Shown here: piece by piece, positions 1 through 57,511 of the stretch | Layout: each line of letters opens with the position of its first letter | Numbering within the stretch: the stretch's first letter is position 1 | Assembly (NCBI GenBank): GCA_017453465.1 | Contig: JAFTEV010000019.1 | Span: 1-57,511, forward strand | DNA from: Bacteroidaceae bacterium | GTDB taxonomy: Bacteria > Bacteroidota > Bacteroidia > Bacteroidales > Bacteroidaceae | DNA length: 57,511 nucleotides | Reading direction: 5' to 3' | Position numbers and translations under genes: made by a program | The notes under the pieces: model-generated | What the model was told of the DNA's origin: nothing | Databases searched by the model: none | The model's input: the letters and a program-made list of their open reading frames with translations, nothing else

Positions 1-402
1 AAAAATATTTGACATACGCAAGTTGTTTACCTGATAATCAGTGTGTTGCGACAATATTTCCTTGCTAGACAAGTCGAAGTGGATTTCGTGTATAAAACAG
101 ACGTCTTTAGTCAACTTTTAGGCTTTACAGACTACTAGTGCGATGAGTGCGACTTGGTCATATACTGTGATTTTTCTCATATATAGCGATTGATATTAAT
201 CTGAATTGCGGTACAAAGTTACTCCAGTATCACTTTCCTACCAAATCGCGTTAACATTCTAAAACATTCACGTTCTGCACGTTAAATGAGCAGAATGAGT
301 TTTCTTTGAATTTTGGGGGCAAAATTATTTTTCATATGATTGACTTGTTTGGCACTTGTTTTCATTCTTTTCACGTAAAGGAAAATGAAGATTTAACATA
401 AA

Positions 403-441
403 TTAAGGGCAAAAATGACGTGTTTGCCATCTTTGCCCCTT
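403..441 (-). terminator. Probable terminator of the integrase gene
   Basis: On the minus strand the stem GGGCAAA/TTTGCCC (432-438 with 407-413) is followed by a T-rich run, about 30 bases past the integrase stop codon. Confidence 0.5.
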
Positions 442-461
442 AAAAACGATAAATAACGGAC
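442..461 (+). repeat. 20-bp direct repeat, left copy (candidate att site)
   Basis: AAAAACGATAAATAACGGAC. The right copy at 2810-2829 is identical except for the two central bases (AA here, TT there). The pair brackets exactly the integrase and HTH genes. A variable centre inside conserved arms is what crossover sites of some Bacteroides tyrosine recombinases look like; the att role is inferred. Confidence 0.5.
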
Positions 462-472
462 AACAAGAACTA

Positions 473-1591
473 CTATTTCAACGAAATCTTATCAACGGTT
501 TCTCTCTTCTTTTCGTTGACAAGGTCTGCATAAATCTGAGTGGTATAGACGTTCCTGTGAGTGAGCATCTTTGATACAGTATAGATGTCGGTTCCGGCTG
601 CAATCTGGAGTGTAGCGTAGGTATGTCGGAAACAGTGGAAGGTGATGTGCTTATTGGTAATACCAGCATCAGCCACCCATTTTTTCAATGGGCCTTGCGT
701 CCAACAACGTTTGAGGCCTTTGAATACTTTGCCCACACCACGTTCACCAAGCAGTTCGTATGCTTGGAAACCGATAGGTATAGTCACGTCTCTATCTGTC
801 TTCTGTGAAGTAAAGCGCAGACAATATCCTTCATCGGGTGCCAGCTGTATTTCTTCCCATGTCAGTTTGAGGATGTCGCTGATACGCAGACCGGTAAGGC
901 ATGAGAACAGAGATGCCTGTTTTAGTACAGGATAATCGCATGGGGTATTCGCCAGCTTGATGACTTCCTCCTGGGTGAGGTACTCCTTATGGACATCTTC
1001 TTTTTTGAGGGCACTCAGATAGTCGTTGATGTTCTCACGCAAATACTTGTCAAGGTATGCCTTCTTCACGATTGCACGGAAGGTGCCCCAAAAGGCAGCC
1101 ACAGTATTTTTACACATCTTCTGTTTGGGATGTATTAGTGAAGGTGCATCAAGCAAGTATTGCTGGAACTTCAGACAGAACTCTACGGTCAAGTCGCCAA
1201 AGGTACATTTGCCGCCACAGAATTTGTGGAAGTGCTTATATACAGCTCCCCATTTGTCGCCCTTATTGTCAGCGTGCTCTTTAAAGTAGGGCAAGAAGTC
1301 CATCTTCTTTTTGTTGTGATCCAAGAAGCCGAATTCCTCATTGATGATTGCGGTCTGGCGCATGCAACAGATAGCAAGAGCTTTCTCGCGGATTTCCTTG
1401 TTGTAGGCAACAAGGGCATCGCATGTTGGTTTGGCATAGAGATACAAGCCAAGATACTCACGACGTGTCTGTTTCATTGTCTTCGGGTCACGGATAGGTG
1501 GATAATAGTCCAGATAAAGTGCAATGTGACCAGTTTTCTCGTAAAGACGCTCACGAAGCGTCACCTTTACTAATGTATGTACAAAACTCAT
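473..1591 (-). CDS. Tyrosine recombinase / phage-type integrase
   Basis: Site-specific tyrosine recombinase of 372 aa, a normal length for integrases of Bacteroides integrative and mobilizable elements. An arm/SAM-like N-terminal half (about 1-200) precedes the catalytic half. The catalytic set is visible: R236 (TGLRISD), K264 (beta-hairpin lysine), H319 and R322 (HCFRH), H345 (LTHRN) and the nucleophile Y354 (TTQIYADL), so the enzyme should be active. The next gene upstream encodes an excisionase-like HTH protein in the same orientation, and a -7 box TACTTTTG (1654-1661, minus) lies just upstream, so the gene probably has its own promoter. A 20-bp direct repeat lies on each side of the two genes. 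Substrate site is not known. Confidence 0.93.
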   Translation of the reverse strand: MSFVHTLVKVTLRERLYEKTGHIALYLDYYPPIRDPKTMKQTRREYLGLYLYAKPTCDALVAYNKEIREKALAICCMRQTAIINEEFGFLDHNKKKMDFLPYFKEHADNKGDKWGAVYKHFHKFCGGKCTFGDLTVEFCLKFQQYLLDAPSLIHPKQKMCKNTVAAFWGTFRAIVKKAYLDKYLRENINDYLSALKKEDVHKEYLTQEEVIKLANTPCDYPVLKQASLFSCLTGLRISDILKLTWEEIQLAPDEGYCLRFTSQKTDRDVTIPIGFQAYELLGERGVGKVFKGLKRCWTQGPLKKWVADAGITNKHITFHCFRHTYATLQIAAGTDIYTVSKMLTHRNVYTTQIYADLVNEKKRETVDKISLK

Positions 1592-1653
1592 AATTGAAAT
1601 GTGATTATAAATTGGTGAATATTTGAATTACTGATTATTATTGAAACACGGTA

Positions 1654-1661
1654 CAAAAGTA
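1654..1661 (-). promoter_or_regulatory. -7 promoter box of the integrase gene
   Basis: Minus-strand TACTTTTG matches the Bacteroidetes TAnnTTTG box and sits about 60 bases before the integrase start. The neighbouring GGTACAAA string recurs at 211-218 and 2792-2799. Confidence 0.45.
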
Positions 1662-1730
1662 GCAAGTGAGACTCGGGTGAAAAAGTTAATATGTGGTTAA
1701 CAGATTTTCAACCAAAGGTGAAGGCAGATT

Positions 1731-2639
1731 TCATATCGATGGAGGGGCCAAAGCTGCGTCAAGCTCCCGTTTGTTCATGAGAACAATTCGACCTTCCATG
1801 TGCTTGGACACCTTGGCTTTCTTGGCATATTTGTAAATTTGGTCCTCTGTCATGCCAAAGTGTTGTACGGCTTCTTTCATCGTGTAGAACTCTTCCTTCG
1901 GTGGTTCATTGATGCCCTTTGCCGCATCTACGTGCTGCTTGCTATAGTAAACCAGCGTTTTAATCTTCTTCTTAGGGATGCTGAACTTCGACACAAAGCA
2001 ATAGACTGCAGAAGTGGTCATATTAAACTTCTCCATCATATCCTGAACAGAATACCATTCAACGATGCTATTGTTTTCGATGTGTTTGGCAAAATGTTTA
2101 TCGACGTGCTGCTTACTCCAGTACGTCTTACCATGGTGGAGAATTTTTGGAATCTTCTTCTCCTTGGCAAGTTTGAATACCCATGCCTCTGACACACCAA
2201 ACTTCTCCTGGATCTCTTTTGTGGTGTAGAACTCAGTGATGGGTTTGCGTTCGTGTTTGAGTCTCTTGGTGTAGTTAGCATTTGTAAGCATCGCATCAAT
2301 ATCACACCTCCTTACAAATGTGAGGCGGCTTGTAATCTTTGACGCTCTCAAAACATTACTATAAATGAGATTGTAAACAGTCATTCTTGTTACCCCAAGT
2401 AATGATGCAGCTTCGGCAATAGACATGTAGTCTTGATAGCCTGTCTTACTTGCAGCAATTTTCTCTGCCTTCTCCATGGTTTCCCGTTCTGTTTGGAGAA
2501 GGACTCTTTTTCTGATTGCGTCCTTGTACGCATGACTGTTACATTGCTTCGAACAGAACCTTGTTGAGACCTTCCAAGCAATGAACTCTTGTCCGCACCA
2601 TTCGCAGACTTTTTTAATTATGACTTTACTTGCTGTCAT
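1731..2639 (-). CDS. Excisionase-like protein with Cys4 motif and four HTH modules
   Basis: Helix-turn-helix protein of about 302 aa starting at the ATG whose A of the complement is at 2639; the reading frame continues upstream but the extra 26 residues look like untranslated leader. After a Cys4 zinc-knuckle-like segment (CEWC...CSKQC) come four tandem MerR/excisionase-type (HTH_17-like) modules, each opening with an x-Y-[TS]-[VMT]-[KQ]-[ED] type helix: around MSIAEAASLLGVT, FYTTKEIQEKFGVS, WYSVQDMMEKFNMT and FYTMKEAVQHFGMT, each closing with a basic wing. Single-module relatives commonly accompany Bacteroides integrases as Xis or regulators. Placement directly upstream of the integrase suggests a recombination directionality or regulatory role; this is inferred. 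Confidence 0.82.
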   Translation of the reverse strand: MTASKVIIKKVCEWCGQEFIAWKVSTRFCSKQCNSHAYKDAIRKRVLLQTERETMEKAEKIAASKTGYQDYMSIAEAASLLGVTRMTVYNLIYSNVLRASKITSRLTFVRRCDIDAMLTNANYTKRLKHERKPITEFYTTKEIQEKFGVSEAWVFKLAKEKKIPKILHHGKTYWSKQHVDKHFAKHIENNSIVEWYSVQDMMEKFNMTTSAVYCFVSKFSIPKKKIKTLVYYSKQHVDAAKGINEPPKEEFYTMKEAVQHFGMTEDQIYKYAKKAKVSKHMEGRIVLMNKRELDAALAPPSI

Positions 2640-2779
2640 TTTTGTTCGATTTTTGTTAATAATAAGGCGACTGATGGCTTCAACTATTGTATATAGTATT
2701 ATACCATTGTCAACCATTGTAAAATTGTTCTACTATCTCGCTAACCTCCGCCACTATTATAATGGCTTTTTCTGAGGCA

Positions 2780-2798
2780 GCGGTACAGGAGCGGTACA
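2780..2798 (+). repeat. Paired GCGGTACA motifs
   Basis: GCGGTACA occurs at 2780-2787 and 2791-2798, 11 bp apart (one helical turn), between the HTH gene and the right 20-bp repeat. The spacing suits cooperative protein binding; the binder is unknown. Confidence 0.3.
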
Positions 2799-2809
2799 AA
2801 AAGTCGAGC

Positions 2810-2829
2810 AAAAACGATTTATAACGGAC
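2810..2829 (+). repeat. 20-bp direct repeat, right copy (candidate att site)
   Basis: AAAAACGATTTATAACGGAC, 18 of 20 identical to 442-461, differing only in the central two bases. It lies about 90 bp beyond the mnmE stop codon and outside the mnmE terminator. Confidence 0.5.
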
Positions 2830-2845
2830 TTTACTTAAAAAGTAC

Positions 2846-2878
2846 GCAAAAAGAAAAGGCGCTCATAATGAACGCCTT
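2846..2878 (-). terminator. Terminator of the uvrA-mnmE operon
   Basis: On the minus strand AAGGCG/CGCCTT forms a hairpin with an 11-base loop, followed by a T-rich tract (TTTTCTTTTT). It lies about 45 bases past the mnmE stop. Confidence 0.75.
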
Positions 2879-2921
2879 ACGTGATATTTTGTGATTGATT
2901 GTAATCGATGCTAATCGGGAT

Positions 2922-4271
2922 TTACTTTCCCACGCAAAATCTTTTAAAGATGTTTTCAAGTACTTCGTAGGGAGTAATTTTTTGCTGGCCAGTGATTTGG
3001 GCGAGGTTTTCGAGAACAAGGCGGAGGTCTTCTGCAAGGAGGTCGCCGCTGAGTTGGGCGCGGATGCCTTGGAGAACGAGAGAAAGGTTTTCGTGGGCTT
3101 GGAGGAGGGCTTGATAGTGGCGGGCAGAGGTGATGATAATGTCGTTTTCTTGTAGTTCAGGAATATTTGCGGCCTTGTAAATACGTTTTTCAAGTTCTTG
3201 GATGTTTTGGCCTGTTTTGGCAGAGATAGGGATTGGGGATAGAGCTGAGAGCGATTGGCATGGGGCAGGGCCGAGGTCTGTTTTGTTTTGAAGTATGAGG
3301 AGTGATTTGTTTGTGGCTTTTTGTTTGATTCCTTGGATTTCTTCAGGAGTGGGTTCTTGGTCAATAAGCCACAAGATGATTCGGGCTTTTTCGATGGTTT
3401 GATAGGTGCGTTCGATGCCAATCTGTTCTATCTGGTCTGTGGTTTGGCGGATACCTGCGGTGTCGATAAAGCGGAATGTGATGCCTTGAATGTCGATGGT
3501 GTCTTCGATGGTGTCGCGAGTGGTGCCGTGAATGTCTGAAACGATGGCACGGTCTTCGTGCAGGAGGCGGTTTAGCAGGGTACTTTTTCCAACATTTGTT
3601 TTTCCAATAATAGCGACAGGAATGCCTTGTTTGAGTGCTTGGCCTGTTTCGAAGGTTTGGGCAAGATGGACAATGTGAGTGTCTATTGTCTGGGCAAGCA
3701 TAAGTAGTTCTGTGCGGTCGGCAAACTCCAAGTCTTCGTGATCAGAGAAGTCGAGTTCGAGTTCAAGGAGTGAAGTAAGCTTGAGCAATTGTTCACGGAG
3801 GCGGGCGAGTTCAGAGGAAAAGTGACCACGTAATTGGGAGAAGGCGATATTGTGGCTGGCTTTGTTTGTAGAGGCTATTAAGTCTGCTACAGCTTCAGCT
3901 TGTGAAAGATCCATTTTGCCGTTAAGATATGCGCGCATGGTGTATTCGCCAGGATTTGCCATACGACAACCATTGTTGACAAGCAGTTCCAGCACTTTGC
4001 TCAGAATGTATTTAGAACCGTGGCACGATATTTCTACTGCGTCTTCGCCCGTATAGCTTCGAGGGGCCTTAAAGATTGAAACAATGGCTTCGTCAACAAC
4101 CTCTCCCTCTCCGTTGAAAATATAGGTGTAATGAGTGGTGTTTGGGGGGAGAAGTGAGAGATTTTTCTGGCATATTGTATTTGTGATGGTAAGTGACTGG
4201 GGACCTGAGATTCGGATTATGCCCAAGGCACCTCCTGTTGCTGTAGCAAGGGCGCAAATGGTGTCGTTCAT
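2922..4271 (-). CDS. mnmE: tRNA uridine-5-carboxymethylaminomethyl modification GTPase MnmE
   Basis: With MnmG, this GTPase makes the cmnm5 modification at wobble U34 of certain tRNAs. The product is 449 aa, the usual size. It has the N-terminal tetrahydrofolate-binding domain (MNDTICALATATGG), a central G domain with P-loop GKTNVGKST (223-231), DTAG (270-273) and NKTD (329-332), and the C-terminal FCVGK with the essential cysteine (C446). The chosen ATG overlaps the stop of the upstream aldolase gene as ATGA; an in-frame extension to 4349 lies inside that gene and is rejected. It is the last gene of a long leftward operon ending in the hairpin at 2846-2878. A tyrosine recombinase module lies just beyond its 3' end, and this gene's 3' end is a known integration site for other elements (SGI1). 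Confidence 0.96.
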   Translation of the reverse strand: MNDTICALATATGGALGIIRISGPQSLTITNTICQKNLSLLPPNTTHYTYIFNGEGEVVDEAIVSIFKAPRSYTGEDAVEISCHGSKYILSKVLELLVNNGCRMANPGEYTMRAYLNGKMDLSQAEAVADLIASTNKASHNIAFSQLRGHFSSELARLREQLLKLTSLLELELDFSDHEDLEFADRTELLMLAQTIDTHIVHLAQTFETGQALKQGIPVAIIGKTNVGKSTLLNRLLHEDRAIVSDIHGTTRDTIEDTIDIQGITFRFIDTAGIRQTTDQIEQIGIERTYQTIEKARIILWLIDQEPTPEEIQGIKQKATNKSLLILQNKTDLGPAPCQSLSALSPIPISAKTGQNIQELEKRIYKAANIPELQENDIIITSARHYQALLQAHENLSLVLQGIRAQLSGDLLAEDLRLVLENLAQITGQQKITPYEVLENIFKRFCVGK

Positions 4272-5305
4272 TTTTTCAATCTGTTTATGGCTTTTTGGAG
4301 TTCTTTCAAATCTGTTTCTGTCGTTGCCCAGCTTGTGACGAACCGACATAGGGTATGGTTGGTATCAATAGTTTCCCAAGTTTCAAAAAGCACTTGTGAC
4401 ATTAGTTTCTCTTTCTGCTGATTTGTGAGAATAACAAATTGCTGGTTGGTGGGTGAGTCTTTTACAGGAAAACCTGCATCTATAAACAGTTGCCGTAGGC
4501 GCATGGCTTTTTCAATGACATACTGTGAAATCTTAAGATACAGATTGTTCGAAAAAAGAGCATTGAATTGTATGCCTACCAATCTTCCCTTGGCCAGTAA
4601 TGCACCGTGTCGTTTCACAATCGTAAAGAACATGTGTGGTGCTTTTCCTTGTGGAAAAACAACGGCTTCGCCACACAATGCGCCAACTTTTGTACCTCCA
4701 ATGTAAAATGCGTTGCAATGGTGGGCAAGCCACGGTAAGTCAAAGTTGCATTCAGTGGAAGCTAATCCATACCCCAGTCGTGCCCCATCGATAAACAGTG
4801 GAATGTTGTATTGCTGACAGATGGAGTAGATTTGTTCTATTTCTGCAGCCTGGTACACAGTCCCCAGTTCTGTTGGAAAAGTGATATAGACCATCCCTGG
4901 AAATACCATGTGCTCCCATGTGGGGTCAGCATGAAAAGTCTTTAAATACTTGCATAAATCTTCAGCATCCATCTTGCCATTGTGTGAGGGTAGGGTGATG
5001 ACCTTGTGGCCGCTGGCCTCTATCGCTCCCGATTCGTGCACATTGATATGGGCGGTTTCTGTTGCAATCACACCAGCATAGGATGGTAGCAATGCATCAA
5101 TGACTGTGGCGTTGGTCTGGGTTCCGCCGACTAGAAACTGAACAACAGCTTCTGGTGCTTGGCAGGCCAATCGTATCTTTTCACGTGCCAGTTCGCTCCA
5201 TTCGTCGTAACCATAAGAAACACTTGGGCTATTGTTGGTTTCTATTAAATGTTGTAGTACATCAGGGTGTGCCCCATTGTTGTAGTCACTTTCAAAAGAT
5301 GTCAT
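4268..5305 (-). CDS. ltaE: Low-specificity L-threonine aldolase (PLP enzyme)
   Basis: Beta-eliminating-lyase family enzyme (345 aa) that would cleave L-threonine or L-allo-threonine to glycine and acetaldehyde in the cytoplasm. The PLP fold-type I features are present: H86 in TAHINVHE stacking on the cofactor ring, D173-G-A-R binding the pyridine nitrogen, and the Schiff-base lysine K206 in GGTKVGAL. Length is typical. The gene is followed by mnmE with an ATGA overlap and preceded 12 bases upstream by a DUF486 membrane protein gene, so it is co-transcribed. Related amino-acid lyases of the same fold cannot be excluded, but the motif set fits threonine aldolase best. Confidence 0.88.
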   Translation of the reverse strand: MTSFESDYNNGAHPDVLQHLIETNNSPSVSYGYDEWSELAREKIRLACQAPEAVVQFLVGGTQTNATVIDALLPSYAGVIATETAHINVHESGAIEASGHKVITLPSHNGKMDAEDLCKYLKTFHADPTWEHMVFPGMVYITFPTELGTVYQAAEIEQIYSICQQYNIPLFIDGARLGYGLASTECNFDLPWLAHHCNAFYIGGTKVGALCGEAVVFPQGKAPHMFFTIVKRHGALLAKGRLVGIQFNALFSNNLYLKISQYVIEKAMRLRQLFIDAGFPVKDSPTNQQFVILTNQQKEKLMSQVLFETWETIDTNHTLCRFVTSWATTETDLKELQKAINRLKK

Positions 5306-5317
5306 GGCTGAAAATTG

Positions 5318-5686
5318 TTATTTCATGAATACAAAATAGACGGCGGCGATGAGGCACAGGAAAGCAGCTGCATGGTTCCAGTGCAGAGCTTGGTGCTGAA
5401 AAATCATGTTAGCAATGACGGCAAAGACCAGCAATGAAATGCATTCCTGGATAACTTTGAGCTGAACAAGGGAAAAAGGCCCTCCGTTGCCGATGAAGCC
5501 AATGCGGTTAGCTGGCACTTGGCAGCAGTATTCAAAGAAAGCAATAACCCAGGAAAATGCAATGATGCCAATGAGGGGCCAATTGGAGGAGATTCCAGCC
5601 TGCTGCAATTTAAGATGCCCATACCAGGCAAACGTCATGAAGATGTTACTCAATACGAGTAGTAGGACGGTATATAGTGTGTTCAT
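5318..5686 (-). CDS. DUF486 / DMT-like small membrane protein
   Basis: Integral membrane protein of 122 aa with four predicted hydrophobic helices (about 3-22, 36-55, 70-95 and 100-121), matching the DUF486 family, which resembles half of a drug/metabolite transporter. The conserved pieces FAWYGHLK, FFEYCCQVPANR and GPFSLVQLKVIQE are present. Such proteins probably work as dimers; the substrate is unknown. Its start lies two bases from the end of the nucleoside phosphorylase gene, so translation is likely coupled. Confidence 0.85.
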   Translation of the reverse strand: MNTLYTVLLLVLSNIFMTFAWYGHLKLQQAGISSNWPLIGIIAFSWVIAFFEYCCQVPANRIGFIGNGGPFSLVQLKVIQECISLLVFAVIANMIFQHQALHWNHAAAFLCLIAAVYFVFMK

Positions 5687-5688
5687 TA

Positions 5689-6561
5689 TTAGATGCGGTC
5701 GAGGACAAGCTGAATCAGCGTGTCAATCGTGTTTTTATATTCTGTATTCATTTCTTTAGCATAACGGTTGGCAATGACCATGCAGCAGGTCATTGCCCGA
5801 TGTCCAAGCAGCGAGGACAATCCCGCCAGTGCACTGGACTCCATTTCAAAATTGCAGATGCGTATTCCTTCGTATTCAAAGGATTCTACTTTCTCGTTCT
5901 GGTTGGGGTCTGCCAACGGAATGCGGATTTCGCGTCCTTGTGGCCCATAAAATCCACCACAAGCAATAGTGTAGCCACGCACCATGTCATCTTTTGCAAT
6001 CTGGTTTATAAGGTCAGCATTTGCAATGGCCACGTATGGAGCTCCTTTCTGCGGATTCCAATTCATGTGCTGTTTAAAAGTTTCTTCAAATTGCAGGTCG
6101 CAAACTTCATCACGACCTCCATAGTAGTTAAGCAAGCCATCAAAACCAATACTCTTCACACTGGCAACAAAAGTGCCGACTGGGGTATATGGCTGCAAGC
6201 CTCCACAGGTGCCAATGCGAACAATGCTGAGTGTGCGGTGTTTGGGTTTCTCTGTGCGGGCTTTAAAATCAATGTTTACCAATGCATCAAGTTCATTCAT
6301 GACAATGTCAATGTTGTCACAGCCAATCCCCGTGGAAAGTACAGTGATGCGTTTCCCGTGATAATATCCTGTGATGGCATGAAACTCGCGGTTTGACACT
6401 TCACAATCTTTCGAGTCAAAATGTTTAGCCACGGTTGTTGCTCTTCCTGGGTCTCCAACAAGGATGATTCTGTCTGCAACTTGTTCGGGACGGAGGTGAA
6501 TGTGAAATGCAGAACCATCTTCGTTGATGATGAGTTCTGAGGGTGGAAAGTATTTGCTCAT
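5689..6561 (-). CDS. udp: Nucleoside phosphorylase (uridine phosphorylase family)
   Basis: PNP_UDP_1-family enzyme of 290 aa that cleaves a nucleoside with phosphate to the base and (deoxy)ribose-1-phosphate in salvage. Visible: phosphate loop VGDPGRA, RIGTCGG at the active site, and the ribose-binding FEMESSALAGL segment. The IGCDNIDIVMNEL segment is typical of the uridine phosphorylase branch, but substrate preference cannot be fixed from sequence alone. It sits in the middle of the leftward operon, 22 bases after the PD40 gene. Confidence 0.86.
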   Translation of the reverse strand: MSKYFPPSELIINEDGSAFHIHLRPEQVADRIILVGDPGRATTVAKHFDSKDCEVSNREFHAITGYYHGKRITVLSTGIGCDNIDIVMNELDALVNIDFKARTEKPKHRTLSIVRIGTCGGLQPYTPVGTFVASVKSIGFDGLLNYYGGRDEVCDLQFEETFKQHMNWNPQKGAPYVAIANADLINQIAKDDMVRGYTIACGGFYGPQGREIRIPLADPNQNEKVESFEYEGIRICNFEMESSALAGLSSLLGHRAMTCCMVIANRYAKEMNTEYKNTIDTLIQLVLDRI

Positions 6562-6583
6562 AATGTCTTTTGTGATTTATCGG

Positions 6584-7852
6584 TTATTTTAATTCAAGGT
6601 TTCGGATTTTCTTTTCTGATTCTTTGGCTTCTGCGGTTAGTGCTTCCACCTGTTTTTCCATGTCAAGGATTTGCTTCTCCATCGTTTTCTTTTTGGCACT
6701 ATTGGCAGCGGTGTATTGGTCGCGAAGGTTGTTTAATTGCTGATTAGTCATGTTCAGACTGCTCTTTTTTTGCAACCATTCCTTGCATTGTTTTTTGGCT
6801 TCAACCGAATGAAAATCGTTGTAATAGTGATAAGTGTAGTTATCATTGATGACAAGTGTGAATTCGTATGCCTTTGCTTTGTGGCTCTGATTCTCCAGGA
6901 ATGCTAATGTTTGTTTTGCCTGAATACGTGCTTGTTCATTGCTTTGGTTCCATGTTGACTTGAAAGAATGTAACGACGCTGCTTGCATGATGGTGGCATG
7001 GTCTTCGTTCTCATAATCATAAGGGTGTCTTGAACGATTGGGAATGAAAGTGTAAATACAGACTTTCCCTTCTGGTTGATAACGATCTGAAGCAAACCAA
7101 CCGATGTTGTTTTCCTCATCAATAACCATCATGTAGTCGTTGGCGTATGAATTGTAAGGGAATCCAAGGTTCTCAGCCCTGTAGAATTTATCTTCATCGT
7201 AATCGTATCGAGTGACGTAAAGATCGTAATTGCCCAGTCCTTCAGCAGACCGAGCTGCAAAATAGAACGTGATACCATCTGTCATCAAGAAAGGATAATT
7301 GAGGTCGCCGTCCACATCAAGCCCCGTTATCCTTTTTTTGTGGGCAGGTTTGCCGTCCTCCATGTAATAAGAAATCAATTGCAGTTTTCCGTCTATCCAT
7401 TCAGACTTATAGATTCTACCACCTCTTTCAGTCTCAAATTCAGTACTCTTTCCGTCTTCTGCCAGACGCAATTTACCCAACTCTACAGGCACTTTGTATC
7501 CATCCAGAAAACGTTTCTTGTCGATCACCACAGAGTCAATGATGGTCACTTTGTCTGTGCCACGTAGCATCTGTAGCCCTCTATTGCATTGCTCCTGCAA
7601 ATTTTCAAGTGCGCTGACATCCTTTTTTCTTTTCTTGGCTAATGTGATTTCTTTCAAAATCTTTTCTTCCATTTCTTCAAATCGGAGATTCTTCATCATT
7701 TCCTCATATTCTCCAACTGTTTCTTGCCTGACTGGAAATCCCGCCGTTTGAGACACTTTGTTGTCTTTCTGCTGGGCGTGTATAGTGAAAGGCAATATCT
7801 GGATTGAAATCACTAAAATCACTTTTGTGCTGAATATGCTTAATTTGTTCAT
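6584..7852 (-). CDS. Secreted PD40 beta-propeller-type protein
   Basis: Exported protein of 422 aa. A signal peptide runs to about residue 26 (ending HAQ). The middle (about 170-270) contains WD40-like PD40 strands such as YPFLMTDGITFYFAAR, NYDLYVTRYD and NNIGWFASDRYQPEGK, as in TolB-like and OmpA-associated Bacteroidetes proteins. The C-terminal 60 residues form a Lys/Glu-rich coiled coil. There is no OmpA domain. The gene starts 19 bases after mutS2 and ends 22 before udp. Role unknown; a periplasmic scaffold is plausible. Confidence 0.72.
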   Translation of the reverse strand: MNKLSIFSTKVILVISIQILPFTIHAQQKDNKVSQTAGFPVRQETVGEYEEMMKNLRFEEMEEKILKEITLAKKRKKDVSALENLQEQCNRGLQMLRGTDKVTIIDSVVIDKKRFLDGYKVPVELGKLRLAEDGKSTEFETERGGRIYKSEWIDGKLQLISYYMEDGKPAHKKRITGLDVDGDLNYPFLMTDGITFYFAARSAEGLGNYDLYVTRYDYDEDKFYRAENLGFPYNSYANDYMMVIDEENNIGWFASDRYQPEGKVCIYTFIPNRSRHPYDYENEDHATIMQAASLHSFKSTWNQSNEQARIQAKQTLAFLENQSHKAKAYEFTLVINDNYTYHYYNDFHSVEAKKQCKEWLQKKSSLNMTNQQLNNLRDQYTAANSAKKKTMEKQILDMEKQVEALTAEAKESEKKIRNLELK

Positions 7853-7871
7853 GTCGTTTGATGTTTGCTAT

Positions 7872-10433
7872 TTATTTAAATTCTACGATAGTAATGCCAG
7901 CACCTCCCAACTGTATATGTTCATCATGAAAGCTGGACACGTTGGGAATAGTCGAAAGGTATTGGCGTATTAGGGTCTTCAGAATGCCATTGCCAGTTCC
8001 GTGCAGGATTCTTACGCTGGAAACATTGGCTACCAGTGCATCGTCTATATAGTATGTTATGGTTTGCAAGGCTTCCTCGCCCCTCATGCCTCTCACATCG
8101 ATGTCTTGTGAAAAATGCAAAGCCCTTTCACGAATATCATTCCGTGTCTGAACCGAAACGAAAGTGGCAGCTCGTGGTTGTACTTTCGGAGCTTCTGTTG
8201 GCTCCAGCCTATTTATTTTCACATTTGTAATGACCGATCCAAAAGCCACGGTAGCCTCCTTCCCGTTCACTCGTTGTACAATGCCAGGAGTAGTAGTGCC
8301 CTTGATTCGTACATAGTTGCCAGTTTGAGGTTGAAAGACCTCTGCAGTTGTTTCTACCAAGGGTTTGCCCTTGTCCGAATCCTGTTTCTTGTTGCGACTC
8401 TTTTCTTGGCGGCGCTTCAGTTTTTCTATCTTTCGCTGAATGCGTTCCTCCATGACCGAAGCATCTATGGCCTCCACCTCCTGTTTGAAATCGTTGTGTT
8501 CCTGTCTGATTTGTCTTGTCCGTTCATTTTCGGCTTGAGCCTCTTTGATTTCTCTGACGGTCTGTTCAATGCGAGCATTTGATCGTTGCAGAAGTTCTTC
8601 TGCCTCCGCCTTGGCCCTGGCAATGATTTCTTGGCGTTGGCTGTGCAGTTTGGCTATCTCTTCTTCATATCGTTCAATGGTTTGCTCCATCAGCTTTTCT
8701 TGCTGGTGAATGCTTTGCCGTTTTTGTTCCCAGTAGCGTTTGTCTCTGACAATGTCTTGCAGATATTTGTCCGAATGGATGTAGTCCTTGCCTACAATCT
8801 CCGATGCATCGGCAATAACATCTTCGGGCAGACCAATTTTCCTTGCAATTTCCACAGCAAACGAACTTCCCGGATTGCCAATCTGGAGTTGGAACAACGG
8901 GCACATTTGTTGGCGGTCGTAAAGCATGGCTCCATTAATGATTCCGTCCGTTTCCTGTGCCAGATGCTTCAAGTTCTGGTAGTGAGTCGTAATGACACCA
9001 TACGAGTGCCGCTGATTAAAGCGTTTGAGCACAGCCTCAGCAATGGCTCCGCCGATTTGTGGCTCTGTACCGGTACCAAATTCGTCAATCAGAATCAGCG
9101 TTGCACCGTCAGCCTGTTTCAGCATATTCTTCATGTTCAGCAAGTGTGAAGAATATGTGGACAAATCATTCTCGATGGATTGTTCATCTCCAATATCAAT
9201 GAAAATGTTGCGGAAAATGCCCGTAACGCTGCTTTTAGCCATTGGCACAGGCAAACCGCACTGAAGCATGTATTGCAACAATCCTGTAGTCTTCAGGCAG
9301 ACCGACTTGCCACCAGCATTTGGACCAGAAATCAGCAGGATGCGGTTTTTCCCGCCGATGCAGATGTCAAGCGGGACAACCTTCTTCTCTCGTTCTCCAC
9401 TACGCACTTCTGCGGTGTTTTCTTTGCGGAATTTTTGCTGCAAAATAGGGTGAACAGCCAGACTCCAGTCTATGATTTGCTTATTCGTAATCCTGGGTTC
9501 AATGCTGTTTGTTAGGACAGAAAACTTTGCTTTAGCACGGATAAAGTCGATGTCCGCCAAAAATTCATAACTATGTAGAATTTCAGGAATTTCTGGCCGC
9601 AAAGTAGCGGTAAATTCCAGCAAAATCCGTTTGATTTCATGCCTTTCTTCCGCTTCCAGTTCCCTGATTCGGTTATTGGCTTCCACCACCTCTGCTGGTT
9701 CTATATAGATAGTTCTTCCGGTGTCCGATTCATCGTGAACAATGCCCCTGATTTTCCTTTTCATGGCAGGAGCTACAGGAATTACCAACCGTCCGTCGCG
9801 TAGGGTGGGGGCAACGTCCTTATCCACCAATCCGTCGTTTTTAGCAGCCTTCATGATGTTTGCCAATGTCCGTGAAATACTGCCAGTCGTGGCAGCCAGT
9901 TCATGGCGTATGCTCATGAGCTGTGGCGAGGCCGAATCCTTCACATTACCAAATTTGTCGAGAATTTGGTCTATGCGTTTCACCAGTTGTGGATAAGTAT
10001 GAACCTCCTCACTCAGTGCGTGCAGCAATCGGTATTTATATGGAATATTTTCTGGAGCAATCCCTTCTTCCTCAGCATTCTCCTGCTCTTCACCATTGTC
10101 CAGCTTTTTCAAAAAATTCACAATCAGGCAAATCGTATAGAGTGATCGTTGCAAATCGAACAATTCCTGCACTTCCATGTAAGTGTTGTCAATGCGGGCA
10201 TGTTTCAGTGACTGGCGTACATCAAAAAAGTTCTCGTCAGGAAAGTTGTCTTCTTGAATAATCCCTACAAACTCCATCGTCTGTCCAATCTCACGTCTGA
10301 TTTTCTGCACATCAGTCGAAAAGCCCATCTCCTGCACCCTTTGTCCACCCAGAGTGCAGAGACACAGACTGGTAAGCATCTCCCGAATTTTGTCAAACGA
10401 TATTTTCTGTTCAAAGTTGTTTGGATAGATCAT
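7872..10433 (-). CDS. mutS2: Endonuclease MutS2
   Basis: MutS-family ATPase lacking the mismatch-recognition domain, 853 aa. The core/clamp region occupies the first 330 residues. The ATPase has Walker A GPNAGGKS (370-377) and Walker B LILIDEFGTGTEP (about 450), followed by a long Glu/Arg-rich coiled coil (about 540-690). The C-terminal Smr nuclease domain carries DVRG and HGTGNGIL. MutS2 proteins limit homologous recombination and, in some bacteria, rescue collided ribosomes; which role applies here is not visible. Lies between uvrA (113 bases upstream) and the PD40 gene. Confidence 0.96.
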   Translation of the reverse strand: MIYPNNFEQKISFDKIREMLTSLCLCTLGGQRVQEMGFSTDVQKIRREIGQTMEFVGIIQEDNFPDENFFDVRQSLKHARIDNTYMEVQELFDLQRSLYTICLIVNFLKKLDNGEEQENAEEEGIAPENIPYKYRLLHALSEEVHTYPQLVKRIDQILDKFGNVKDSASPQLMSIRHELAATTGSISRTLANIMKAAKNDGLVDKDVAPTLRDGRLVIPVAPAMKRKIRGIVHDESDTGRTIYIEPAEVVEANNRIRELEAEERHEIKRILLEFTATLRPEIPEILHSYEFLADIDFIRAKAKFSVLTNSIEPRITNKQIIDWSLAVHPILQQKFRKENTAEVRSGEREKKVVPLDICIGGKNRILLISGPNAGGKSVCLKTTGLLQYMLQCGLPVPMAKSSVTGIFRNIFIDIGDEQSIENDLSTYSSHLLNMKNMLKQADGATLILIDEFGTGTEPQIGGAIAEAVLKRFNQRHSYGVITTHYQNLKHLAQETDGIINGAMLYDRQQMCPLFQLQIGNPGSSFAVEIARKIGLPEDVIADASEIVGKDYIHSDKYLQDIVRDKRYWEQKRQSIHQQEKLMEQTIERYEEEIAKLHSQRQEIIARAKAEAEELLQRSNARIEQTVREIKEAQAENERTRQIRQEHNDFKQEVEAIDASVMEERIQRKIEKLKRRQEKSRNKKQDSDKGKPLVETTAEVFQPQTGNYVRIKGTTTPGIVQRVNGKEATVAFGSVITNVKINRLEPTEAPKVQPRAATFVSVQTRNDIRERALHFSQDIDVRGMRGEEALQTITYYIDDALVANVSSVRILHGTGNGILKTLIRQYLSTIPNVSSFHDEHIQLGGAGITIVEFK

Positions 10434-10546
10434 TCTGCTTCTTCCTTCCTTTCTTTCTTTCTTTAAGTTTGTTAAGCCAACTTGTTCGACTGTTCTTTTT
10501 TGTTTCTTCGTTTTTACCGAAAAACTGTTATGTGAAGCGACCTCAC

Positions 10547-13384
10547 CTATAAATGAAGTTCTTCTTTTAGAAATTCTGAGGTGATTCCTTTGCCAGAGAG
10601 TGCAACCTCCTCTGGAGTACCTGTCACAACAACCATTCCGCCCCCCTTTCCGCCTTCTGGCCCCATATCAATAATGTGGTCTGCCAGTTTGATGACATCC
10701 AGATTATGCTCAATCACCAGCAACGTGTTGCCCTTGTTTACCAGCTTTGTCAGCACCTCCATCAAGATACGAATGTCTTCAAAATGTAACCCCGTTGTGG
10801 GTTCATCTAAGATATACAATGTTTTGCCAGTATCTCTTTTTGACAACTCCGTAGCCAGTTTCACACGTTGGCTTTCACCGCCCGATAGCGTTGAAGAAGG
10901 CTGCCCCAGCTTAATGTAGCCCAGCCCCACGTCCTGTATGGTTTTAATCTTGGAGAGAATCTGATGTTGATTTTCAAAAAACTCTACAGCCTGATTGATG
11001 GTCATGTCGAGCACATCGGCAATGGACTTTCCCTTGAACCGCACCTCCAGTGTTTCTCGGTTATAACGTTTGCCGCGACATTCCTCGCAGGGCACCAACA
11101 CATCGGGCAGGAAATTCATGGCAATGGTCTTGTACCCATTGCCTGCGCACGTCTCACACCGTCCTCCCTTCACGTTAAACGAGAAACGTCCTGGCTTGTA
11201 GCCACGCATCTTGGCTTCAGGCATTTCTATGAACAGATTGCGAATGTCAGTAAACACACCCGTGTAGGTGGCAGGATTAGATCGGGGCGTGTGTCCCAGT
11301 GGACTTTGGTCAACATTCACAACCTTGTCCACATACTTGACACCCTCAATGCTATCGTATGTCAATGGCTCTTTTAGTGACCGGTAGAACGTTTGCGACA
11401 AGATGGGCTGCAAAGTCTCGTTCACCAATGTCGATTTTCCACTGCCACTTACCCCTGTCACCACAATGAGCTTGCCCAGCGGAAAATCCACAGTCACGTT
11501 TTTCAGGTTATTGCCCTTCGCACCGTGAATGGTAATACATTTACCATTTCCCTTCCTACGTTCTGCGGGAACCTCAATCTGCTTTTCGCCATTCAGGTAT
11601 TGTGAAGTCAGCGTGTGTGTCTTCAGCATCTCCGCAGGGCTGCCCTGAAACATGACTTCTCCGCCATTCCGTCCAGCCTTGGGACCCATGTCGATGATGT
11701 AGTCCGAGTTGACCATCATGTCCTTGTCGTGCTCTACTACAACCACCGTGTTGCCCTCGTCCCTCAACATCTTCAGCGACTGGATGAGACGCATATTGTC
11801 GCGTTGATGCAGTCCAATGCTTGGCTCATCCAGAATGTACAGTACATTGACCAACTTTGCACCAATTTGGGTTGCCAGTCGGATGCGCTGACTTTCTCCA
11901 CCCGACAGACTCATGCTGCTCCTCCCCAAAGACAAATAGTCCAGCCCTACATTCAAAAGGAACTCCAGTCTTGAGCGTATCTCCTTGATAATCTCACTTG
12001 CTACAGCCTTTTGCTTACCCTTTAGTTGAGGTTCTATGTCGTTAAACCACTTATTCAATTCATGCAAATCCATACACGCCAATTCGTGTATATTTTTGCC
12101 GCCAATGCGAAAGTGCAAAGCCTCCTTGTTCAGTCTGGCTCCGTGGCAAACGGGGCACTCCGTCACACTGTCGAAAGAGTCCGCCCACTTTTGGGCTGAA
12201 GCCGAAGTTTCGGCATCGCGCAGCTGGTGGATGTATTTTGCCAGACCCTCATATTCTGTGTAGAAGTCGCTGCTTGTGTGAATCAGTTCAGCCTTGATGC
12301 AGATGCGTTCCTGCCGCCCATAAATAATGTCGTGAATGGCATCCTCCGACAAATCCTTCACAGGCGTATTCAGCCCATATCCATGAGCCTCCAGCACAGC
12401 TTCAATCTGCCAAAATATCATGGCCTTCTTAGCCTTTCCCAGCGGAGCTAATGCCCCCTCTGCCACCGACAGGTTGCGGTCGGGCACAATCTTGTTCACG
12501 TCGATGAGGCTTACCGTGCCCAGCCCCTTGCAATAGCTGCAAGCCCCCATAGGAGAATTGAACGAAAAATTGTTTGGAGCAGGTTCATGGTAACACAGCC
12601 CTGTAGTGGGACACATCAGTTGCCTTGAAAAATGCTTCACATCCTCATTTCCCTTCTCGGCCACCATGATTTGTCCGTCGCCCATCTTCATGGCCACTTC
12701 TAGACTCTTCCTCAGTCGCTCCGCATCCTTGCTGTTCACAGCCAGTTTGTCCACCACAACCTCTATGTTGTGGTTCTTGTATCGGTCCACCTTCATCCCT
12801 GGCTCTACCTCCTTGATTTCACCGTCAACACGAGCCCACAAGTAGCCCTTCTTGCGGATACTCTCAAACAGTTCGCGGTAGTGTCCCTTGCGGCTTCTCA
12901 CCAGCGGAGCCAAAATGTAGATGCGCCGACCATCATACTCCTTGAGAATCAGCTCTTGCACCTCTTCCTCGGTGTATTTCACCATCTTCTCGCCTGTTTC
13001 ATAGCTGTATGCCTCTCCAGCCCTTGCAAACAGCAGTCGCATGTAGTCATACACCTCAGTCACAGTCCCCACCGTGGAACGCGGATTCTTATTCGTTGTT
13101 TTCTGTTCTATGCTGATGACGGGCGACAACCCGGTAATTTTGTCCACATCGGGGCGTTCCATGTTGCCGAGGAAATTTCTCACGTAGGCCGAGAATGTCT
13201 CGATGTATCGGCGTTGTCCCTCGGCAAACAGCGTGTCGAAGGCCAGCGATGACTTGCCGCTGCCGCTCAGTCCCGTAATCACCGTCAGACTGTTTCGGGG
13301 AATGCTTGCGTCAATATTCTTCAGGTTATGCACCCGCGCACCCTCTATTTCGATGCGTTGTCCGTTACCCTTATTCATCATCAA
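10547..13384 (-). CDS. uvrA: Excinuclease ABC subunit A (UvrA)
   Basis: Damage-recognition ATPase of nucleotide excision repair, 945 aa. It has two ABC modules: Walker A GLSGSGKS (38-45) and GVSGSGKS (about 640), each with an LSGGESQR signature and ILDEP Walker B. Cys-pair zinc modules are visible (CSYC, CPVCHG, CETCAGNG...CEEC). The first ATG of an ATGATGATG run at 13384 overlaps the stop of the preceding gene (ATGA); any of the three codons could be used. The length is full and the gene looks intact. It continues the leftward operon towards mutS2, which groups two DNA-maintenance genes. Confidence 0.97.
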   Translation of the reverse strand: MMMNKGNGQRIEIEGARVHNLKNIDASIPRNSLTVITGLSGSGKSSLAFDTLFAEGQRRYIETFSAYVRNFLGNMERPDVDKITGLSPVISIEQKTTNKNPRSTVGTVTEVYDYMRLLFARAGEAYSYETGEKMVKYTEEEVQELILKEYDGRRIYILAPLVRSRKGHYRELFESIRKKGYLWARVDGEIKEVEPGMKVDRYKNHNIEVVVDKLAVNSKDAERLRKSLEVAMKMGDGQIMVAEKGNEDVKHFSRQLMCPTTGLCYHEPAPNNFSFNSPMGACSYCKGLGTVSLIDVNKIVPDRNLSVAEGALAPLGKAKKAMIFWQIEAVLEAHGYGLNTPVKDLSEDAIHDIIYGRQERICIKAELIHTSSDFYTEYEGLAKYIHQLRDAETSASAQKWADSFDSVTECPVCHGARLNKEALHFRIGGKNIHELACMDLHELNKWFNDIEPQLKGKQKAVASEIIKEIRSRLEFLLNVGLDYLSLGRSSMSLSGGESQRIRLATQIGAKLVNVLYILDEPSIGLHQRDNMRLIQSLKMLRDEGNTVVVVEHDKDMMVNSDYIIDMGPKAGRNGGEVMFQGSPAEMLKTHTLTSQYLNGEKQIEVPAERRKGNGKCITIHGAKGNNLKNVTVDFPLGKLIVVTGVSGSGKSTLVNETLQPILSQTFYRSLKEPLTYDSIEGVKYVDKVVNVDQSPLGHTPRSNPATYTGVFTDIRNLFIEMPEAKMRGYKPGRFSFNVKGGRCETCAGNGYKTIAMNFLPDVLVPCEECRGKRYNRETLEVRFKGKSIADVLDMTINQAVEFFENQHQILSKIKTIQDVGLGYIKLGQPSSTLSGGESQRVKLATELSKRDTGKTLYILDEPTTGLHFEDIRILMEVLTKLVNKGNTLLVIEHNLDVIKLADHIIDMGPEGGKGGGMVVVTGTPEEVALSGKGITSEFLKEELHL

Positions 13385-14142
13385 TTCTCTGTTGTATTAC
13401 CATCCGTTTCGTTTGACTCCTTGTAGCCCTTCAGTACATTGATGGCCTTCTTTATTTTATATACCACACCGTCGCTACCCTCAGCCACAAGGTTCAGGAA
13501 ATACACACCGTCCTTGGCTACCTTCCCGCCGATATATCCATCCCAGATGCACAGTCGGCCAATGGAAGACTTCTCGTGGGCTACAGCTTCCTCATAATTA
13601 CACTGAGCCACCTTCTTGCCCCAGCGGTTAAAAATCATAGCCTCCAGCTTGACGATAGACTTATAAGTCAGAATCAGCTCGTCATTCCTGTCATCATTGT
13701 TCGGCGAAATACCGTCAGGACACGTCAGCGAAGACTCCGGAATGGTAAACGTAATAGAGTCCAGGTCATCAATGTCATACATCTTATCCCCGTTATAATA
13801 GCAGGAAACCGAAAACTTCACATTATACGTGCCCGACTCCGTCAGCGTAAACTCCGTGTCTTGCTCATTTCGTCTGATGAGCAGATTTGCCCTTCCGCTT
13901 TCAATCTTTCTCAACTGCCAGTCATAATAACAAGTGTATTCTTCTGCATTCACCATGTTTGCCAAACAAGAAATGGTGATTGGGGCCTCTTCCGAAAACG
14001 AGTCACCACCACGGATGGTGTCCGTCTCGTTTTTCTCCTTTGAGAAATACACCACAGCAGGATTTGCGTTGGGGATAAAAGTTTGTCCCATCGACGACAC
14101 AGTGAAAAGCAGAAAGCAAAAACTAAACAACAATCGTATCAT
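13381..14142 (-). CDS. Secreted protein with gliding-motility-associated (T9SS type B) C-terminus
   Basis: Exported protein of about 253 aa, starting at the ATG at 14142, which gives a clean signal peptide (MIRLLFSFCFLLFTVSSMGQ). The frame is open further upstream, but that part is the leader with CGGTTT repeats. The middle resembles a PKD/Ig-like fold. The last 100 residues match the CHU_C / gliding motility-associated C-terminal domain: CPDGISPNNDDRND, FNRWGKKV, CIWDGYIGG, GVYFLNL. That domain is a type B signal for type IX secretion in Bacteroidetes. It is translationally coupled to uvrA by ATGA, although the functions look unrelated. Confidence 0.78.
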   Translation of the reverse strand: MIRLLFSFCFLLFTVSSMGQTFIPNANPAVVYFSKEKNETDTIRGGDSFSEEAPITISCLANMVNAEEYTCYYDWQLRKIESGRANLLIRRNEQDTEFTLTESGTYNVKFSVSCYYNGDKMYDIDDLDSITFTIPESSLTCPDGISPNNDDRNDELILTYKSIVKLEAMIFNRWGKKVAQCNYEEAVAHEKSSIGRLCIWDGYIGGKVAKDGVYFLNLVAEGSDGVVYKIKKAINVLKGYKESNETDGNTTEN

Positions 14143-14149
14143 ATTTCCA

Positions 14150-14240
14150 TTTTTTTTCAGTTGTTTTGCGGCCATTCGGTTTTTCGGTTTTTCGGTTGTA
14201 CGGTATTGCGGTTTGTCACCGTAAAACCGCATAACCGTAA
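14150..14240 (+). repeat. CGGTTT-rich repeat with hairpin (copy A)
   Basis: Several CGGTTT/CGGTTG units (14177-14215) lead into a 29-base segment (14209-14237) that recurs with one mismatch at 16518-16546 and can fold through CGGTTT/AAACCG. It lies in the leader of the gene starting at 14142. Confidence 0.5.
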
Positions 14241-14271
14241 AGCAAAGTGCAGCAAACCGCATAAATAATAC

Positions 14272-14280
14272 GCAAAGATA
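14272..14280 (-). promoter_or_regulatory. Promoter -7 box for the uvrA-mnmE operon
   Basis: Minus-strand TATCTTTGC matches TAnnTTTG. It implies an untranslated leader of about 120 bases carrying the CGGTTT repeats. Confidence 0.6.
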
Positions 14281-14365
14281 CGGCTTTTTGGTATCTTTCC
14301 ACATGAAAAAAGACATAAAAAGACACTAAAAACCCAAAAACCGCTTCCATGTAATAAAAAATCAC

Positions 14366-14374
14366 TAATTTTGC
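14366..14374 (+). promoter_or_regulatory. Promoter -7 box for the LysM/PorT genes
   Basis: TAATTTTGC, about 22 bases before the ATG at 14396, divergent from the box at 14272-14280. Confidence 0.6.
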
Positions 14375-14395
14375 GTCACAAAAACCACAAAAGAC

Positions 14396-15769
14396 ATGAA
14401 CAGACTCACTGCATTCATCCTCACACTCATTCTTCACACTTCATTTCTCATCACTTCCTCCTCGGCTCAAACAGACTGCAAACTTACCCACAAAACTGCT
14501 AAGAAGGAAACCATCTACGGCATTTCACATCTCTACGGCATCACCGAAGAAGAACTCATTGCCGCGAACCCCCAATTGGCAGAGAAAAAACTGAAGAAGG
14601 GGCAGCTCCTTTGCATTCCCTACAGCCGTGCAGAACTCGACTCCATCCGTCAGGCAGCATCCGCCAGGCATGAAGCAGAAGAAGCCGCACGCATCCACCC
14701 CCTCACCACCATCAAAGTGGGAATCATCCTCCCCTTTGCCCTCGACAAAGCCAAACCCACCGACGAAGCACAAAAAATGCTCGATTTCTACAAAGGCATC
14801 CTGCTCATCGTTGATTCACTCAAACGCACAGGTCTGAACCTCGACATCCTCACATTGGACGAAGGCTCTGCCGACGCCTCAAAAATACAATCCGTCCTCC
14901 AGCACACCCAGCTGCGTGAAGCCAACCTCATCATCGGCCCAGGCCGAGCTGCCGACATCCCCCCCTTGACAGCTTTTGCCCAGCAGCACCACATCCCCCT
15001 TGTCATCCCATTCTCCAACACCGACGGCATCATCGGTGGACGGCCATACGTTTTTCAGTGTAACACGCAACTGCCCACACACTACCCAAAACTCATTCAG
15101 CGTTTCATCGCCCGCCATGCAGCCGACAACATCATCTTCGTGGAAATGAACGACAAGTCACCCGAAGGCTACACAGCCAAGCTGGTCAATGCACTCACCC
15201 AGCAAGGCATCAACTACCAGCGAGTCAGCTTTACCGACATGGACACCAAATTCACGCCCCTGCTCCAGACAGGTAAAAACAATCTCCTTCTGCCCTCATC
15301 GCCCACCAGCGGTAACTTTGAAATGCTATGTCTGAAACTCAACAACCTGGCACTGCCCACCACACATAACATCCAGATTATAGGCTCCCCCGAATGGCAG
15401 ACCCTTCCGCAGAAAAGCCAGAAAAACATGTATAAATACAACGCCACCTACTTTACTACTTTCTACACCAACACGCTCTCGTCACGTACACAAGCCTTCA
15501 ACCAGAAATTCCAGCAAACCTATAACCATACACAAATCCTCAGCTATCCCCGCTATGCAGAAATGGGACACGACATAGCAGCATTCTTCCTTACCGCCCT
15601 CCAGCGATACGGTGACAAATTCTTCAATCACATCCAGCATCACGATTACAACTCCCTTCAGCTTCCCCTTCACTTCCAGCGCAAAGATGACCAGAGCGGC
15701 TACACCAACACCGCCACCTATATCATTTATTACAAAACCGACGGCGACATCATATTAACAACTTTCTAA
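14396..15769 (+). CDS. LysM and periplasmic-binding-protein-like protein
   Basis: Exported protein of 457 aa. A signal peptide runs to about residue 24 (SSSAQ). A LysM peptidoglycan-binding module follows (about 30-76: KTAKKETIYGISHLYGITEEELIAANP in outline). The remainder (about 100-457) resembles the type I periplasmic-binding fold seen in Leu/Ile/Val receptors and LpoA-like proteins, starting at VGIILPFA and including NLIIGPGRA. No transporter genes are near, so a cell-wall-linked sensing or peptidoglycan-synthesis role is likelier than nutrient uptake; this is inference. The next gene, a PorT-like barrel, starts 11 bases downstream, so the two are probably one operon. Confidence 0.8.
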   Translation: MNRLTAFILTLILHTSFLITSSSAQTDCKLTHKTAKKETIYGISHLYGITEEELIAANPQLAEKKLKKGQLLCIPYSRAELDSIRQAASARHEAEEAARIHPLTTIKVGIILPFALDKAKPTDEAQKMLDFYKGILLIVDSLKRTGLNLDILTLDEGSADASKIQSVLQHTQLREANLIIGPGRAADIPPLTAFAQQHHIPLVIPFSNTDGIIGGRPYVFQCNTQLPTHYPKLIQRFIARHAADNIIFVEMNDKSPEGYTAKLVNALTQQGINYQRVSFTDMDTKFTPLLQTGKNNLLLPSSPTSGNFEMLCLKLNNLALPTTHNIQIIGSPEWQTLPQKSQKNMYKYNATYFTTFYTNTLSSRTQAFNQKFQQTYNHTQILSYPRYAEMGHDIAAFFLTALQRYGDKFFNHIQHHDYNSLQLPLHFQRKDDQSGYTNTATYIIYYKTDGDIILTTF

Positions 15770-15780
15770 TTTGTGGTTTT

Positions 15781-16497
15781 ATGAAACCATTCCTCTTTTT
15801 AAGTATCCTTCTCATCTTCATTCCTCTCCACTCCTCAGCGCAAGTAGGGCAGAGGCGCAACGACTTTTCCATCGGAGCCACGGGCGGCTACACCCTCAAC
15901 CGCCGCAGTTTCCAGCCCAAAATCAAGCAAACTTACTTGGGCTTTCCGATGGTAGGATTTGCCGCCCGTTACATCTGCGAAAAATACTTTACCTGCATTG
16001 CTGGCATACAAGCGGAAGTCAACTATAACAACCTGGGTTGGAAAGAAGTCATCGAAGACGGATCTGGCAATACCTACTCACGCGACCTCCACTACCTGCA
16101 AGTACCCATCCTCATGCAAATGGGGTGGGGACGTGAGCTACGCGGCTTCAAATTTGTCTTTATGGCGGGTCCCCAGTTCGGCTTTTGTTTGGGCAGCACC
16201 GAACATCAGGGCGGTCAGCAGCCCTGGGACATTTCTCGCCGTCCGCAGCAAGTGACGCACCAGTACGGCAGAGAACTCGACAAAAACTTTGACTACGGCA
16301 TCGCTGCAGGACTCGGACTCGAATACTCTTCTGTAATTGGCCACTTCATCCTTGAAGGCCGATACTATTTCGGACTGGGCGACGCCTTCGACAACAGTAA
16401 AAAGGGCTATTTCGGACGTTCTGCCAACCAGACCATCTATGCCAAACTTACCTACCTCTTCGATATTGTCCGTACCAAAGACTGCATTCGGAAATAA
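15781..16497 (+). CDS. PorT-family outer membrane beta-barrel protein
   Basis: 238 aa protein with a signal peptide (MKPFLFLSILLIFIPLHSSAQ) and alternating hydrophobic strands ending in an aromatic/hydrophobic barrel terminus (IYAKLTYLFDIV). It fits the OMP_b-brl_2 / PorT family; typical features are FSIGATGGY near the start and the strands YLQVPILMQMGW and FKFVFMAGPQFGF. True PorT works in the type IX system, but many family members are generic eight-stranded barrels, so function is not assigned. Co-transcribed with the LysM protein. Confidence 0.78.
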   Translation: MKPFLFLSILLIFIPLHSSAQVGQRRNDFSIGATGGYTLNRRSFQPKIKQTYLGFPMVGFAARYICEKYFTCIAGIQAEVNYNNLGWKEVIEDGSGNTYSRDLHYLQVPILMQMGWGRELRGFKFVFMAGPQFGFCLGSTEHQGGQQPWDISRRPQQVTHQYGRELDKNFDYGIAAGLGLEYSSVIGHFILEGRYYFGLGDAFDNSKKGYFGRSANQTIYAKLTYLFDIVRTKDCIRK

Positions 16498-16499
16498 AT

Positions 16500-16590
16500 T
16501 GCAGTTGGACGGTTTCACGGTTTGTCACCGTAAAACCGTATAACCGCACAAGCGTCCAACCGCACAATCGCAAAAACCGTAAAACTGTTA
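16500..16590 (+). repeat. CGGTTT-rich repeat with hairpin (copy B)
   Basis: The segment 16518-16546 matches 14209-14237 at 28 of 29 positions and can form an ACGGTTT/AAAACCGT stem. It is followed by further ACCGTA/ACCGCA units. Together the two copies bracket the LysM/PorT operon. Confidence 0.5.
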
Positions 16591-16640
16591 AAAAAAACGA
16601 TTTTTCCGTCGAAAACCTTGCACGTTCAAAATATTCCATA

Positions 16641-16648
16641 TATCTTTG
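16641..16648 (+). promoter_or_regulatory. Promoter -7 box for the structured RNA
   Basis: TATCTTTG matches TAnnTTTG, with TTG at 16617-16619 near -33. The predicted start is about 16655. Confidence 0.55.
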
Positions 16649-16654
16649 CACAAC

Positions 16655-16906
16655 GAAAAACCAAAAAAACATCGACCTTTGACATAGACCGGGGGATGAC
16701 AGATCGGGATACTCATCAAATTACATCAGAAAACCGGGAATGCGATTCAGCCAATGGCGGGCCACACCCCGCTGTCGCCAGGTCATCGAGCCTGGAGTTT
16801 CGGCAGCCATGGGCAACTCTTCGAGTCGGTGGATTACAAAGGCTGAACCTGCGCTCAAAACTTACAAGCTCGGAGTTTCATCACATCTCCTCCCTCGGCC
16901 TTTTTC
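16655..16906 (+). ncRNA. Unidentified structured noncoding RNA candidate
   Basis: A closing stem pairs AGACCGGGGGA (16686-16696) with TCCCTCGGCCT (16891-16901), with one mismatch and one GU, and is followed at once by TTTTTCT. Inside, TTCAGCC (16746-16752) pairs with GGCTGAA (16841-16847) and encloses GCGGG/CCCGC, CCAGG/CCTGG and a CCA..ACTC/GAGT..TGG arm; CCGGG can pair with CTCGG. A promoter lies just upstream and no open frame is convincing. I recognise no known family (no RNase P, tmRNA, SRP or 6S signature). Confidence 0.55.
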
Positions 16907-16918
16907 TATAAACGTTCA

Positions 16919-16993
16919 GAGCCAAAGCGTTTTAGCACCAGTGAAGGGACTTTTCTGCATCCTTCTCTTTCTGACACTAAAACCCTTTGGCTC
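16919..16993 (+). terminator. 17-bp inverted repeat with T-tract
   Basis: The arms 16919-16935 and 16977-16993 are complementary at 16 of 17 positions (GAGCCAAAG/CTTTGGCTC core) around a 41-base loop, followed by TTTTT at 16999-17003. It could be a back-up terminator or a remnant palindromic element. Confidence 0.4.
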
Positions 16994-17118
16994 CAAACTT
17001 TTTACAGGAACTCTTTCCTCCCCCGATTCTTCATGTATTTGTAGCACCGCCCAAGGTGCTGTTCGTGTAATATGCATGGTTCATGAGTTTTCGTGTCATT
17101 CGTGTAGAAAACAACACG

Positions 17119-17156
17119 AAAAGGAGGGTGTGTCATAAGAGACACACCCTCCTTTT
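17119..17156. terminator. Strong terminator (bidirectional)
   Basis: A perfect 16-bp stem (17119-17134 with 17141-17156, GGAGGGTGTGTC core) with a 6-base loop, flanked by A and T runs. It lies 20 bases past the stop of the leftward KEA-rich gene. Confidence 0.9.
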
Positions 17157-17176
17157 AGGGATGCTGGGGTCAGGTG

Positions 17177-18187
17177 TTATTTCTGACTTTCTTTTTCTGC
17201 TTTCTTGCGGGCTTTGGCTTCAGCCTTTTCTGCCTTTTCGCGCTCCTTGTCTTCTTTGGCTTCAGCTTTGTCAGCTTCGCTTTCGGCCTTGTCGCGTGCT
17301 TTCTCGGCTTCGGCTTCTGCTTTCTCGGCAGCTTTCTTGGCTTTAGCTTCAGCTTTTTCAGCAGCTTTCTTGGCCTTGGCTTCGGCGGCTTCTTGCTTCA
17401 GACGTTCTTTTTCGGCAGCTTTCTCGGCTTTTTCAGCAGCTTTCTTGGCTTTGGCTTCTTCGCGAAGACGTTGTTTGACGGTGACTACTTTGGGGTTATA
17501 GACTCCGCGCTTGCGCACCTTGGTCTTCTTGTCATCTGTCTTTCCGTCTTCAGCCCTTTCGTCTTCAGCCTTTTCATCTTCAGCTTTTTTCTCTTCTGCC
17601 TTTTCGCCTTCGTCCTTCTTGGCCTTTTCTTCGGGAGCTTTCTTCTTGCCGGCTTTCTCCTCGGCCTTCTTGTCGGCTTTCTCTTCTGCTTTTTCTTCAG
17701 GCTTCTGGTCGGCCTTGGCTTTCTCTTCTGCTTTCTTGTCGGCTTTTGTCTTGCGTTCTTTCTTTACGGTAAGTTTGCTTTTCTTGGAGTTTTCGGCTGC
17801 CTGTGACTGCTCGGCTTTTTGTGCACGTTTGGCCGAAGCTCGCGAGACGAGTGGCGTGCCCAGGAGGGCAGCCTGTTCAGCCTCAGTCAGTTGCTTGCCG
17901 TTCTTCTGTTTCTGCTTGGCGCGTGCCTTCAGTTTCTTGAGGTTTTCTTTCTCTTTCTGTACTTCGCGCTTGTGGCGTGCCAGGTCTTTGATGGCGCGGT
18001 TTTTTTCGCGCTCCAGTTCGCGTGCTTCCTGCTGTTTGGCTTTCTGCTGGGCTTTGAGCGACTTGATTCGCTCGGTGAGCTGTGCCTGGATGGTGTCCAC
18101 TTCGGCCACGGTCGATGCGGACATGGTGGGCGGGAGCAGCAGCAGGAGCAACAGCAGGAAAGAGGATTTGATACTCAAATTGTGCAT
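17177..18187 (-). CDS. Secreted Lys/Glu/Ala-rich coiled-coil protein
   Basis: 336 aa from the ATG at 18187, which gives a signal peptide with a run of leucines (SFLLLLLLLLPPTMSAS). The open frame extends to 18625, but that part is an out-of-frame reading of proS and is rejected. After about residue 30 the protein is almost entirely K/E/A repeats (KAEEKA-, KAAEKAEA-type), predicted as a long charged coiled coil, with one short non-repetitive island (GVYNPKVVTVKQRLR). There is no catalytic domain. The gene follows proS by 31 bases and ends in the strong hairpin at 17119-17156. The repeats make its length prone to change between strains. Function unknown; a periplasmic spacer or TolA-like linker is conceivable. 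Confidence 0.7.
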   Translation of the reverse strand: MHNLSIKSSFLLLLLLLLPPTMSASTVAEVDTIQAQLTERIKSLKAQQKAKQQEARELEREKNRAIKDLARHKREVQKEKENLKKLKARAKQKQKNGKQLTEAEQAALLGTPLVSRASAKRAQKAEQSQAAENSKKSKLTVKKERKTKADKKAEEKAKADQKPEEKAEEKADKKAEEKAGKKKAPEEKAKKDEGEKAEEKKAEDEKAEDERAEDGKTDDKKTKVRKRGVYNPKVVTVKQRLREEAKAKKAAEKAEKAAEKERLKQEAAEAKAKKAAEKAEAKAKKAAEKAEAEAEKARDKAESEADKAEAKEDKEREKAEKAEAKARKKAEKESQK

Positions 18188-18218
18188 TGTCAAATTGTTA
18201 ATTGTCAAATTGTCAAAT

Positions 18219-19697
18219 TTAATAGGCTCTGGCGATGAGTACACGGCAGGTGGCTGGTTTACCGCTGACCATGTCGGTGCCAGGTGTCTGTTCGTAGGCG
18301 TAGGGCACGCAGCGAATGGTGGCTTGGGTGTCTTCCTTGATTTTTGCTTCGGTTTCGGGGGTGCCGTCCCAGTGGCAGAGGAAGAATCCGCCGTCCTTGA
18401 TGCGCTCCTTGAATTCGTCGTAGTTGTCGCATTCGTAGATGTGTGCATTGCGGAACTTGACAGCCTTCTGGTAGATATTCTGCTGGATGTCGTCGAGGAG
18501 TTTCTGAATGTGTTGTTCGATGCCTTCCAGGGGGGCATTCTCCTTTTCCAGGGTGTCGCGGCGCATGACTTCCACGATGCCCTGTTCCAGGTCGCGTGCT
18601 CCGAGGACGATGCGCACGGGCACACCCTTCAGCTCGTAGTCGGCAAACTTGAAGCCTGGACGCTTGTTGTCGGAGTTGTCGTATTTTACACTGACACCCA
18701 TGTTTCTGAGGTTCTGCATGATGGCCTCTGCCTTTTCGTCGAGGATGGGCATCTGGGCAGGTTTGCCGATGGGGATGATGACTACTTGTGTGGGTGCCAA
18801 TGCTGGTGGCAGCACGAGTCCGTTGTCGTCGGAGTGGGTCATGATGAGCGCACCCATCAGTCGGGTAGATACGCCCCAGGAGGTTGCCCAGGCATATTCG
18901 GTTTTGTTGTCTTTGTTGAGGAAGGTTACATCGAATGCCTTGCCGAAGTTCTGGCCCAGGAAGTGGCTGGTGCCCGACTGTAGGGCTTTGCCGTCTTGCA
19001 TCATGGCTTCGATGGTGTAGGTGTCGAGTGCACCGGCAAAGCGTTCTGTCTCGCTCTTCACGCCCTGAATGACGGGTACGGCCATGTATTTCTCGGCAAA
19101 TTCGGCATAGATTTTGAGCATGAGCTTGGCTCGGTCTTCTGCTTCTTCACGAGTGGCATGGGCTGTGTGGCCTTCCTGCCAAAGGAATTCAGAGGTGCGC
19201 AGGAAGAGGCGTGTACGCATTTCCCAACGCATGACGTTGCACCACTGGTTGCAGAGGATAGGCAGGTCACGGTAGGATTTTATCCAGTTTTTGTAGGTGT
19301 TCCAGATGATGGTCTCGGAAGTGGGACGGATGATGAGTTCTTCTTCCAGTTTGGCTGCGGGGTCAACCACTACACCGTCGTGGGTCTCGTTGGTTTTCAG
19401 TCGGTAGTGGGTCACGACGGCACATTCCTTGGCAAAGCCCTCTACGTGTTCGGCTTCGCGGCTGAGGAAGGATTTTGGAATGAGCAGGGGGAAATAAGCG
19501 TTCTGCACGCCTGTGGCTTTGAACATAGAGTCGAGCACTTGCTGCATCTTTTCCCATATTGCATATCCGTAGGGCTTGATGACCATGCAGCCACGCACGT
19601 CGGCTTGCTCGGCCAGGTCGGCTTTCACTACGAGTTCGTTGTACCATTTCGAGTAGTCCTCACTGCGCTTTGTGAGGTCTTTCAATTCTGTTGCCAT
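18219..19697 (-). CDS. proS: Prolyl-tRNA synthetase (archaeal/eukaryal type)
   Basis: Class II synthetase that charges tRNA-Pro, 492 aa from the ATG at 19697 ([20 protein letters not shown]). It is the short type without the editing insertion domain, usual in Bacteroidetes. Visible: the [16 protein letters not shown] region of motif 2, [25 protein letters not shown] in outline, the motif 3 neighbourhood, then the anticodon-binding domain (VVIIPIG...[16 protein letters not shown]) and the zinc-like C-terminal domain ending in a tyrosine (RVLIARAY). The frame is open up to 19814, but that crosses the promoter (minus -7 box TACCTTTGC at 19729-19737). The KEA-rich gene lies downstream. Confidence 0.96.
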
Positions 19698-19728
19698 AGT
19701 TGTTTCGTTGTTTTTTGTTAATTTGTGT

Positions 19729-19737
19729 GCAAAGGTA
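19729..19737 (-). promoter_or_regulatory. proS promoter -7 box
   Basis: Minus-strand TACCTTTGC, about 32 bases before the proS ATG. Confidence 0.7.
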
Positions 19738-19746
19738 ATGCTTTTT

Positions 19747-19774
19747 AATGAAGAATGAAGAATGAAGAATGAAG
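19747..19774 (+). repeat. Four tandem AATGAAG units
   Basis: Four perfect 7-bp copies lie between the divergent proS and OmpA promoters, covering the expected -33 area of the rightward promoter. Confidence 0.85.
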
Positions 19775-19781
19775 AATTTTG

Positions 19782-19790
19782 TACCTTTGC
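19782..19790 (+). promoter_or_regulatory. OmpA-lipoprotein promoter -7 box
   Basis: TACCTTTGC, about 50 bases before the ATG at 19839. Confidence 0.7.
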
Positions 19791-19838
19791 AACGTTTTTA
19801 CGACAAAAACGCAATTAAAAACATTTATTTAACAACGT

Positions 19839-20561
19839 ATGAAGAATTTGAAAGTAATTGCACTCGCACTGAGTGTATTGGTTGTTTTCGCCGGATGCGG
19901 AAACATGAGTAACGCCACGAAGGGCGGACTGATTGGCGGTGGCGGCGGTGCTGCTTTGGGCACACTGGCTGGTGTGTTGATTGGTAAGGGACCTGGCGGT
20001 GCTGCCATTGGTGCTGCCATCGGTACTGCTGTGGGCACTACGGCTGGCATCTTGATAGGCAAGAAGATGGACAAGGCTAAGGCTGCGGCTGCGGCTGTGG
20101 AAAATGCCAAGGTGGAAGAAGTGACCGACCAGAATGGCCTGAAGGCTGTGAAGGTTACCTTCGAGTCGGGCATCTTGTTTCCATCGGGCAGCTCTGCCCT
20201 GAGTGCCGACGCACAGGGTTCGCTCCAGAAGTTTGCCAACACTGTGCTGAAGACTAACACCGACATGGACTGTGCCATCAAGGGTTACACTGACAACACG
20301 GGTTGGAAGAACACGACGGCTGCCGAGAGTCAGCAGAAGAACCAGGAACTTAGCCTTCAGCGTGCTCAGGCTGTTTCCACTTACCTGCTGAACCAAGGTG
20401 TACCTTCTTCTCAGATTAAGGCCATCGAGGGACTGGGCGAAACCAACCCTGTAGCCGACAATTCCACTAATGAAGGCAAGACGCAGAATCGCCGTGTCGA
20501 GGTGTATATCTATGCCTCCGAGAACATGATTAACGCTGCCAATGCTGGTACTTTGCAGTAA
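19839..20561 (+). CDS. OmpA-family lipoprotein with glycine zipper
   Basis: Outer-membrane lipoprotein of 240 aa. The lipobox ends at C20 (VVFAGC). A glycine-zipper membrane segment follows (about 29-76, rich in GGGG and AAIGAAIG), as in YiaD-type proteins. The C-terminal OmpA domain (about 105-230) binds peptidoglycan: FESGILFPSGSSAL, AIKGYTDNTG, LSLQRAQAVSTYL, NRRVEVYI. It would tether the outer membrane to the wall. The stop codon abuts the ATG of mtgA, so the two are co-translated, linking wall anchoring with glycan synthesis. Confidence 0.92.
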   Translation: MKNLKVIALALSVLVVFAGCGNMSNATKGGLIGGGGGAALGTLAGVLIGKGPGGAAIGAAIGTAVGTTAGILIGKKMDKAKAAAAAVENAKVEEVTDQNGLKAVKVTFESGILFPSGSSALSADAQGSLQKFANTVLKTNTDMDCAIKGYTDNTGWKNTTAAESQQKNQELSLQRAQAVSTYLLNQGVPSSQIKAIEGLGETNPVADNSTNEGKTQNRRVEVYIYASENMINAANAGTLQ

Positions 20562-21272
20562 ATGATAGCGAGTTTTTTCAATAAAGTATGGAAGTTCCTG
20601 AAGTGGGCCATCATTGCTTTCTTTGGAACTTCCATTCTTGCTGTAGTCATCTATCGGTGGCTGCCTGTGCCGTGTTCGCCGCTGATGTTTATCCGTTGTG
20701 GTCAGCAGCTGAAGGCAGGCGAATCACTCAAACTGAAACACCAGTGGGTGCCGCTCGATAGCATTTCAACGGATTTGCCTTTGGCTGTGTGGTCAAGCGA
20801 AGACCAAAATTTCTTGACTCACAACGGATTTGACTTTGGCCAGATTAAGGTGGCTGTTCAGGACAAGATGGAGGGAAAGCGGGAACGCGGAGCCAGCACC
20901 ATCAGTCAGCAGACAGCCAAGAACGTTTTCCTCTGGCCATCTCATAGTTGGGTCCGCAAGGGACTTGAGGTTTATTTTACGGTGCTGATTGAAACCATCT
21001 GGAGCAAGCAACGCATCATGGAGGTTTATCTGAACACTATCGAAATGGGCGATGGCATTTACGGCGCAGAAGCTGTAGCCTTGGAGCATTTTGGCTGTAG
21101 GGCGAAAGAGTTGACTCGCAATCAGTGCGCTATGATTGCCGTATCGCTGCCCAATCCAATCCGCATGAACAGTGCTTCACCTTCTGCTTACATGTATCGC
21201 CGCCAGTCGTGGGTTCTTCGCCAAATGCGTTATCTGGGCGAATTTCCCATGAAGGAGAAGAATGCGGAATGA
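20562..21272 (+). CDS. mtgA: Monofunctional peptidoglycan glycosyltransferase
   Basis: GT51-family enzyme of 236 aa that polymerises lipid II into glycan strands. One N-terminal membrane anchor (about 13-33) holds the catalytic domain in the periplasm. Conserved motifs: catalytic E80 in EDQNFLTHNGFD, RGASTISQQTAKN (about 109-121), and KQRIMEVYLNTIEMG. There is no transpeptidase domain, hence monofunctional. The length is normal. It starts directly after the OmpA lipoprotein stop codon. Confidence 0.95.
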   Translation: MIASFFNKVWKFLKWAIIAFFGTSILAVVIYRWLPVPCSPLMFIRCGQQLKAGESLKLKHQWVPLDSISTDLPLAVWSSEDQNFLTHNGFDFGQIKVAVQDKMEGKRERGASTISQQTAKNVFLWPSHSWVRKGLEVYFTVLIETIWSKQRIMEVYLNTIEMGDGIYGAEAVALEHFGCRAKELTRNQCAMIAVSLPNPIRMNSASPSAYMYRRQSWVLRQMRYLGEFPMKEKNAE

Positions 21273-21821
21273 AAGAACCGTAAACGAACCACCAAGAATT
21301 TTTTCAACACGGACCTTTAGTTCTGGTGGAGACAACGACACGAACTTTCACGAAAAAGAGTTTTCCGACAAAAACCTGTCATTCCTGTCATAAGTTTTTT
21401 ATTTTACTGATATGCAATTGATTCAACAATGACAGATTCTTTGAGAACTTGTCATTGTTTACGACATCTGTCACAAAACCTGTCGTACCATTAACCCAAT
21501 ATAAAACAACCTGTTACCTGCTATTTATGACGGGATGACAGGTTTTTCCCAAATAAAACTGTATGAAGTAGGGGTGACCAGATTCCAGTGGCACACTGCA
21601 TTGTCGCAGCCGTGGCACAATTCGCTCGTTGCAGTAGCAATGCCGTGCCACCGCAGTAGCAAAGTTCTCCCGCTGCAGCGGCAGAACTTTCCCGCCACAG
21701 CGGGAGAACTTTGCCACGGCAGCGGGAGAACTGTGCGACTATTCCACAAATACTTTCGGGGAAGGGGAGTGTAACTGTCAAAAAATATGATTATCCGTTG
21801 GTCGTACCACCAATACCTTTT
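21273..21821. other. Noncoding interval with GC-rich tandem repeat
   Basis: The left part contains repeated CCTGTCAT/TGACAGG strings (about 21377-21545). The right part (21600-21740) is a degenerate tandem repeat. Apparent reading frames here are repeat translations, not genes. Confidence 0.55.
21600..21740 (+). repeat. Imperfect 21-23-bp GC-rich tandem repeat with inversions
   Basis: About six units related to GCAGCGGGAGAACTTTGC. The copies at about 21704 and 21722 run forward, while 21658-21675 is the exact reverse complement, so the array can form long hairpins. An outer GTGGCAC/GTGCCAC pair also exists. Function unknown. Confidence 0.7.
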
Positions 21822-22382
21822 TTAACTTTTATGTCTGTATAACCAGTTTGCGACCGTGACGGGAATGGCGATAATCATCCCTGTGAAGAAATTTTGGTTG
21901 AAAAGGATGATGACTTTGTCGAGGGCTGACAGTGAGCCTATTTCGGTAATGAGGCTGCGGGCTTGCTGGTAAGATTCTTTCATGCCCATCTGGTTGTACA
22001 TTTCCTGGGTGGCTTTGTTTTCCATCATGTTCTGGAGGGCACCAACGAGTGCACCGTGGTCGAGCAGCGAGAAGTAGAAATATTCCAGTGCGCCGCAGAT
22101 TAAGCTGGCATACATGAACATACTGAAGATGTTGATGTAGGTAAAGAGAGGGGAAAGGGTGAGACCTAACTGGATGGTGCGAATCTTTATGCGGATTCCG
22201 AAGTAGAAATCCTGCACCAGCAATGCGATGAGACCGAATAAGGCTATGATGAGAAATATACCGTTTCCGCTGCGGAGTCCGATGACGTAGAGTGCAAAAA
22301 TTGCTGTCCAGCTTATGCCCATGATGCTGCCGTATTCCATGATGAATTGGCGCAGAATGGAAAGCCCGTTTTCTTTTTTCAT
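21822..22382 (-). CDS. DUF4199-type membrane protein
   Basis: 186 aa integral membrane protein with about four to five hydrophobic helices (17-34, 40-58, 75-100, 160-180) and a soluble loop before the last helix. Size and pattern (start MKKENGLSILRQFIMEYGSIMG, loop MMENKATQEMYNQMG) fit the DUF4199 family common in Bacteroidetes; function is unknown. It follows the SGNH hydrolase gene by 17 bases and belongs to the dnaA operon. Confidence 0.7.
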   Translation of the reverse strand: MKKENGLSILRQFIMEYGSIMGISWTAIFALYVIGLRSGNGIFLIIALFGLIALLVQDFYFGIRIKIRTIQLGLTLSPLFTYINIFSMFMYASLICGALEYFYFSLLDHGALVGALQNMMENKATQEMYNQMGMKESYQQARSLITEIGSLSALDKVIILFNQNFFTGMIIAIPVTVANWLYRHKS

Positions 22383-22399
22383 TTTGGAGTAGGGGGGAG

Positions 22400-23086
22400 C
22401 TATTTCTGTAGGTAGGTTGCTATTTGGTCGGCTATCTGTTGCATACCTTGGGTGGATGGATGGTCTGCTTGTTTGTGGATGTCGTTCAGTTGTATACAGT
22501 CAATGTTGTAGTGTTTGCAGATTTCAATGGAAGAGGTTGTAAGTTCTTCCGAGAGGTTGTTGTTAAGTATAAAGTAAAGCTTTACATTGATGTATCTTTT
22601 CTGCAAATAATCAAGCATGTATGCCATTGCTGGACGATACTGGTAGAGGTCTTCTTTCTTCCAGTCTTGATACTTGTATTCACCCATTGGGGATTTGGCC
22701 CAAGCATCGTTGGTTCCGCCAAAAATGAAGATGATGTCGGGCGAACCAAGGTTGGTCATTCGGGTAACGTAAGAACGGTCGGAGTAGTCGTTTTTGCCGT
22801 AGCCAGTGTTGCAGATGGTGGCTCCAGAGAATGAATTGTTTTGGCAAAGACGATAGCCCATTTTGTTGGCAAGCAAGTGCCACCAGGTTTGTTCTACCTT
22901 GAGGCAGTCGTTCTTCATCTGTGGCCTGGGATACCATGCCTTGTTTGTGTCGGGTTCGATGTATCCAGCAAAGGTGGAGTAGGAGTCTCCAAGGATGGAA
23001 ATCGAGGGTTTGTAGGTTTGTCCCTGTGCGAAACAGAAAGAGGCAATGCCAAGGAGCATTGCCGTCAGGATAAGGTTACGTTTCAT
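22400..23086 (-). CDS. Secreted SGNH/GDSL hydrolase
   Basis: Exported esterase-type hydrolase of 228 aa from the ATG at 23086. The signal peptide ends near SFCFAQ. SGNH blocks are visible: GDSYS (catalytic S35), the block II Gly in NSFSGATI, GGTND (block III Asn) and DHPSTQG (block V Asp-His). Related Bacteroidetes proteins de-esterify polysaccharides or lipids; the substrate is not predictable. The ATG overlaps the dnaA stop as ATGA, so a secreted hydrolase is translationally coupled to the replication initiator. Confidence 0.85.
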   Translation of the reverse strand: MKRNLILTAMLLGIASFCFAQGQTYKPSISILGDSYSTFAGYIEPDTNKAWYPRPQMKNDCLKVEQTWWHLLANKMGYRLCQNNSFSGATICNTGYGKNDYSDRSYVTRMTNLGSPDIIFIFGGTNDAWAKSPMGEYKYQDWKKEDLYQYRPAMAYMLDYLQKRYINVKLYFILNNNLSEELTTSSIEICKHYNIDCIQLNDIHKQADHPSTQGMQQIADQIATYLQK

Positions 23087-24486
23087 GAGCGTAGTAGGTT
23101 TTCTAAGCATTCTATGTCGTCTTTGGTCTTTTGATCCACCGATTCCAAGTTGCGTATGTTCTTGATGGCATGGATGACTGTGGCATGGTTTCTGCCGCCA
23201 AGTTTCAGTCCAATCTGCACAATGCTTTCGTCGGTGAATTTGTTGGCCAGATAGATGGTAATCTGGCGTATGTAGGAAATGGGTTGTTTGCGTGTTCGGG
23301 AAGTAAGGGTTTCAGCGGTTATATTGAAATGTTCACACACTTTGTCACGAATGGTCTCTACCGTGAATTCTTTGTTGGTGTTTTCCTTGGCCTTGAATTT
23401 GGGCATGACTTTGTTGACCAGCTTCATGTCGATGTCACAGTTATAGACAATGGAGTGGGCCATGAGGGAGTTGATCATGCCTTCGAGGTCACGCACGCTG
23501 TCATCTACATTTTCTGCAATGTAGTTGAGGATGGTCTGGGGAATGTTGAGCCCTTCCTGATTGATTTTTGCGTTAAGAATGGAGAGGCGCAGTGCTTTTG
23601 TGGGCTTTTCGATTTCTGCCTGTAATCCCCATTTGAATCGGGTAAGCAGGCGGTCTTCCAGGCCCAAGATGTCGATGGGAGGTCGGTCGGCAGTGAGTAT
23701 AATCTGCTTTTTGTTGAGGTGCAGGTGATTGAAGATGTGGAAGAAGGTGTTTTGTGTGTCTTGCTTTCCAGAGAATTCTTGCACGTCGTCGATGATGAGC
23801 ACGTCGATGGTTTGATAGAATGCGATGAAGTCGTTGCGCAAGTTCTTTCTGACGGCATTTCCCCACTGCACGGTGAAGAGGTGGGCTGATACGTAGAGTA
23901 CACGGAGTTGGGGGTGCAGTTCCTTGATTCTCCATCCGATGGCGTTGACAAGATGGGATTTTCCACAGCCTGATGGTCCGAACACGAAGAGAGGGTTGAA
24001 TGTCTTTGCCGGGTTTTTGGCGATGGCTTCGCCGACGGAACGTGCCAGTCGGTTGCTTTCTCCCTCGATGAATGTGTCGAAATTGTAGATGGTGTTCAGC
24101 TGGGAGTCCAATTCACTTGGGTTAGAAGCGGAAAGCTGTGTGGGCGACACATTGGCAGGACGGGTGGTTTGCTGTCGGGGTGTGGTGATGTCCGTCTTGT
24201 GTGTTCCTTCTTCGGTGGCAGTGGTGCCGCCTTCTTTGTCCTTCAGTATGCGGTAATAGAGTGACACCTCGCCAAAGAATCGGCGGAGGGCAGTGCGCAT
24301 CAAGCGAAGGTATTTTTCCTCAATGACATCTTTTACAAAAGAGCTGGGCACATTCAGATAAAGTTTGCCGTCGTTGAAACTTTCAAATTCCACGAAGGCA
24401 AAGATTGTCTTGTATTGCTCTGGGCTGATGTTGTCGCTGATGAAGTGGCGACAGTTTTCCCATTTGCTCTTATAGTCAATATTCAT
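23083..24486 (-). CDS. dnaA: Chromosomal replication initiator DnaA
   Basis: 467 aa from the ATG at 24486 (MNIDYKSKWENC); the frame is open to 24567 but that lies in the promoter. Domain I (1-85) binds partners, domain II (85-125) is a Thr-rich linker, and domain III is the AAA+ ATPase with Walker A GPSGCGKS (170-177) and Walker B LIIDDVQ. Domain IV is the DNA-binding domain with the signature GGRNHATVIHA. It melts oriC and fires replication. I see no cluster of DnaA boxes in the flanks, so the origin is probably not here. A -33/-7 pair lies upstream at 24511-24545. Confidence 0.96.
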   Translation of the reverse strand: MNIDYKSKWENCRHFISDNISPEQYKTIFAFVEFESFNDGKLYLNVPSSFVKDVIEEKYLRLMRTALRRFFGEVSLYYRILKDKEGGTTATEEGTHKTDITTPRQQTTRPANVSPTQLSASNPSELDSQLNTIYNFDTFIEGESNRLARSVGEAIAKNPAKTFNPLFVFGPSGCGKSHLVNAIGWRIKELHPQLRVLYVSAHLFTVQWGNAVRKNLRNDFIAFYQTIDVLIIDDVQEFSGKQDTQNTFFHIFNHLHLNKKQIILTADRPPIDILGLEDRLLTRFKWGLQAEIEKPTKALRLSILNAKINQEGLNIPQTILNYIAENVDDSVRDLEGMINSLMAHSIVYNCDIDMKLVNKVMPKFKAKENTNKEFTVETIRDKVCEHFNITAETLTSRTRKQPISYIRQITIYLANKFTDESIVQIGLKLGGRNHATVIHAIKNIRNLESVDQKTKDDIECLENLLRS

Positions 24487-24510
24487 TTGTTTAGTAGTGT
24501 TTTTTGTGGT

Positions 24511-24545
24511 GCAAATTTTTGCTGTGTTTTTGCAGTGCAAATTTC
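24511..24545 (-). promoter_or_regulatory. dnaA promoter (-33 TTTG and -7 box)
   Basis: On the minus strand two AAATTTGCAC-like strings lie 27 bases apart (24537-24545 and 24510-24518), the correct spacing for a Bacteroidetes -33/-7 pair. Confidence 0.45.
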
Positions 24546-24778
24546 CGCTTTTTTTTTTAGATAGCAAAATCTTCTTGCTTTTTCGTTTTTCCGAAAATTA
24601 CAAGATTGTGTGTATTTTCAGAGTTTTATCAAGCCCATGCTTTTGTTAGAGCAAAATTAGGTTTGCGCTTTTTCTTTCTTTTGTAAATGAATTAGTTGTG
24701 TGTTTTTATTGTTGTTCCACATTGAAGCTTTGGAAGAGTGTTTGTGAAGGCTAAACCGTTGTTTTTTACCCGCTAAAA

Positions 24779-24809
24779 ATAGCCGTGAAAGATTTTGTTT
24801 CACGACTAT
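24779..24809 (-). terminator. Terminator of the amidase-MCE operon
   Basis: Stem ATAGCCGTGAAA/TTTCACGACTAT with a 7-base loop, followed on the minus strand by a T-rich run. Confidence 0.65.
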
Positions 24810-24844
24810 CTTATTTTGACAATGTTTAGATAGAAGTCGCAGGT

Positions 24845-25759
24845 TTATTTTTTGTATTCCTTTTCTTTTTTGCCGAACAGGGAGAAGTGGACATAGCGTT
24901 TCGGATGCAGTCGGAGGTCTTCGAGCAGCAGTGAAGCGTTGATGATGGTGGTGTCGATGTGGAGTGCTATGGCATTGTCGTTTATGAGCAGTCCGAGTGT
25001 GTTGTCTTTGCTGTTGAGCGATGTGTTCAGTTTGCTTGTAATGCTGTTGGCGTTGGCCAGTGTCTGGTTGGCGTTGCTGGCAATAGTGGCTATGTCTATC
25101 TGGTTGATGTTGGCTGTCAGGGTTTCGGCATTGTTCATGACGTGGTTTGCCGATGTCATGAGTTGTGGCACATCTTTCTTGAGCAGGAGGTTTATTTCAT
25201 CGGTAGTAGTCTTCAAGTTCGCAGTGGTGTATTCCAGATTGTGGAGCGATGCAGCCAGTGCAGGGTCGGATGCAAGTTGGTTGAGGGAGGTCAGGATGGA
25301 GTCAACCTTGGGAATCAGCTGTTGAACCTGTGGAATCATGTTTCCAGCCGCTGCCATCAGGTCGGTAGATTCTGTGCCGTAGATTGTGTCGCTTGGTGTG
25401 ATGGCGGGTGCAGTGTACTGGCCGAGTGCAAAGTTAAGTTTTGAGGCTCCCAGCAGTTCTTTTGACACAAAAACGGTTGTGCCTTCTGGAATGCGGAAAG
25501 TGGGGTCGATGTTGAGCGACAGTGTCATGTTTTGTTGCGCTTCGTTGTATTTGATGGATTTAACGTAGCCTACTTTGAGTCCGTTGGCAAGCACGTCGGA
25601 TGAAATGCTGATTCCTGTAACATTCTTCATGATGACGGTGTAGATTTTGTCATTATTGAAGAGAGTCAGTCCTTTCAGGAGTATGATGCCTACATAGATG
25701 ATGATAATGGCAATAACGGCAGTGATGCCTATTTTGATTTCTTTCGTGAAAAACTTCAT
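24845..25759 (-). CDS. MCE-domain (MlaD-like) lipid-transport protein
   Basis: 304 aa protein with one N-terminal membrane anchor (about 10-30), an MCE domain (about 38-115: YTVIMKNVTGISISSDVLANG in outline, VFVSKELLGASKLNF) and a long helical tail (about 140-290) rich in Asn/Thr/Ala. MCE proteins form hexameric rings or tubes carrying phospholipids between the two membranes. The permease and ATPase partners are not in this window. It follows the cell-wall amidase gene by 21 bases, a pairing common in Bacteroidetes. Confidence 0.88.
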   Translation of the reverse strand: MKFFTKEIKIGITAVIAIIIIYVGIILLKGLTLFNNDKIYTVIMKNVTGISISSDVLANGLKVGYVKSIKYNEAQQNMTLSLNIDPTFRIPEGTTVFVSKELLGASKLNFALGQYTAPAITPSDTIYGTESTDLMAAAGNMIPQVQQLIPKVDSILTSLNQLASDPALAASLHNLEYTTANLKTTTDEINLLLKKDVPQLMTSANHVMNNAETLTANINQIDIATIASNANQTLANANSITSKLNTSLNSKDNTLGLLINDNAIALHIDTTIINASLLLEDLRLHPKRYVHFSLFGKKEKEYKK

Positions 25760-25780
25760 GGTGTTACGTGTGTTGTGAAC

Positions 25781-26875
25781 TTAATATTGTATAATGAATG
25801 CTTTGGGAAATTTGTCGAGAATGCTTTTTTGCAAGGCTTTGGCTTCTTTCATAGTGGCAACAGAGCCGTAGGTGTATTTGTAGGTGTTGCCTTCTTTGCG
25901 GATGTCAACTTTTAAGCCTTTGAGTTGTTTGTCGTTGGGTTTTAAGAGTTTGTTGCCAGCCAGAATCTGAACGTGATACATGGGCTGTTGTTCGGTTTTC
26001 GGGGCTTCTACGGCTTGTGGCTCTGTGGGCTTTTCGCTGCTTGTGTCATTGTGTTGCACCGCAGGAGTGGGGGGAACTTCTACCTTGGGTGCAGTTCCAG
26101 TATGCTTTCCCTTGTACTGTGAAATGGCGTTGTAGATGCTTCTGGCCATGGCCGATTGCCCACTGCTTGACATGAGGAAGTTTTCTTCTGCGGGGGTAGA
26201 GATGTAGCCCACTTCAAGCAGAACGCTGGGCATGTATGTCTTTCGGAGCACTGCCAGGTTAGCCTGTTTTACTCCCATGTCTTTTCTGCCCCCAGTTTTG
26301 ACCATTTCGTTTTGTGCCATTTTTGCAAATTCTACGCTTTCTTTCATGTCGCGGTCTTGCATCAGCTCGAACATGATGTTGCTTTCCGAGGAAGCGTTGT
26401 AGTTGTATTTTTTTGCTGCTTCGCCTTCCAGGGCAATGACTGAGTTCTCTCGCTTTTCCACTTCGAGGTTGGTGTCAGCTGTGGAAAGGCTCAATGTGTA
26501 GGATTGCACACCGTAAGCGTGGTGGGCGGCTCCTTTTGGCAAAGAGTTGACGTGAATGGAAACGAAGAGGTCAGCCTTAGCTTTGTTGGCAATTTCTGCA
26601 CGGCGGCCAAGTTCTACAAACACGTCGGTTTGGCGGGTATAGACAATTTTGATTTCGGGATGGTTGTTTCTCAGCAGTCTCCCAACTTCCAGCGTGATGT
26701 TGAGGGCAATGTCTTTTTCCCTGTGCGACGGAGCAGAGCCAATGGTTCCTGGGTCTTTCCCTCCGTGGCCAGCGTCGAGCACAACAACAAAAGTTTTGTT
26801 GTCTGCTTGTGCCGCAGGGTGGCAGAAGCAGAAGAGCAATGTTGCTATATATATAATAATGTGTATGTGTGACAT
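25781..26875 (-). CDS. N-acetylmuramoyl-L-alanine amidase with SPOR domain
   Basis: Periplasmic zinc amidase (Amidase_3, AmiC type) of 364 aa that cuts the stem peptide from glycan, usually at division. A signal peptide runs to about residue 24 (HPAAQA). Zinc ligands H37 (DAGHGG), E53 (REKD) and H108 (SIHVN) and catalytic E221 (LLEVGYIS) are present. A Pro/Glu-rich linker leads to a C-terminal SPOR domain (about 298-364) that binds denuded glycans at the septum. A minus-strand -7 box TACATTTG is at 26904-26911. Confidence 0.94.
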   Translation of the reverse strand: MSHIHIIIYIATLLFCFCHPAAQADNKTFVVVLDAGHGGKDPGTIGSAPSHREKDIALNITLEVGRLLRNNHPEIKIVYTRQTDVFVELGRRAEIANKAKADLFVSIHVNSLPKGAAHHAYGVQSYTLSLSTADTNLEVEKRENSVIALEGEAAKKYNYNASSESNIMFELMQDRDMKESVEFAKMAQNEMVKTGGRKDMGVKQANLAVLRKTYMPSVLLEVGYISTPAEENFLMSSSGQSAMARSIYNAISQYKGKHTGTAPKVEVPPTPAVQHNDTSSEKPTEPQAVEAPKTEQQPMYHVQILAGNKLLKPNDKQLKGLKVDIRKEGNTYKYTYGSVATMKEAKALQKSILDKFPKAFIIQY

Positions 26876-26900
26876 TGCGGTGTTGTCCGTGGAAAGACGT

Positions 26901-26911
26901 TTGCAAATGTA
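26901..26911 (-). promoter_or_regulatory. Amidase/MCE promoter -7 box
   Basis: Minus-strand TACATTTGCAA matches TAnnTTTG, about 26 bases before the amidase ATG. Confidence 0.65.
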
Positions 26912-26936
26912 GGGATTTTCTTCTTATATAAAAAGC

Positions 26937-26961
26937 GGAACGTCTATTTTGTGGCGTTCCG
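26937..26961 (-). terminator. Terminator downstream of spt
   Basis: GGAACG/CGTTCC hairpin (26937-26942 with 26955-26960), followed on the minus strand by GCTTTTTATAT. Confidence 0.6.
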
Positions 26962-27040
26962 GTATAAAAAAAGCGAGTTAAGGAACATGGTGGATTCAGA
27001 AAGTTGTGGAAATGAATTTGGCCATGTGCCGATTAACTGG

Positions 27041-28228
27041 TTATTGCATGATGTCAAGTTCTTTGAAACTGTCAACCAGAATGCTTACGGCTCTGTCCAC
27101 TTGTTCTTTTGTGTGGGTGGCCATCAGTGCTACGCGCACCAGTGTGTCTTGTGGTGCACATGCCGGTGGAATGACAGGGTTGATGAATACACCTTTCTTG
27201 AAAGCCAAGGCTGTGACGGCAAAGGTCTTCTCTGGGTCGCGCACATAGAGCGGAATGATGGGACTCTCGCTGTCGCCAATTTCAAATCCTGCCTGCTTGA
27301 ATTGTTCCAGTGCGTAGTTTGTGATTTTCCAGAGGTTTTCCTGACGTTCTGGCTCGTTCTGCAAGATGTGGAGAGCTTCGAGTGCTGCAGCAGTAGATGC
27401 TGGCGTATTGGATGCAGAGAAGATGTAGGTACGGCTGTTGTGGCGAATCCAGTTGATGGTGTCCTTGTCGGCAGCGATGAATCCGCCGATGCTGGCCAGT
27501 GACTTTGAGAATGTTCCCATAATCAAGTCCACATCTTCAGTCACGCCAAAGTGGTCGCAGGTACCACGTCCGTTTCGTCCAAACACACCCAGACCGTGAG
27601 CTTCGTCCACCATGATGCTGGCGTTGTACTTTTTCTTCAGTTTTACGATTTCAGGCAGCTTTGCCAGGTCGCCCTCCATGGAGAAAAGACCATCCGTGAC
27701 AATCAGTTTGATGGCATCTGGGTTGCAGCGCATCAGCTGGCTTTCCAGGTGCTGCATGTCGTTGTGCTTGTAACGCAGGAATTCAGAGAAAGATAGGCGG
27801 CGACCGTCAACGATTGAAGCATGGTCACGGTCGTCACCCAGAATGTAGTCGCCACGACCTGTCACACATGAAACTACGCCCGAATTTACGCTGAAGCCCG
27901 TTGCATAGCACAGTGCTTCTTCCTTACCGATAAATTCAGCCAGTTCGTTTTCAAGCTGCACATGCAGGTCGAGTGTTCCGTTCAGGAAACGAGAGCCTGC
28001 ACAGCCTGTACCATATTTATCAATCGCTTTCTTTGCTGCTTCACAGATTCTCTTGTCGTATGTAAGCCCCATATAAGAGTTGGAACCAAACATGAGAACC
28101 TTATGTCCACCCATGAGCACCTCTGTGTCCTGATGGCTGTCAATCTCACGGAAGTAAGGATAGATACCAGCCGCCATGTACTTCTGCGGCTCTCTATACT
28201 TACTCATTTTTTCTTGTAATAAACCCAT
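27041..28228 (-). CDS. spt: Serine palmitoyltransferase
   Basis: PLP-dependent alpha-oxoamine synthase of 395 aa that condenses L-serine with a long-chain acyl-CoA to 3-ketosphinganine, the first step of Bacteroidetes sphingolipid synthesis. The family motifs are clear: GSNSYMGL, GTGCAGSRFLNGT, H136 stacking on PLP, D208-E-A-H, and lysine K242 in GTFSKSLASIGGF. The start MGLLQEKMSKYREPQKYM and the C-terminal MATHTKEQVDRA suit the bacterial SPT branch rather than BioF or KBL. The promoter box is at 28269-28277. It diverges from a lipid kinase gene. Confidence 0.92.
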   Translation of the reverse strand: MGLLQEKMSKYREPQKYMAAGIYPYFREIDSHQDTEVLMGGHKVLMFGSNSYMGLTYDKRICEAAKKAIDKYGTGCAGSRFLNGTLDLHVQLENELAEFIGKEEALCYATGFSVNSGVVSCVTGRGDYILGDDRDHASIVDGRRLSFSEFLRYKHNDMQHLESQLMRCNPDAIKLIVTDGLFSMEGDLAKLPEIVKLKKKYNASIMVDEAHGLGVFGRNGRGTCDHFGVTEDVDLIMGTFSKSLASIGGFIAADKDTINWIRHNSRTYIFSASNTPASTAAALEALHILQNEPERQENLWKITNYALEQFKQAGFEIGDSESPIIPLYVRDPEKTFAVTALAFKKGVFINPVIPPACAPQDTLVRVALMATHTKEQVDRAVSILVDSFKELDIMQ

Positions 28229-28268
28229 ATTTACGTTGAGTGTTTTCTTTCTTTAGTCGTTTCAAGTT

Positions 28269-28277
28269 GCAAAGGTA
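28269..28277 (-). promoter_or_regulatory. spt promoter -7 box
   Basis: Minus-strand TACCTTTGC, about 40 bases before the spt ATG. Confidence 0.7.
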
Positions 28278-28345
28278 CAAAAAAACTGCTTTACAACAGC
28301 GGTTTTAATGAAAAAAAACGTTTTTGGCGAAAAAGTAACTGCTTA

Positions 28346-28380
28346 TTTGGTACTTTTGATTTAAAAAGTCGTACTTTTGC
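28346..28380 (+). promoter_or_regulatory. Lipid kinase promoter (-33 TTTG, -7 TACTTTTG)
   Basis: TTTG at 28346-28349 and TACTTTTGC at 28372-28380. The position of the box argues for translation from the ATG at 28407, not from the TTG at 28377. Confidence 0.6.
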
Positions 28381-28406
28381 AAGCTCTAATCAATAAAAAA
28401 GGTATA

Positions 28407-29453
28407 ATGGGACGAAAAAGAATCGTGTTTGTTGTAAATCCTATTTCTGGCACAAATAGTAAAAAAAACATCCTGAAGTTGCTTGATGCTCGGCTTGACC
28501 GCGAACAGTTTGACTGGGAAGTCAAGACCACAGAACACATGGGCCATGCAACCGAAATAGCACGGACAGCAGCCAACCAAGGCATAGAGATTGTATGTGC
28601 CATAGGGGGAGACGGAACGGTGAACGAAACGGCACGAGCCATTGCGCACAGCGAAACGGCTTTGGCCATCATCCCCGCAGGCAGCGGCAACGGCTTGGCT
28701 CGACACTTGCACATCCCTATCGACCCACAAGGGGCCATCAGGGTACTCAACGAATGCAATCTTTCGGCGATGGACTACGGACTCATCAACGACCATCCTT
28801 TTTTCTGCACTTGTGGGATGGGCTTCGATGCGTTCATCTCTATGGAGTTTGCCCGGTCAGGCAAGCGCGGACCGCTTACTTATATGGAAAATGTGTTGAA
28901 AAACGGTCTGAGCTACAATCCAGACACTTACGAGATTTTTATTGATGATAAGGAACAGAGCGAATACAAGGCTTTCCTCATTTCTTGTGCCAACGCCTCG
29001 CAGTATGGCAACAATGCCTACATTGCCCCGAAAGCCTCTGTGCGCGACGGACTGCTGGATGTCACCATCATCGAACCCTTTACCGTGATTGACGCTCCAC
29101 AAATTGCCATTCAGCTTTTCAACGGCAGTCTGCCCGACAATAGCTGCATCAAGACATTCCGCTGCAAGAAACTCCATGTCCACCGAAGCCGTAGCGGAGC
29201 CATCCATTACGATGGCGACCCAGCCGAGACAGGCACAGACATTGACATCGAAATTGTTCCCGACGGGCTGAAGTGCATTTCGCCACAGACAGAAGGAATG
29301 CTTGATATGGGGCAGAACATTCAGAACTTCTTCCTGGAACATCTGAACCAGATTTACCAGCGCAGTGAAAATGTACTGCAAGAGAATCTCCGCCGCACCC
29401 AGGCAATACGCAAGCGTAACATGAACATATTAAAAAAACTGGCAAAGAAGTGA
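28407..29453 (+). CDS. Diacylglycerol/sphingoid-type lipid kinase
   Basis: Soluble lipid kinase (DAGK_cat family) of 348 aa. Visible: NPISGT at the start, the nucleotide-binding GGDGT (67-71), and GSGNGLAR (92-99), then the C-terminal beta-sandwich (GLLDVTII, YDGDP). YegS- and DgkB-type enzymes phosphorylate diacylglycerol, while sphingosine and ceramide kinases belong to the same fold. The divergent neighbour is serine palmitoyltransferase, so a sphingoid base or ceramide substrate is plausible, though not shown. The stop codon sits in the loop of a terminator hairpin (29435-29465). Confidence 0.86.
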   Translation: MGRKRIVFVVNPISGTNSKKNILKLLDARLDREQFDWEVKTTEHMGHATEIARTAANQGIEIVCAIGGDGTVNETARAIAHSETALAIIPAGSGNGLARHLHIPIDPQGAIRVLNECNLSAMDYGLINDHPFFCTCGMGFDAFISMEFARSGKRGPLTYMENVLKNGLSYNPDTYEIFIDDKEQSEYKAFLISCANASQYGNNAYIAPKASVRDGLLDVTIIEPFTVIDAPQIAIQLFNGSLPDNSCIKTFRCKKLHVHRSRSGAIHYDGDPAETGTDIDIEIVPDGLKCISPQTEGMLDMGQNIQNFFLEHLNQIYQRSENVLQENLRRTQAIRKRNMNILKKLAKK

Positions 29454-29465
29454 TTTGCCAGTTTT
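29435..29465 (+). terminator. Terminator overlapping the kinase stop codon
   Basis: AAAACTGGCAAA/TTTGCCAGTTTT, a perfect 12-bp stem with the TGA stop in the 7-base loop, followed by a T-rich run. Confidence 0.85.
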
Positions 29466-29481
29466 CCTTTTCTTCTACACC

Positions 29482-30513
29482 TCATGCAGGGTACTGCATC
29501 GTGCAGCAGTGGAGAGAGCCGTGCTGCCTGATGAGTACACGGCAGTCAATCCCCACAATCTCTCTCCCAGGGAAAGCCCTGCTTAGTTGCTTCCGGGCCA
29601 GCGCATCGTTTTCGGGCTGACCATAGGTCGGCATCAGTACAGCACCGTTGACAATGAGGAAGTTGGCATAAGTGGCAGGCAACCGTTGCGGCTTTCCGCT
29701 TGCGTCCACGTCCGTCTCGTCGTAGATGGCCGTAGGCATGGGCAGCGGAATCAACCTGTATGGCTTGCCCTCCCCGTTGGTAAACTGTTGCAGTTCCGCT
29801 TCCATGGCCGATAGCTCCGTGTAATGTTCGTCCGCCGTGTCGGTGCATTGCACGTAGGCAATGGTTTCAGCGTCGCAAAACCGAGCCACGGTGTCGATGT
29901 GTCCGTCAGTGTCATCTCCAGCCAGCCAGCTATGGTTTAGCCAGAGCACCCTCTGGGCGCCAGTCGTTTGGCAAAGTTTCCTCTCTATTTCAGTCTTGCT
30001 GAGCATGTCGTTTCTGTTTGGGGCCAGCAGGCAGCTCGATGTCGTCATCAAGGTGCCCTTGCCGTCACTTTCTATGCTGCCACCCTCAAGCACAAAGTCC
30101 AGCTGTGGGGTATAAGTGCCGTCAATGACTTTTGCCTCGGCCAGCTGTCTGTTGATTTGGTTGTCGTGGTGAGCAGCAAACTTCATTCCCCAGCCGTTAA
30201 ACTGGAAATCCAGCAAGATACGTTTCCCCTCGTGCAACCCAGTGACGAACCCATGGTCACGTGCCCAGGTGTCATTGGTGCTGCATTGGAAAATCTTGAT
30301 ATTCTGCCTGTTTATGCCGTATTGCAGGAGTGATGCTTCTACTTCTTGCGGCTCTTGCGCCACAATGAGCAAAGGCTCCCGCAGGGCAATCTGCTTGGCC
30401 ATTTCCTGATAACACCGCACCACCTCGTCATACATGGGTGCCCAGTCAGTGCCCCTGTGTGGCCATGTCAGTTGCACAAAGGCTTGCGGGTGCCATTCGG
30501 CTGGAATATACAT
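29482..30513 (-). CDS. aguA: Agmatine deiminase
   Basis: Pentein-fold hydrolase of 343 aa converting agmatine to N-carbamoylputrescine and ammonia in putrescine synthesis. Family features: MPAEWHPQ-like start (IPAEWHPQAFVQLTWPH), DTWARDHG, LEGGSIESDG, GHIDTVARF and the C-terminal catalytic cysteine C336 in LHCCTMQYP, where the family usually has NIHCITQQ. It lies directly after trmD (13 bases). The partner N-carbamoylputrescine amidase is not in the window. Confidence 0.92.
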   Translation of the reverse strand: MYIPAEWHPQAFVQLTWPHRGTDWAPMYDEVVRCYQEMAKQIALREPLLIVAQEPQEVEASLLQYGINRQNIKIFQCSTNDTWARDHGFVTGLHEGKRILLDFQFNGWGMKFAAHHDNQINRQLAEAKVIDGTYTPQLDFVLEGGSIESDGKGTLMTTSSCLLAPNRNDMLSKTEIERKLCQTTGAQRVLWLNHSWLAGDDTDGHIDTVARFCDAETIAYVQCTDTADEHYTELSAMEAELQQFTNGEGKPYRLIPLPMPTAIYDETDVDASGKPQRLPATYANFLIVNGAVLMPTYGQPENDALARKQLSRAFPGREIVGIDCRVLIRQHGSLHCCTMQYPA

Positions 30514-30526
30514 ACGTCTTCAGTGA

Positions 30527-31222
30527 TTAGTCGAGCAAGTCGGGCCTCAGCGTTTTGGTTCGCTGAAGGGCTTGCTCATATTCCCATTCCTTTATTTTAG
30601 CTTCGTGGCCAGAGAGCAGAATTTCCGGCACAGTCCAGGTTTCTTCGGGATTCCCCACAGGGTGATACTCCGCAGGGCGGGTATAGGTGGGAGCCTCCAA
30701 GAGGTTGTCCTGAAACGAGTCTGAAAGCGCACTCTGCTCGTCGCCTATCGCACCGGGCAGCACACGCACAATGGCATCGGCCATGATAGCTGCTGGCAGT
30801 TCGCCGCCCGTCAGCACATAGTCGCCCACCGAGATTTCGCGTGTAATCAGATGTTCCCTGATGCGGTAGTCAATGCCCTTGTAGTGGCCGCACAGTATGA
30901 TGATGTTCCGCTTCAGGCTCAGTTCGTTGGCCACGGACTGGGTGAATCGCTCGCCGTCGGGTGCTGTGAAGATGATTTCATCGTAGTCTCGTTCAGCCTT
31001 CAGCGCACTGATGCACGCATCTATCGGTTGGCACTGCATCAGCATACCAGCCTGCCCGCCAAACGGATAATCATCTACTCGGCGGTGCTTGTCTGCTGTG
31101 TAGTCGCGCAGGTTATGGATGTGTATTTCAGCCAGTCCCTTCTTCTGTGCCCGGCCTAATATGCTCTCGCGCATGAACGGCTCGATGAGTTCGGGCAGCA
31201 CAGTGATGATGTCTATTCTCAT
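30527..31222 (-). CDS. trmD: tRNA (guanine-37-N1)-methyltransferase
   Basis: SPOUT (trefoil-knot) methyltransferase of 231 aa that makes m1G37 in tRNAs reading CNN codons and prevents +1 frameshifting. Typical pieces: [12 protein letters not shown], the GGGxGMLM-like [10 protein letters not shown], the knot segment [27 protein letters not shown] and YTRPAEY. Length is normal for TrmD. It lies between glmS and aguA on the same strand. Confidence 0.96.
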
Positions 31223-31255
31223 TTCTTTTATCTTACTAAAAGCACAGCGTACAAA

Positions 31256-33103
31256 TTATTCCACAGTCACGCTCTTGGCCAGGTTGCGGGGCTGGTCCAC
31301 GTCCTTGCCCTTGCAGACGGCGATGAAGTAGGCCAGGAGTTGCAGCGGAATGGTGGCTAAGAGCGGTTCGAGACATTCGTGCGTCTGCGGCAGTTCGATG
31401 ACGGCGTCGGCCATGCGCTTGATGGTCTCGTCGCCCTCGCTCACCAGCGCGATGACACGGGCGTGGCGAGCCTTAATCTCCTGTATGTTGGAGAGCACTT
31501 TCTCGTACAGCACGTTCTTCGTAGCGATGACAACCACGGGCATCTCCTCATCAATGAGCGCGATGGGGCCGTGTTTCATCTCGGCGGCAGGGTAGCCCTC
31601 GGCGTGGATGTAGCTTATCTCCTTCAGTTTCAGCGCGCCTTCCAGTGCCACGGGATAGTTGTAGCCGCGTCCCAGATAGAGGAAGTTGCGGGCGTAGGTG
31701 AATATCTTTGAGATTTCGTGCGTGTTGTCGGTGCAGGTCTTGAGCAGTGCCTTCATCTTTTCGGGCACGTCGTGCAGCTCCTGGATGAGGTTCACATACT
31801 TCTGCTGGTCAAGGGTGCCGCGCTCGCGTCCCAAGGCCAGGGCCAGCATGGTGAGCACCGTGACCTGTCCCGTAAAGGCTTTTGTGGAGGCCACACCTAT
31901 TTCGGGTCCCACGTGGATATAGCTGCCAGTGTGGGTGGCACGGGGTATGCTGCTGCCGATGGCGTTGCAGATGCCATAGATGAATGCACCCTTCTGCTTG
32001 GCCAGCTCCACAGCGGCCAGCGTGTCAGCCGTTTCTCCGCTCTGCGAGATGGCTATCACCACGTCGGTGCTGTTGATGACGGGGTTGCGGTAGCGGAACT
32101 CCGAGGCGTACTCCACCTCGCAGGGCACGTGGCAGAAGTCCTCGATGAGCTGCTTGCCGATGAGTCCTGCGTGCCACGAGGTTCCACAGGCCACGATGAT
32201 AAACCGTCTCGCATCGACCAGCCGCTGACGGTGGTCGATGACGGCACTGAGCACCACGTTGTTTACATCCACATTCACGCGCCCGCTCATGCAGTCCATC
32301 AGGCAGTCGGGCTGCTCGTTGATTTCCTTCAGCATGAAGTGGGGGTAGCCGCCCTTCTCAATTTGGGCCAGGTCGAGAGCCACTTCGGTCACGTCGTGCT
32401 TCAGCTCCTCGTTGTAGAAGTCCACGATTTTCACGTCCTCACCCCTGCGGATGATGGCAATGTCCTTGTCGTCCAGGTAGATGACCTTTTTGGTGTACTC
32501 AATGATAGGGCTTGCGTCGCTGCCCAGGAAGAACTCGTCTTCGCCGATGCCCACAACCAGCGGGCTGCTCTTTCGGGCTGCTATGATTTGGTCGGGGTTG
32601 TTGCGGTCGAGCACGGCTATGGCGTAAGCCCCGATAACCGTGTGCAGGGCCATGCGCACAGCCGTGAGCAGGTCGGTCTGCTTACTGAGCTGGATGTACT
32701 CAATGAGCTGTATGAGCACCTCCGTGTCGGTGTTGCTCTTGAACTCCACGCCTTTCTCCATGAGCTGCTTCTTCAGCACGGCATAGTTCTCGATGATGCC
32801 GTTGTGGATGATGGCCAGATTGCCAGAGGCCGAGAAGTGGGGGTGGGCATTCACGGAGTTGGGTTCGCCGTGGGTGGCCCATCGGGTGTGGGCAATGCCC
32901 ACGGTGCCTGTGAGGTCCTTGTCGCTGGTGTATGCCTCCAGGTCGCTCACTTTCCCCTTGGTCTTATAGACGTTCAGTTCGCCCTGGTCGTTAATCATGG
33001 CTACGCCGGCACTATCATACCCACGGTATTCCAGCCGTTTCAGTCCGTTTATCAGTACGGGGTAAGCCTTGCGCTTGCCCAGGTATCCTACAATTCCACA
33101 CAT
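31256..33103 (-). CDS. glmS: Glutamine-fructose-6-phosphate aminotransferase
   Basis: 615 aa enzyme making glucosamine-6-phosphate from fructose-6-phosphate and glutamine, the entry to peptidoglycan and lipid A sugars. The N-terminal Ntn glutaminase begins with Cys2 after the initiator Met (MCGIVGYLG), with RWATHGEPN and HNGIIENY. Two SIS isomerase domains follow (ACGTSWHAGLIGK, ISQSGETADTL, AEGYPAAEMKHGPIALI), ending in the usual KSVTVE. A promoter box (minus TACATTTGC) is at 33207-33215. No glmS-ribozyme-like element is visible upstream. Confidence 0.97.
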   Translation of the reverse strand: MCGIVGYLGKRKAYPVLINGLKRLEYRGYDSAGVAMINDQGELNVYKTKGKVSDLEAYTSDKDLTGTVGIAHTRWATHGEPNSVNAHPHFSASGNLAIIHNGIIENYAVLKKQLMEKGVEFKSNTDTEVLIQLIEYIQLSKQTDLLTAVRMALHTVIGAYAIAVLDRNNPDQIIAARKSSPLVVGIGEDEFFLGSDASPIIEYTKKVIYLDDKDIAIIRRGEDVKIVDFYNEELKHDVTEVALDLAQIEKGGYPHFMLKEINEQPDCLMDCMSGRVNVDVNNVVLSAVIDHRQRLVDARRFIIVACGTSWHAGLIGKQLIEDFCHVPCEVEYASEFRYRNPVINSTDVVIAISQSGETADTLAAVELAKQKGAFIYGICNAIGSSIPRATHTGSYIHVGPEIGVASTKAFTGQVTVLTMLALALGRERGTLDQQKYVNLIQELHDVPEKMKALLKTCTDNTHEISKIFTYARNFLYLGRGYNYPVALEGALKLKEISYIHAEGYPAAEMKHGPIALIDEEMPVVVIATKNVLYEKVLSNIQEIKARHARVIALVSEGDETIKRMADAVIELPQTHECLEPLLATIPLQLLAYFIAVCKGKDVDQPRNLAKSVTVE

Positions 33104-33205
33104 AGTCGTTATGTTTTATTTCTGTATTTATATAATAATGTGTAAACTTACGGTCTGCTGTCCGTCTTCTTTGCCAGAAGAGTGGGGCACAGCCTGAAAA
33201 TTTTC

Positions 33206-33215
33206 TGCAAATGTA
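33206..33215 (-). promoter_or_regulatory. glmS promoter -7 box
   Basis: Minus-strand TACATTTGCA, about 100 bases before the glmS ATG. Confidence 0.6.
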
Positions 33216-33311
33216 CGACTTTTTGCAGAGATAGAAAGCATGATGATTCCGGAAAATTTCTTTTGCCTGTCAGAAACTCTGTCGTGGCGCACCTTCGCTG
33301 CATTGCAAACA

Positions 33312-33348
33312 AAAAAAGGGACACCGTCTTCCCAGATAGTGCCCTTCC
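33312..33348 (-). terminator. Terminator of the CMD-domain gene
   Basis: On the minus strand GGGCACT...GGTGTCCC pairs across an interior loop and runs into TTTTTTT, about 70 bases past the gene's stop. Confidence 0.55.
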
Positions 33349-33417
33349 ACTAATAAGTTTAATCTTATGAGACAAATTGTGAAAAACAATTGTTATAAAA
33401 GCATTGCCCCTGTGGGC

Positions 33418-34197
33418 TTAAAAGTTATGTTCATACGCCTTGTTGATGGCGTTCAGTGCCTGGAGCGAGCGGGGAAAGCCAATGTAGGGCAGCATGGCAG
33501 TGACGGCTGCCACCATCTCGGTCTTCGACGTGCCCGTATTCTTGTTGGCCACGGCGTGGCTTTCCATCTGGTTGGGACATCCGCCCAGCGAGGCCAGGAA
33601 GCAGAAGGTCATCAGCTCGCGGTGCTGTGCATCGATGCCGTTGCGTGTGTAGTAGTCGCCGAAGCAGTAGCTCTGCAAGTAGTCGATGATGTGCTCTTGT
33701 CCCTTGGGGCAGGTCTCGTACATGTTATCGACAGTGCCCTTTCCGAACACGTGCTCCATGTACTCGCGACCCTTCTGCTTGCGGTCCTCGGCTGTGGTGG
33801 TAGCCTGTGGGTCGAGGGGCAGCTTGATGTCGTTGTTCTCGAACACTTCGTTCATAATGGGCAGCAGGTCAATGACGTAGTTGAAACCAACGTAGGGCAT
33901 GGCCTGATAGACTACTTCGCGGATTTCGCGTGGCTTCACGCCCACGTTGAGACAAGCGTCCACGTAGTTGCGGAACTCCAAGTGGGAGCCGCAGCCGATG
34001 GTGCTGGCCAGGATGCACATCACACGTGTCTTCTCCAGCACAGGCCCTTCGGTGGGCTTCAGTGCTTCGTCGTAGGCGAAGTTGTCAAATATCTCGGTCA
34101 GCTCAGGGTCGCGCTTCAGCGTGTTCACGGTGTATCGCTGTGAAAACAGGCGACGGATATTTTGGCGAGCAGTCTCGGTAATCTTCAGTTCTTTCAT
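33418..34197 (-). CDS. Carboxymuconolactone decarboxylase (CMD)-family protein
   Basis: 259 aa with two tandem CMD/AhpD-like domains (about 30-115 and 160-255). The first has IGCGSHLEF and the second FLASLGGCPNQMESH; neither has the CxxC pair that gives AhpD its peroxidase-reductase activity, so the catalytic role is uncertain. The second domain keeps a Cys and a His in the usual places. Homologues in anaerobes are often called CMD-family oxidoreductases without proof. It is a single gene with its own promoter (minus TAACTTTGC at 34239-34247). Confidence 0.8.
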   Translation of the reverse strand: MKELKITETARQNIRRLFSQRYTVNTLKRDPELTEIFDNFAYDEALKPTEGPVLEKTRVMCILASTIGCGSHLEFRNYVDACLNVGVKPREIREVVYQAMPYVGFNYVIDLLPIMNEVFENNDIKLPLDPQATTTAEDRKQKGREYMEHVFGKGTVDNMYETCPKGQEHIIDYLQSYCFGDYYTRNGIDAQHRELMTFCFLASLGGCPNQMESHAVANKNTGTSKTEMVAAVTAMLPYIGFPRSLQALNAINKAYEHNF

Positions 34198-34238
34198 GGT
34201 GTATCTGTGATTTTATAGTGTTTTGCTATGTTTAGGTT

Positions 34239-34247
34239 GCAAAGTTA
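34239..34247 (-). promoter_or_regulatory. Promoter -7 box of the CMD gene
   Basis: Minus-strand TAACTTTGC, about 42 bases before the ATG at 34197. Confidence 0.6.
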
Positions 34248-34947
34248 TGAAAAAAAACAATACAAGCAACAGATTGCCGCCATTTTTTAGATTTTTTACC
34301 ATAAAAGGGGCGCAAAACTGCGGAAAATGTTATCAAGACAAGGTTTCGGTGTGTTTTTTCCGTCCCGTCTATATTATATATAATGTATAGCGGAGGGGGT
34401 TTTGCCCGTTGGCACTTCTGCGGAATTTTACTGCTGCTGCACGTCCTCCTGCCTTTCGCTTCGCTCTCCCTTCTGGCTGCCTGGGGTGCAAAACCCGACA
34501 GGGTGCAGAACAAAAGTGGCACGACTGCACACTGAACGCTGCGGCATAGGCATAAATTCTATAAATCATTGTTTGATTCTTAAAAATCAAACAATGATTC
34601 TTAAGAATCAAACAATGATTTACAAGAATCAAACAATGATTTTTAGTTTTGTTGCCTATCAGAATGCGTTTAGAACGAACACACGTCGATTTTCTGGCGA
34701 ACACAGACGCAAGTGGCATTTCGGAGTGAGCAAAACGGCACAAAATGGGCACCAAAACGAGACAAATTACCCGCTAAATGAAAACAACATCGGAAAGATG
34801 ACGTGAGTTAGCGAGAAAATGCGTAATTTAGCACCCTCTTAACCTGCGTGGTGCCCTGTGAAGAGGGTGGGAGAGGCCCCCCAGGGGCGCAAGACCGGGC
34901 CAACAGACAAACAGAAACAAAATAGACACTCAAAAGAAAAAGACATT
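34248..34947. other. Noncoding interval upstream of glnA
   Basis: About 700 bases without a credible gene. It contains an AT palindrome (TATTATATATAATG near 34371) and the first copy of the 21-bp-period palindromic element (34546-34669). The glnA leader after 34700 shows no clear -7 box. In-frame stretches across the repeat encode NQTMI-type repeats and are not taken as genes. Confidence 0.5.
34546..34669. repeat. Palindromic 21-bp-period repeat element, copy 1
   Basis: Four 15-mers at exact 21-bp steps: AATCATTGTTTGATT (34565) followed by its reverse complement AATCAAACAATGATT at 34586, 34607 and 34628, separated by CTTAAA, CTTAAG and TACAAG. The ends carry inverted ATAGGCA/TGCCTAT. The first two units form a perfect 15-bp hairpin. 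A second copy lies at 51764-51880. Confidence 0.9.
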
Positions 34948-37137
34948 ATGGCTGGAAATCTGAGACTCAAGGTGGTTGACGAAGCCTTTAAGCGGCAGCC
35001 CGTAGCAGTGACTGTCCCGAAGGAGCGTCCATCCGAGTATTTTGCCAAGTACGTTTTCAACAAGCAGAAGATGTATAAGTATCTGCCTGCCGATGTGTAC
35101 CGGAAGATGTGCGACGTCATTGACAACGGCGCACCTTTCGACCGTGCCATTGCCGACGCTGTGGCGCAGGGCATCAAGCAGTGGGCCGTCGAGAACGGCG
35201 TGACCCACTACACACACTGGTTCCAACCACTGACGGAGGGCACAGCAGAGAAGCACGACGGATTTGTAGAGCACGACAGGAAGGGTGGCATGGTAGAGGA
35301 ATTTGAGGGCAAGTTGCTTGTGCAGCAGGAGCCAGACGCTTCCTCCTTCCCTTCGGGCGGCATCCGCTCCACGTTTGAAGCCCGTGGCTACACGGCCTGG
35401 GACCCTACGTCGCCCGTCTTCATCATAGGCGACACGCTGATGATTCCCACTATCTTCATCAGCTACACGGGTGAAGCCCTCGACTACAAAGTGCCCCTGA
35501 AGAAGGCACTCTACGCCGTGGACAAGGCGGCAACGGCTGTCTGCCAGCTGTTCAACCCAGAGGTGAAGAAGGTGGTGTGCAACCTGGGCTGGGAACAGGA
35601 GTATTTCCTGGTGGATGAGGCCCTGTTTGCAGCCCGTCCCGACCTCGTGATGACGGGGCGCACACTGATGGGCCACGACTCTGCGAAGAATCAGCAGATG
35701 GACGACCACTACTTTGGGTCCATTCCGGGACGTGTGGAAAACTTCATGCGCGACATTGAGATACAGGCCCTGGAGTTGGGCATCCCCTGCAAGACACGCC
35801 ACAACGAGGTGGCTCCCAACCAGTTTGAACTGGCTCCCATCTTCGAGGAAACCAACCTGGCCGTGGACCACAACATGCTGATGATGTCAATCATGAAGCG
35901 CGTGGCACGCAAGCACGGCTTCCGCTGTCTGCTGCACGAAAAACCCTTCAAGGGCATCAACGGAAGCGGAAAGCACAACAACTGGTCGCTCTCGACGGAC
36001 ACGGGCATCCTGCTCCATGCACCGGGCAAGACCCCGCTCGACAATCTGCGCTTCGTTACATTTGCTGTGGAGACGCTGAAGGGTGTACTCGACCACAACG
36101 GACTGCTCAAGGCCAGCATCATGTCGGCCACCAATGCCCACCGCCTGGGTGCTAACGAGGCTCCGCCAGCCATCATCAGCAGCTTCCTGGGAAAGACGCT
36201 GACCGACCTGCTGGAGCATGTGGAGAAGGCCGACGAGGACGCTCTGAGCGTGGCATCGAAGACTGCCTTCAGGCTCGACATCCCAGCCATACCTGAATTG
36301 CTCATCGACAACACCGACCGCAACCGCACGTCTCCGTTTGCTTTCACAGGCAACCGCTTCGAGTTCCGTGCAGTGGGTAGTGAGGCCAACTGTGCCAGTG
36401 CCATGCTGACACTGAACACCGCCGTGGCCGAAGCACTGACCAGCTTCAGGGAGCGGGTGGATGCGCTCATCGCGAAAGGGGAGGCCAAGGAGACTGCCAT
36501 ACTGAAGCTGGTGCGCGAGGACATCAAGTACATCAAGCCCATCATCTTCAACGGCAACGGCTACGGTGAGGAGTGGAAACGGGAGGCAGCCCGTCGCGGA
36601 CTGGACTGCGAGACTTCTGCGCCCCTCATCTTCGACCGCTACCTGGACGAAGCGTCCATTCGGATGTTTGAGAGCCAGAATGTTATGACTCGTCTGGAAC
36701 TGAAGGCAAGGAACGAAATCAAGTGGGAAACATACACGAAGAAGATTCAGATTGAGAGCCGCATCTTTGGCGACCTCTGCCTGAACCACATCATCCCCGT
36801 CGTGACAAAGTACCAGAGCATGTTGATTGACAATGTGCATAAGGTTATGGAAATTTTCCCGCAGGAGAAAGCGCAAAAGATTTCCAAGGAGAACCTCTAT
36901 CTCATTGAGAAGATAAGCGACCACGAGTCGTTCATCATTGAGAATGTGGAGAAGATGATTGAGGCTCGCAAGGCTGCCAACCACATTGACTCGGAGCGCG
37001 AAAAGGCCATTGCCTACCATGACACTGTGGCTCCGCTGCTCGAAGAAATCCGTTACCACGTGGACAAACTCGAAACCATCGTTGATGACGAAGCATGGCC
37101 CCTGCCGAAGTACAGGGAACTGCTTTTCATCCGATAG
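34948..37137 (+). CDS. glnA: Glutamine synthetase type III
   Basis: GSIII (GlnN-type) enzyme of 729 aa, the long class typical of Bacteroidetes, forming glutamine from glutamate and ammonia with ATP. The start is the ATG at 34948 (MAGNLRLKVVDEAFKRQPV); the frame is open 90 bases upstream without a start context. Family pieces: GSIII N-terminal PSEYFAKYVFN, THYTHWFQPLT, GGIRSTFEARGYTAWD, the catalytic core NLGWEQEYFLVD, HNEVAPNQFELAPIFE, HEKPFKGINGSGKHNNWSL in outline, NRTSPFAFTGNRFEFRAVGS. The helical tail is complete. It ends at a hairpin terminator and appears monocistronic. Confidence 0.97.
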   Translation: MAGNLRLKVVDEAFKRQPVAVTVPKERPSEYFAKYVFNKQKMYKYLPADVYRKMCDVIDNGAPFDRAIADAVAQGIKQWAVENGVTHYTHWFQPLTEGTAEKHDGFVEHDRKGGMVEEFEGKLLVQQEPDASSFPSGGIRSTFEARGYTAWDPTSPVFIIGDTLMIPTIFISYTGEALDYKVPLKKALYAVDKAATAVCQLFNPEVKKVVCNLGWEQEYFLVDEALFAARPDLVMTGRTLMGHDSAKNQQMDDHYFGSIPGRVENFMRDIEIQALELGIPCKTRHNEVAPNQFELAPIFEETNLAVDHNMLMMSIMKRVARKHGFRCLLHEKPFKGINGSGKHNNWSLSTDTGILLHAPGKTPLDNLRFVTFAVETLKGVLDHNGLLKASIMSATNAHRLGANEAPPAIISSFLGKTLTDLLEHVEKADEDALSVASKTAFRLDIPAIPELLIDNTDRNRTSPFAFTGNRFEFRAVGSEANCASAMLTLNTAVAEALTSFRERVDALIAKGEAKETAILKLVREDIKYIKPIIFNGNGYGEEWKREAARRGLDCETSAPLIFDRYLDEASIRMFESQNVMTRLELKARNEIKWETYTKKIQIESRIFGDLCLNHIIPVVTKYQSMLIDNVHKVMEIFPQEKAQKISKENLYLIEKISDHESFIIENVEKMIEARKAANHIDSEREKAIAYHDTVAPLLEEIRYHVDKLETIVDDEAWPLPKYRELLFIR

Positions 37138-37157
37138 GGATGCGCCCCTACAAACAG

Positions 37158-37196
37158 CCTGCCCCAAAACTGACGGAATGTCGTTTTGGGGCGGGC
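37158..37196 (+). terminator. glnA terminator
   Basis: GCCCCAAAACTGAC/GTCGTTTTGGGGC pairs with one mismatch around a 5-base loop, 25 bases past the glnA stop. A weak T tract follows. Confidence 0.7.
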
Positions 37197-37227
37197 TGTA
37201 TATATGAACAAGTTAATAGACAATGCA

Positions 37228-37668
37228 TTAGGATGCAGCAAACTCTGTGGGAGTGATGATTCTTACATTGGTTATATCTGATTTTTGGAAATCTTTGATG
37301 TTGTTTGTAATGAGATATTCGCAGGATGCGGCATTGGCAGCTTGGAGTTGGTAGCTATCTTCAAGGTCGTTGAATTGTTGGTCTAAAGTGCCCAAAAGAA
37401 ATTCGGTACGCGAGCAATTCGCAATCTCAAAAAAGGATAGCAAGGTGGAAAGTGTATGACGGAGAATCTTTAATCTTTGGGGATTATTGTAGCCTTCTTC
37501 TTTTAGAAGTCTATCTGTCAAATAAGTAATGGTATAGTATGAACCTGCAGATATATATCCTGTGTTTTCCCCCTCTTCTATAGATTCTACAATTTTGTTT
37601 GCTGCTTCTACATTACCACGCGAAGAGAGGTAGTCCATGATGACATTGGTGTCCAAAAATATTCTCAT
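37228..37668 (-). CDS. PIN-domain toxin-like ribonuclease
   Basis: 146 aa PIN-fold protein of the VapC type. The acidic residues that hold the metal are visible: D6 (FLDTNVIMD), the glutamate-rich helix near 28-34, D104 (DLEDSYQ) and N122/D126 (LITNNIKDF). Such proteins cut tRNA or other RNA when freed from their antitoxin. Its ATG overlaps the stop of the upstream small gene (ATGA), the usual antitoxin-then-toxin order. Confidence 0.88.
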   Translation of the reverse strand: MRIFLDTNVIMDYLSSRGNVEAANKIVESIEEGENTGYISAGSYYTITYLTDRLLKEEGYNNPQRLKILRHTLSTLLSFFEIANCSRTEFLLGTLDQQFNDLEDSYQLQAANAASCEYLITNNIKDFQKSDITNVRIITPTEFAAS

Positions 37669-37925
37669 AAAGCATACTTGTCTTTTAAATACTCATCTCT
37701 TAGTTCTTCGTATGTCTTATTGGACTTCAAGATGCCACACAGTGAACGTAGGCTCGGACGAGTTGCATTGAGGCTCTTTTTTTTCTGAGTCTGTTCTATC
37801 CAGGCAGCAATGCTTTGCAGGACATAGATGTCCTGTTCCTGTTCTATGCTATTGATGATTTCCCCGCGTAGATGGGTTATTGACGGAGTTGTTCCGTATG
37901 CAACGATGGGTTCTTCTGCTTTCAT
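37665..37925 (-). CDS. Probable antitoxin partner of the PIN protein
   Basis: 86 aa protein with no strong match I can name. The C-terminal third (LKSNKTYEELRDEYLKDKYAL) looks like the linear toxin-wrapping tail of VapB-type antitoxins, with the familiar tYeElRdEyL helix. The N-terminal part is not an obvious AbrB or RHH fold. Role inferred from the ATGA overlap with the PIN gene. Confidence 0.72.
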   Translation of the reverse strand: MKAEEPIVAYGTTPSITHLRGEIINSIEQEQDIYVLQSIAAWIEQTQKKKSLNATRPSLRSLCGILKSNKTYEELRDEYLKDKYAL

Positions 37926-38024
37926 GCTGTATGAGTGTATATTTCAAATTGCCACAAAGATACTACTTTTCTGTGAATTACAGACTTGTTTGGTGCTTTT
38001 TTTATTCAAAGCCCCAGTCGTTTT

Positions 38025-38813
38025 CTACTTCATATATGGCTTCAGCTCATCGTAGCTGAAGGAGAGGGAGGTCTGTCCCATGGCGTAGGGAGCTATTTCG
38101 TACTGGTTGAAGAAAAAGGTGAGGGTGTCGGCTTCCATCCAGAAGTTTTCGGGAATAAACATGTCAACCATGTCGAGGAAGCCTATCTCTTTCAGGTCTT
38201 CGAGGGTCTTGACGTTCATCTGGTCCATGAGCCGCTCGGTGAGGAGGTTCTTCAGCGAGGTGGAGCACGAATCGACAAACACGTCCCACAGTCCGACGGG
38301 CTCGCCCGTGGTTGCGCGGAAGCGGCGGACGATGACGTTCTGGACGGGGTGGGCACCGCCTCCGAAGAAGTCTTCGGCAAAGGTGTAGTTGATGATGCCT
38401 TTGCGGCCATAAGTTGCATCGCCTGTCACGTGGTCGTAGCAGGTCACCATGTATTCTTCGGCCTTGAACTCTGCCTGCTTTTTCTGGATGTAGCCGTCGA
38501 TGGCTTCCTGCTGTGTCGCGCCGTCGGGCTGGTTGAGCAGCTGCGTGATGAGATAGCGGTTGATGGTGCTGCAGGCCACGGAGTCGCCCGTCTCTTTGGG
38601 GTACATGAAGTCCATGTCAACGCTGACGTCGAAGAACAAGTCTTCTTCGGGAACGTAGGAGTCGGCTGGCACTTCTTTCAGTTCCGATGTTTTTATCTTT
38701 ACGTTTTCGCTTGCCTTGCTGAAGGCAATGCCGTTCCATTTGCCGGTATCGTTGCAAGCCACAAGCATGGCTGTGCTTAATATATATAATGTATGTGTTG
38801 CTGCGTGTTTCAT
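38025..38813 (-). CDS. DUF3298/RsiV-like lipoprotein
   Basis: 262 aa with a lipobox (STAMLVAC, C20). The layout matches proteins with a DUF4163-like N-terminal half and a DUF3298 C-terminal half (GRKGIINYTFAEDFFGGGAHP and FFFNQYEIAPYAMGQTSLSFSYDEL in outline), as in PdaC accessory regions and RsiV. Function in Bacteroidetes is unknown; extracytoplasmic. A promoter box (minus TAACTTTGC) is at 38904-38912. Confidence 0.78.
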   Translation of the reverse strand: MKHAATHTLYILSTAMLVACNDTGKWNGIAFSKASENVKIKTSELKEVPADSYVPEEDLFFDVSVDMDFMYPKETGDSVACSTINRYLITQLLNQPDGATQQEAIDGYIQKKQAEFKAEEYMVTCYDHVTGDATYGRKGIINYTFAEDFFGGGAHPVQNVIVRRFRATTGEPVGLWDVFVDSCSTSLKNLLTERLMDQMNVKTLEDLKEIGFLDMVDMFIPENFWMEADTLTFFFNQYEIAPYAMGQTSLSFSYDELKPYMK

Positions 38814-38903
38814 CCTAAAAACCTGTTAATGTTTTGCTACGTTTTTTTGCGCACTCGAAGGTGTAAACCTGTAAATGAATGGGTGCAGAAATGCTTTTTC
38901 GCT

Positions 38904-38912
38904 GCAAAGTTA
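38904..38912 (-). promoter_or_regulatory. Promoter -7 box of the DUF3298-like gene
   Basis: Minus-strand TAACTTTGC, about 90 bases before the ATG at 38813. Confidence 0.55.
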
Positions 38913-38967
38913 CGGCTTTCCCTTAAAAAAAACTTCAAAAATGCTTTTATATTTTCGCGGATTAACG

Positions 38968-38975
38968 TAACTTTG
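38968..38975 (+). promoter_or_regulatory. Promoter -7 box of the FeS-scaffold/GGGtGRT operon
   Basis: TAACTTTG. The implied 120-base leader contains a perfect 8-bp hairpin CTGTGTGC/GCACACAG (about 39012-39033). Confidence 0.6.
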
Positions 38976-39099
38976 CGGCTAATACTGCTGGAAACTTTGT
39001 TTTTTGGCAATGCTGTGTGCGATTCGGCACACAGTTCTGGACACGCAGATTCGTAACTCTACGATATTTATTATTCATTTTTAAACAAAAGTTTTAGTT

Positions 39100-39801
39100 A
39101 TGGTTTATTCTAAAGAAGTACAGGAAATGTGCTGCGTTGCCAAAGGCCCTAACCACGGACCAGCCCCTATTCCCGAAGAAGGAAAGTGGATTCAGGCAAA
39201 AGAAATCAAAGACATTTCGGGCATGACCCACGGCATTGGCTGGTGTGCACCTCAGCAGGGCTGCTGCAAGCTGTCGCTCAATGTGAAGGAAGGTATCATC
39301 GAGGAGTGTCTGGTAGAGACAATCGGCTGCTCTGGTATGACTCACTCTGCTGCTATGGCCAGTGAGATTCTGCCTGGCAAGACTATTCTGGAAGCTCTCA
39401 ATACCGACCTTGTTTGCGATGCCATCAATACTGCCATGCGCGAACTCTTCCTCCAGATTGTTTATGGTCGCACTCAGAGTGCCTTCTCAGAAGGTGGTCT
39501 CGTTATCGGTGCAGGTCTGGAAGACCTCGGCAAGGGACTTGTCAGCCAGTGCGGTACGCTCTACGGCACTAAGCTCAAGGGCACTCGCTACCTCCAGCTT
39601 ACAGAGGGCTACATCACCAAGATGTTCCTCGACGAGGACAACGAGGTTTGCGGCTACGAATATGTACACATGGGCAAGTTCATGGAGGCTGTGAAGAAGG
39701 GCATGGATGCCAACGAAGCTCTCAAGAGCGTGACTGGCACTTATGGCCGCACGAAGCCAGAGCAGGGAGTTGTTAAATCAATTGATCCACGTAAAGAATA
39801 A
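39100..39801 (+). CDS. IscU/NifU-like iron-sulfur scaffold-family protein
   Basis: 233 aa protein with an IscU/NifU N-terminal-type segment: SLNVKEGIIEECLVETIGCSGMTHSAAMASEILPGKTILEAL in outline, including the conserved Cys-Ser-Gly-Met stretch. It has extra cysteines near the N-terminus (EMCCVAKG, GWCAPQQGCCKLSL) not found in IscU, so it may hold a cluster itself. There are no isc or suf genes near. It precedes the GGGtGRT gene by 18 bases, a pairing I recognise from other anaerobes; the joint function is undescribed as far as I know. Five-prime leader carries a stable hairpin. Confidence 0.8.
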   Translation: MVYSKEVQEMCCVAKGPNHGPAPIPEEGKWIQAKEIKDISGMTHGIGWCAPQQGCCKLSLNVKEGIIEECLVETIGCSGMTHSAAMASEILPGKTILEALNTDLVCDAINTAMRELFLQIVYGRTQSAFSEGGLVIGAGLEDLGKGLVSQCGTLYGTKLKGTRYLQLTEGYITKMFLDEDNEVCGYEYVHMGKFMEAVKKGMDANEALKSVTGTYGRTKPEQGVVKSIDPRKE

Positions 39802-39819
39802 TAAGGAGGAAACAAGACT

Positions 39820-40830
39820 ATGATACGCGAAGTAAAATTTGAATCACAGGACCGCCGCATGAAGCAGATTCTTGCTGCTTTGAACGAGAACGGCATTTCC
39901 TCTATTGAAGAGGCTAACGAAATCTGCGAGAAGGCAGGTCTCGACCCATACATGACATGTGAAGAAACACAGCGCATCTGCTTTGAGAATGCAAAGTGGG
40001 CATACGTTGTGGGCAGTGCCATCGCCATCAAGAAGGGCTGCAAGAATGCTGCCGACGCTGCTGAAGCCATCGGCATCGGCCTTCAGTCGTTCTGCATCCC
40101 AGGCTCGGTAGCCGACGACCGTAAGGTTGGTATCGGCCACGGCAATCTGGCTGCACGTCTGCTTCGTGAAGAGACTGAGTGCTTTGCTTTCTTGGCTGGC
40201 CACGAGTCATTCGCTGCTGCTGAAGGTGCCATCAAGATTGCAGAAATGGCCAACAAGGTGCGCAAGAAGCCACTCCGTTGCATCCTCAACGGTCTGGGCA
40301 AGGACGCAGCCATGATTATCAGCCGTATCAACGGTTTCACATACGTACAGACTCAGTTTGACTATTTCACAGGCGAACTGAAGGTTGTAAAGACCAAGGC
40401 TTACAGCGATGGTCCACGTGCCAAGGTGAACTGCTACGGTGCCGACGATGTGCGCGAAGGCGTTGCCATCCTTTGGAAGGAGAATGTTGACGTGAGCATC
40501 ACTGGTAACTCAACTAACCCAACTCGTTTCCAGCACCCAGTTGCAGGTACTTACAAGAAGGAGCGCGTGCTGGCAGGCAAGCCTTACTTCTCTGTGGCAT
40601 CGGGTGGCGGCACAGGTCGCACACTGCACCCAGACAACATGGCTGCTGGTCCAGCTTCTTACGGCATGACCGACACACTGGGCCGTATGCACTCTGATGC
40701 ACAGTTCGCTGGTTCAAGCTCTGTTCCTGCTCACGTAGAGATGATGGGCTTCCTCGGCATTGGCAACAACCCAATGGTAGGTTGCACCGTGGCTTGCGCC
40801 GTGAATGTGGCTCTTGCACTGAACAAGTAA
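39820..40830 (+). CDS. GGGtGRT-family protein
   Basis: 336 aa protein of the family named for its GGGtGRT motif, here SGGGTGRTLHPDN (about 265-277). Several other Gly-rich conserved pieces (CIPGSVADDRKVGIGHGNLA in outline, SITGNSTNPTRFQHP, GMTDTLGRMHSD) and a Cys-containing C-terminus (NPMVGCTVACAVNVALA) are visible. No signal peptide or membrane segment, so cytoplasmic. The family has no established biochemical role. It is co-transcribed with the FeS-scaffold-like gene and ends before a strong terminator; high-quality codon use suggests good expression. Confidence 0.85.
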   Translation: MIREVKFESQDRRMKQILAALNENGISSIEEANEICEKAGLDPYMTCEETQRICFENAKWAYVVGSAIAIKKGCKNAADAAEAIGIGLQSFCIPGSVADDRKVGIGHGNLAARLLREETECFAFLAGHESFAAAEGAIKIAEMANKVRKKPLRCILNGLGKDAAMIISRINGFTYVQTQFDYFTGELKVVKTKAYSDGPRAKVNCYGADDVREGVAILWKENVDVSITGNSTNPTRFQHPVAGTYKKERVLAGKPYFSVASGGGTGRTLHPDNMAAGPASYGMTDTLGRMHSDAQFAGSSSVPAHVEMMGFLGIGNNPMVGCTVACAVNVALALNK

Positions 40831-40859
40831 TTTTTTTACACATTATTTATATATAACAG

Positions 40860-40893
40860 AGAGAGGGTTTGCTCGTGGGCAAACCCTCTGTTT
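40860..40893 (+). terminator. Terminator of the GGGtGRT operon
   Basis: AGAGGGTTTGC/GCAAACCCTCT, a perfect 11-bp stem with a 6-base loop followed by GTTT. Confidence 0.85.
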
Positions 40894-40914
40894 CAAAAAA
40901 AACAAAATTGTTTT

Positions 40915-41523
40915 ATGAAGAAGATTCTTTTAACCGTGATGGCCGTAGCAGCCATTGGTTTTACGTCGTGCAACAACAGTGGAAAGTCTGGTGCCAATGC
41001 CGACAATGTAGAAGCAACCGAAGTGCAGGAAGCAGCAGACGCAACAATCTCTGCGCTGACTGAACAGCTGGATGCAGCCCAGGTAGATAAACTGAAGGAG
41101 ACACTGGCTTCTGTGCAGGCCAAGATTGCAGAGCTGATTAACCAGAACCCCGAAGTAGCCAAGGAATATGTGACCAAAGTGCAGAATTTCTTGAAGGAGA
41201 ACGCCGACAAGATTAAGGAGGTTGCAGGTGACAATGCTGCGATTACTACAGCTGTTTCGGCTCTCACCTCAGTTTCTCCCGACCAGGTAGTGGAAGGACT
41301 GACCAATGCTGTCAATGGCGTAGCTACAAGCGTTCAGGATGCAGCAGCTGAGCAGGCTGAGCAAGCCGCTAATGCTGCCAACGAAGCTGTTGAAAACGCA
41401 AAGGCCGCAGCAGAAGAGGCCGTAAAGGAAAAGACTGAAGAAGCCAAGGAAGCCGTGAAAGCTAAGGCTGCCGAACAGGTGGATGCCGCTGCCGACAAGG
41501 TTAAGAAAGGACTTGGCCTGTAA
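40915..41523 (+). CDS. Ala/Glu-rich lipoprotein
   Basis: 202 aa with a lipobox ending at C19 (AAIGFTSC). The middle is helical. The last 70 residues are an A/E/K-rich amphipathic repeat (AEEAVKEKTEEAKEAVKAKA type), similar to LEA-like or phasin-like helices. No enzyme domain is seen. Single gene between two terminators. Likely anchored to a membrane; function unknown. Confidence 0.75.
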   Translation: MKKILLTVMAVAAIGFTSCNNSGKSGANADNVEATEVQEAADATISALTEQLDAAQVDKLKETLASVQAKIAELINQNPEVAKEYVTKVQNFLKENADKIKEVAGDNAAITTAVSALTSVSPDQVVEGLTNAVNGVATSVQDAAAEQAEQAANAANEAVENAKAAAEEAVKEKTEEAKEAVKAKAAEQVDAAADKVKKGLGL

Positions 41524-41554
41524 TGTGTAGGCAGTAACACAAGTCTGTAATAAA

Positions 41555-41604
41555 AGTAGCACCGCAGTGTAGGAAGACTAACACTGCGGTGCTACTTGTT
41601 TTGT
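41555..41604. terminator. Bidirectional terminator between lipoprotein gene and secG
   Basis: A perfect 16-bp stem (AGTAGCACCGCAGTGT with its complement, 41555-41570/41581-41596), with TTGTTTT on the right and T-rich minus-strand sequence on the left. Confidence 0.9.
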
Positions 41605-41635
41605 GATGTTGTTCTAATCAGCAATCACTGAGGCT

Positions 41636-41971
41636 TTACTTGGCTTTCTGCGACTGGCCACCTGTGGCAGGGAATGCAGGAACATTGCCAGCATCGGTTG
41701 CTTGGTCGGCTGGGGTAGTGATGTTGATAGGAGCTTCCTCGGTAACGCCTGTTGTGACAAAGGCTGAAGAGAGAACGCTGAGCACTACCATTGCGGCTGC
41801 AAGTGTCCATGTGGCTTTCTCCAGAAAGTCTGTAGTCTTGCGCACGCCCATGATTTGATTGTTGGCAGAGAAACTGGAAGCCAGGCCACCGCCTTTTGAT
41901 TCCTGAATAAGGACAATTCCGCACATCAAAACAGATGCAAGGATGATGAGTACGATGATTAGTGTGTACAT
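41636..41971 (-). CDS. secG: Protein translocase subunit SecG
   Basis: 111 aa membrane protein with two helices (about 2-22 and 52-72) around the conserved SecG loop (QESKGGGLASSFSANNQIMGVRKTTDFLEK in outline). It assists SecYE during export. The Ala/Pro/Thr-rich tail is longer than in E. coli but usual for Bacteroidales. Last gene of a leftward cluster with the TPR protein and lptE. Confidence 0.93.
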   Translation of the reverse strand: MYTLIIVLIILASVLMCGIVLIQESKGGGLASSFSANNQIMGVRKTTDFLEKATWTLAAAMVVLSVLSSAFVTTGVTEEAPINITTPADQATDAGNVPAFPATGGQSQKAK

Positions 41972-41996
41972 ATTTTAAATAATTATAATTGAATTA

Positions 41997-42734
41997 TCAG
42001 TTCTTTTCAGCCAGAATTACTTCAAGCAGCTGAATTTGCGCGGCAAAGTTAGCACTTTTTTTCGGATTATTCAAACAAATTTTGCGTAATATTTCGAGTG
42101 CCTGCTTATATCGCCCCTGTTTGATGTATATATTGACCATATTTTCGGTGTAAATCTCTTCTTCTTCGTAGGAAATCTGTGGCGAAGTGTAGTCATCGCT
42201 GAGTTCCTCCATCTCATATCGCTGCTTGCCCTTGGTCGATTCGATGAAGGCATCAATCAGTTCGCCGCCGTTGAGTTCTGCCGACTGTGCTTGAGTGGTT
42301 TGTGCCGTTGATTCGGGCACAATGTCGTCCATGTTTTCCAGAAAAGCCGTGTAGTCATTCGTCAGGTCTGCAATGGACGGAGTCTTTCGTCCTTTCTCGT
42401 CCGATTTGCTGTGCGAGAGGAACGTGTTGATGACCGACATGGTACGGTTGACATCGTTTTCCGTCTCGATGGCATCATTGTTTTGTGGCGTTTGCTGCAA
42501 ATCGTAGTTCGCGCTTTCCACAATGCTGAAGAGTGCACTGCGGTCTGCAATGAAAACACTGGCTTTTCTCAACTCCTTGCCAAAGTCGGGGTGGTGAATC
42601 TGGAACAGGTTGGTGATGTAGAGCAGACGCGCTGTCTGGTAGAAAGGATATTTCTCTACCAGTTCCTGCAATTGTGGCAGGGTGTCTTCGTCCAATTGCT
42701 TCGTGTCTTGTATGAGGGCCTGAATGTTGAGCAT
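41997..42734 (-). CDS. TPR-like protein of unknown function
   Basis: 245 aa, no signal peptide. The N-terminal 80 residues are helical (LPQLQELVEKYPFYQTARLLYITNLF in outline) and the C-terminal 60 form a tetratricopeptide-like hairpin (ENMVNIYIKQGRYKQALEILRKICLNNPKKSANFAAQIQ in outline), with an acidic linker between. It occurs between lptE and secG, an arrangement common in Bacteroidales, which hints at envelope assembly or export, but nothing in the sequence proves it. Confidence 0.7.
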   Translation of the reverse strand: MLNIQALIQDTKQLDEDTLPQLQELVEKYPFYQTARLLYITNLFQIHHPDFGKELRKASVFIADRSALFSIVESANYDLQQTPQNNDAIETENDVNRTMSVINTFLSHSKSDEKGRKTPSIADLTNDYTAFLENMDDIVPESTAQTTQAQSAELNGGELIDAFIESTKGKQRYEMEELSDDYTSPQISYEEEEIYTENMVNIYIKQGRYKQALEILRKICLNNPKKSANFAAQIQLLEVILAEKN

Positions 42735-42780
42735 TGATGTGTTGAATGTAGATTAAGAGTGTGACGTTAGTAAGGTGGAA

Positions 42781-43296
42781 CTACCAGCTGGCCACAGTCG
42801 CATTGAATATCTGGTCGATGATGTCGTCAAACATTTCCTGTACCAGCGTTTCCTGCACGGCGGAAAGCTGTTGCGACGAATCGTAGTCAGCCGTGGCACT
42901 GAATCGCTGTTCAAAATCCTGACTATGGTTAGAGTTATTGACAAAGCGCACGTTGACGGTAATTTTCAGCTGGGTCTGTGCAGAGTAGCCGTCGGCAGCC
43001 ACGCTCTTGTTCGTCTGGCTATACTCCACAATTTCGCCCGAAACCTGCAAGTCTCCGTTGCGTTTGATGACTTTCAGCTTGGTCTTGTTGGAGTATTCGT
43101 CCACAATGCTGTTGTAGAACATGGACTCCATAGGAGCCCACACGTATGCCGAGCGGATGGGGAATTTATCCACACTGATGGTCTTCACCAAATCATAGTT
43201 GATGCTGGTGCCCGTGAATTTGTAGCTGATGCTGCACGAAGCAAGCAACAGACAGATGAGGTAAGCGAAATGCTGAATGCGGAATGAATGTTTCAA
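42781..43296 (-). CDS. lptE: LptE-family lipoprotein (LPS assembly)
   Basis: About 171 aa. The frame has no ATG; the TTG at 43296 gives a good lipoprotein signal (MKHSFRIQHFAYLICLLLASC), so I start there; an earlier TTG at 43329 would overlap the sigma-54 activator gene. The mature part (SISYKFTGTSINYDLVKTISVDKF in outline, then LQVSGEIVEYSQTN) fits the LptE family that plugs the LptD barrel. The context between a sigma-54 activator and secG supports this. Confidence 0.8.
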   Translation of the reverse strand: MKHSFRIQHFAYLICLLLASCSISYKFTGTSINYDLVKTISVDKFPIRSAYVWAPMESMFYNSIVDEYSNKTKLKVIKRNGDLQVSGEIVEYSQTNKSVAADGYSAQTQLKITVNVRFVNNSNHSQDFEQRFSATADYDSSQQLSAVQETLVQEMFDDIIDQIFNATVASW

Positions 43297-43312
43297 GGTG
43301 TAGAACGAGGAT

Positions 43313-44569
43313 TTATGCGTCAATGCCAAAGCTTTTGATTTTTCTGTAAAGTGTGCGGTCCGATATGCCCAACTCTTGCGCCGCCTTCTTGCGGTTGCCG
43401 TGGCTCTTTCGGAGTGCTTTCTCTATGTTGGAGCGTTCCATGTCGCGGATGGAGAGACTTTGTTCATCATCCTGCACGGGCACAGCCTGTTGCTCCACAA
43501 ACTCCTGTATGGGTGCGGCCTCCATGTTCCCCTTCGTGTAGGCAGAGGGCATGTTGATGTGCTGGATAGTTCCGTCCGCATTGATGTGCTGGATGAAATC
43601 TGTGTTTGTGGGCAGTGAGGGATGAATCTGCTGACTGCCATACACGTAGTCCTTCAGTTCCTTCAGTTCCTTGCCCAGGCTGGTGATGAGCTGCAAAATC
43701 TGTTTGCGGTCGTTCTCATAGGAATGAGTTTCGGAGCTGCTGCCCATGGCGGCAGAGACCAAGCCGCCTCCCACCGAGTCGTCGGTCACACCATAGAGGC
43801 GCAGCGTGTCGGCAGTGATTTCCCGTTCACGGCTAATCACGCAGATTTGTTCCGTCAGGTTTCGCAGTTGGCGAATGTTGCCAGGCCACTTGTACTTCAG
43901 CAGCAGGTCGCGGGCATCGGGTGTGAGGTGCACTTCCTCCATGCGGTACTTCTCGGTGATTTCGTATGCAAACTTCCTGAAGAGCATCTCGATGTCACGT
44001 CCGCGTTCACGCAGGGGCGGCAGACTGATGGGGATGGCGTTCAGTCGATAGTACAGGTCTTCGCGGAAACGTCCTTCGCGGATGGCCTTTTGCATATTCA
44101 CGTTAGTGGCAGCCACGATGCGCACATTCGTCATCTTCACATCGCTTTCGCCCACGCGGATATATTCGCCCGTCTCCAGCACACGCAGCAGTCGCGCCTG
44201 AGTAGCCATGGGCAGTTCGCCCACTTCGTCCAGAAACAGCGTTCCGCCGTTGGCTGCGCCGAAGTAGCCCTCTCTTTCGCCAATGGCACCCGTGAATGCG
44301 CCCTTGGCGTGTCCAAACAGCTCCGAGTCAATCGTGCCTTCGGGAATGGAGCCACAGTTGATGGCAAAGTATTTGTTATGTTTGCGGCTGGAGCGGTCGT
44401 GGATGATGCGGGGCAGCACCTCCTTGCCCACACCGCTCTCGCCCACAATGAGAACGGTGAGGTCAGTCGGTGCCACCTGCACGGCAATGTCGAGTGCGCG
44501 GTTCAGCCCCTCAGCATTGCCCACGATGCCGTAGCGTTGTTTTATTTGCTGTAAATAGCTTGTATCCAT
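43313..44569 (-). CDS. Sigma-54-dependent transcriptional activator
   Basis: 418 aa from the ATG at 44569. AAA+ domain with Walker A GESGVGKE (43-50), the RpoN-contacting GAFTGA (90-95), Walker B TLFLDEVGELP and the sensor RFREDLYYRLN. The C-terminal Fis-type HTH is intact (NRKKAAQELGISDRTLYRKIK in outline). There is no N-terminal receiver domain, so activity may be controlled by partner proteins or be constitutive. It overlaps the 3' end of the MBL gene by 28 bases. Likely regulon unknown; an envelope link is suggested by the lptE neighbour. Confidence 0.93.
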   Translation of the reverse strand: MDTSYLQQIKQRYGIVGNAEGLNRALDIAVQVAPTDLTVLIVGESGVGKEVLPRIIHDRSSRKHNKYFAINCGSIPEGTIDSELFGHAKGAFTGAIGEREGYFGAANGGTLFLDEVGELPMATQARLLRVLETGEYIRVGESDVKMTNVRIVAATNVNMQKAIREGRFREDLYYRLNAIPISLPPLRERGRDIEMLFRKFAYEITEKYRMEEVHLTPDARDLLLKYKWPGNIRQLRNLTEQICVISREREITADTLRLYGVTDDSVGGGLVSAAMGSSSETHSYENDRKQILQLITSLGKELKELKDYVYGSQQIHPSLPTNTDFIQHINADGTIQHINMPSAYTKGNMEAAPIQEFVEQQAVPVQDDEQSLSIRDMERSNIEKALRKSHGNRKKAAQELGISDRTLYRKIKSFGIDA

Positions 44570-45198
44570 CTTCTTTCGTTTGCAATGGTGGTAGCAGGCC
44601 CGTGTCCGGGATACACCACCGTGTTTTCTGGCAGTGCGGCCAGTCTGACGAGCGAGTCGCCAATCTGTTGCGCGTCGCCGCCCGTCAAGTCCGTGCGTCC
44701 CATGCTGCCACAGAACAGCGTGTCGCCCGTAAAGACAACTTCTTCCGCTTCGCACAGGTAGCACACGCCGCCTGGAGAGTGGCCCGGCGTGTGGAGCACC
44801 TTCAGCGTGTGCTGGCCAAAGTCGATGTTGTTCCCCTCGTTGAGGCACCTTCCGATGATAGGTGTCGGCTTTGTCTTGAGCCGAATCCCAAAGAATTGCA
44901 GAGCCTGCTGGTCGAGCGTGTTGTATAGGGAAACATCGTCGGTGTGCAATTCGGGGCGCACGCCGAAGTCTTGTTCAGCATAGTTGCAGCCCATGATGTG
45001 GTCGAAATGCGCGTGAGTCAGCAGACAGTGCTTCAGTGCCAGGCCGTTGTCACGAATATACCGAGCCACATCGTCCCATTCGCTGTCGGCAAAACACCCT
45101 GGGTCGATGAGCACCGCTTCATTCGTCTCGTCCGAAACAACGTAGCAGTTGACTTCCAGCGGATTTACGGTGAAACTCTTAATTCTTAATGCAGACAT
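44542..45198 (-). CDS. MBL-fold metallo-hydrolase (glyoxalase II-like)
   Basis: Metallo-beta-lactamase-fold hydrolase of 218 aa from the ATG at 45198. Zinc ligands THAHFDH (H62, H64, D66, H67), a later His in HTPGHSPGG, the bridging Asp in FTGDTLF and the last His in VYPGHGP. The size and GMGRTDL-like SMGRTDLTGG fit the YcbL-type hydroxyacylglutathione-hydrolase-like group; Bacteroidales lack glutathione, so the true thioester or other substrate is unknown. It overlaps rsmG upstream by 20 bases and the sigma-54 activator downstream. Confidence 0.88.
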   Translation of the reverse strand: MSALRIKSFTVNPLEVNCYVVSDETNEAVLIDPGCFADSEWDDVARYIRDNGLALKHCLLTHAHFDHIMGCNYAEQDFGVRPELHTDDVSLYNTLDQQALQFFGIRLKTKPTPIIGRCLNEGNNIDFGQHTLKVLHTPGHSPGGVCYLCEAEEVVFTGDTLFCGSMGRTDLTGGDAQQIGDSLVRLAALPENTVVYPGHGPATTIANERRWIQAIYSK

Positions 45199-45874
45199 GG
45201 ACAACCTTTTTCGTTTTAAAATACTCTTCACTGAACCAGTCCGACAAGTTCCACACCGTGCAGATGCTCTTCATGCTGGCCATTTCGCCATCCAGCTCTC
45301 CGCCCTTCAGGGCTATGAAGCCATTGGGCAGACCATTCTGCTGCGTGCGGGAAATGTTCTTTCTGGCGCATTTCAGCAAGTTGACCAGCGGCATGACGGC
45401 ACGTGTCACCACAAAGTCGTACTGCTCCTTGATGTCCTCGGCCCTGCAGTGGCTGATGCGCACATTCTGCAAGCCGATGGCCTGAGCCACTTCGCCAGCC
45501 ACACGCACCTTCTTGCCCACGCTGTCAACAAGGTGGAACTCCGTCTCTGGGAACATGATGGCCAGCGGAATGCCTGGGAAGCCACCGCCCGTGCCCAGGT
45601 CCATCACCTGCGTGCCGGGCTTGAAGCGTATCACCTCGGCGATGCCCAGCGAGTGGAGCACATGGTGCTCATACAGGTTCTGAATATCCTTGCGGCTGAT
45701 GACGTTAATCTTACTGTTCCAGTCGTTATACAACGCCTCAAGCTGACGGAACTGTTCAGCCTGAGACGCTGTGAGAGAGGGAAAATATCTCTTTATGATT
45801 TCCAAATTGCTCAATATCCTTTTGGTTTTGTCAATGGGAACATCCTTACTGGTGCTGTTCGCGCAGCAAGTCAT
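45179..45874 (-). CDS. rsmG: 16S rRNA (guanine-527-N7)-methyltransferase RsmG
   Basis: SAM-dependent methyltransferase (GidB) of up to 231 aa that modifies G527 of 16S rRNA. Motif I is VMDLGTGGGFPGIPLAI; N-terminal LYNDWNSKINVISRKD and HHVLHSLG and the later VVTRAVMPL are conserved. The ATG at 45874 overlaps the DUF4301 gene by 29 bases; homologues usually begin nearer EIIKRYFPSLT, so the TTG at 45805 may be the real start. Confidence 0.93.
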   Translation of the reverse strand: MTCCANSTSKDVPIDKTKRILSNLEIIKRYFPSLTASQAEQFRQLEALYNDWNSKINVISRKDIQNLYEHHVLHSLGIAEVIRFKPGTQVMDLGTGGGFPGIPLAIMFPETEFHLVDSVGKKVRVAGEVAQAIGLQNVRISHCRAEDIKEQYDFVVTRAVMPLVNLLKCARKNISRTQQNGLPNGFIALKGGELDGEMASMKSICTVWNLSDWFSEEYFKTKKVVHVCIKN

Positions 45875-47369
45875 TCACAGTCTTCACGGGGTTGAATGTG
45901 CCCAGGCTTACCTCCACAAAGATGGTGTTCCAGTCGCTCATTGCACCGTTCCACAATCCGGGCAACTCCAGTGCCTTCAGCTCCTTGCCGTTCTTCGACT
46001 TGTTGCTGATGAAGCCCGTCTGCGGGTCCACATACTTTGTCAGGTCAAACTTCTTGCCCTGGTAGTCCTTCACGGCACAAACCAGGTCAACGGGGTTGAA
46101 GTGTGTGCCGCCCTGGAACATCTTCACATACTCGGCATTGTTCTTGTCAATCTGGCTCGACTCCAGAATCTGCAAGCTGATGGTGCCGTCTGGGTTGTAG
46201 GCCAGGAAGGGACCTCCGCCCGGTTCGCCCACATTCTTCACCATGCCGCACACGCGTATGGGGCGGTTCAGCTTCTTCTTCAGGTAGATGGCCAACTCTG
46301 CATCCTCCAGCACCTTCAGCTCCGGGTTGCGCAGACAAAGGTCGTCGTGCAGGAAGTGAATCATTTCCTCCAGGTCGGCATGGTTGTACTTGCCTGAATC
46401 GAGCACACGCAGGTACTCGAAAGCCTTCTGCTGCTTCGTCACCAGCACGCCCGCAATCAGCTTTTTGTATTCTACGGTCTCTGGCTTCAGGCGGTCGGGC
46501 ACCACGTTGTCAATGTTCTTTATATATATAATGTCAGCATCCAGGTCGTTCAGGTTCTCAATCAGCGCACCGTGACCACCCGGACGGAACAGAATCTTGC
46601 CGTCTTCCGTGCGGAAGGGCGTGTTGTCCGGATTGGCTGCCACCGTGTCGGTGCTGGCCTTCTGTTCAGAGAAACTTACGTTGTACTTCACGTGGTATGT
46701 CTCGGCATACTCAGCCGACTTCTCTGCCACCAGTGTCTCAAACAGCTTCCTGTGCTCTGGGCTGACGGTAAAGTGTACGTTCACCTCGCCCGTCTTGCCT
46801 CCGGCGTAGAGCGCACCTTCCACCAAGTGCTCCTCCAGTGGGGTGCGTGGCCCCTGCGGATAGCTGTGGAAGAGCAGCAGACCCTTTGGCAACTTGCCGT
46901 AGCCCAGTCCCTTCGGGTTGAGCAGATAGTCAACGACGGTCTTGTACTGGCCTTCGGCGATGAGGCTGTCCACCGACTTGCCTTCGCGGTCAATCAGCAC
47001 TGCGTCCAGTTCCTTAAAGAATGCAAACTTGTGGATGTTCTGGAAGAACTTCTCCATGAACGCATTGCCCTGCGGCACATTGCTCTCGCCGTCCAGGAAC
47101 TCAAACAGGTCTTTGAACATACGGCTTGCGGCACCGCTGGCTGGCACAAATTTCAGCACCCGGCCTTCTCCCTGCAAGTACGTGTCCCAAGCGGCCAGAT
47201 AGTCAGCCTTTTCTGCGTCGCTCGGCACGGTGATGCCCTTGGCGGGCGAGGCTGCACCAGCCAGTTTCAGGAATGGGAAACCTGTCTTGAAATCATTGAG
47301 CTGCGCTTGCAGTCTCTCCTCGGTGATACCTTTCTGGGCGAGGAAGTCTTTGTCTTCTTGTGTAAGCAT
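45846..47369 (-). CDS. DUF4301 protein (nucleotidyl/UGPase-like fold)
   Basis: 507 aa cytoplasmic protein of the DUF4301 family. FVPASGAASRMFKDL near residue 75 looks like a sugar-nucleotide pyrophosphorylase loop, and the middle FRPGGHGALIENLNDLDADIIYIKNIDNVVPD (quoted in parts: FRPGGHGALIEN, DLDADIIYIKNIDN) parallels UDP-sugar pyrophosphorylase GGHGxxL...KNID motifs. That points to a GT-A nucleotidyltransferase-like fold; substrate and activity are unproven. It heads the leftward rsmG-MBL-sigma-54 cluster. A minus -7 box TATATTTG lies at 47420-47427. Confidence 0.82.
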   Translation of the reverse strand: MLTQEDKDFLAQKGITEERLQAQLNDFKTGFPFLKLAGAASPAKGITVPSDAEKADYLAAWDTYLQGEGRVLKFVPASGAASRMFKDLFEFLDGESNVPQGNAFMEKFFQNIHKFAFFKELDAVLIDREGKSVDSLIAEGQYKTVVDYLLNPKGLGYGKLPKGLLLFHSYPQGPRTPLEEHLVEGALYAGGKTGEVNVHFTVSPEHRKLFETLVAEKSAEYAETYHVKYNVSFSEQKASTDTVAANPDNTPFRTEDGKILFRPGGHGALIENLNDLDADIIYIKNIDNVVPDRLKPETVEYKKLIAGVLVTKQQKAFEYLRVLDSGKYNHADLEEMIHFLHDDLCLRNPELKVLEDAELAIYLKKKLNRPIRVCGMVKNVGEPGGGPFLAYNPDGTISLQILESSQIDKNNAEYVKMFQGGTHFNPVDLVCAVKDYQGKKFDLTKYVDPQTGFISNKSKNGKELKALELPGLWNGAMSDWNTIFVEVSLGTFNPVKTVNDLLREQHQ

Positions 47370-47419
47370 GGTAGGATTATGTTTTAGTTGTTTTTATGTG
47401 CTATTTGTGAAATTTTTGC

Positions 47420-47427
47420 CAAATATA
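47420..47427 (-). promoter_or_regulatory. DUF4301 operon promoter -7 box
   Basis: Minus-strand TATATTTG, about 50 bases before the ATG at 47369. Confidence 0.5.
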
Positions 47428-47471
47428 CAAAGAAAACTTTAAATGTAACCGTTGTTAGAAAATATTTTTAA

Positions 47472-47479
47472 TAACTTTG
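47472..47479 (+). promoter_or_regulatory. rel promoter -7 box
   Basis: TAACTTTG, about 40 bases before the ATG at 47519, divergent from the DUF4301 promoter. Confidence 0.6.
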
Positions 47480-47518
47480 TGCAGAAAATAACTTTTATTA
47501 CGACACAAACATCAACAC

Positions 47519-49738
47519 ATGGACACAATAGTTACATTGACAGAGCAAGAGAAAGCAGAATTGCGCGACGCGCTGCGCAAGCTGCAGACGCTCATGGCCG
47601 ACATGCTCAATCCCGACGATTTCTCCAAGATTCGCCAGATTTTGCAGCGTGCCACCGAGAACGGCACACTGCAGCGCGACACCTTTGGCCTCCACCCCAT
47701 ACTTTTCGACCTGCAGACTGCCGTCATCACGGCTGAAGAAATAGGGCTCAACCGAGCCAGCATCCTCGCCATCCTGCTCCACGACTGCGTGGCGCTGGGT
47801 GCAGTCTCTGGCCAGCACGTCAGTCAGGAGTTTGGCGCAGACGTGGCACACATCATCCACGGACTGATTCGCGTCAACGAGATATACCAGAAGAACCCCA
47901 GCATCGAAACTGAGAACTTCCGCGACCTCCTGCTCTCCTTTGCCGAGGACATGCGCGTCATCTTCATCATCATCGCCAGCCGCGTCAACCTCATGCGGCA
48001 AATCAAGGAGCGAGGCACCGACGAAGAACGCCAGCGTGTGGCTCGCGAGGCCAGTGTGCTCTATGCGCCGCTGGCCCACAAGCTGGGTCTCTACCTCATT
48101 AAGCGCGAGCTGGAAGACCTCAGCCTGAAGTATCTGCAGCCCGATGTCTTCTACATGATAAAGGAGAAACTCAGCCAGACCCGTGCCGCACGCGACCTCT
48201 ACATAGCCAACTTCATTGGCCCCATCGAGCAGAAACTGACCGAGGCCGGGCTGAAGTTCCACGTGAAGGGACGCACCAAGAGCATCCACTCCATCTGGCA
48301 AAAGATGCAGAAGCAGCGGTGCAAGTTCGAGGGCATCTACGACCTCTTTGCCATCCGTGTCATACTCGACAGCCCCCTGGAGCGAGAGAAGCAAGACTGC
48401 TGGCAGGTCTTCAGCATCGTCACCGACATGTACCGTCCCAACCCCAAGCGACTGCGCGACTGGCTCAGCGTGCCCAAGTCCAACGGCTATGAGAGTCTGC
48501 ACATCACCGTCATGGGACCCGAAGGCAAGTGGGTGGAGATTCAGATTCGCACCGAGCGCATGGACGAGATAGCCGAGCGAGGCTTGGCTGCCCACTGGCG
48601 ATACAAGGGCGTGAAGGACTCTGGAACCAAGTTGGAGGAGTGGCTGAAAGACATTCGTTCAGCTCTTGAAAATCAGACAACGAGCGATGAGCAGTTGATG
48701 AATCAGTTTAAGGTGGACCTGTACAGCGACGAGGTCTTTGTTTTCACCCCCAAGGGCGACCTCTTCAAGTTGCAGAAAGGGGCTACCGTCCTCGACTTTG
48801 CCTTCCACATCCATACCAACATCGGCTGCCACTGCACGGGCGCACTGGTCAACGGCAAGAACGTGCACATCCACACCAAGCTGCAAAGCGGCGACCAGGT
48901 GGAGATACTCACATCGCAGCGGCAGCTGCCCAAGCGCGACTGGCTCAACTTTGCCGTTACCACCAAGGCGCGCAACAAGATTCGCCAGAGCCTGAACGAA
49001 CAGGAGACCAAGAACCTGGCCTTTGCCAAGGAAGCGCTGGACCGCAAGTTCAAGAACCACAAGCTGGAGCCAGACGAGGCCGTCATGATGCGCATGGTCA
49101 AGCGGCTGGGCTATCGGCAGATGAACGACTTCTACCGCGCCATCTCCGACGAACTTCTCGATGCCAACACCATTGTCGAGAAGTACCAGGAACAGCTGGA
49201 GCGCGAAGCCAATCCGCAGCTCTACACCACTGAGAACCGCAGTGCCGACGGCTTTGTGCGCACCCTCAGCGATGAGGAACGCAACACAGCCTCCGACGTG
49301 CTTGTGATTGACAACAACATCAAGGGCGTTGAATACTCCCTGGCCAAGTGCTGCAACCCCATCTACGGCGATGAGGTCTTCGGCTTCGTCACGGTCAACC
49401 GTGGCATCAAGATTCACCGCATCAACTGCCCCAACGCACAGCGGCTGCAAGAGCAGTTGGCCTACCGCGTCATCCGTGCTCGCTGGGCCGGCAAGGGCGG
49501 CAGTCAGTACAGCGTCAGCCTGCACATCGTGGGACACGACGACATCGGCATTGTCAACAACATCACCTCCATCATCAACAAGGAGAAAAACGTCCTCCTG
49601 CGCGGCATCAGCATCCAGAGCTACGACGACGGCCTCTTCTCCGGCACCCTCACTGTGATGATTGACGACAACAAGCAAATCACGCAGCTCGTGAAGAAGC
49701 TCCAGACCGTCAAGGGCGTGAAGAATGTCACTCGCTAA
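47519..49738 (+). CDS. relA: RelA/SpoT-family (p)ppGpp synthetase with degenerate hydrolase site
   Basis: 739 aa long RSH protein. The HD hydrolase region keeps H59 and H88-D89 but the following Glu-Asp is replaced (LHDCVALG), and the metal-binding Asp of the usual ADRLHNM is Ser154 (ASRVNLMR), so hydrolysis is probably lost. The synthetase domain is intact: GRTKSIHSIW, YDLFAIRVI, SVPKSNGYESLHITV, EIQIRTERMDE. TGS (VFVFTPKGDLFKLQKGATVLDFA in outline), helical, conserved-Cys and ACT domains complete the C-terminus. It therefore looks like the RelA-type synthetase of Bacteroidales, acting on ribosomes during starvation. A separate SpoT is expected elsewhere. Confidence 0.93.
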   Translation: MDTIVTLTEQEKAELRDALRKLQTLMADMLNPDDFSKIRQILQRATENGTLQRDTFGLHPILFDLQTAVITAEEIGLNRASILAILLHDCVALGAVSGQHVSQEFGADVAHIIHGLIRVNEIYQKNPSIETENFRDLLLSFAEDMRVIFIIIASRVNLMRQIKERGTDEERQRVAREASVLYAPLAHKLGLYLIKRELEDLSLKYLQPDVFYMIKEKLSQTRAARDLYIANFIGPIEQKLTEAGLKFHVKGRTKSIHSIWQKMQKQRCKFEGIYDLFAIRVILDSPLEREKQDCWQVFSIVTDMYRPNPKRLRDWLSVPKSNGYESLHITVMGPEGKWVEIQIRTERMDEIAERGLAAHWRYKGVKDSGTKLEEWLKDIRSALENQTTSDEQLMNQFKVDLYSDEVFVFTPKGDLFKLQKGATVLDFAFHIHTNIGCHCTGALVNGKNVHIHTKLQSGDQVEILTSQRQLPKRDWLNFAVTTKARNKIRQSLNEQETKNLAFAKEALDRKFKNHKLEPDEAVMMRMVKRLGYRQMNDFYRAISDELLDANTIVEKYQEQLEREANPQLYTTENRSADGFVRTLSDEERNTASDVLVIDNNIKGVEYSLAKCCNPIYGDEVFGFVTVNRGIKIHRINCPNAQRLQEQLAYRVIRARWAGKGGSQYSVSLHIVGHDDIGIVNNITSIINKEKNVLLRGISIQSYDDGLFSGTLTVMIDDNKQITQLVKKLQTVKGVKNVTR

Positions 49739-49771
49739 AGAACTACGTTAAAACACTAATTTTCTTTGATT

Positions 49772-51583
49772 ATGAAAACACCTGAGCACCTCAGCGTGAG
49801 GTTTGCCGCATCCCTCCTGCTGCTCTGTGCGGCCATGAGCGGAATGGCGCAGAATAAATGGGTGAAATGCACTGAGTTGTCAGATTTTGTGGAAGGAAAC
49901 TGTTATCTGCTGACAACCGCTGAACCCAGCGACGGACAGTTCTACTACGTGCCGGCTTCCTCGGTCTCGATAGCCAGCGGAGCCTTCTCGAAAGCGGGCG
50001 GACTGGGCACCCGCTCCACCGCCGACCCGCTCTCGCTCTCGCCCACCGAGGCCGGCTGGCTGCTGGTCAAGACTTCCAAGGCGGGGCAGTACCGATTGCA
50101 GAGCTACACCGACGACTCCACGGGCAAGTATCTCTACATTACCAACGACAACAACGGCGTTGCCATCGACAACGCAAGCAAGGCTTCCTCCTACTGGACC
50201 ATTGCGCAGGACGGCGACAGCCCGCTCTTCAAGTTCACCTACAACCTGAAGTTGAAGCGCGACCTCTGTCCCTACCTGACCAGCCCCTACGGATTCCGCT
50301 CCTACGCTTACTCCGCAGAGAATGAATACAGCACCCATTACCTCGCCGTCTATCAATGGACAGCGGGCGAAGTCTCCACCAAGACGCAGACCGCGCTCCA
50401 GTGGTCGGCCTCCGCAGCCGTAGCCGTGCTGGGCGAAGTGCCCACGTTGCCCACGCTGACGGTGCAGCCCGAAGGACTTACGGGCGTGGTCTTCAGCAGT
50501 TCCAACCCCTCCGTTGCCACCATCGACCCGCAGACGGGCAGGGTAGAGGTGCGGTCGGAAGGCACGACCACCCTCACGGCCACCTTTGCCGAGACCGACA
50601 CATTCTACGGCTCGTCGGCCTCCTACACGCTCGTGGTGAAAAGTCAACAGCCTGGCGGCGAAGTCGCGGACGGCTATCTGCACGACTTGCTGACGGTGGA
50701 ATCTACAGGCGTAACGTCCTCATCCTACACGGCTTTCTCCGACATCCAGGCACCGGGCGGTTCCACTGCGGTCTATGCTGGACGTGTGGCGAACAACGCC
50801 ACGGCAAACTGTTTCCAGCTGAACAAGGAACCTCAGAACAACATCCTCACCACTGCGTCGGGCGGCTGTCTTCGCCGTGTCACGGTCACTTGGGCATCCT
50901 ACATGACGGCTGACGAAGACGGACGCAGTCTCGCCGTCTATGGCAGTCACACGCCCTACAGTGCAAAGACGACGAAGGTGAGCGGCACACTGCTGGGCCA
51001 GCTCACCTATCATGTGGGCGAGCCGTCGGCCTCGCTCGACGTGACGGACCAGTACGAATACATCCTGATTGTGGCCTCGGCTGCCATCTACTTCGACCAG
51101 CTCGACCTGGCATGGGCTACCCCCGTCACCGTGCGCACCCAGCTGACTGCAGGGCACTACGGCACCCTCTGTCTGCCCTCTGCCGTGGCCAAGGGCGACT
51201 ACACGGGAGCCGAATTTTACGCCGTGGCGGGCACCACGCTCACCCCTTCGGGCCAGGTCGATGGTCTTGTGCTCCTGCCCGTTGACAGCCTCCGTGCCGC
51301 TACACCTTATATATATAAGGCCACCGACACCGCCATCCGTGTCTTCTACTCCGGCTCTCCCGCCACGGCTCCCGCCCAGTCCTACGGACTTGTGGGCAAT
51401 CTCTCCAGCCAGAAACAGGCGGTGCCCTCCGACGGCCACTGCTACATCCTCTACAACAACGTGGTTCACCGGGCCTACAATGCCACAGCCACCATTGCCC
51501 CAGGCCGTGCCTACATCGACCTCCAGGGCGTGCAGCCCTACACCGGCACCCACTCCCGTGCCCTCCGCCTCGGTGTGAAGTAG
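49772..51583 (+). CDS. Secreted protein with bacterial Ig-like (Big_2) domain
   Basis: 603 aa from the ATG at 49772 (a TTG six bases earlier is also in frame). Signal peptide to about residue 27 (AAMSGMAQ). The N-terminal part (30-200) has repeated WVKCTELSDFVEGN and YLLTT-type strands; a Big_2 Ig-like domain lies near 225-290 (VFSSSNPSVATIDPQTGRVEV in part); C-terminal strands end in SRALRLGVK. Surface or secreted; function unknown. The C-terminal end has a decayed match at 53722-53757. A long inverted repeat follows the gene. Confidence 0.75.
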   Translation: MKTPEHLSVRFAASLLLLCAAMSGMAQNKWVKCTELSDFVEGNCYLLTTAEPSDGQFYYVPASSVSIASGAFSKAGGLGTRSTADPLSLSPTEAGWLLVKTSKAGQYRLQSYTDDSTGKYLYITNDNNGVAIDNASKASSYWTIAQDGDSPLFKFTYNLKLKRDLCPYLTSPYGFRSYAYSAENEYSTHYLAVYQWTAGEVSTKTQTALQWSASAAVAVLGEVPTLPTLTVQPEGLTGVVFSSSNPSVATIDPQTGRVEVRSEGTTTLTATFAETDTFYGSSASYTLVVKSQQPGGEVADGYLHDLLTVESTGVTSSSYTAFSDIQAPGGSTAVYAGRVANNATANCFQLNKEPQNNILTTASGGCLRRVTVTWASYMTADEDGRSLAVYGSHTPYSAKTTKVSGTLLGQLTYHVGEPSASLDVTDQYEYILIVASAAIYFDQLDLAWATPVTVRTQLTAGHYGTLCLPSAVAKGDYTGAEFYAVAGTTLTPSGQVDGLVLLPVDSLRAATPYIYKATDTAIRVFYSGSPATAPAQSYGLVGNLSSQKQAVPSDGHCYILYNNVVHRAYNATATIAPGRAYIDLQGVQPYTGTHSRALRLGVK

Positions 51584-51615
51584 CCCCTCCCTTGGGTTAT
51601 GTTCTATCAATGAAG

Positions 51616-51712
51616 TTTTGAACACAGAGGCACAAAGACACAGAGAGGGCAGGTGTTAGGAATAAGGTGAATACACCAGAACCTCTGTGTCTCTGTGCCT
51701 CTGTGTTCAAAA
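51616..51712 (+). terminator. 30-bp inverted repeat, probable terminator
   Basis: The arms 51616-51645 and 51683-51712 are complementary at 29 of 30 positions (TTTTGAACACAGAGGCAC core) around a 37-base loop that has its own GGTGT/ACACC pairing. Its position 33 bases past a stop codon and the flanking A/T runs suggest termination. Confidence 0.7.
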
Positions 51713-51763
51713 ACTCAATTTACAGCCTCCCTTTTTTTCTCTCACTTCCCACCAAACGCATTC

Positions 51764-51880
51764 GCATAGGCAATAAAACTATAAATCATTGTTTGATTCT
51801 TAAAAATCAAACAATGATTCTTAAGAATCACACAATGATTTACAAGAATCAAACAATGATTCTTAGAATAAATGCCTATC
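51764..51880. repeat. Palindromic 21-bp-period repeat element, copy 2
   Basis: Same architecture as 34546-34669: AATCATTGTTTGATT at 51784, then AATCAAACAATGATT (one unit has a single change) at 51805, 51826 and 51847, same 6-base spacers and ATAGGCA/TGCCTAT ends. The flanks match copy 1 in inverted orientation while the core matches directly. Confidence 0.9.
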
Positions 51881-52002
51881 TCGCCGCTTTGGATGCCCAG
51901 TGCCATCCGTTTTATTCCGTTCTCCAGCCGAAAAAATACTTCGTTTCCATCCAAGCGCAAAACTTTTTTCCCCTCCCGCTTGCATATTCCCCACGGAATC
52001 TT

Positions 52003-52010
52003 TACCTTTG
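52003..52010 (+). promoter_or_regulatory. Promoter -7 box of the 6S-like RNA
   Basis: TACCTTTG, with predicted transcription start near 52017. Confidence 0.65.
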
Positions 52011-52016
52011 CACCGT

Positions 52017-52198
52017 GCTTTTAGTAGCACAGACTTTTTATTTGCTCAATTCTCTGCCGAACTACCACCTCGAAAGAGTTTCACGAGCAAAATCTTATAC
52101 CTATTGGAGTATGCGCTTGATGGCGCAGACTTCTCCATAAGGTATAAGTGGCTGTGGTAGGCCCGGCAGAGATATGGTGGGTCTGCGCTTTCTTTTTG
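52017..52198 (+). ncRNA. ssrS: Rod-shaped noncoding RNA, 6S RNA candidate
   Basis: About 180 bases with own promoter and U-tract. Nested helices: AGCACAGAC/GTCTGCGCT (52026-52034 with 52181-52189, one mismatch), CTCTGCC/GGCAGAG (52052/52165), CTACCAC/GTGGTAG (52062/52154), a large bubble, CTTATACCT/AGGTATAAG (52094/52140), TGGAG/CTCCA, and a terminal TGCGC-TTGATG-GCGCA hairpin. Size, rod shape and central bubble fit 6S RNA, which binds the housekeeping RNA polymerase; the family call is inferred from shape only. Alternatively GCGCAGAC (52123-52130) can pair with GTCTGCGC next to the U-tract, as in an attenuator for the next gene. Confidence 0.55.
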
Positions 52199-52296
52199 TT
52201 GCTTAAGAGTTACAGCGTTTCTGGCTCATCATCACTGAATGGAAACACTAATTCATCAAACAAACCATAGTATTAACCCTTAAACAACAAAAACTT

Positions 52297-53586
52297 ATGA
52301 GAAAAATTTTCTTCCTCCTGCTGTCCGCCCTGACAACCTTGACGGCCAGCGCACAAGTCATTAACGGCGACCTGAATCACAATACCGTGCTCGATGTAGG
52401 CGATGTGACCATGGTGATTGATGGCTATCTCACTGGCCAGACCGAAGTGGTTGGCCCCGAAGTGAACCACTACTACGTCGATTACAACATGTTGGCTGGC
52501 ACTTGGTACCGTTCCAAAACAGACAGCTTCACGCTCAACGCCGACGGTACGACCGACTACGGCAAGGGCTACACCTATAAGTTCCTGCCTTCGCAGGGCT
52601 GCATCCTGTTCTTTAATTCAGCTGGTCGTGCCGTCAGCAGCCTTCTGGTTGTGTTCTATCCCAACGACCTGAGCTACATCGTGGTCAGAGCAGCCAACTC
52701 AAACGACGTGCAGACCTACTACAACCAGCCCATCCAGCCCGTGGAAAGCATCACGCTCTCGCAGACCTCACTCGCCTTGCAGCTTGACAGCGACCCTGTG
52801 CGCCTAACAGCCACAATTGTTCCAGCTGATGCTGACAACACCTCGTATGAATGGACAAGCAGCGACGAAGATGTTGTGACCATATCTTCTCGTGGCACCG
52901 TGGAAGCCGTTGGCGAAGGCACAGCCACCATCACCTGTACCGCCCTTGACGGTTTCGGAGCTTCTGCCACTTGTGAGGTGACCGTGGGTAAAACAACACC
53001 TCCTGCCCCAGTCCCAGTTCACGAATACGTTGACCTCGGCCTCTCCGTAAAATGGGCAACCATGAACATCGGTGCAAACGCTCCCGAAGAATACGGCGAT
53101 TACTTTGCCTGGGGCGAGACTGCACCAAAGACAGACTACAGCTTAAGCAACTACAAGTGGCACAATGGCAAAGTTTACACCAAGTATTGTACTAGTTCAG
53201 ATTATGGCACCATTGACAACAAGACCGTGTTAGACCTCTCCGACGATGCAGCCAATGTCAACTGGGGCGGCACATGGCGTATGCCTACCAGGGCCGAGCA
53301 AGATGAACTCCACGATAATTGCATCTGGACCTGGACCACTCAGAATGGGGTAAATGGTTACAAAGTGACCTCAAAAACTAACGGAAAATCCATTTTCCTT
53401 CCCGCCGCAGGTCATTTCTTTAATGACAAAAACCCCGACGCAGGCAACGCCGGCGACTATCGGTCGAGTTCCATCGACCTAAAATACGGCAGCTTTGCCT
53501 ACCTCCTGCACTTCGAATCGGACTTCTCGATTCGGAGCAGTAACGTACGCGCTACGGGTTACTCTGTCCGTGCCGTCTGCCCTTAA
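52297..53586 (+). CDS. Secreted dockerin-like/Ig-like protein with paralogous C-terminal domain
   Basis: 429 aa. Signal peptide to about residue 20 (TLTASAQ). Then a single dockerin-type repeat (NGDLNHNTVLDVGDVTMVIDGYL in part), a lipocalin-like stretch (about 65-145), a Big_2 Ig-like domain (about 147-232, VTISSRGTVEAVGEGTATITC in part), and a C-terminal domain starting EYVDLGLSVKWATMNIG with DYFAWGETAPK and WRMPTRAEQDEL, a common Bacteroidetes/Fibrobacter paralogous surface domain. There is no catalytic site. Probably a surface protein. Confidence 0.78.
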   Translation: MRKIFFLLLSALTTLTASAQVINGDLNHNTVLDVGDVTMVIDGYLTGQTEVVGPEVNHYYVDYNMLAGTWYRSKTDSFTLNADGTTDYGKGYTYKFLPSQGCILFFNSAGRAVSSLLVVFYPNDLSYIVVRAANSNDVQTYYNQPIQPVESITLSQTSLALQLDSDPVRLTATIVPADADNTSYEWTSSDEDVVTISSRGTVEAVGEGTATITCTALDGFGASATCEVTVGKTTPPAPVPVHEYVDLGLSVKWATMNIGANAPEEYGDYFAWGETAPKTDYSLSNYKWHNGKVYTKYCTSSDYGTIDNKTVLDLSDDAANVNWGGTWRMPTRAEQDELHDNCIWTWTTQNGVNGYKVTSKTNGKSIFLPAAGHFFNDKNPDAGNAGDYRSSSIDLKYGSFAYLLHFESDFSIRSSNVRATGYSVRAVCP

Positions 53587-53600
53587 TAATTAAATTTTTC

Positions 53601-53672
53601 CCCCCAACAATACCAAGCGTCTGCACATATTCACTCTGTGCAGACGCTTGGTTGTTGTGAGGATGTTTTTAT
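53601..53672 (+). terminator. Terminator, left copy of a repeated 70-bp block
   Basis: A perfect 15-bp stem CCAAGCGTCTGCACA/TGTGCAGACGCTTGG (53613-53627 with 53637-53651), followed by TGTTTTTATTATT. The whole block from CCCCCAACAA recurs at 54929-55000. Confidence 0.88.
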
Positions 53673-53721
53673 TATTTGCATTTCTTTTTTACCCATTCGT
53701 GTCCTCTACTCCTGCACTCCC

Positions 53722-53757
53722 TCCACGGCCCGTGCCCTCCGTTTTGGCGTGAAAAGG
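53722..53757 (+). pseudogene. Remnant of a secreted-protein 3' end
   Basis: The bases encode STARALRFGVK, nearly the same as the C-terminus SRALRLGVK of the gene at 49772-51583, including nucleotide identity over CGTGCCCTCCG. No frame upstream is kept, so it is a fossil of a paralogue or of a recombination event. Confidence 0.5.
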
Positions 53758-53930
53758 TCACCCCGTTTCAGTGTTTATGTGTTGTCAAACAGGTATTGCT
53801 TGTCACATCATTGATTTGAAAAAAGAGTGGGGAAAATAATGGTGATGTGACATTCTGAGGAAAAAAGAGGATTTCTTTGGCTGCATTATTCTTTTTCTTA
53901 AAAAAGTTTGGTTATTTCAGAGAAAAGCAA

Positions 53931-53938
53931 TACCTTTG
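53931..53938 (+). promoter_or_regulatory. Abi promoter -7 box
   Basis: TACCTTTG; the predicted start near 53945 coincides with the base of the leader hairpin. Confidence 0.65.
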
Positions 53939-53943
53939 CACCA

Positions 53944-54000
53944 ACAGTTCCCGCCACGCCTCCTAACAATGCGTACCACGGCGGGACTTCGTCTTTTATA
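53944..54000 (+). ncRNA. abiF-like RNA motif (Abi leader hairpin)
   Basis: AGTTCCCGCC (53946-53955) pairs with GGCGGGACT (53980-53988) with one bulged T, and ACGC/GCGT (53956-53959 with 53971-53974) extends it around loop CTCCTAACAAT. It starts at the predicted transcription start and ends 17 bases before the Abi ATG. A conserved RNA named abiF is known next to Abi_2 genes; place and C-rich stem agree, but I could not align it. Confidence 0.6.
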
Positions 54001-54005
54001 AGGGA

Positions 54006-54899
54006 ATGAGATATAGCAAGCAACCGACAGACATCACCACTCAACTTACCATGCTGAAGCAACGTGGTCTTATTGTCAATGATGAAGACGCAGCCTTGAA
54101 GCAACTCGCTTCAATCAGTTATTTCCGCTTGGCCAGCTATTGGAAAATCTTCGAGACAGATGAAGTGACACATCAATTTGCCAGCGATACCTGCCTCGAA
54201 GACATTCTTTCGATATATACATTCGACAGGGATTTGCGTTCCATCATCTTCACCGCCATACAGGACATTGAAGTGGCTCTGCGAACACGTGTCATCCATT
54301 ACTTCTCCATGGCGCATGGCGCATTTTGGTTTATGGATGCATCGAAGTTCAACAATCGCGGCATCTTCCAAACATGTCTCGACAGCATACAGCTGGAACT
54401 AAGCCGCTCGAAGGAGGATTTTCTACAGGAACATTTTGCCAAGTATAGTTCGCCATCCATGCCCCCTGTATGGAAGACGCTGGAAGTCGTTTCCTTCGGC
54501 AACCTCTCAAAGCTATATGCCAATATGAAAGATGTGGAGGTGAAGAAGCTGGTGGCAAAGAGTGTAGGTCTGCCTCAGTACACCTATCTGGAAAGTTGGA
54601 TGCGCAGTCTCACCGTCCTCCGCAATTGCTGTGCCCATCATGCTCGTGCATGGAACCGCCGTTATCCAGCTATGCCGCAGTTGCCAAAACGCTTGCCTCT
54701 TACATGGGTTGATACGCAACACATACGACCGATGAAGTTATATGCCCAGTTATGTACTCTGCTTTATCTTGAACAGAGCATCACGCCTAATAGCCACATC
54801 AAAGAAAGATTGTTGAACCTTCTCAAAGCTTATCCTCACACCATCACCAGGCAAATGGGCTTCCCACGTGCTTGGGAGAATGAACCATTGTGGCAATAG
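54006..54899 (+). CDS. Abi_2 (AbiD/AbiF) family abortive-infection protein
   Basis: 297 aa, typical length. The N-terminal signature MRYSKQPTDITTQLTMLKQRGL (in part), IVNDEDAALKQLASISYFRL and YWKIFE is that of Abi_2. The family has a HEPN fold; an RX4H motif is visible at R206-H211 (RNCCAHH), preceded by the conserved SWMRSLTVLRN. Abi_2 proteins abort phage infection, probably as RNases held in check by a partner RNA. A structured leader and promoter lie upstream, and a MntA/HepT pair follows on the other strand. Copies of one 70-bp terminator block sit on both sides. Confidence 0.93.
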   Translation: MRYSKQPTDITTQLTMLKQRGLIVNDEDAALKQLASISYFRLASYWKIFETDEVTHQFASDTCLEDILSIYTFDRDLRSIIFTAIQDIEVALRTRVIHYFSMAHGAFWFMDASKFNNRGIFQTCLDSIQLELSRSKEDFLQEHFAKYSSPSMPPVWKTLEVVSFGNLSKLYANMKDVEVKKLVAKSVGLPQYTYLESWMRSLTVLRNCCAHHARAWNRRYPAMPQLPKRLPLTWVDTQHIRPMKLYAQLCTLLYLEQSITPNSHIKERLLNLLKAYPHTITRQMGFPRAWENEPLWQ

Positions 54900-54928
54900 T
54901 TTTTTTTCTCCTTTTTTCCCTCGTTTAT

Positions 54929-55000
54929 TCCCCCAACAAAACAAGCGTCTGCACAGATTCAGTCCGTGCAACGCTTGTTAGTTGTGAGGGTGTTATTATA
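54929..55000 (+). terminator. Terminator, right copy of the repeated 70-bp block
   Basis: About 85 percent identical to 53601-53672. Stem ACAAGCGTCTGCAC/GTGCAACGCTTGT with one gap, followed by GTGTTATTATAA. It ends the Abi transcript and may also act on the leftward HepT gene. Confidence 0.8.
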
Positions 55001-55376
55001 AGAAGTCCTTTTGTTGTTCCCACAGACTCCAGTCTGTTTCGTCAAGCAACTTTTGTATATTGCTTTTTAAGGGGGTGAGGTCATGCTGTATTACTTGCCA
55101 AACGATGTGTGAATCTACCTGGTAGTAGCCGTGGACAAGGTGGTGGCGCATGTCTGCGATGTCTTGCCATGGAACTTCTGGATGCTGCGTGACAAAAGCT
55201 CTGCTTAGCTTGTATGTAGCTTCGCCGATAATCATTGTGTAATACACGATGGCTCCAAATAGAATCTTGTCCGTAGCAAACGCCTCATACGTAATGTGCT
55301 GCGTGTGTTCTTGAATCAGGTCTATGGATTCCATGATGTGGCGCAGACGTTCTTTGTCTCTAAGTGGTTCTCTCAT
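54996..55376 (-). CDS. hepT: HepT-like HEPN toxin (DUF86)
   Basis: 126 aa all-helical HEPN-family protein. The RNase motif RX4HXY is complete: R77-H78-H79-L80-V81-H82-G83-Y84 (MRHHLVHGYY). In characterised pairs HepT cuts RNA, and MntA silences it by adding AMP groups to the motif tyrosine, here Y84. It overlaps the upstream nucleotidyltransferase gene by 17 bases, in the usual order antitoxin then toxin. Confidence 0.92.
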   Translation of the reverse strand: MREPLRDKERLRHIMESIDLIQEHTQHITYEAFATDKILFGAIVYYTMIIGEATYKLSRAFVTQHPEVPWQDIADMRHHLVHGYYQVDSHIVWQVIQHDLTPLKSNIQKLLDETDWSLWEQQKDFL

Positions 55377-55656
55377 AAATCAGAATTTTATCACGGTTGG
55401 CTGTTTCTGCGGCGTATGATTTTAGGGAGCCTTCTGTTACCAAATCGACCGTGCGGCCTAATAATCTTTCGATGTCTCCCCACATTCCAAAGAACTTGAG
55501 GCCAATGACTTTGCTGTGGTCAAGAGCTACCAGTATGTCAACATCGCTGTCAAGCCGTTCTTCGCCTCTGGCATAAGATCCGAAGAGCCATGCTTTTGTC
55601 ACAGGCTGTGTCTTGAAATAATTGGCCAAAGTTTGCTTTATTGTTTGTGTGTTCAT
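55360..55656 (-). CDS. mntA: MntA-like minimal nucleotidyltransferase antitoxin
   Basis: 98 aa protein with the minimal nucleotidyltransferase core GSYARGEERLDSDVDILV (G26-S27 then D38 and D40; third acidic residue D71 in the RTVDLVTEG strand). It would AMPylate the HEPN partner. Its ATG follows a minus-strand -7 box TATTTTTGC (55691-55699). Confidence 0.92.
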   Translation of the reverse strand: MNTQTIKQTLANYFKTQPVTKAWLFGSYARGEERLDSDVDILVALDHSKVIGLKFFGMWGDIERLLGRTVDLVTEGSLKSYAAETANRDKILIYERTT

Positions 55657-55690
55657 ATCTGTGCAAGGCTTTGTTTTTTGTTATTTTGCT

Positions 55691-55699
55691 GCAAAAATA
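55691..55699 (-). promoter_or_regulatory. mntA-hepT promoter -7 box
   Basis: Minus-strand TATTTTTGC, about 35 bases before the mntA ATG. Confidence 0.5.
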
Positions 55700-55832
55700 G
55701 AGAAAAGATTTTATTGCTGCAAATTTTAATCTTTGTTATGTTTGGGTTGGAGCAAAAAAACATGTGGGGAATGGTGGGCGTTCTGATGATTTGGTTTAGT
55801 TTGAAAGCTACGGCTTTTCTTTTTCTATTGTG

Positions 55833-57368
55833 TCAGAAGTCCAGCGTCACGCCTACGCCGAAGACGCGGTTGGTGCGGTCGAACTTGTCGGTGCCAGCGA
55901 GGAAGTCGGCGTTGGGGATGAGTCCTTGGGCTGCAAGGGCTTGTGGCGCGGTGACTCCTGCGGGCAGGGTGGAGCCGAGGGAGCGGACGGCTGTGGCGGC
56001 AAGACTTCCGTAGTCGGCCTGGGTGCGCTCGTAGGTGTTGTAGATGGTCTGGAAGTAGGCGGCTTCTACGGCTACGATCTTGTTGATTTGCCACTTCAGT
56101 CCGAAGCCGAAGGTGTTGGAGTTGGTGGCAAAAGAGATGTCGCGCATGTATTCGTCGGTGTTGGGGTAGCGGGTGGTCTGCCAGCCTGCGCTGAGGGTCC
56201 AGTCCTTGGTGAAGTCCCATTCGGCACCAGCCGTGATTTCCCATGTGCCGCCAGAGAGTTTCTTGTGTTCGTCGCCGAACTTGGTGGCCTGTTTGTCGAA
56301 GAAGTAGTGGAAGCCGCCGTTGATGCGCACTTGCTTGATGGGGGAGTACATGGCTCCCACGGTGAGGATGGCGGGCACGTCTTCTTCCACCTTGTGCCCG
56401 TCTTCGTACTTTTCAAGGTTGTGGCCCTCGGTGTTTTCGTTGAAGCTTTCGTTCTTGAGGCGTATCTTGGTCTTGAACTCAAACTTGGCTGCAAAGTTCC
56501 AGTGGTCGTTCAGTTTCCAGTCAATGCCGATGATGGGCGTGAGACCCCAGCCGTCTTGGTTGCAGTTAAGGCCGATGTTGCCTGAGAGGTCGTCGAGCCT
56601 GTAGCCCAGCTGGTCAATCTGTGCGTGGGCAGCGTTGGCTGTGGTGTTGTCGATGTAGCCAGCCTCGGTGATGCGCTTGTAGTAGTCGTGCTGCGCTGCC
56701 ATGAACTCGCGGGCGGTGTAGTAGTTGTTGTCGGTGTACTGGAAGCGGATGTTCTTGACGTAGCCGAAGTAGTTGTTGGTGACGTAGAGTAGGCGCAAGC
56801 CGCCATAGATGCTGAGTTTGTCGAAGAACTTGCGGGCTGCACCGAACTGTACTCCATACTGATAGGAGCGTCCGCGCATGAAGGTGTCGAACTTGTAGCT
56901 GGGTGTGCCTTGGCTGTTCTTGAAGCCGTATTGCCCGGCTATCATGCTGAGGGCAGACACGGCAGACTCGAAGGAGGGCAGTCCGTTGTCGTACTTGCAC
57001 TTGCCGCCGCCGCCAATCAGACCGAAGTCGAAGCTGAAGGACCAGAGTTTGTTGGCTGTGTTGTAGGCAAATTGCAGGCTGGGCAGGATGGGGGCGTTGG
57101 CGTCTCCCTTAAACTTCTTGGTGGTTTCGCCGCCGTTGTCGGCTCCGAAGGCGAAGGGGGCGTAGCTGGTTGTCACGTCGCGGCTCTGCTTCACGTTCAT
57201 CAGTCCGATGGAGAGGTGAAAGCCTGGGCTGAGGAATGCCGAACCAGCGGGGTTGTTGTATAAAGAGGTGATGCCAATGGCTGCATCCTGCGACGGATTG
57301 CGCAGGAATGCGATGCTCTGGTTTGTGTTGGTCAGATAGCCACCAGCCAGGGCTGGCACTGTGCTCAT
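55833..57368 (-). CDS. FadL/OmpP1-type outer membrane protein, 5' end cut by an insertion sequence
   Basis: 511 aa from the first in-frame ATG. The body is an intact FadL-family barrel (IAFLRNPSQDAAIGITSLYNNPAGSAF in part; C-terminal FGVGVTLDF ending in Phe). The family normally has an N-terminal signal peptide of about 20 residues; here the frame opens with NLAMSTVPALAGGYLTN, which is only the last part of a signal peptide ending at ALA-GG, and the upstream part is replaced by insertion-sequence DNA starting at 57374. The protein from the internal ATG lacks the n-region and most of the h-region, so export is doubtful and the gene is likely inactivated. It would carry hydrophobic compounds across the outer membrane. 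Confidence 0.88.
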   Translation of the reverse strand: MSTVPALAGGYLTNTNQSIAFLRNPSQDAAIGITSLYNNPAGSAFLSPGFHLSIGLMNVKQSRDVTTSYAPFAFGADNGGETTKKFKGDANAPILPSLQFAYNTANKLWSFSFDFGLIGGGGKCKYDNGLPSFESAVSALSMIAGQYGFKNSQGTPSYKFDTFMRGRSYQYGVQFGAARKFFDKLSIYGGLRLLYVTNNYFGYVKNIRFQYTDNNYYTAREFMAAQHDYYKRITEAGYIDNTTANAAHAQIDQLGYRLDDLSGNIGLNCNQDGWGLTPIIGIDWKLNDHWNFAAKFEFKTKIRLKNESFNENTEGHNLEKYEDGHKVEEDVPAILTVGAMYSPIKQVRINGGFHYFFDKQATKFGDEHKKLSGGTWEITAGAEWDFTKDWTLSAGWQTTRYPNTDEYMRDISFATNSNTFGFGLKWQINKIVAVEAAYFQTIYNTYERTQADYGSLAATAVRSLGSTLPAGVTAPQALAAQGLIPNADFLAGTDKFDRTNRVFGVGVTLDF

Positions 57369-57373
57369 TGCAA

Positions 57374-57396
57374 GGTTCTACGAGATTTTGTGTTGG
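57374..57396. repeat. Terminal inverted repeat of an insertion sequence
   Basis: GGTTCTACGAGATTTTGTGT and following bases. A GG-start with TCT and a GTGTTGG stretch resembles ISL3-family ends. The other end is outside the window. Confidence 0.5.
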
Positions 57397-57511
57397 TTAG
57401 TACAAATCCAAGTCTCCATAGAAGAACAGTATTGCAGTCCTAAAGCGCTTGGCCGTAGCATAGCCTCTGCCAATGGTTCTGATTTCCTGAATAGCTCCAT
57501 TCATCCGCTCT
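57397..57511 (-). mobile_element. Transposase C-terminus, ISL3-like, partial
   Basis: The last 38 codons of a transposase run off the right edge: ERMNGAIQEIRTIGRGYATA and KRFRTAILFFYGDLDLY, ending one base before the terminal repeat. The E-R-N-G-x-I-Q-x-I ...RGY...F-R-x-x-I-L pattern is the DDE C-terminus of ISL3-type transposases. It reads in the same direction as, and disrupts, the FadL gene. Confidence 0.65.

Follow-up and report, generated by a model that had tools for sequence, protein, structure and literature searches.

Is the short hairpin in front of an Abi_2 gene in a Bacteroidaceae genome only the leader of that gene, or is it the antitoxin of an RNA-controlled toxin? The locus lies at 53931..54899 on the + strand of contig JAFTEV010000019.1 (assembly GCA_017453465.1, 85% complete and 6% contaminated), a 57,511-nt stretch of DNA that is here called the window. 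Such systems have been published before: abiF RNA restrains AbiF, a homodimeric HEPN RNase (PMC12373285, PMC12737573). Our comparisons confirm the window locus as a new member of this known toxin-antitoxin family. We regard it as highly probable that it forms a type III-like module of AbiF toxin and abiF-RNA antitoxin, in which the RNA, rather than being a leader only, is better regarded as an antitoxin that doubles as the toxin leader.

The AbiF gene and its leader RNA

The proposed toxin RNase is an AbiF-type Abi_2 HEPN protein of 297 aa, encoded by an intact frame of 297 codons (54006..54899, + strand). Abi_2 (PF07751, 188 bits) is the only domain that Pfam finds in it, and the PADLOC AbiD model matches it with 241 bits. 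The HEPN catalytic motif, RNCCAH (R206-H211; codons 54621..54638, + strand), has the form R-N-x3-H, and R206, N207, and H211 are invariant in 16 aligned relatives and in all three RNA-bearing or RNA-less groups compared. A single PDB entry matches at E 0.01 or better—PbAbiF of the PbAbiF-AbiFr system from a Prevotellaceae bacterium (8VZ6 chain A, E 2e-58)—and it does so over residues 8-297: RNCCAHH in the window protein aligns with RNSCCHH in PbAbiF, and both proteins have RNxCxHH and the C-terminal MGFPRxWExEPLWQ. The first-pass annotation of this DNA had named the product an Abi_2 HEPN protein, which the Pfam score, the full-length kinship with PbAbiF, and the R-N-x3-H motif bear out. An anti-phage role for this AbiF is predicted by homology only. 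Abi_2 is matched twice in the source assembly, and no abiF-like RNA precedes the second gene (C45, 40 bits).

The proposed antitoxin is a hairpin at 53946..53988 (+ strand). The annotation had described it as a stem of 9 bp plus 4 bp ending just before the ATG and had suspected an abiF RNA. Both points stand: the pairing is as described, with one bulged U in the 9-bp stem, and cmscan matches all 37 positions of the Rfam abiF model (RF03085) at 53950-53986 with 43.7 bits, above the gathering cut-off of 37. In the lower stem, A53946-G-T pairs with 53986-53988, U53949 is bulged, and CCCGCC (53950-53955) pairs with GGCGGG (53980-53985), giving 9 bp in all with the outer pairs counted. The upper stem joins ACGC (53956-53959) to GCGT (53971-53974) in 4 bp. 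From the end of the hairpin at 53988 to the ATG at 54006 there are 17 nt, and from the end of the Rfam core 19 nt. The hairpin within a 45-nt stretch has a folding energy of -16.4 kcal/mol (z -2.8), which 4 of 200 shuffles match; in 80 nt of context, z weakens to -1.0. A covariance model that we built from RNAs of the window's clade only, R1, matches 53943-53992 with 58.9 bits, the window being part of its training set. A search of the 85% complete assembly found one abiF RNA, the one at this locus.

A promoter-like site lies 5' of the RNA at 53907..53938 (+ strand), with TTTG at 53907-53910, a 20-nt spacer, and TACCTTTG at 53931-53938; we take the pair TTTG/TACCTTTG to be a Bacteroidota-type promoter. 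Across the family, TAnnTTTG ends 10-13 nt 5' of the RNA core in 106 of 121 loci, compared with 0.8% at random positions in the same loci, so that the transcript start that the annotation predicted at the foot of the hairpin is well supported. Between the hairpin and the start codon runs a U-rich tail of 17 nt (53989..54005, + strand), possibly a weak terminator or attenuator and a processing site. The weak terminator-like match here (53980-53993 plus TTTT) is formed by the 3' arm of the abiF RNA itself; terminator-like sites in the region number 3 against 1.4 in shuffles, with no separate hairpin between the RNA and the toxin frame. A competing terminator hairpin via GGCGGG was set aside; it has 5 pairs, compared with the 9 of the abiF stem.

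What surrounds the unit? An imperfect palindromic repeat brackets it (left copy 53598..53668 and right copy 54930..54994, neither assigned to a strand; 87% identical), and the right copy has no match in the other fetched loci. Only these two places were found in the assembly, and the reading as a genome-wide terminator family was dropped. The same flanking pair was the only direct repeat in 53560-55040; there are no array-like repeats beside the gene, and on this search we dropped a CRISPR or tandem-repeat RNA. Type VI CRISPR (Cas13) systems combine two HEPN motifs in one chain with a CRISPR array, and classical type III toxin-antitoxin systems (ToxIN, CptIN, and TenpIN) combine a ToxN-like toxin with a tandem-repeat RNA. 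The locus is none of the latter, with Abi_2 as its sole Pfam match and no repeat family at the RNA. Downstream by 96 bp, on the opposite strand (54996-55656), are HepT-like and MNT-type nucleotidyltransferase genes resembling a type VII toxin-antitoxin pair, with NCBIfam equivalog scores under the cut-off. Elsewhere in the window, a Bacteroidales-1 RNA (suggested 6S RNA) matches at 16688-16906 with 96 bits.

Conservation, covariation, and apparent mobility of the unit

Is the hairpin kept next to homologous genes? In 26 homologue loci, one of which begins inside the gene (L017), cmscan places an abiF RNA before the gene in 17 (L004-L016, L025, L026, L028, and L029). The distance from the end of the core to the start of the gene match is exactly 19 nt in 13 of these 17; it is 20 nt in L010 and 22 nt in L015 and L016, and L028 is without a gene start. 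Divergent hairpins below the Rfam cut-off occupy the same place in L018-L024 and L027.

Covariation was assessed for 12 stem pairs across the wider clade of the window, using 30 distinct RNAs. Two-sided changes occur in 6 of the 12 pairs (22 cells), and 88% of cells are paired; sliding the partner lowers this to 28-45%. Neither the observed covariation score nor the cell count was reached by any of 500 shuffles; the number of further pair types was reached by 94 of 500 and so shows no excess over chance on that measure. RNAalifold finds a 9-pair core with five compensatory pairs. The window's three outer closing pairs are more poorly conserved, being unpaired in 7, 7, and 19 of the 30 sequences. 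The annotation had named, as one half of what would refute its reading, a leader neither conserved nor covarying beside Abi_2 homologues; the leader is conserved and covaries.

When positions 52000-57000 of the window were compared by BLAST with L004-L014, a single block was conserved. It starts at 53890-53918 in 10 of the 11 loci (53775 in L014) and ends at 54893-54901 in 8 (54828 in L011, 54816 in L013, and the contig end in L014), and nothing outside it matched except a second abiF RNA in L009. Because the block is conserved and its flanks are not matched in close relatives, promoter, RNA, and ORF appear, from these alignments, to move as one unit. Relatives occur in 72 phage records, all under 60% identity, and in 422 plasmid records, with a best identity of 54%. 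IMG/VR contains one locus at 77%, with its own abiF RNA (49.4 bits) and, by eye, a recombinase-like frame nearby.

Distribution of the RNA and the protein residues that accompany it

How common is the abiF RNA, and how much of it does the reference model see? With Infernal's stricter filters, it was found in 98 of the 301 genomes of the window's family (121 matches listed, 4 below the cut-off), and Abi_2 was found in 127 of the 301. Among the matches listed, 134 Abi_2 genes score at least 99 bits, and 125 of them are at least 500 nt long. An Rfam abiF match lies upstream of 44 of these 125 listed genes, one of the 44 being below the cut-off. We fetched 80 of the 81 motif-less genes (G208:C38 was left out), and 41 carry a variant hairpin—15 of type A, 11 of C, 7 of B, 7 of D, and 1 of A2—in a shared promoter-hairpin-U-tract-ATG order; cmscan at gathering called abiF in none of the 41. 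Types were set by regular expression (by hand for L018, L023, L024, L158, L164, L176, and L201), and L189 was typed C despite a stem that appears broken in its outer part. With the 41 variants and one listed match below the cut-off, Rfam misses 42 of 85 RNAs, or about half, before full-length Abi_2 genes among the matches listed. R1 recovers types on which it was not trained (7/7 of D, 7/7 of B, one of them at E 0.007, and 6/11 of C); at E up to 1 it finds no RNA before the 29 genes of a deep RNA-less group, of which 27 are on the protein tree described below, or the 6 of a second RNA-less group. R1 also matches once in L191 and once in L194, at positions that do not precede the fetched gene.

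In the wider phylum, the Rfam abiF cut-off is reached in 2 of 296 genomes, both of the window's own family, and Abi_2 is found in 32 of 292. R1 was run on 20 of 28 fetched out-of-family loci (L264 and L268-L274, with partial or broken matches, were left out) and finds an upstream same-strand RNA in 16 of the 20; Rfam calls none of these 16. The four loci without an R1 RNA are L261 and L265-L267. A canonical-looking hairpin can be seen by eye in L261, called by neither Rfam nor R1. The window's own Rfam score of 43.7 bits compares with 58-63 for the best family members. These searches show a predicted abiF RNA that is more widespread than the reference Rfam model detects.

Does the kind of RNA follow the kind of protein? 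We placed RNA types on a tree of 134 proteins, made by a quick method that gave long-branch warnings and including three "canon" rows of non-AbiF proteins. The tree omits L194, L203, L214, and L220 (unclear N-termini) and L158, L164, L169, and L206 (no in-frame ATG), L158 and L164 carrying type D RNA. RNA type changes 11 times on this tree (minimum 8), against a shuffled mean of 81.5. PbAbiF falls within a canonical-RNA clade of 34 rows (support 99). The window falls within a 13-row clade of its own RNA subtype (support 98), inside a 41-row clade (96), and unlike PbAbiF's clade this subtype has a GCGUACC bulge and an ACUUCGU foot. In print, the RNA with which PbAbiF was solved is termed the AbiF ncRNA (PMC12737573, PMC12373285).

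The presence of the RNA coincides with a protein signature made up of HHxRxWN and a C-terminal W; a six-gene group is the one exception. In the 98 RNA-bearing rows (PbAbiF counted), H212, R214, W216, N217, W290, and W296 occur at 96-100% and W234 at 88%. In the deep RNA-less clade of 27 rows, R206, N207, and H211 remain while each signature residue is under 20%. The exception is a 6-row clade that keeps the signature residues although no RNA was found, which weakens the rule. Out of family, 15 intact genes have HHxR (14 of them followed by xWN) and R1 finds an RNA in 14, whereas three genes with another signature (L265-L267) have none by R1. The RNA-carrying AbiF of phiC2 keeps R, N, and GFPxxW, with HY replacing HH. 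The deep Abi_2 group as a whole (L205 and L207-L234) keeps the R-N-H motif without HHxRxWN and the C-terminal W, and no RNA was found there. As far as our literature searches show, the extent of unrecognized RNA variants, the accompanying residues, and the count of toxin-less RNAs given below are new, though parts of these comparative results may be in Weinberg 2017 or Zilberzwige-Tal 2025. The residues that accompany the RNA can be tested, and the locus itself is a minimal version of the system (a ~45-nt RNA, a 17-nt tail, and a 297-aa protein) outside the clade of the one solved AbiF found in the PDB.

Antitoxin, regulator, guide, or relic

What might the hairpin do? AbiFCd of C. difficile is toxic and is neutralized by its RNA, RCd22, in cis and in trans, with R202 and H207 required, and PbAbiF binds one RNA per monomer (PMC12373285, PMC12737573). 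Like the window locus, the AbiFCd-RCd22 loci (phi027/phiC2) combine Abi_2 with an upstream abiF RNA (37.6 bits in phiC2) and the R/N/H motif; AbiFCd is 27% identical to the window protein. A single promoter serves RNA and toxin there, and RCd22 comes with a pair of abiF motifs and a terminator of its own (PMC12373285); the window locus has a single motif and lacks such a terminator hairpin. The one Rfam-called motif of phiC2 lies 74 nt before the ORF, compared with 19 nt before the ATG in the window. Like C. difficile, the out-of-family loci L256-L259 and L263 show, by eye, a clear terminator hairpin that is distinct from the RNA and lies between it and the ATG. By analogy with these systems, toxicity, RNA binding, and neutralization would be expected at the window locus, and its hairpin very probably neutralizes the toxin; attenuation and phage defense we infer.

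In the proposed mechanism, one promoter would give a transcript that starts a few nt before the abiF hairpin and can run into the AbiF frame. With the hairpin as leader of the toxin mRNA, early termination or cutting is needed to yield free antitoxin; the hairpin could be freed by termination at the U-tract just 3' of it, by AbiF cleavage of the leader, or by both. Freed hairpin would bind each monomer of AbiF, a presumed homodimeric HEPN RNase, and block its activity. A fall in RNA supply, for example through shut-off or degradation of host RNA by a phage, would release the toxin, which would cut RNA and stop growth. RNA-bearing loci have a U-rich tail upstream of the ATG: the best 8-nt window has a median of 7 T in 97 rows versus 5 in 33 RNA-less leaders (p 9e-13, uncorrected for relatedness). 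We rate attenuation at the U-tract as plausible rather than stronger because the tail is less U-rich in the window's own clade (median T fraction 0.58 in the first 12 nt).

A tentative extension, on the doubtful side, is that the hairpin is antitoxin and terminator at once: a stop at the U-tract would yield free antitoxin and read-through would yield toxin, so that a change in RNA synthesis would be sensed directly. The separate terminator hairpins of C. difficile, L256-L259, and L263 would then do the same job, and toxin-less abiF RNAs would be antidote genes against incoming AbiF elements.

Could the hairpin instead control AbiF expression only in cis, as a leader or a phage sensor without antitoxin function? 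Its position within the leader, with the start codon 17 nt away and a U-rich tail, would suit such a role, as would the lactococcal AbiD1 case, in which a phage protein binds the abiD1 5'UTR, and the lowering of abiF expression in cis by RCd22 (PMC12373285). Yet RCd22 is active in trans as well, and PbAbiF is bound by its RNA (PMC12373285, PMC12737573). Moreover, direct binding would lead one to expect what is observed: RNA subtype follows the protein clade, and the presence of an RNA largely coincides with residues that are not part of the catalytic motif. We therefore consider control in cis alone improbable. Another reading, in which the hairpin directs AbiF to particular transcripts much as a guide directs Cas13, is suggested by the proposal that AbiF is the ancestor of Cas13, with which it shares HEPN RNase descent (PMC12373285, PMC12737573). 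The annotation had likewise linked such HEPN toxins to Cas13, a link that is in print in these papers. Unlike Cas13, however, the window AbiF has a single HEPN motif in its 297-aa chain, with no array and no spacer beside it, and hairpin and tail are alike between close relatives. With no variable segment seen, we drop the guide reading, which has barely any probability left. Given the proposed ancestry, the workings and variation of the RNA partner nonetheless bear on how an antitoxin RNA became a guide.

The remaining alternative, a decaying and inactive relic kept by horizontal movement only, draws on the frequency of abiF RNAs without an intact toxin. Of 121 RNA-first loci, 8 end at a contig edge, and in the 113 that could be evaluated, with an AbiF profile built without three non-AbiF frames, the toxin is intact in 41, a remnant in 30, and not recognizable nearby in 42; 72 of 113 thus lack an intact toxin. 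The window locus, though, has every part intact (frame, catalytic residues, promoter, and RNA), and frame and stem persist in several relatives at 85-90% identity, so a relic is very improbable here.

Seen from the toxin, the pattern is the reverse. Outside the two RNA-less groups (29 and 6 genes), 85 of 89 toxin genes have an adjacent RNA among the matches listed, and the four without one are L169, L194, L203 (truncated), and L206 (broken). L169 lies ~1.4 kb from the RNA of L112, with a transposase-like frame between. This one-way pattern is consistent with a toxin that depends on the RNA as its antitoxin. We treat it as supportive only, because a toxin gene of ~890 nt is a ~24-fold larger target than the 37-nt RNA core and because the RNA-first search selects intact RNAs.

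Some toxin-less RNAs look well preserved. In four genomes of genus g20 (L031, L034, L035, and L042), an abiF RNA has a promoter, a U-tract, and a compensated stem (CCUGCC/GGCAGG), with no AbiF remnant within 1.5 kb downstream; it is a candidate stand-alone antidote RNA. Other abiF RNAs, some degenerate, precede different genes: RhuM (L139, L141), a Bro-N protein (L056), ORF6N (L122), HigB with an HTH protein (L139), and an HTH protein (L118). They may have arisen by chance replacement or through reuse of the leader. In a B. fragilis plasmid (L241), the annotated Abi CDS (572-1588) swallows the abiF RNA (637-673), since it begins upstream of the RNA; the likely ATG is at 692.
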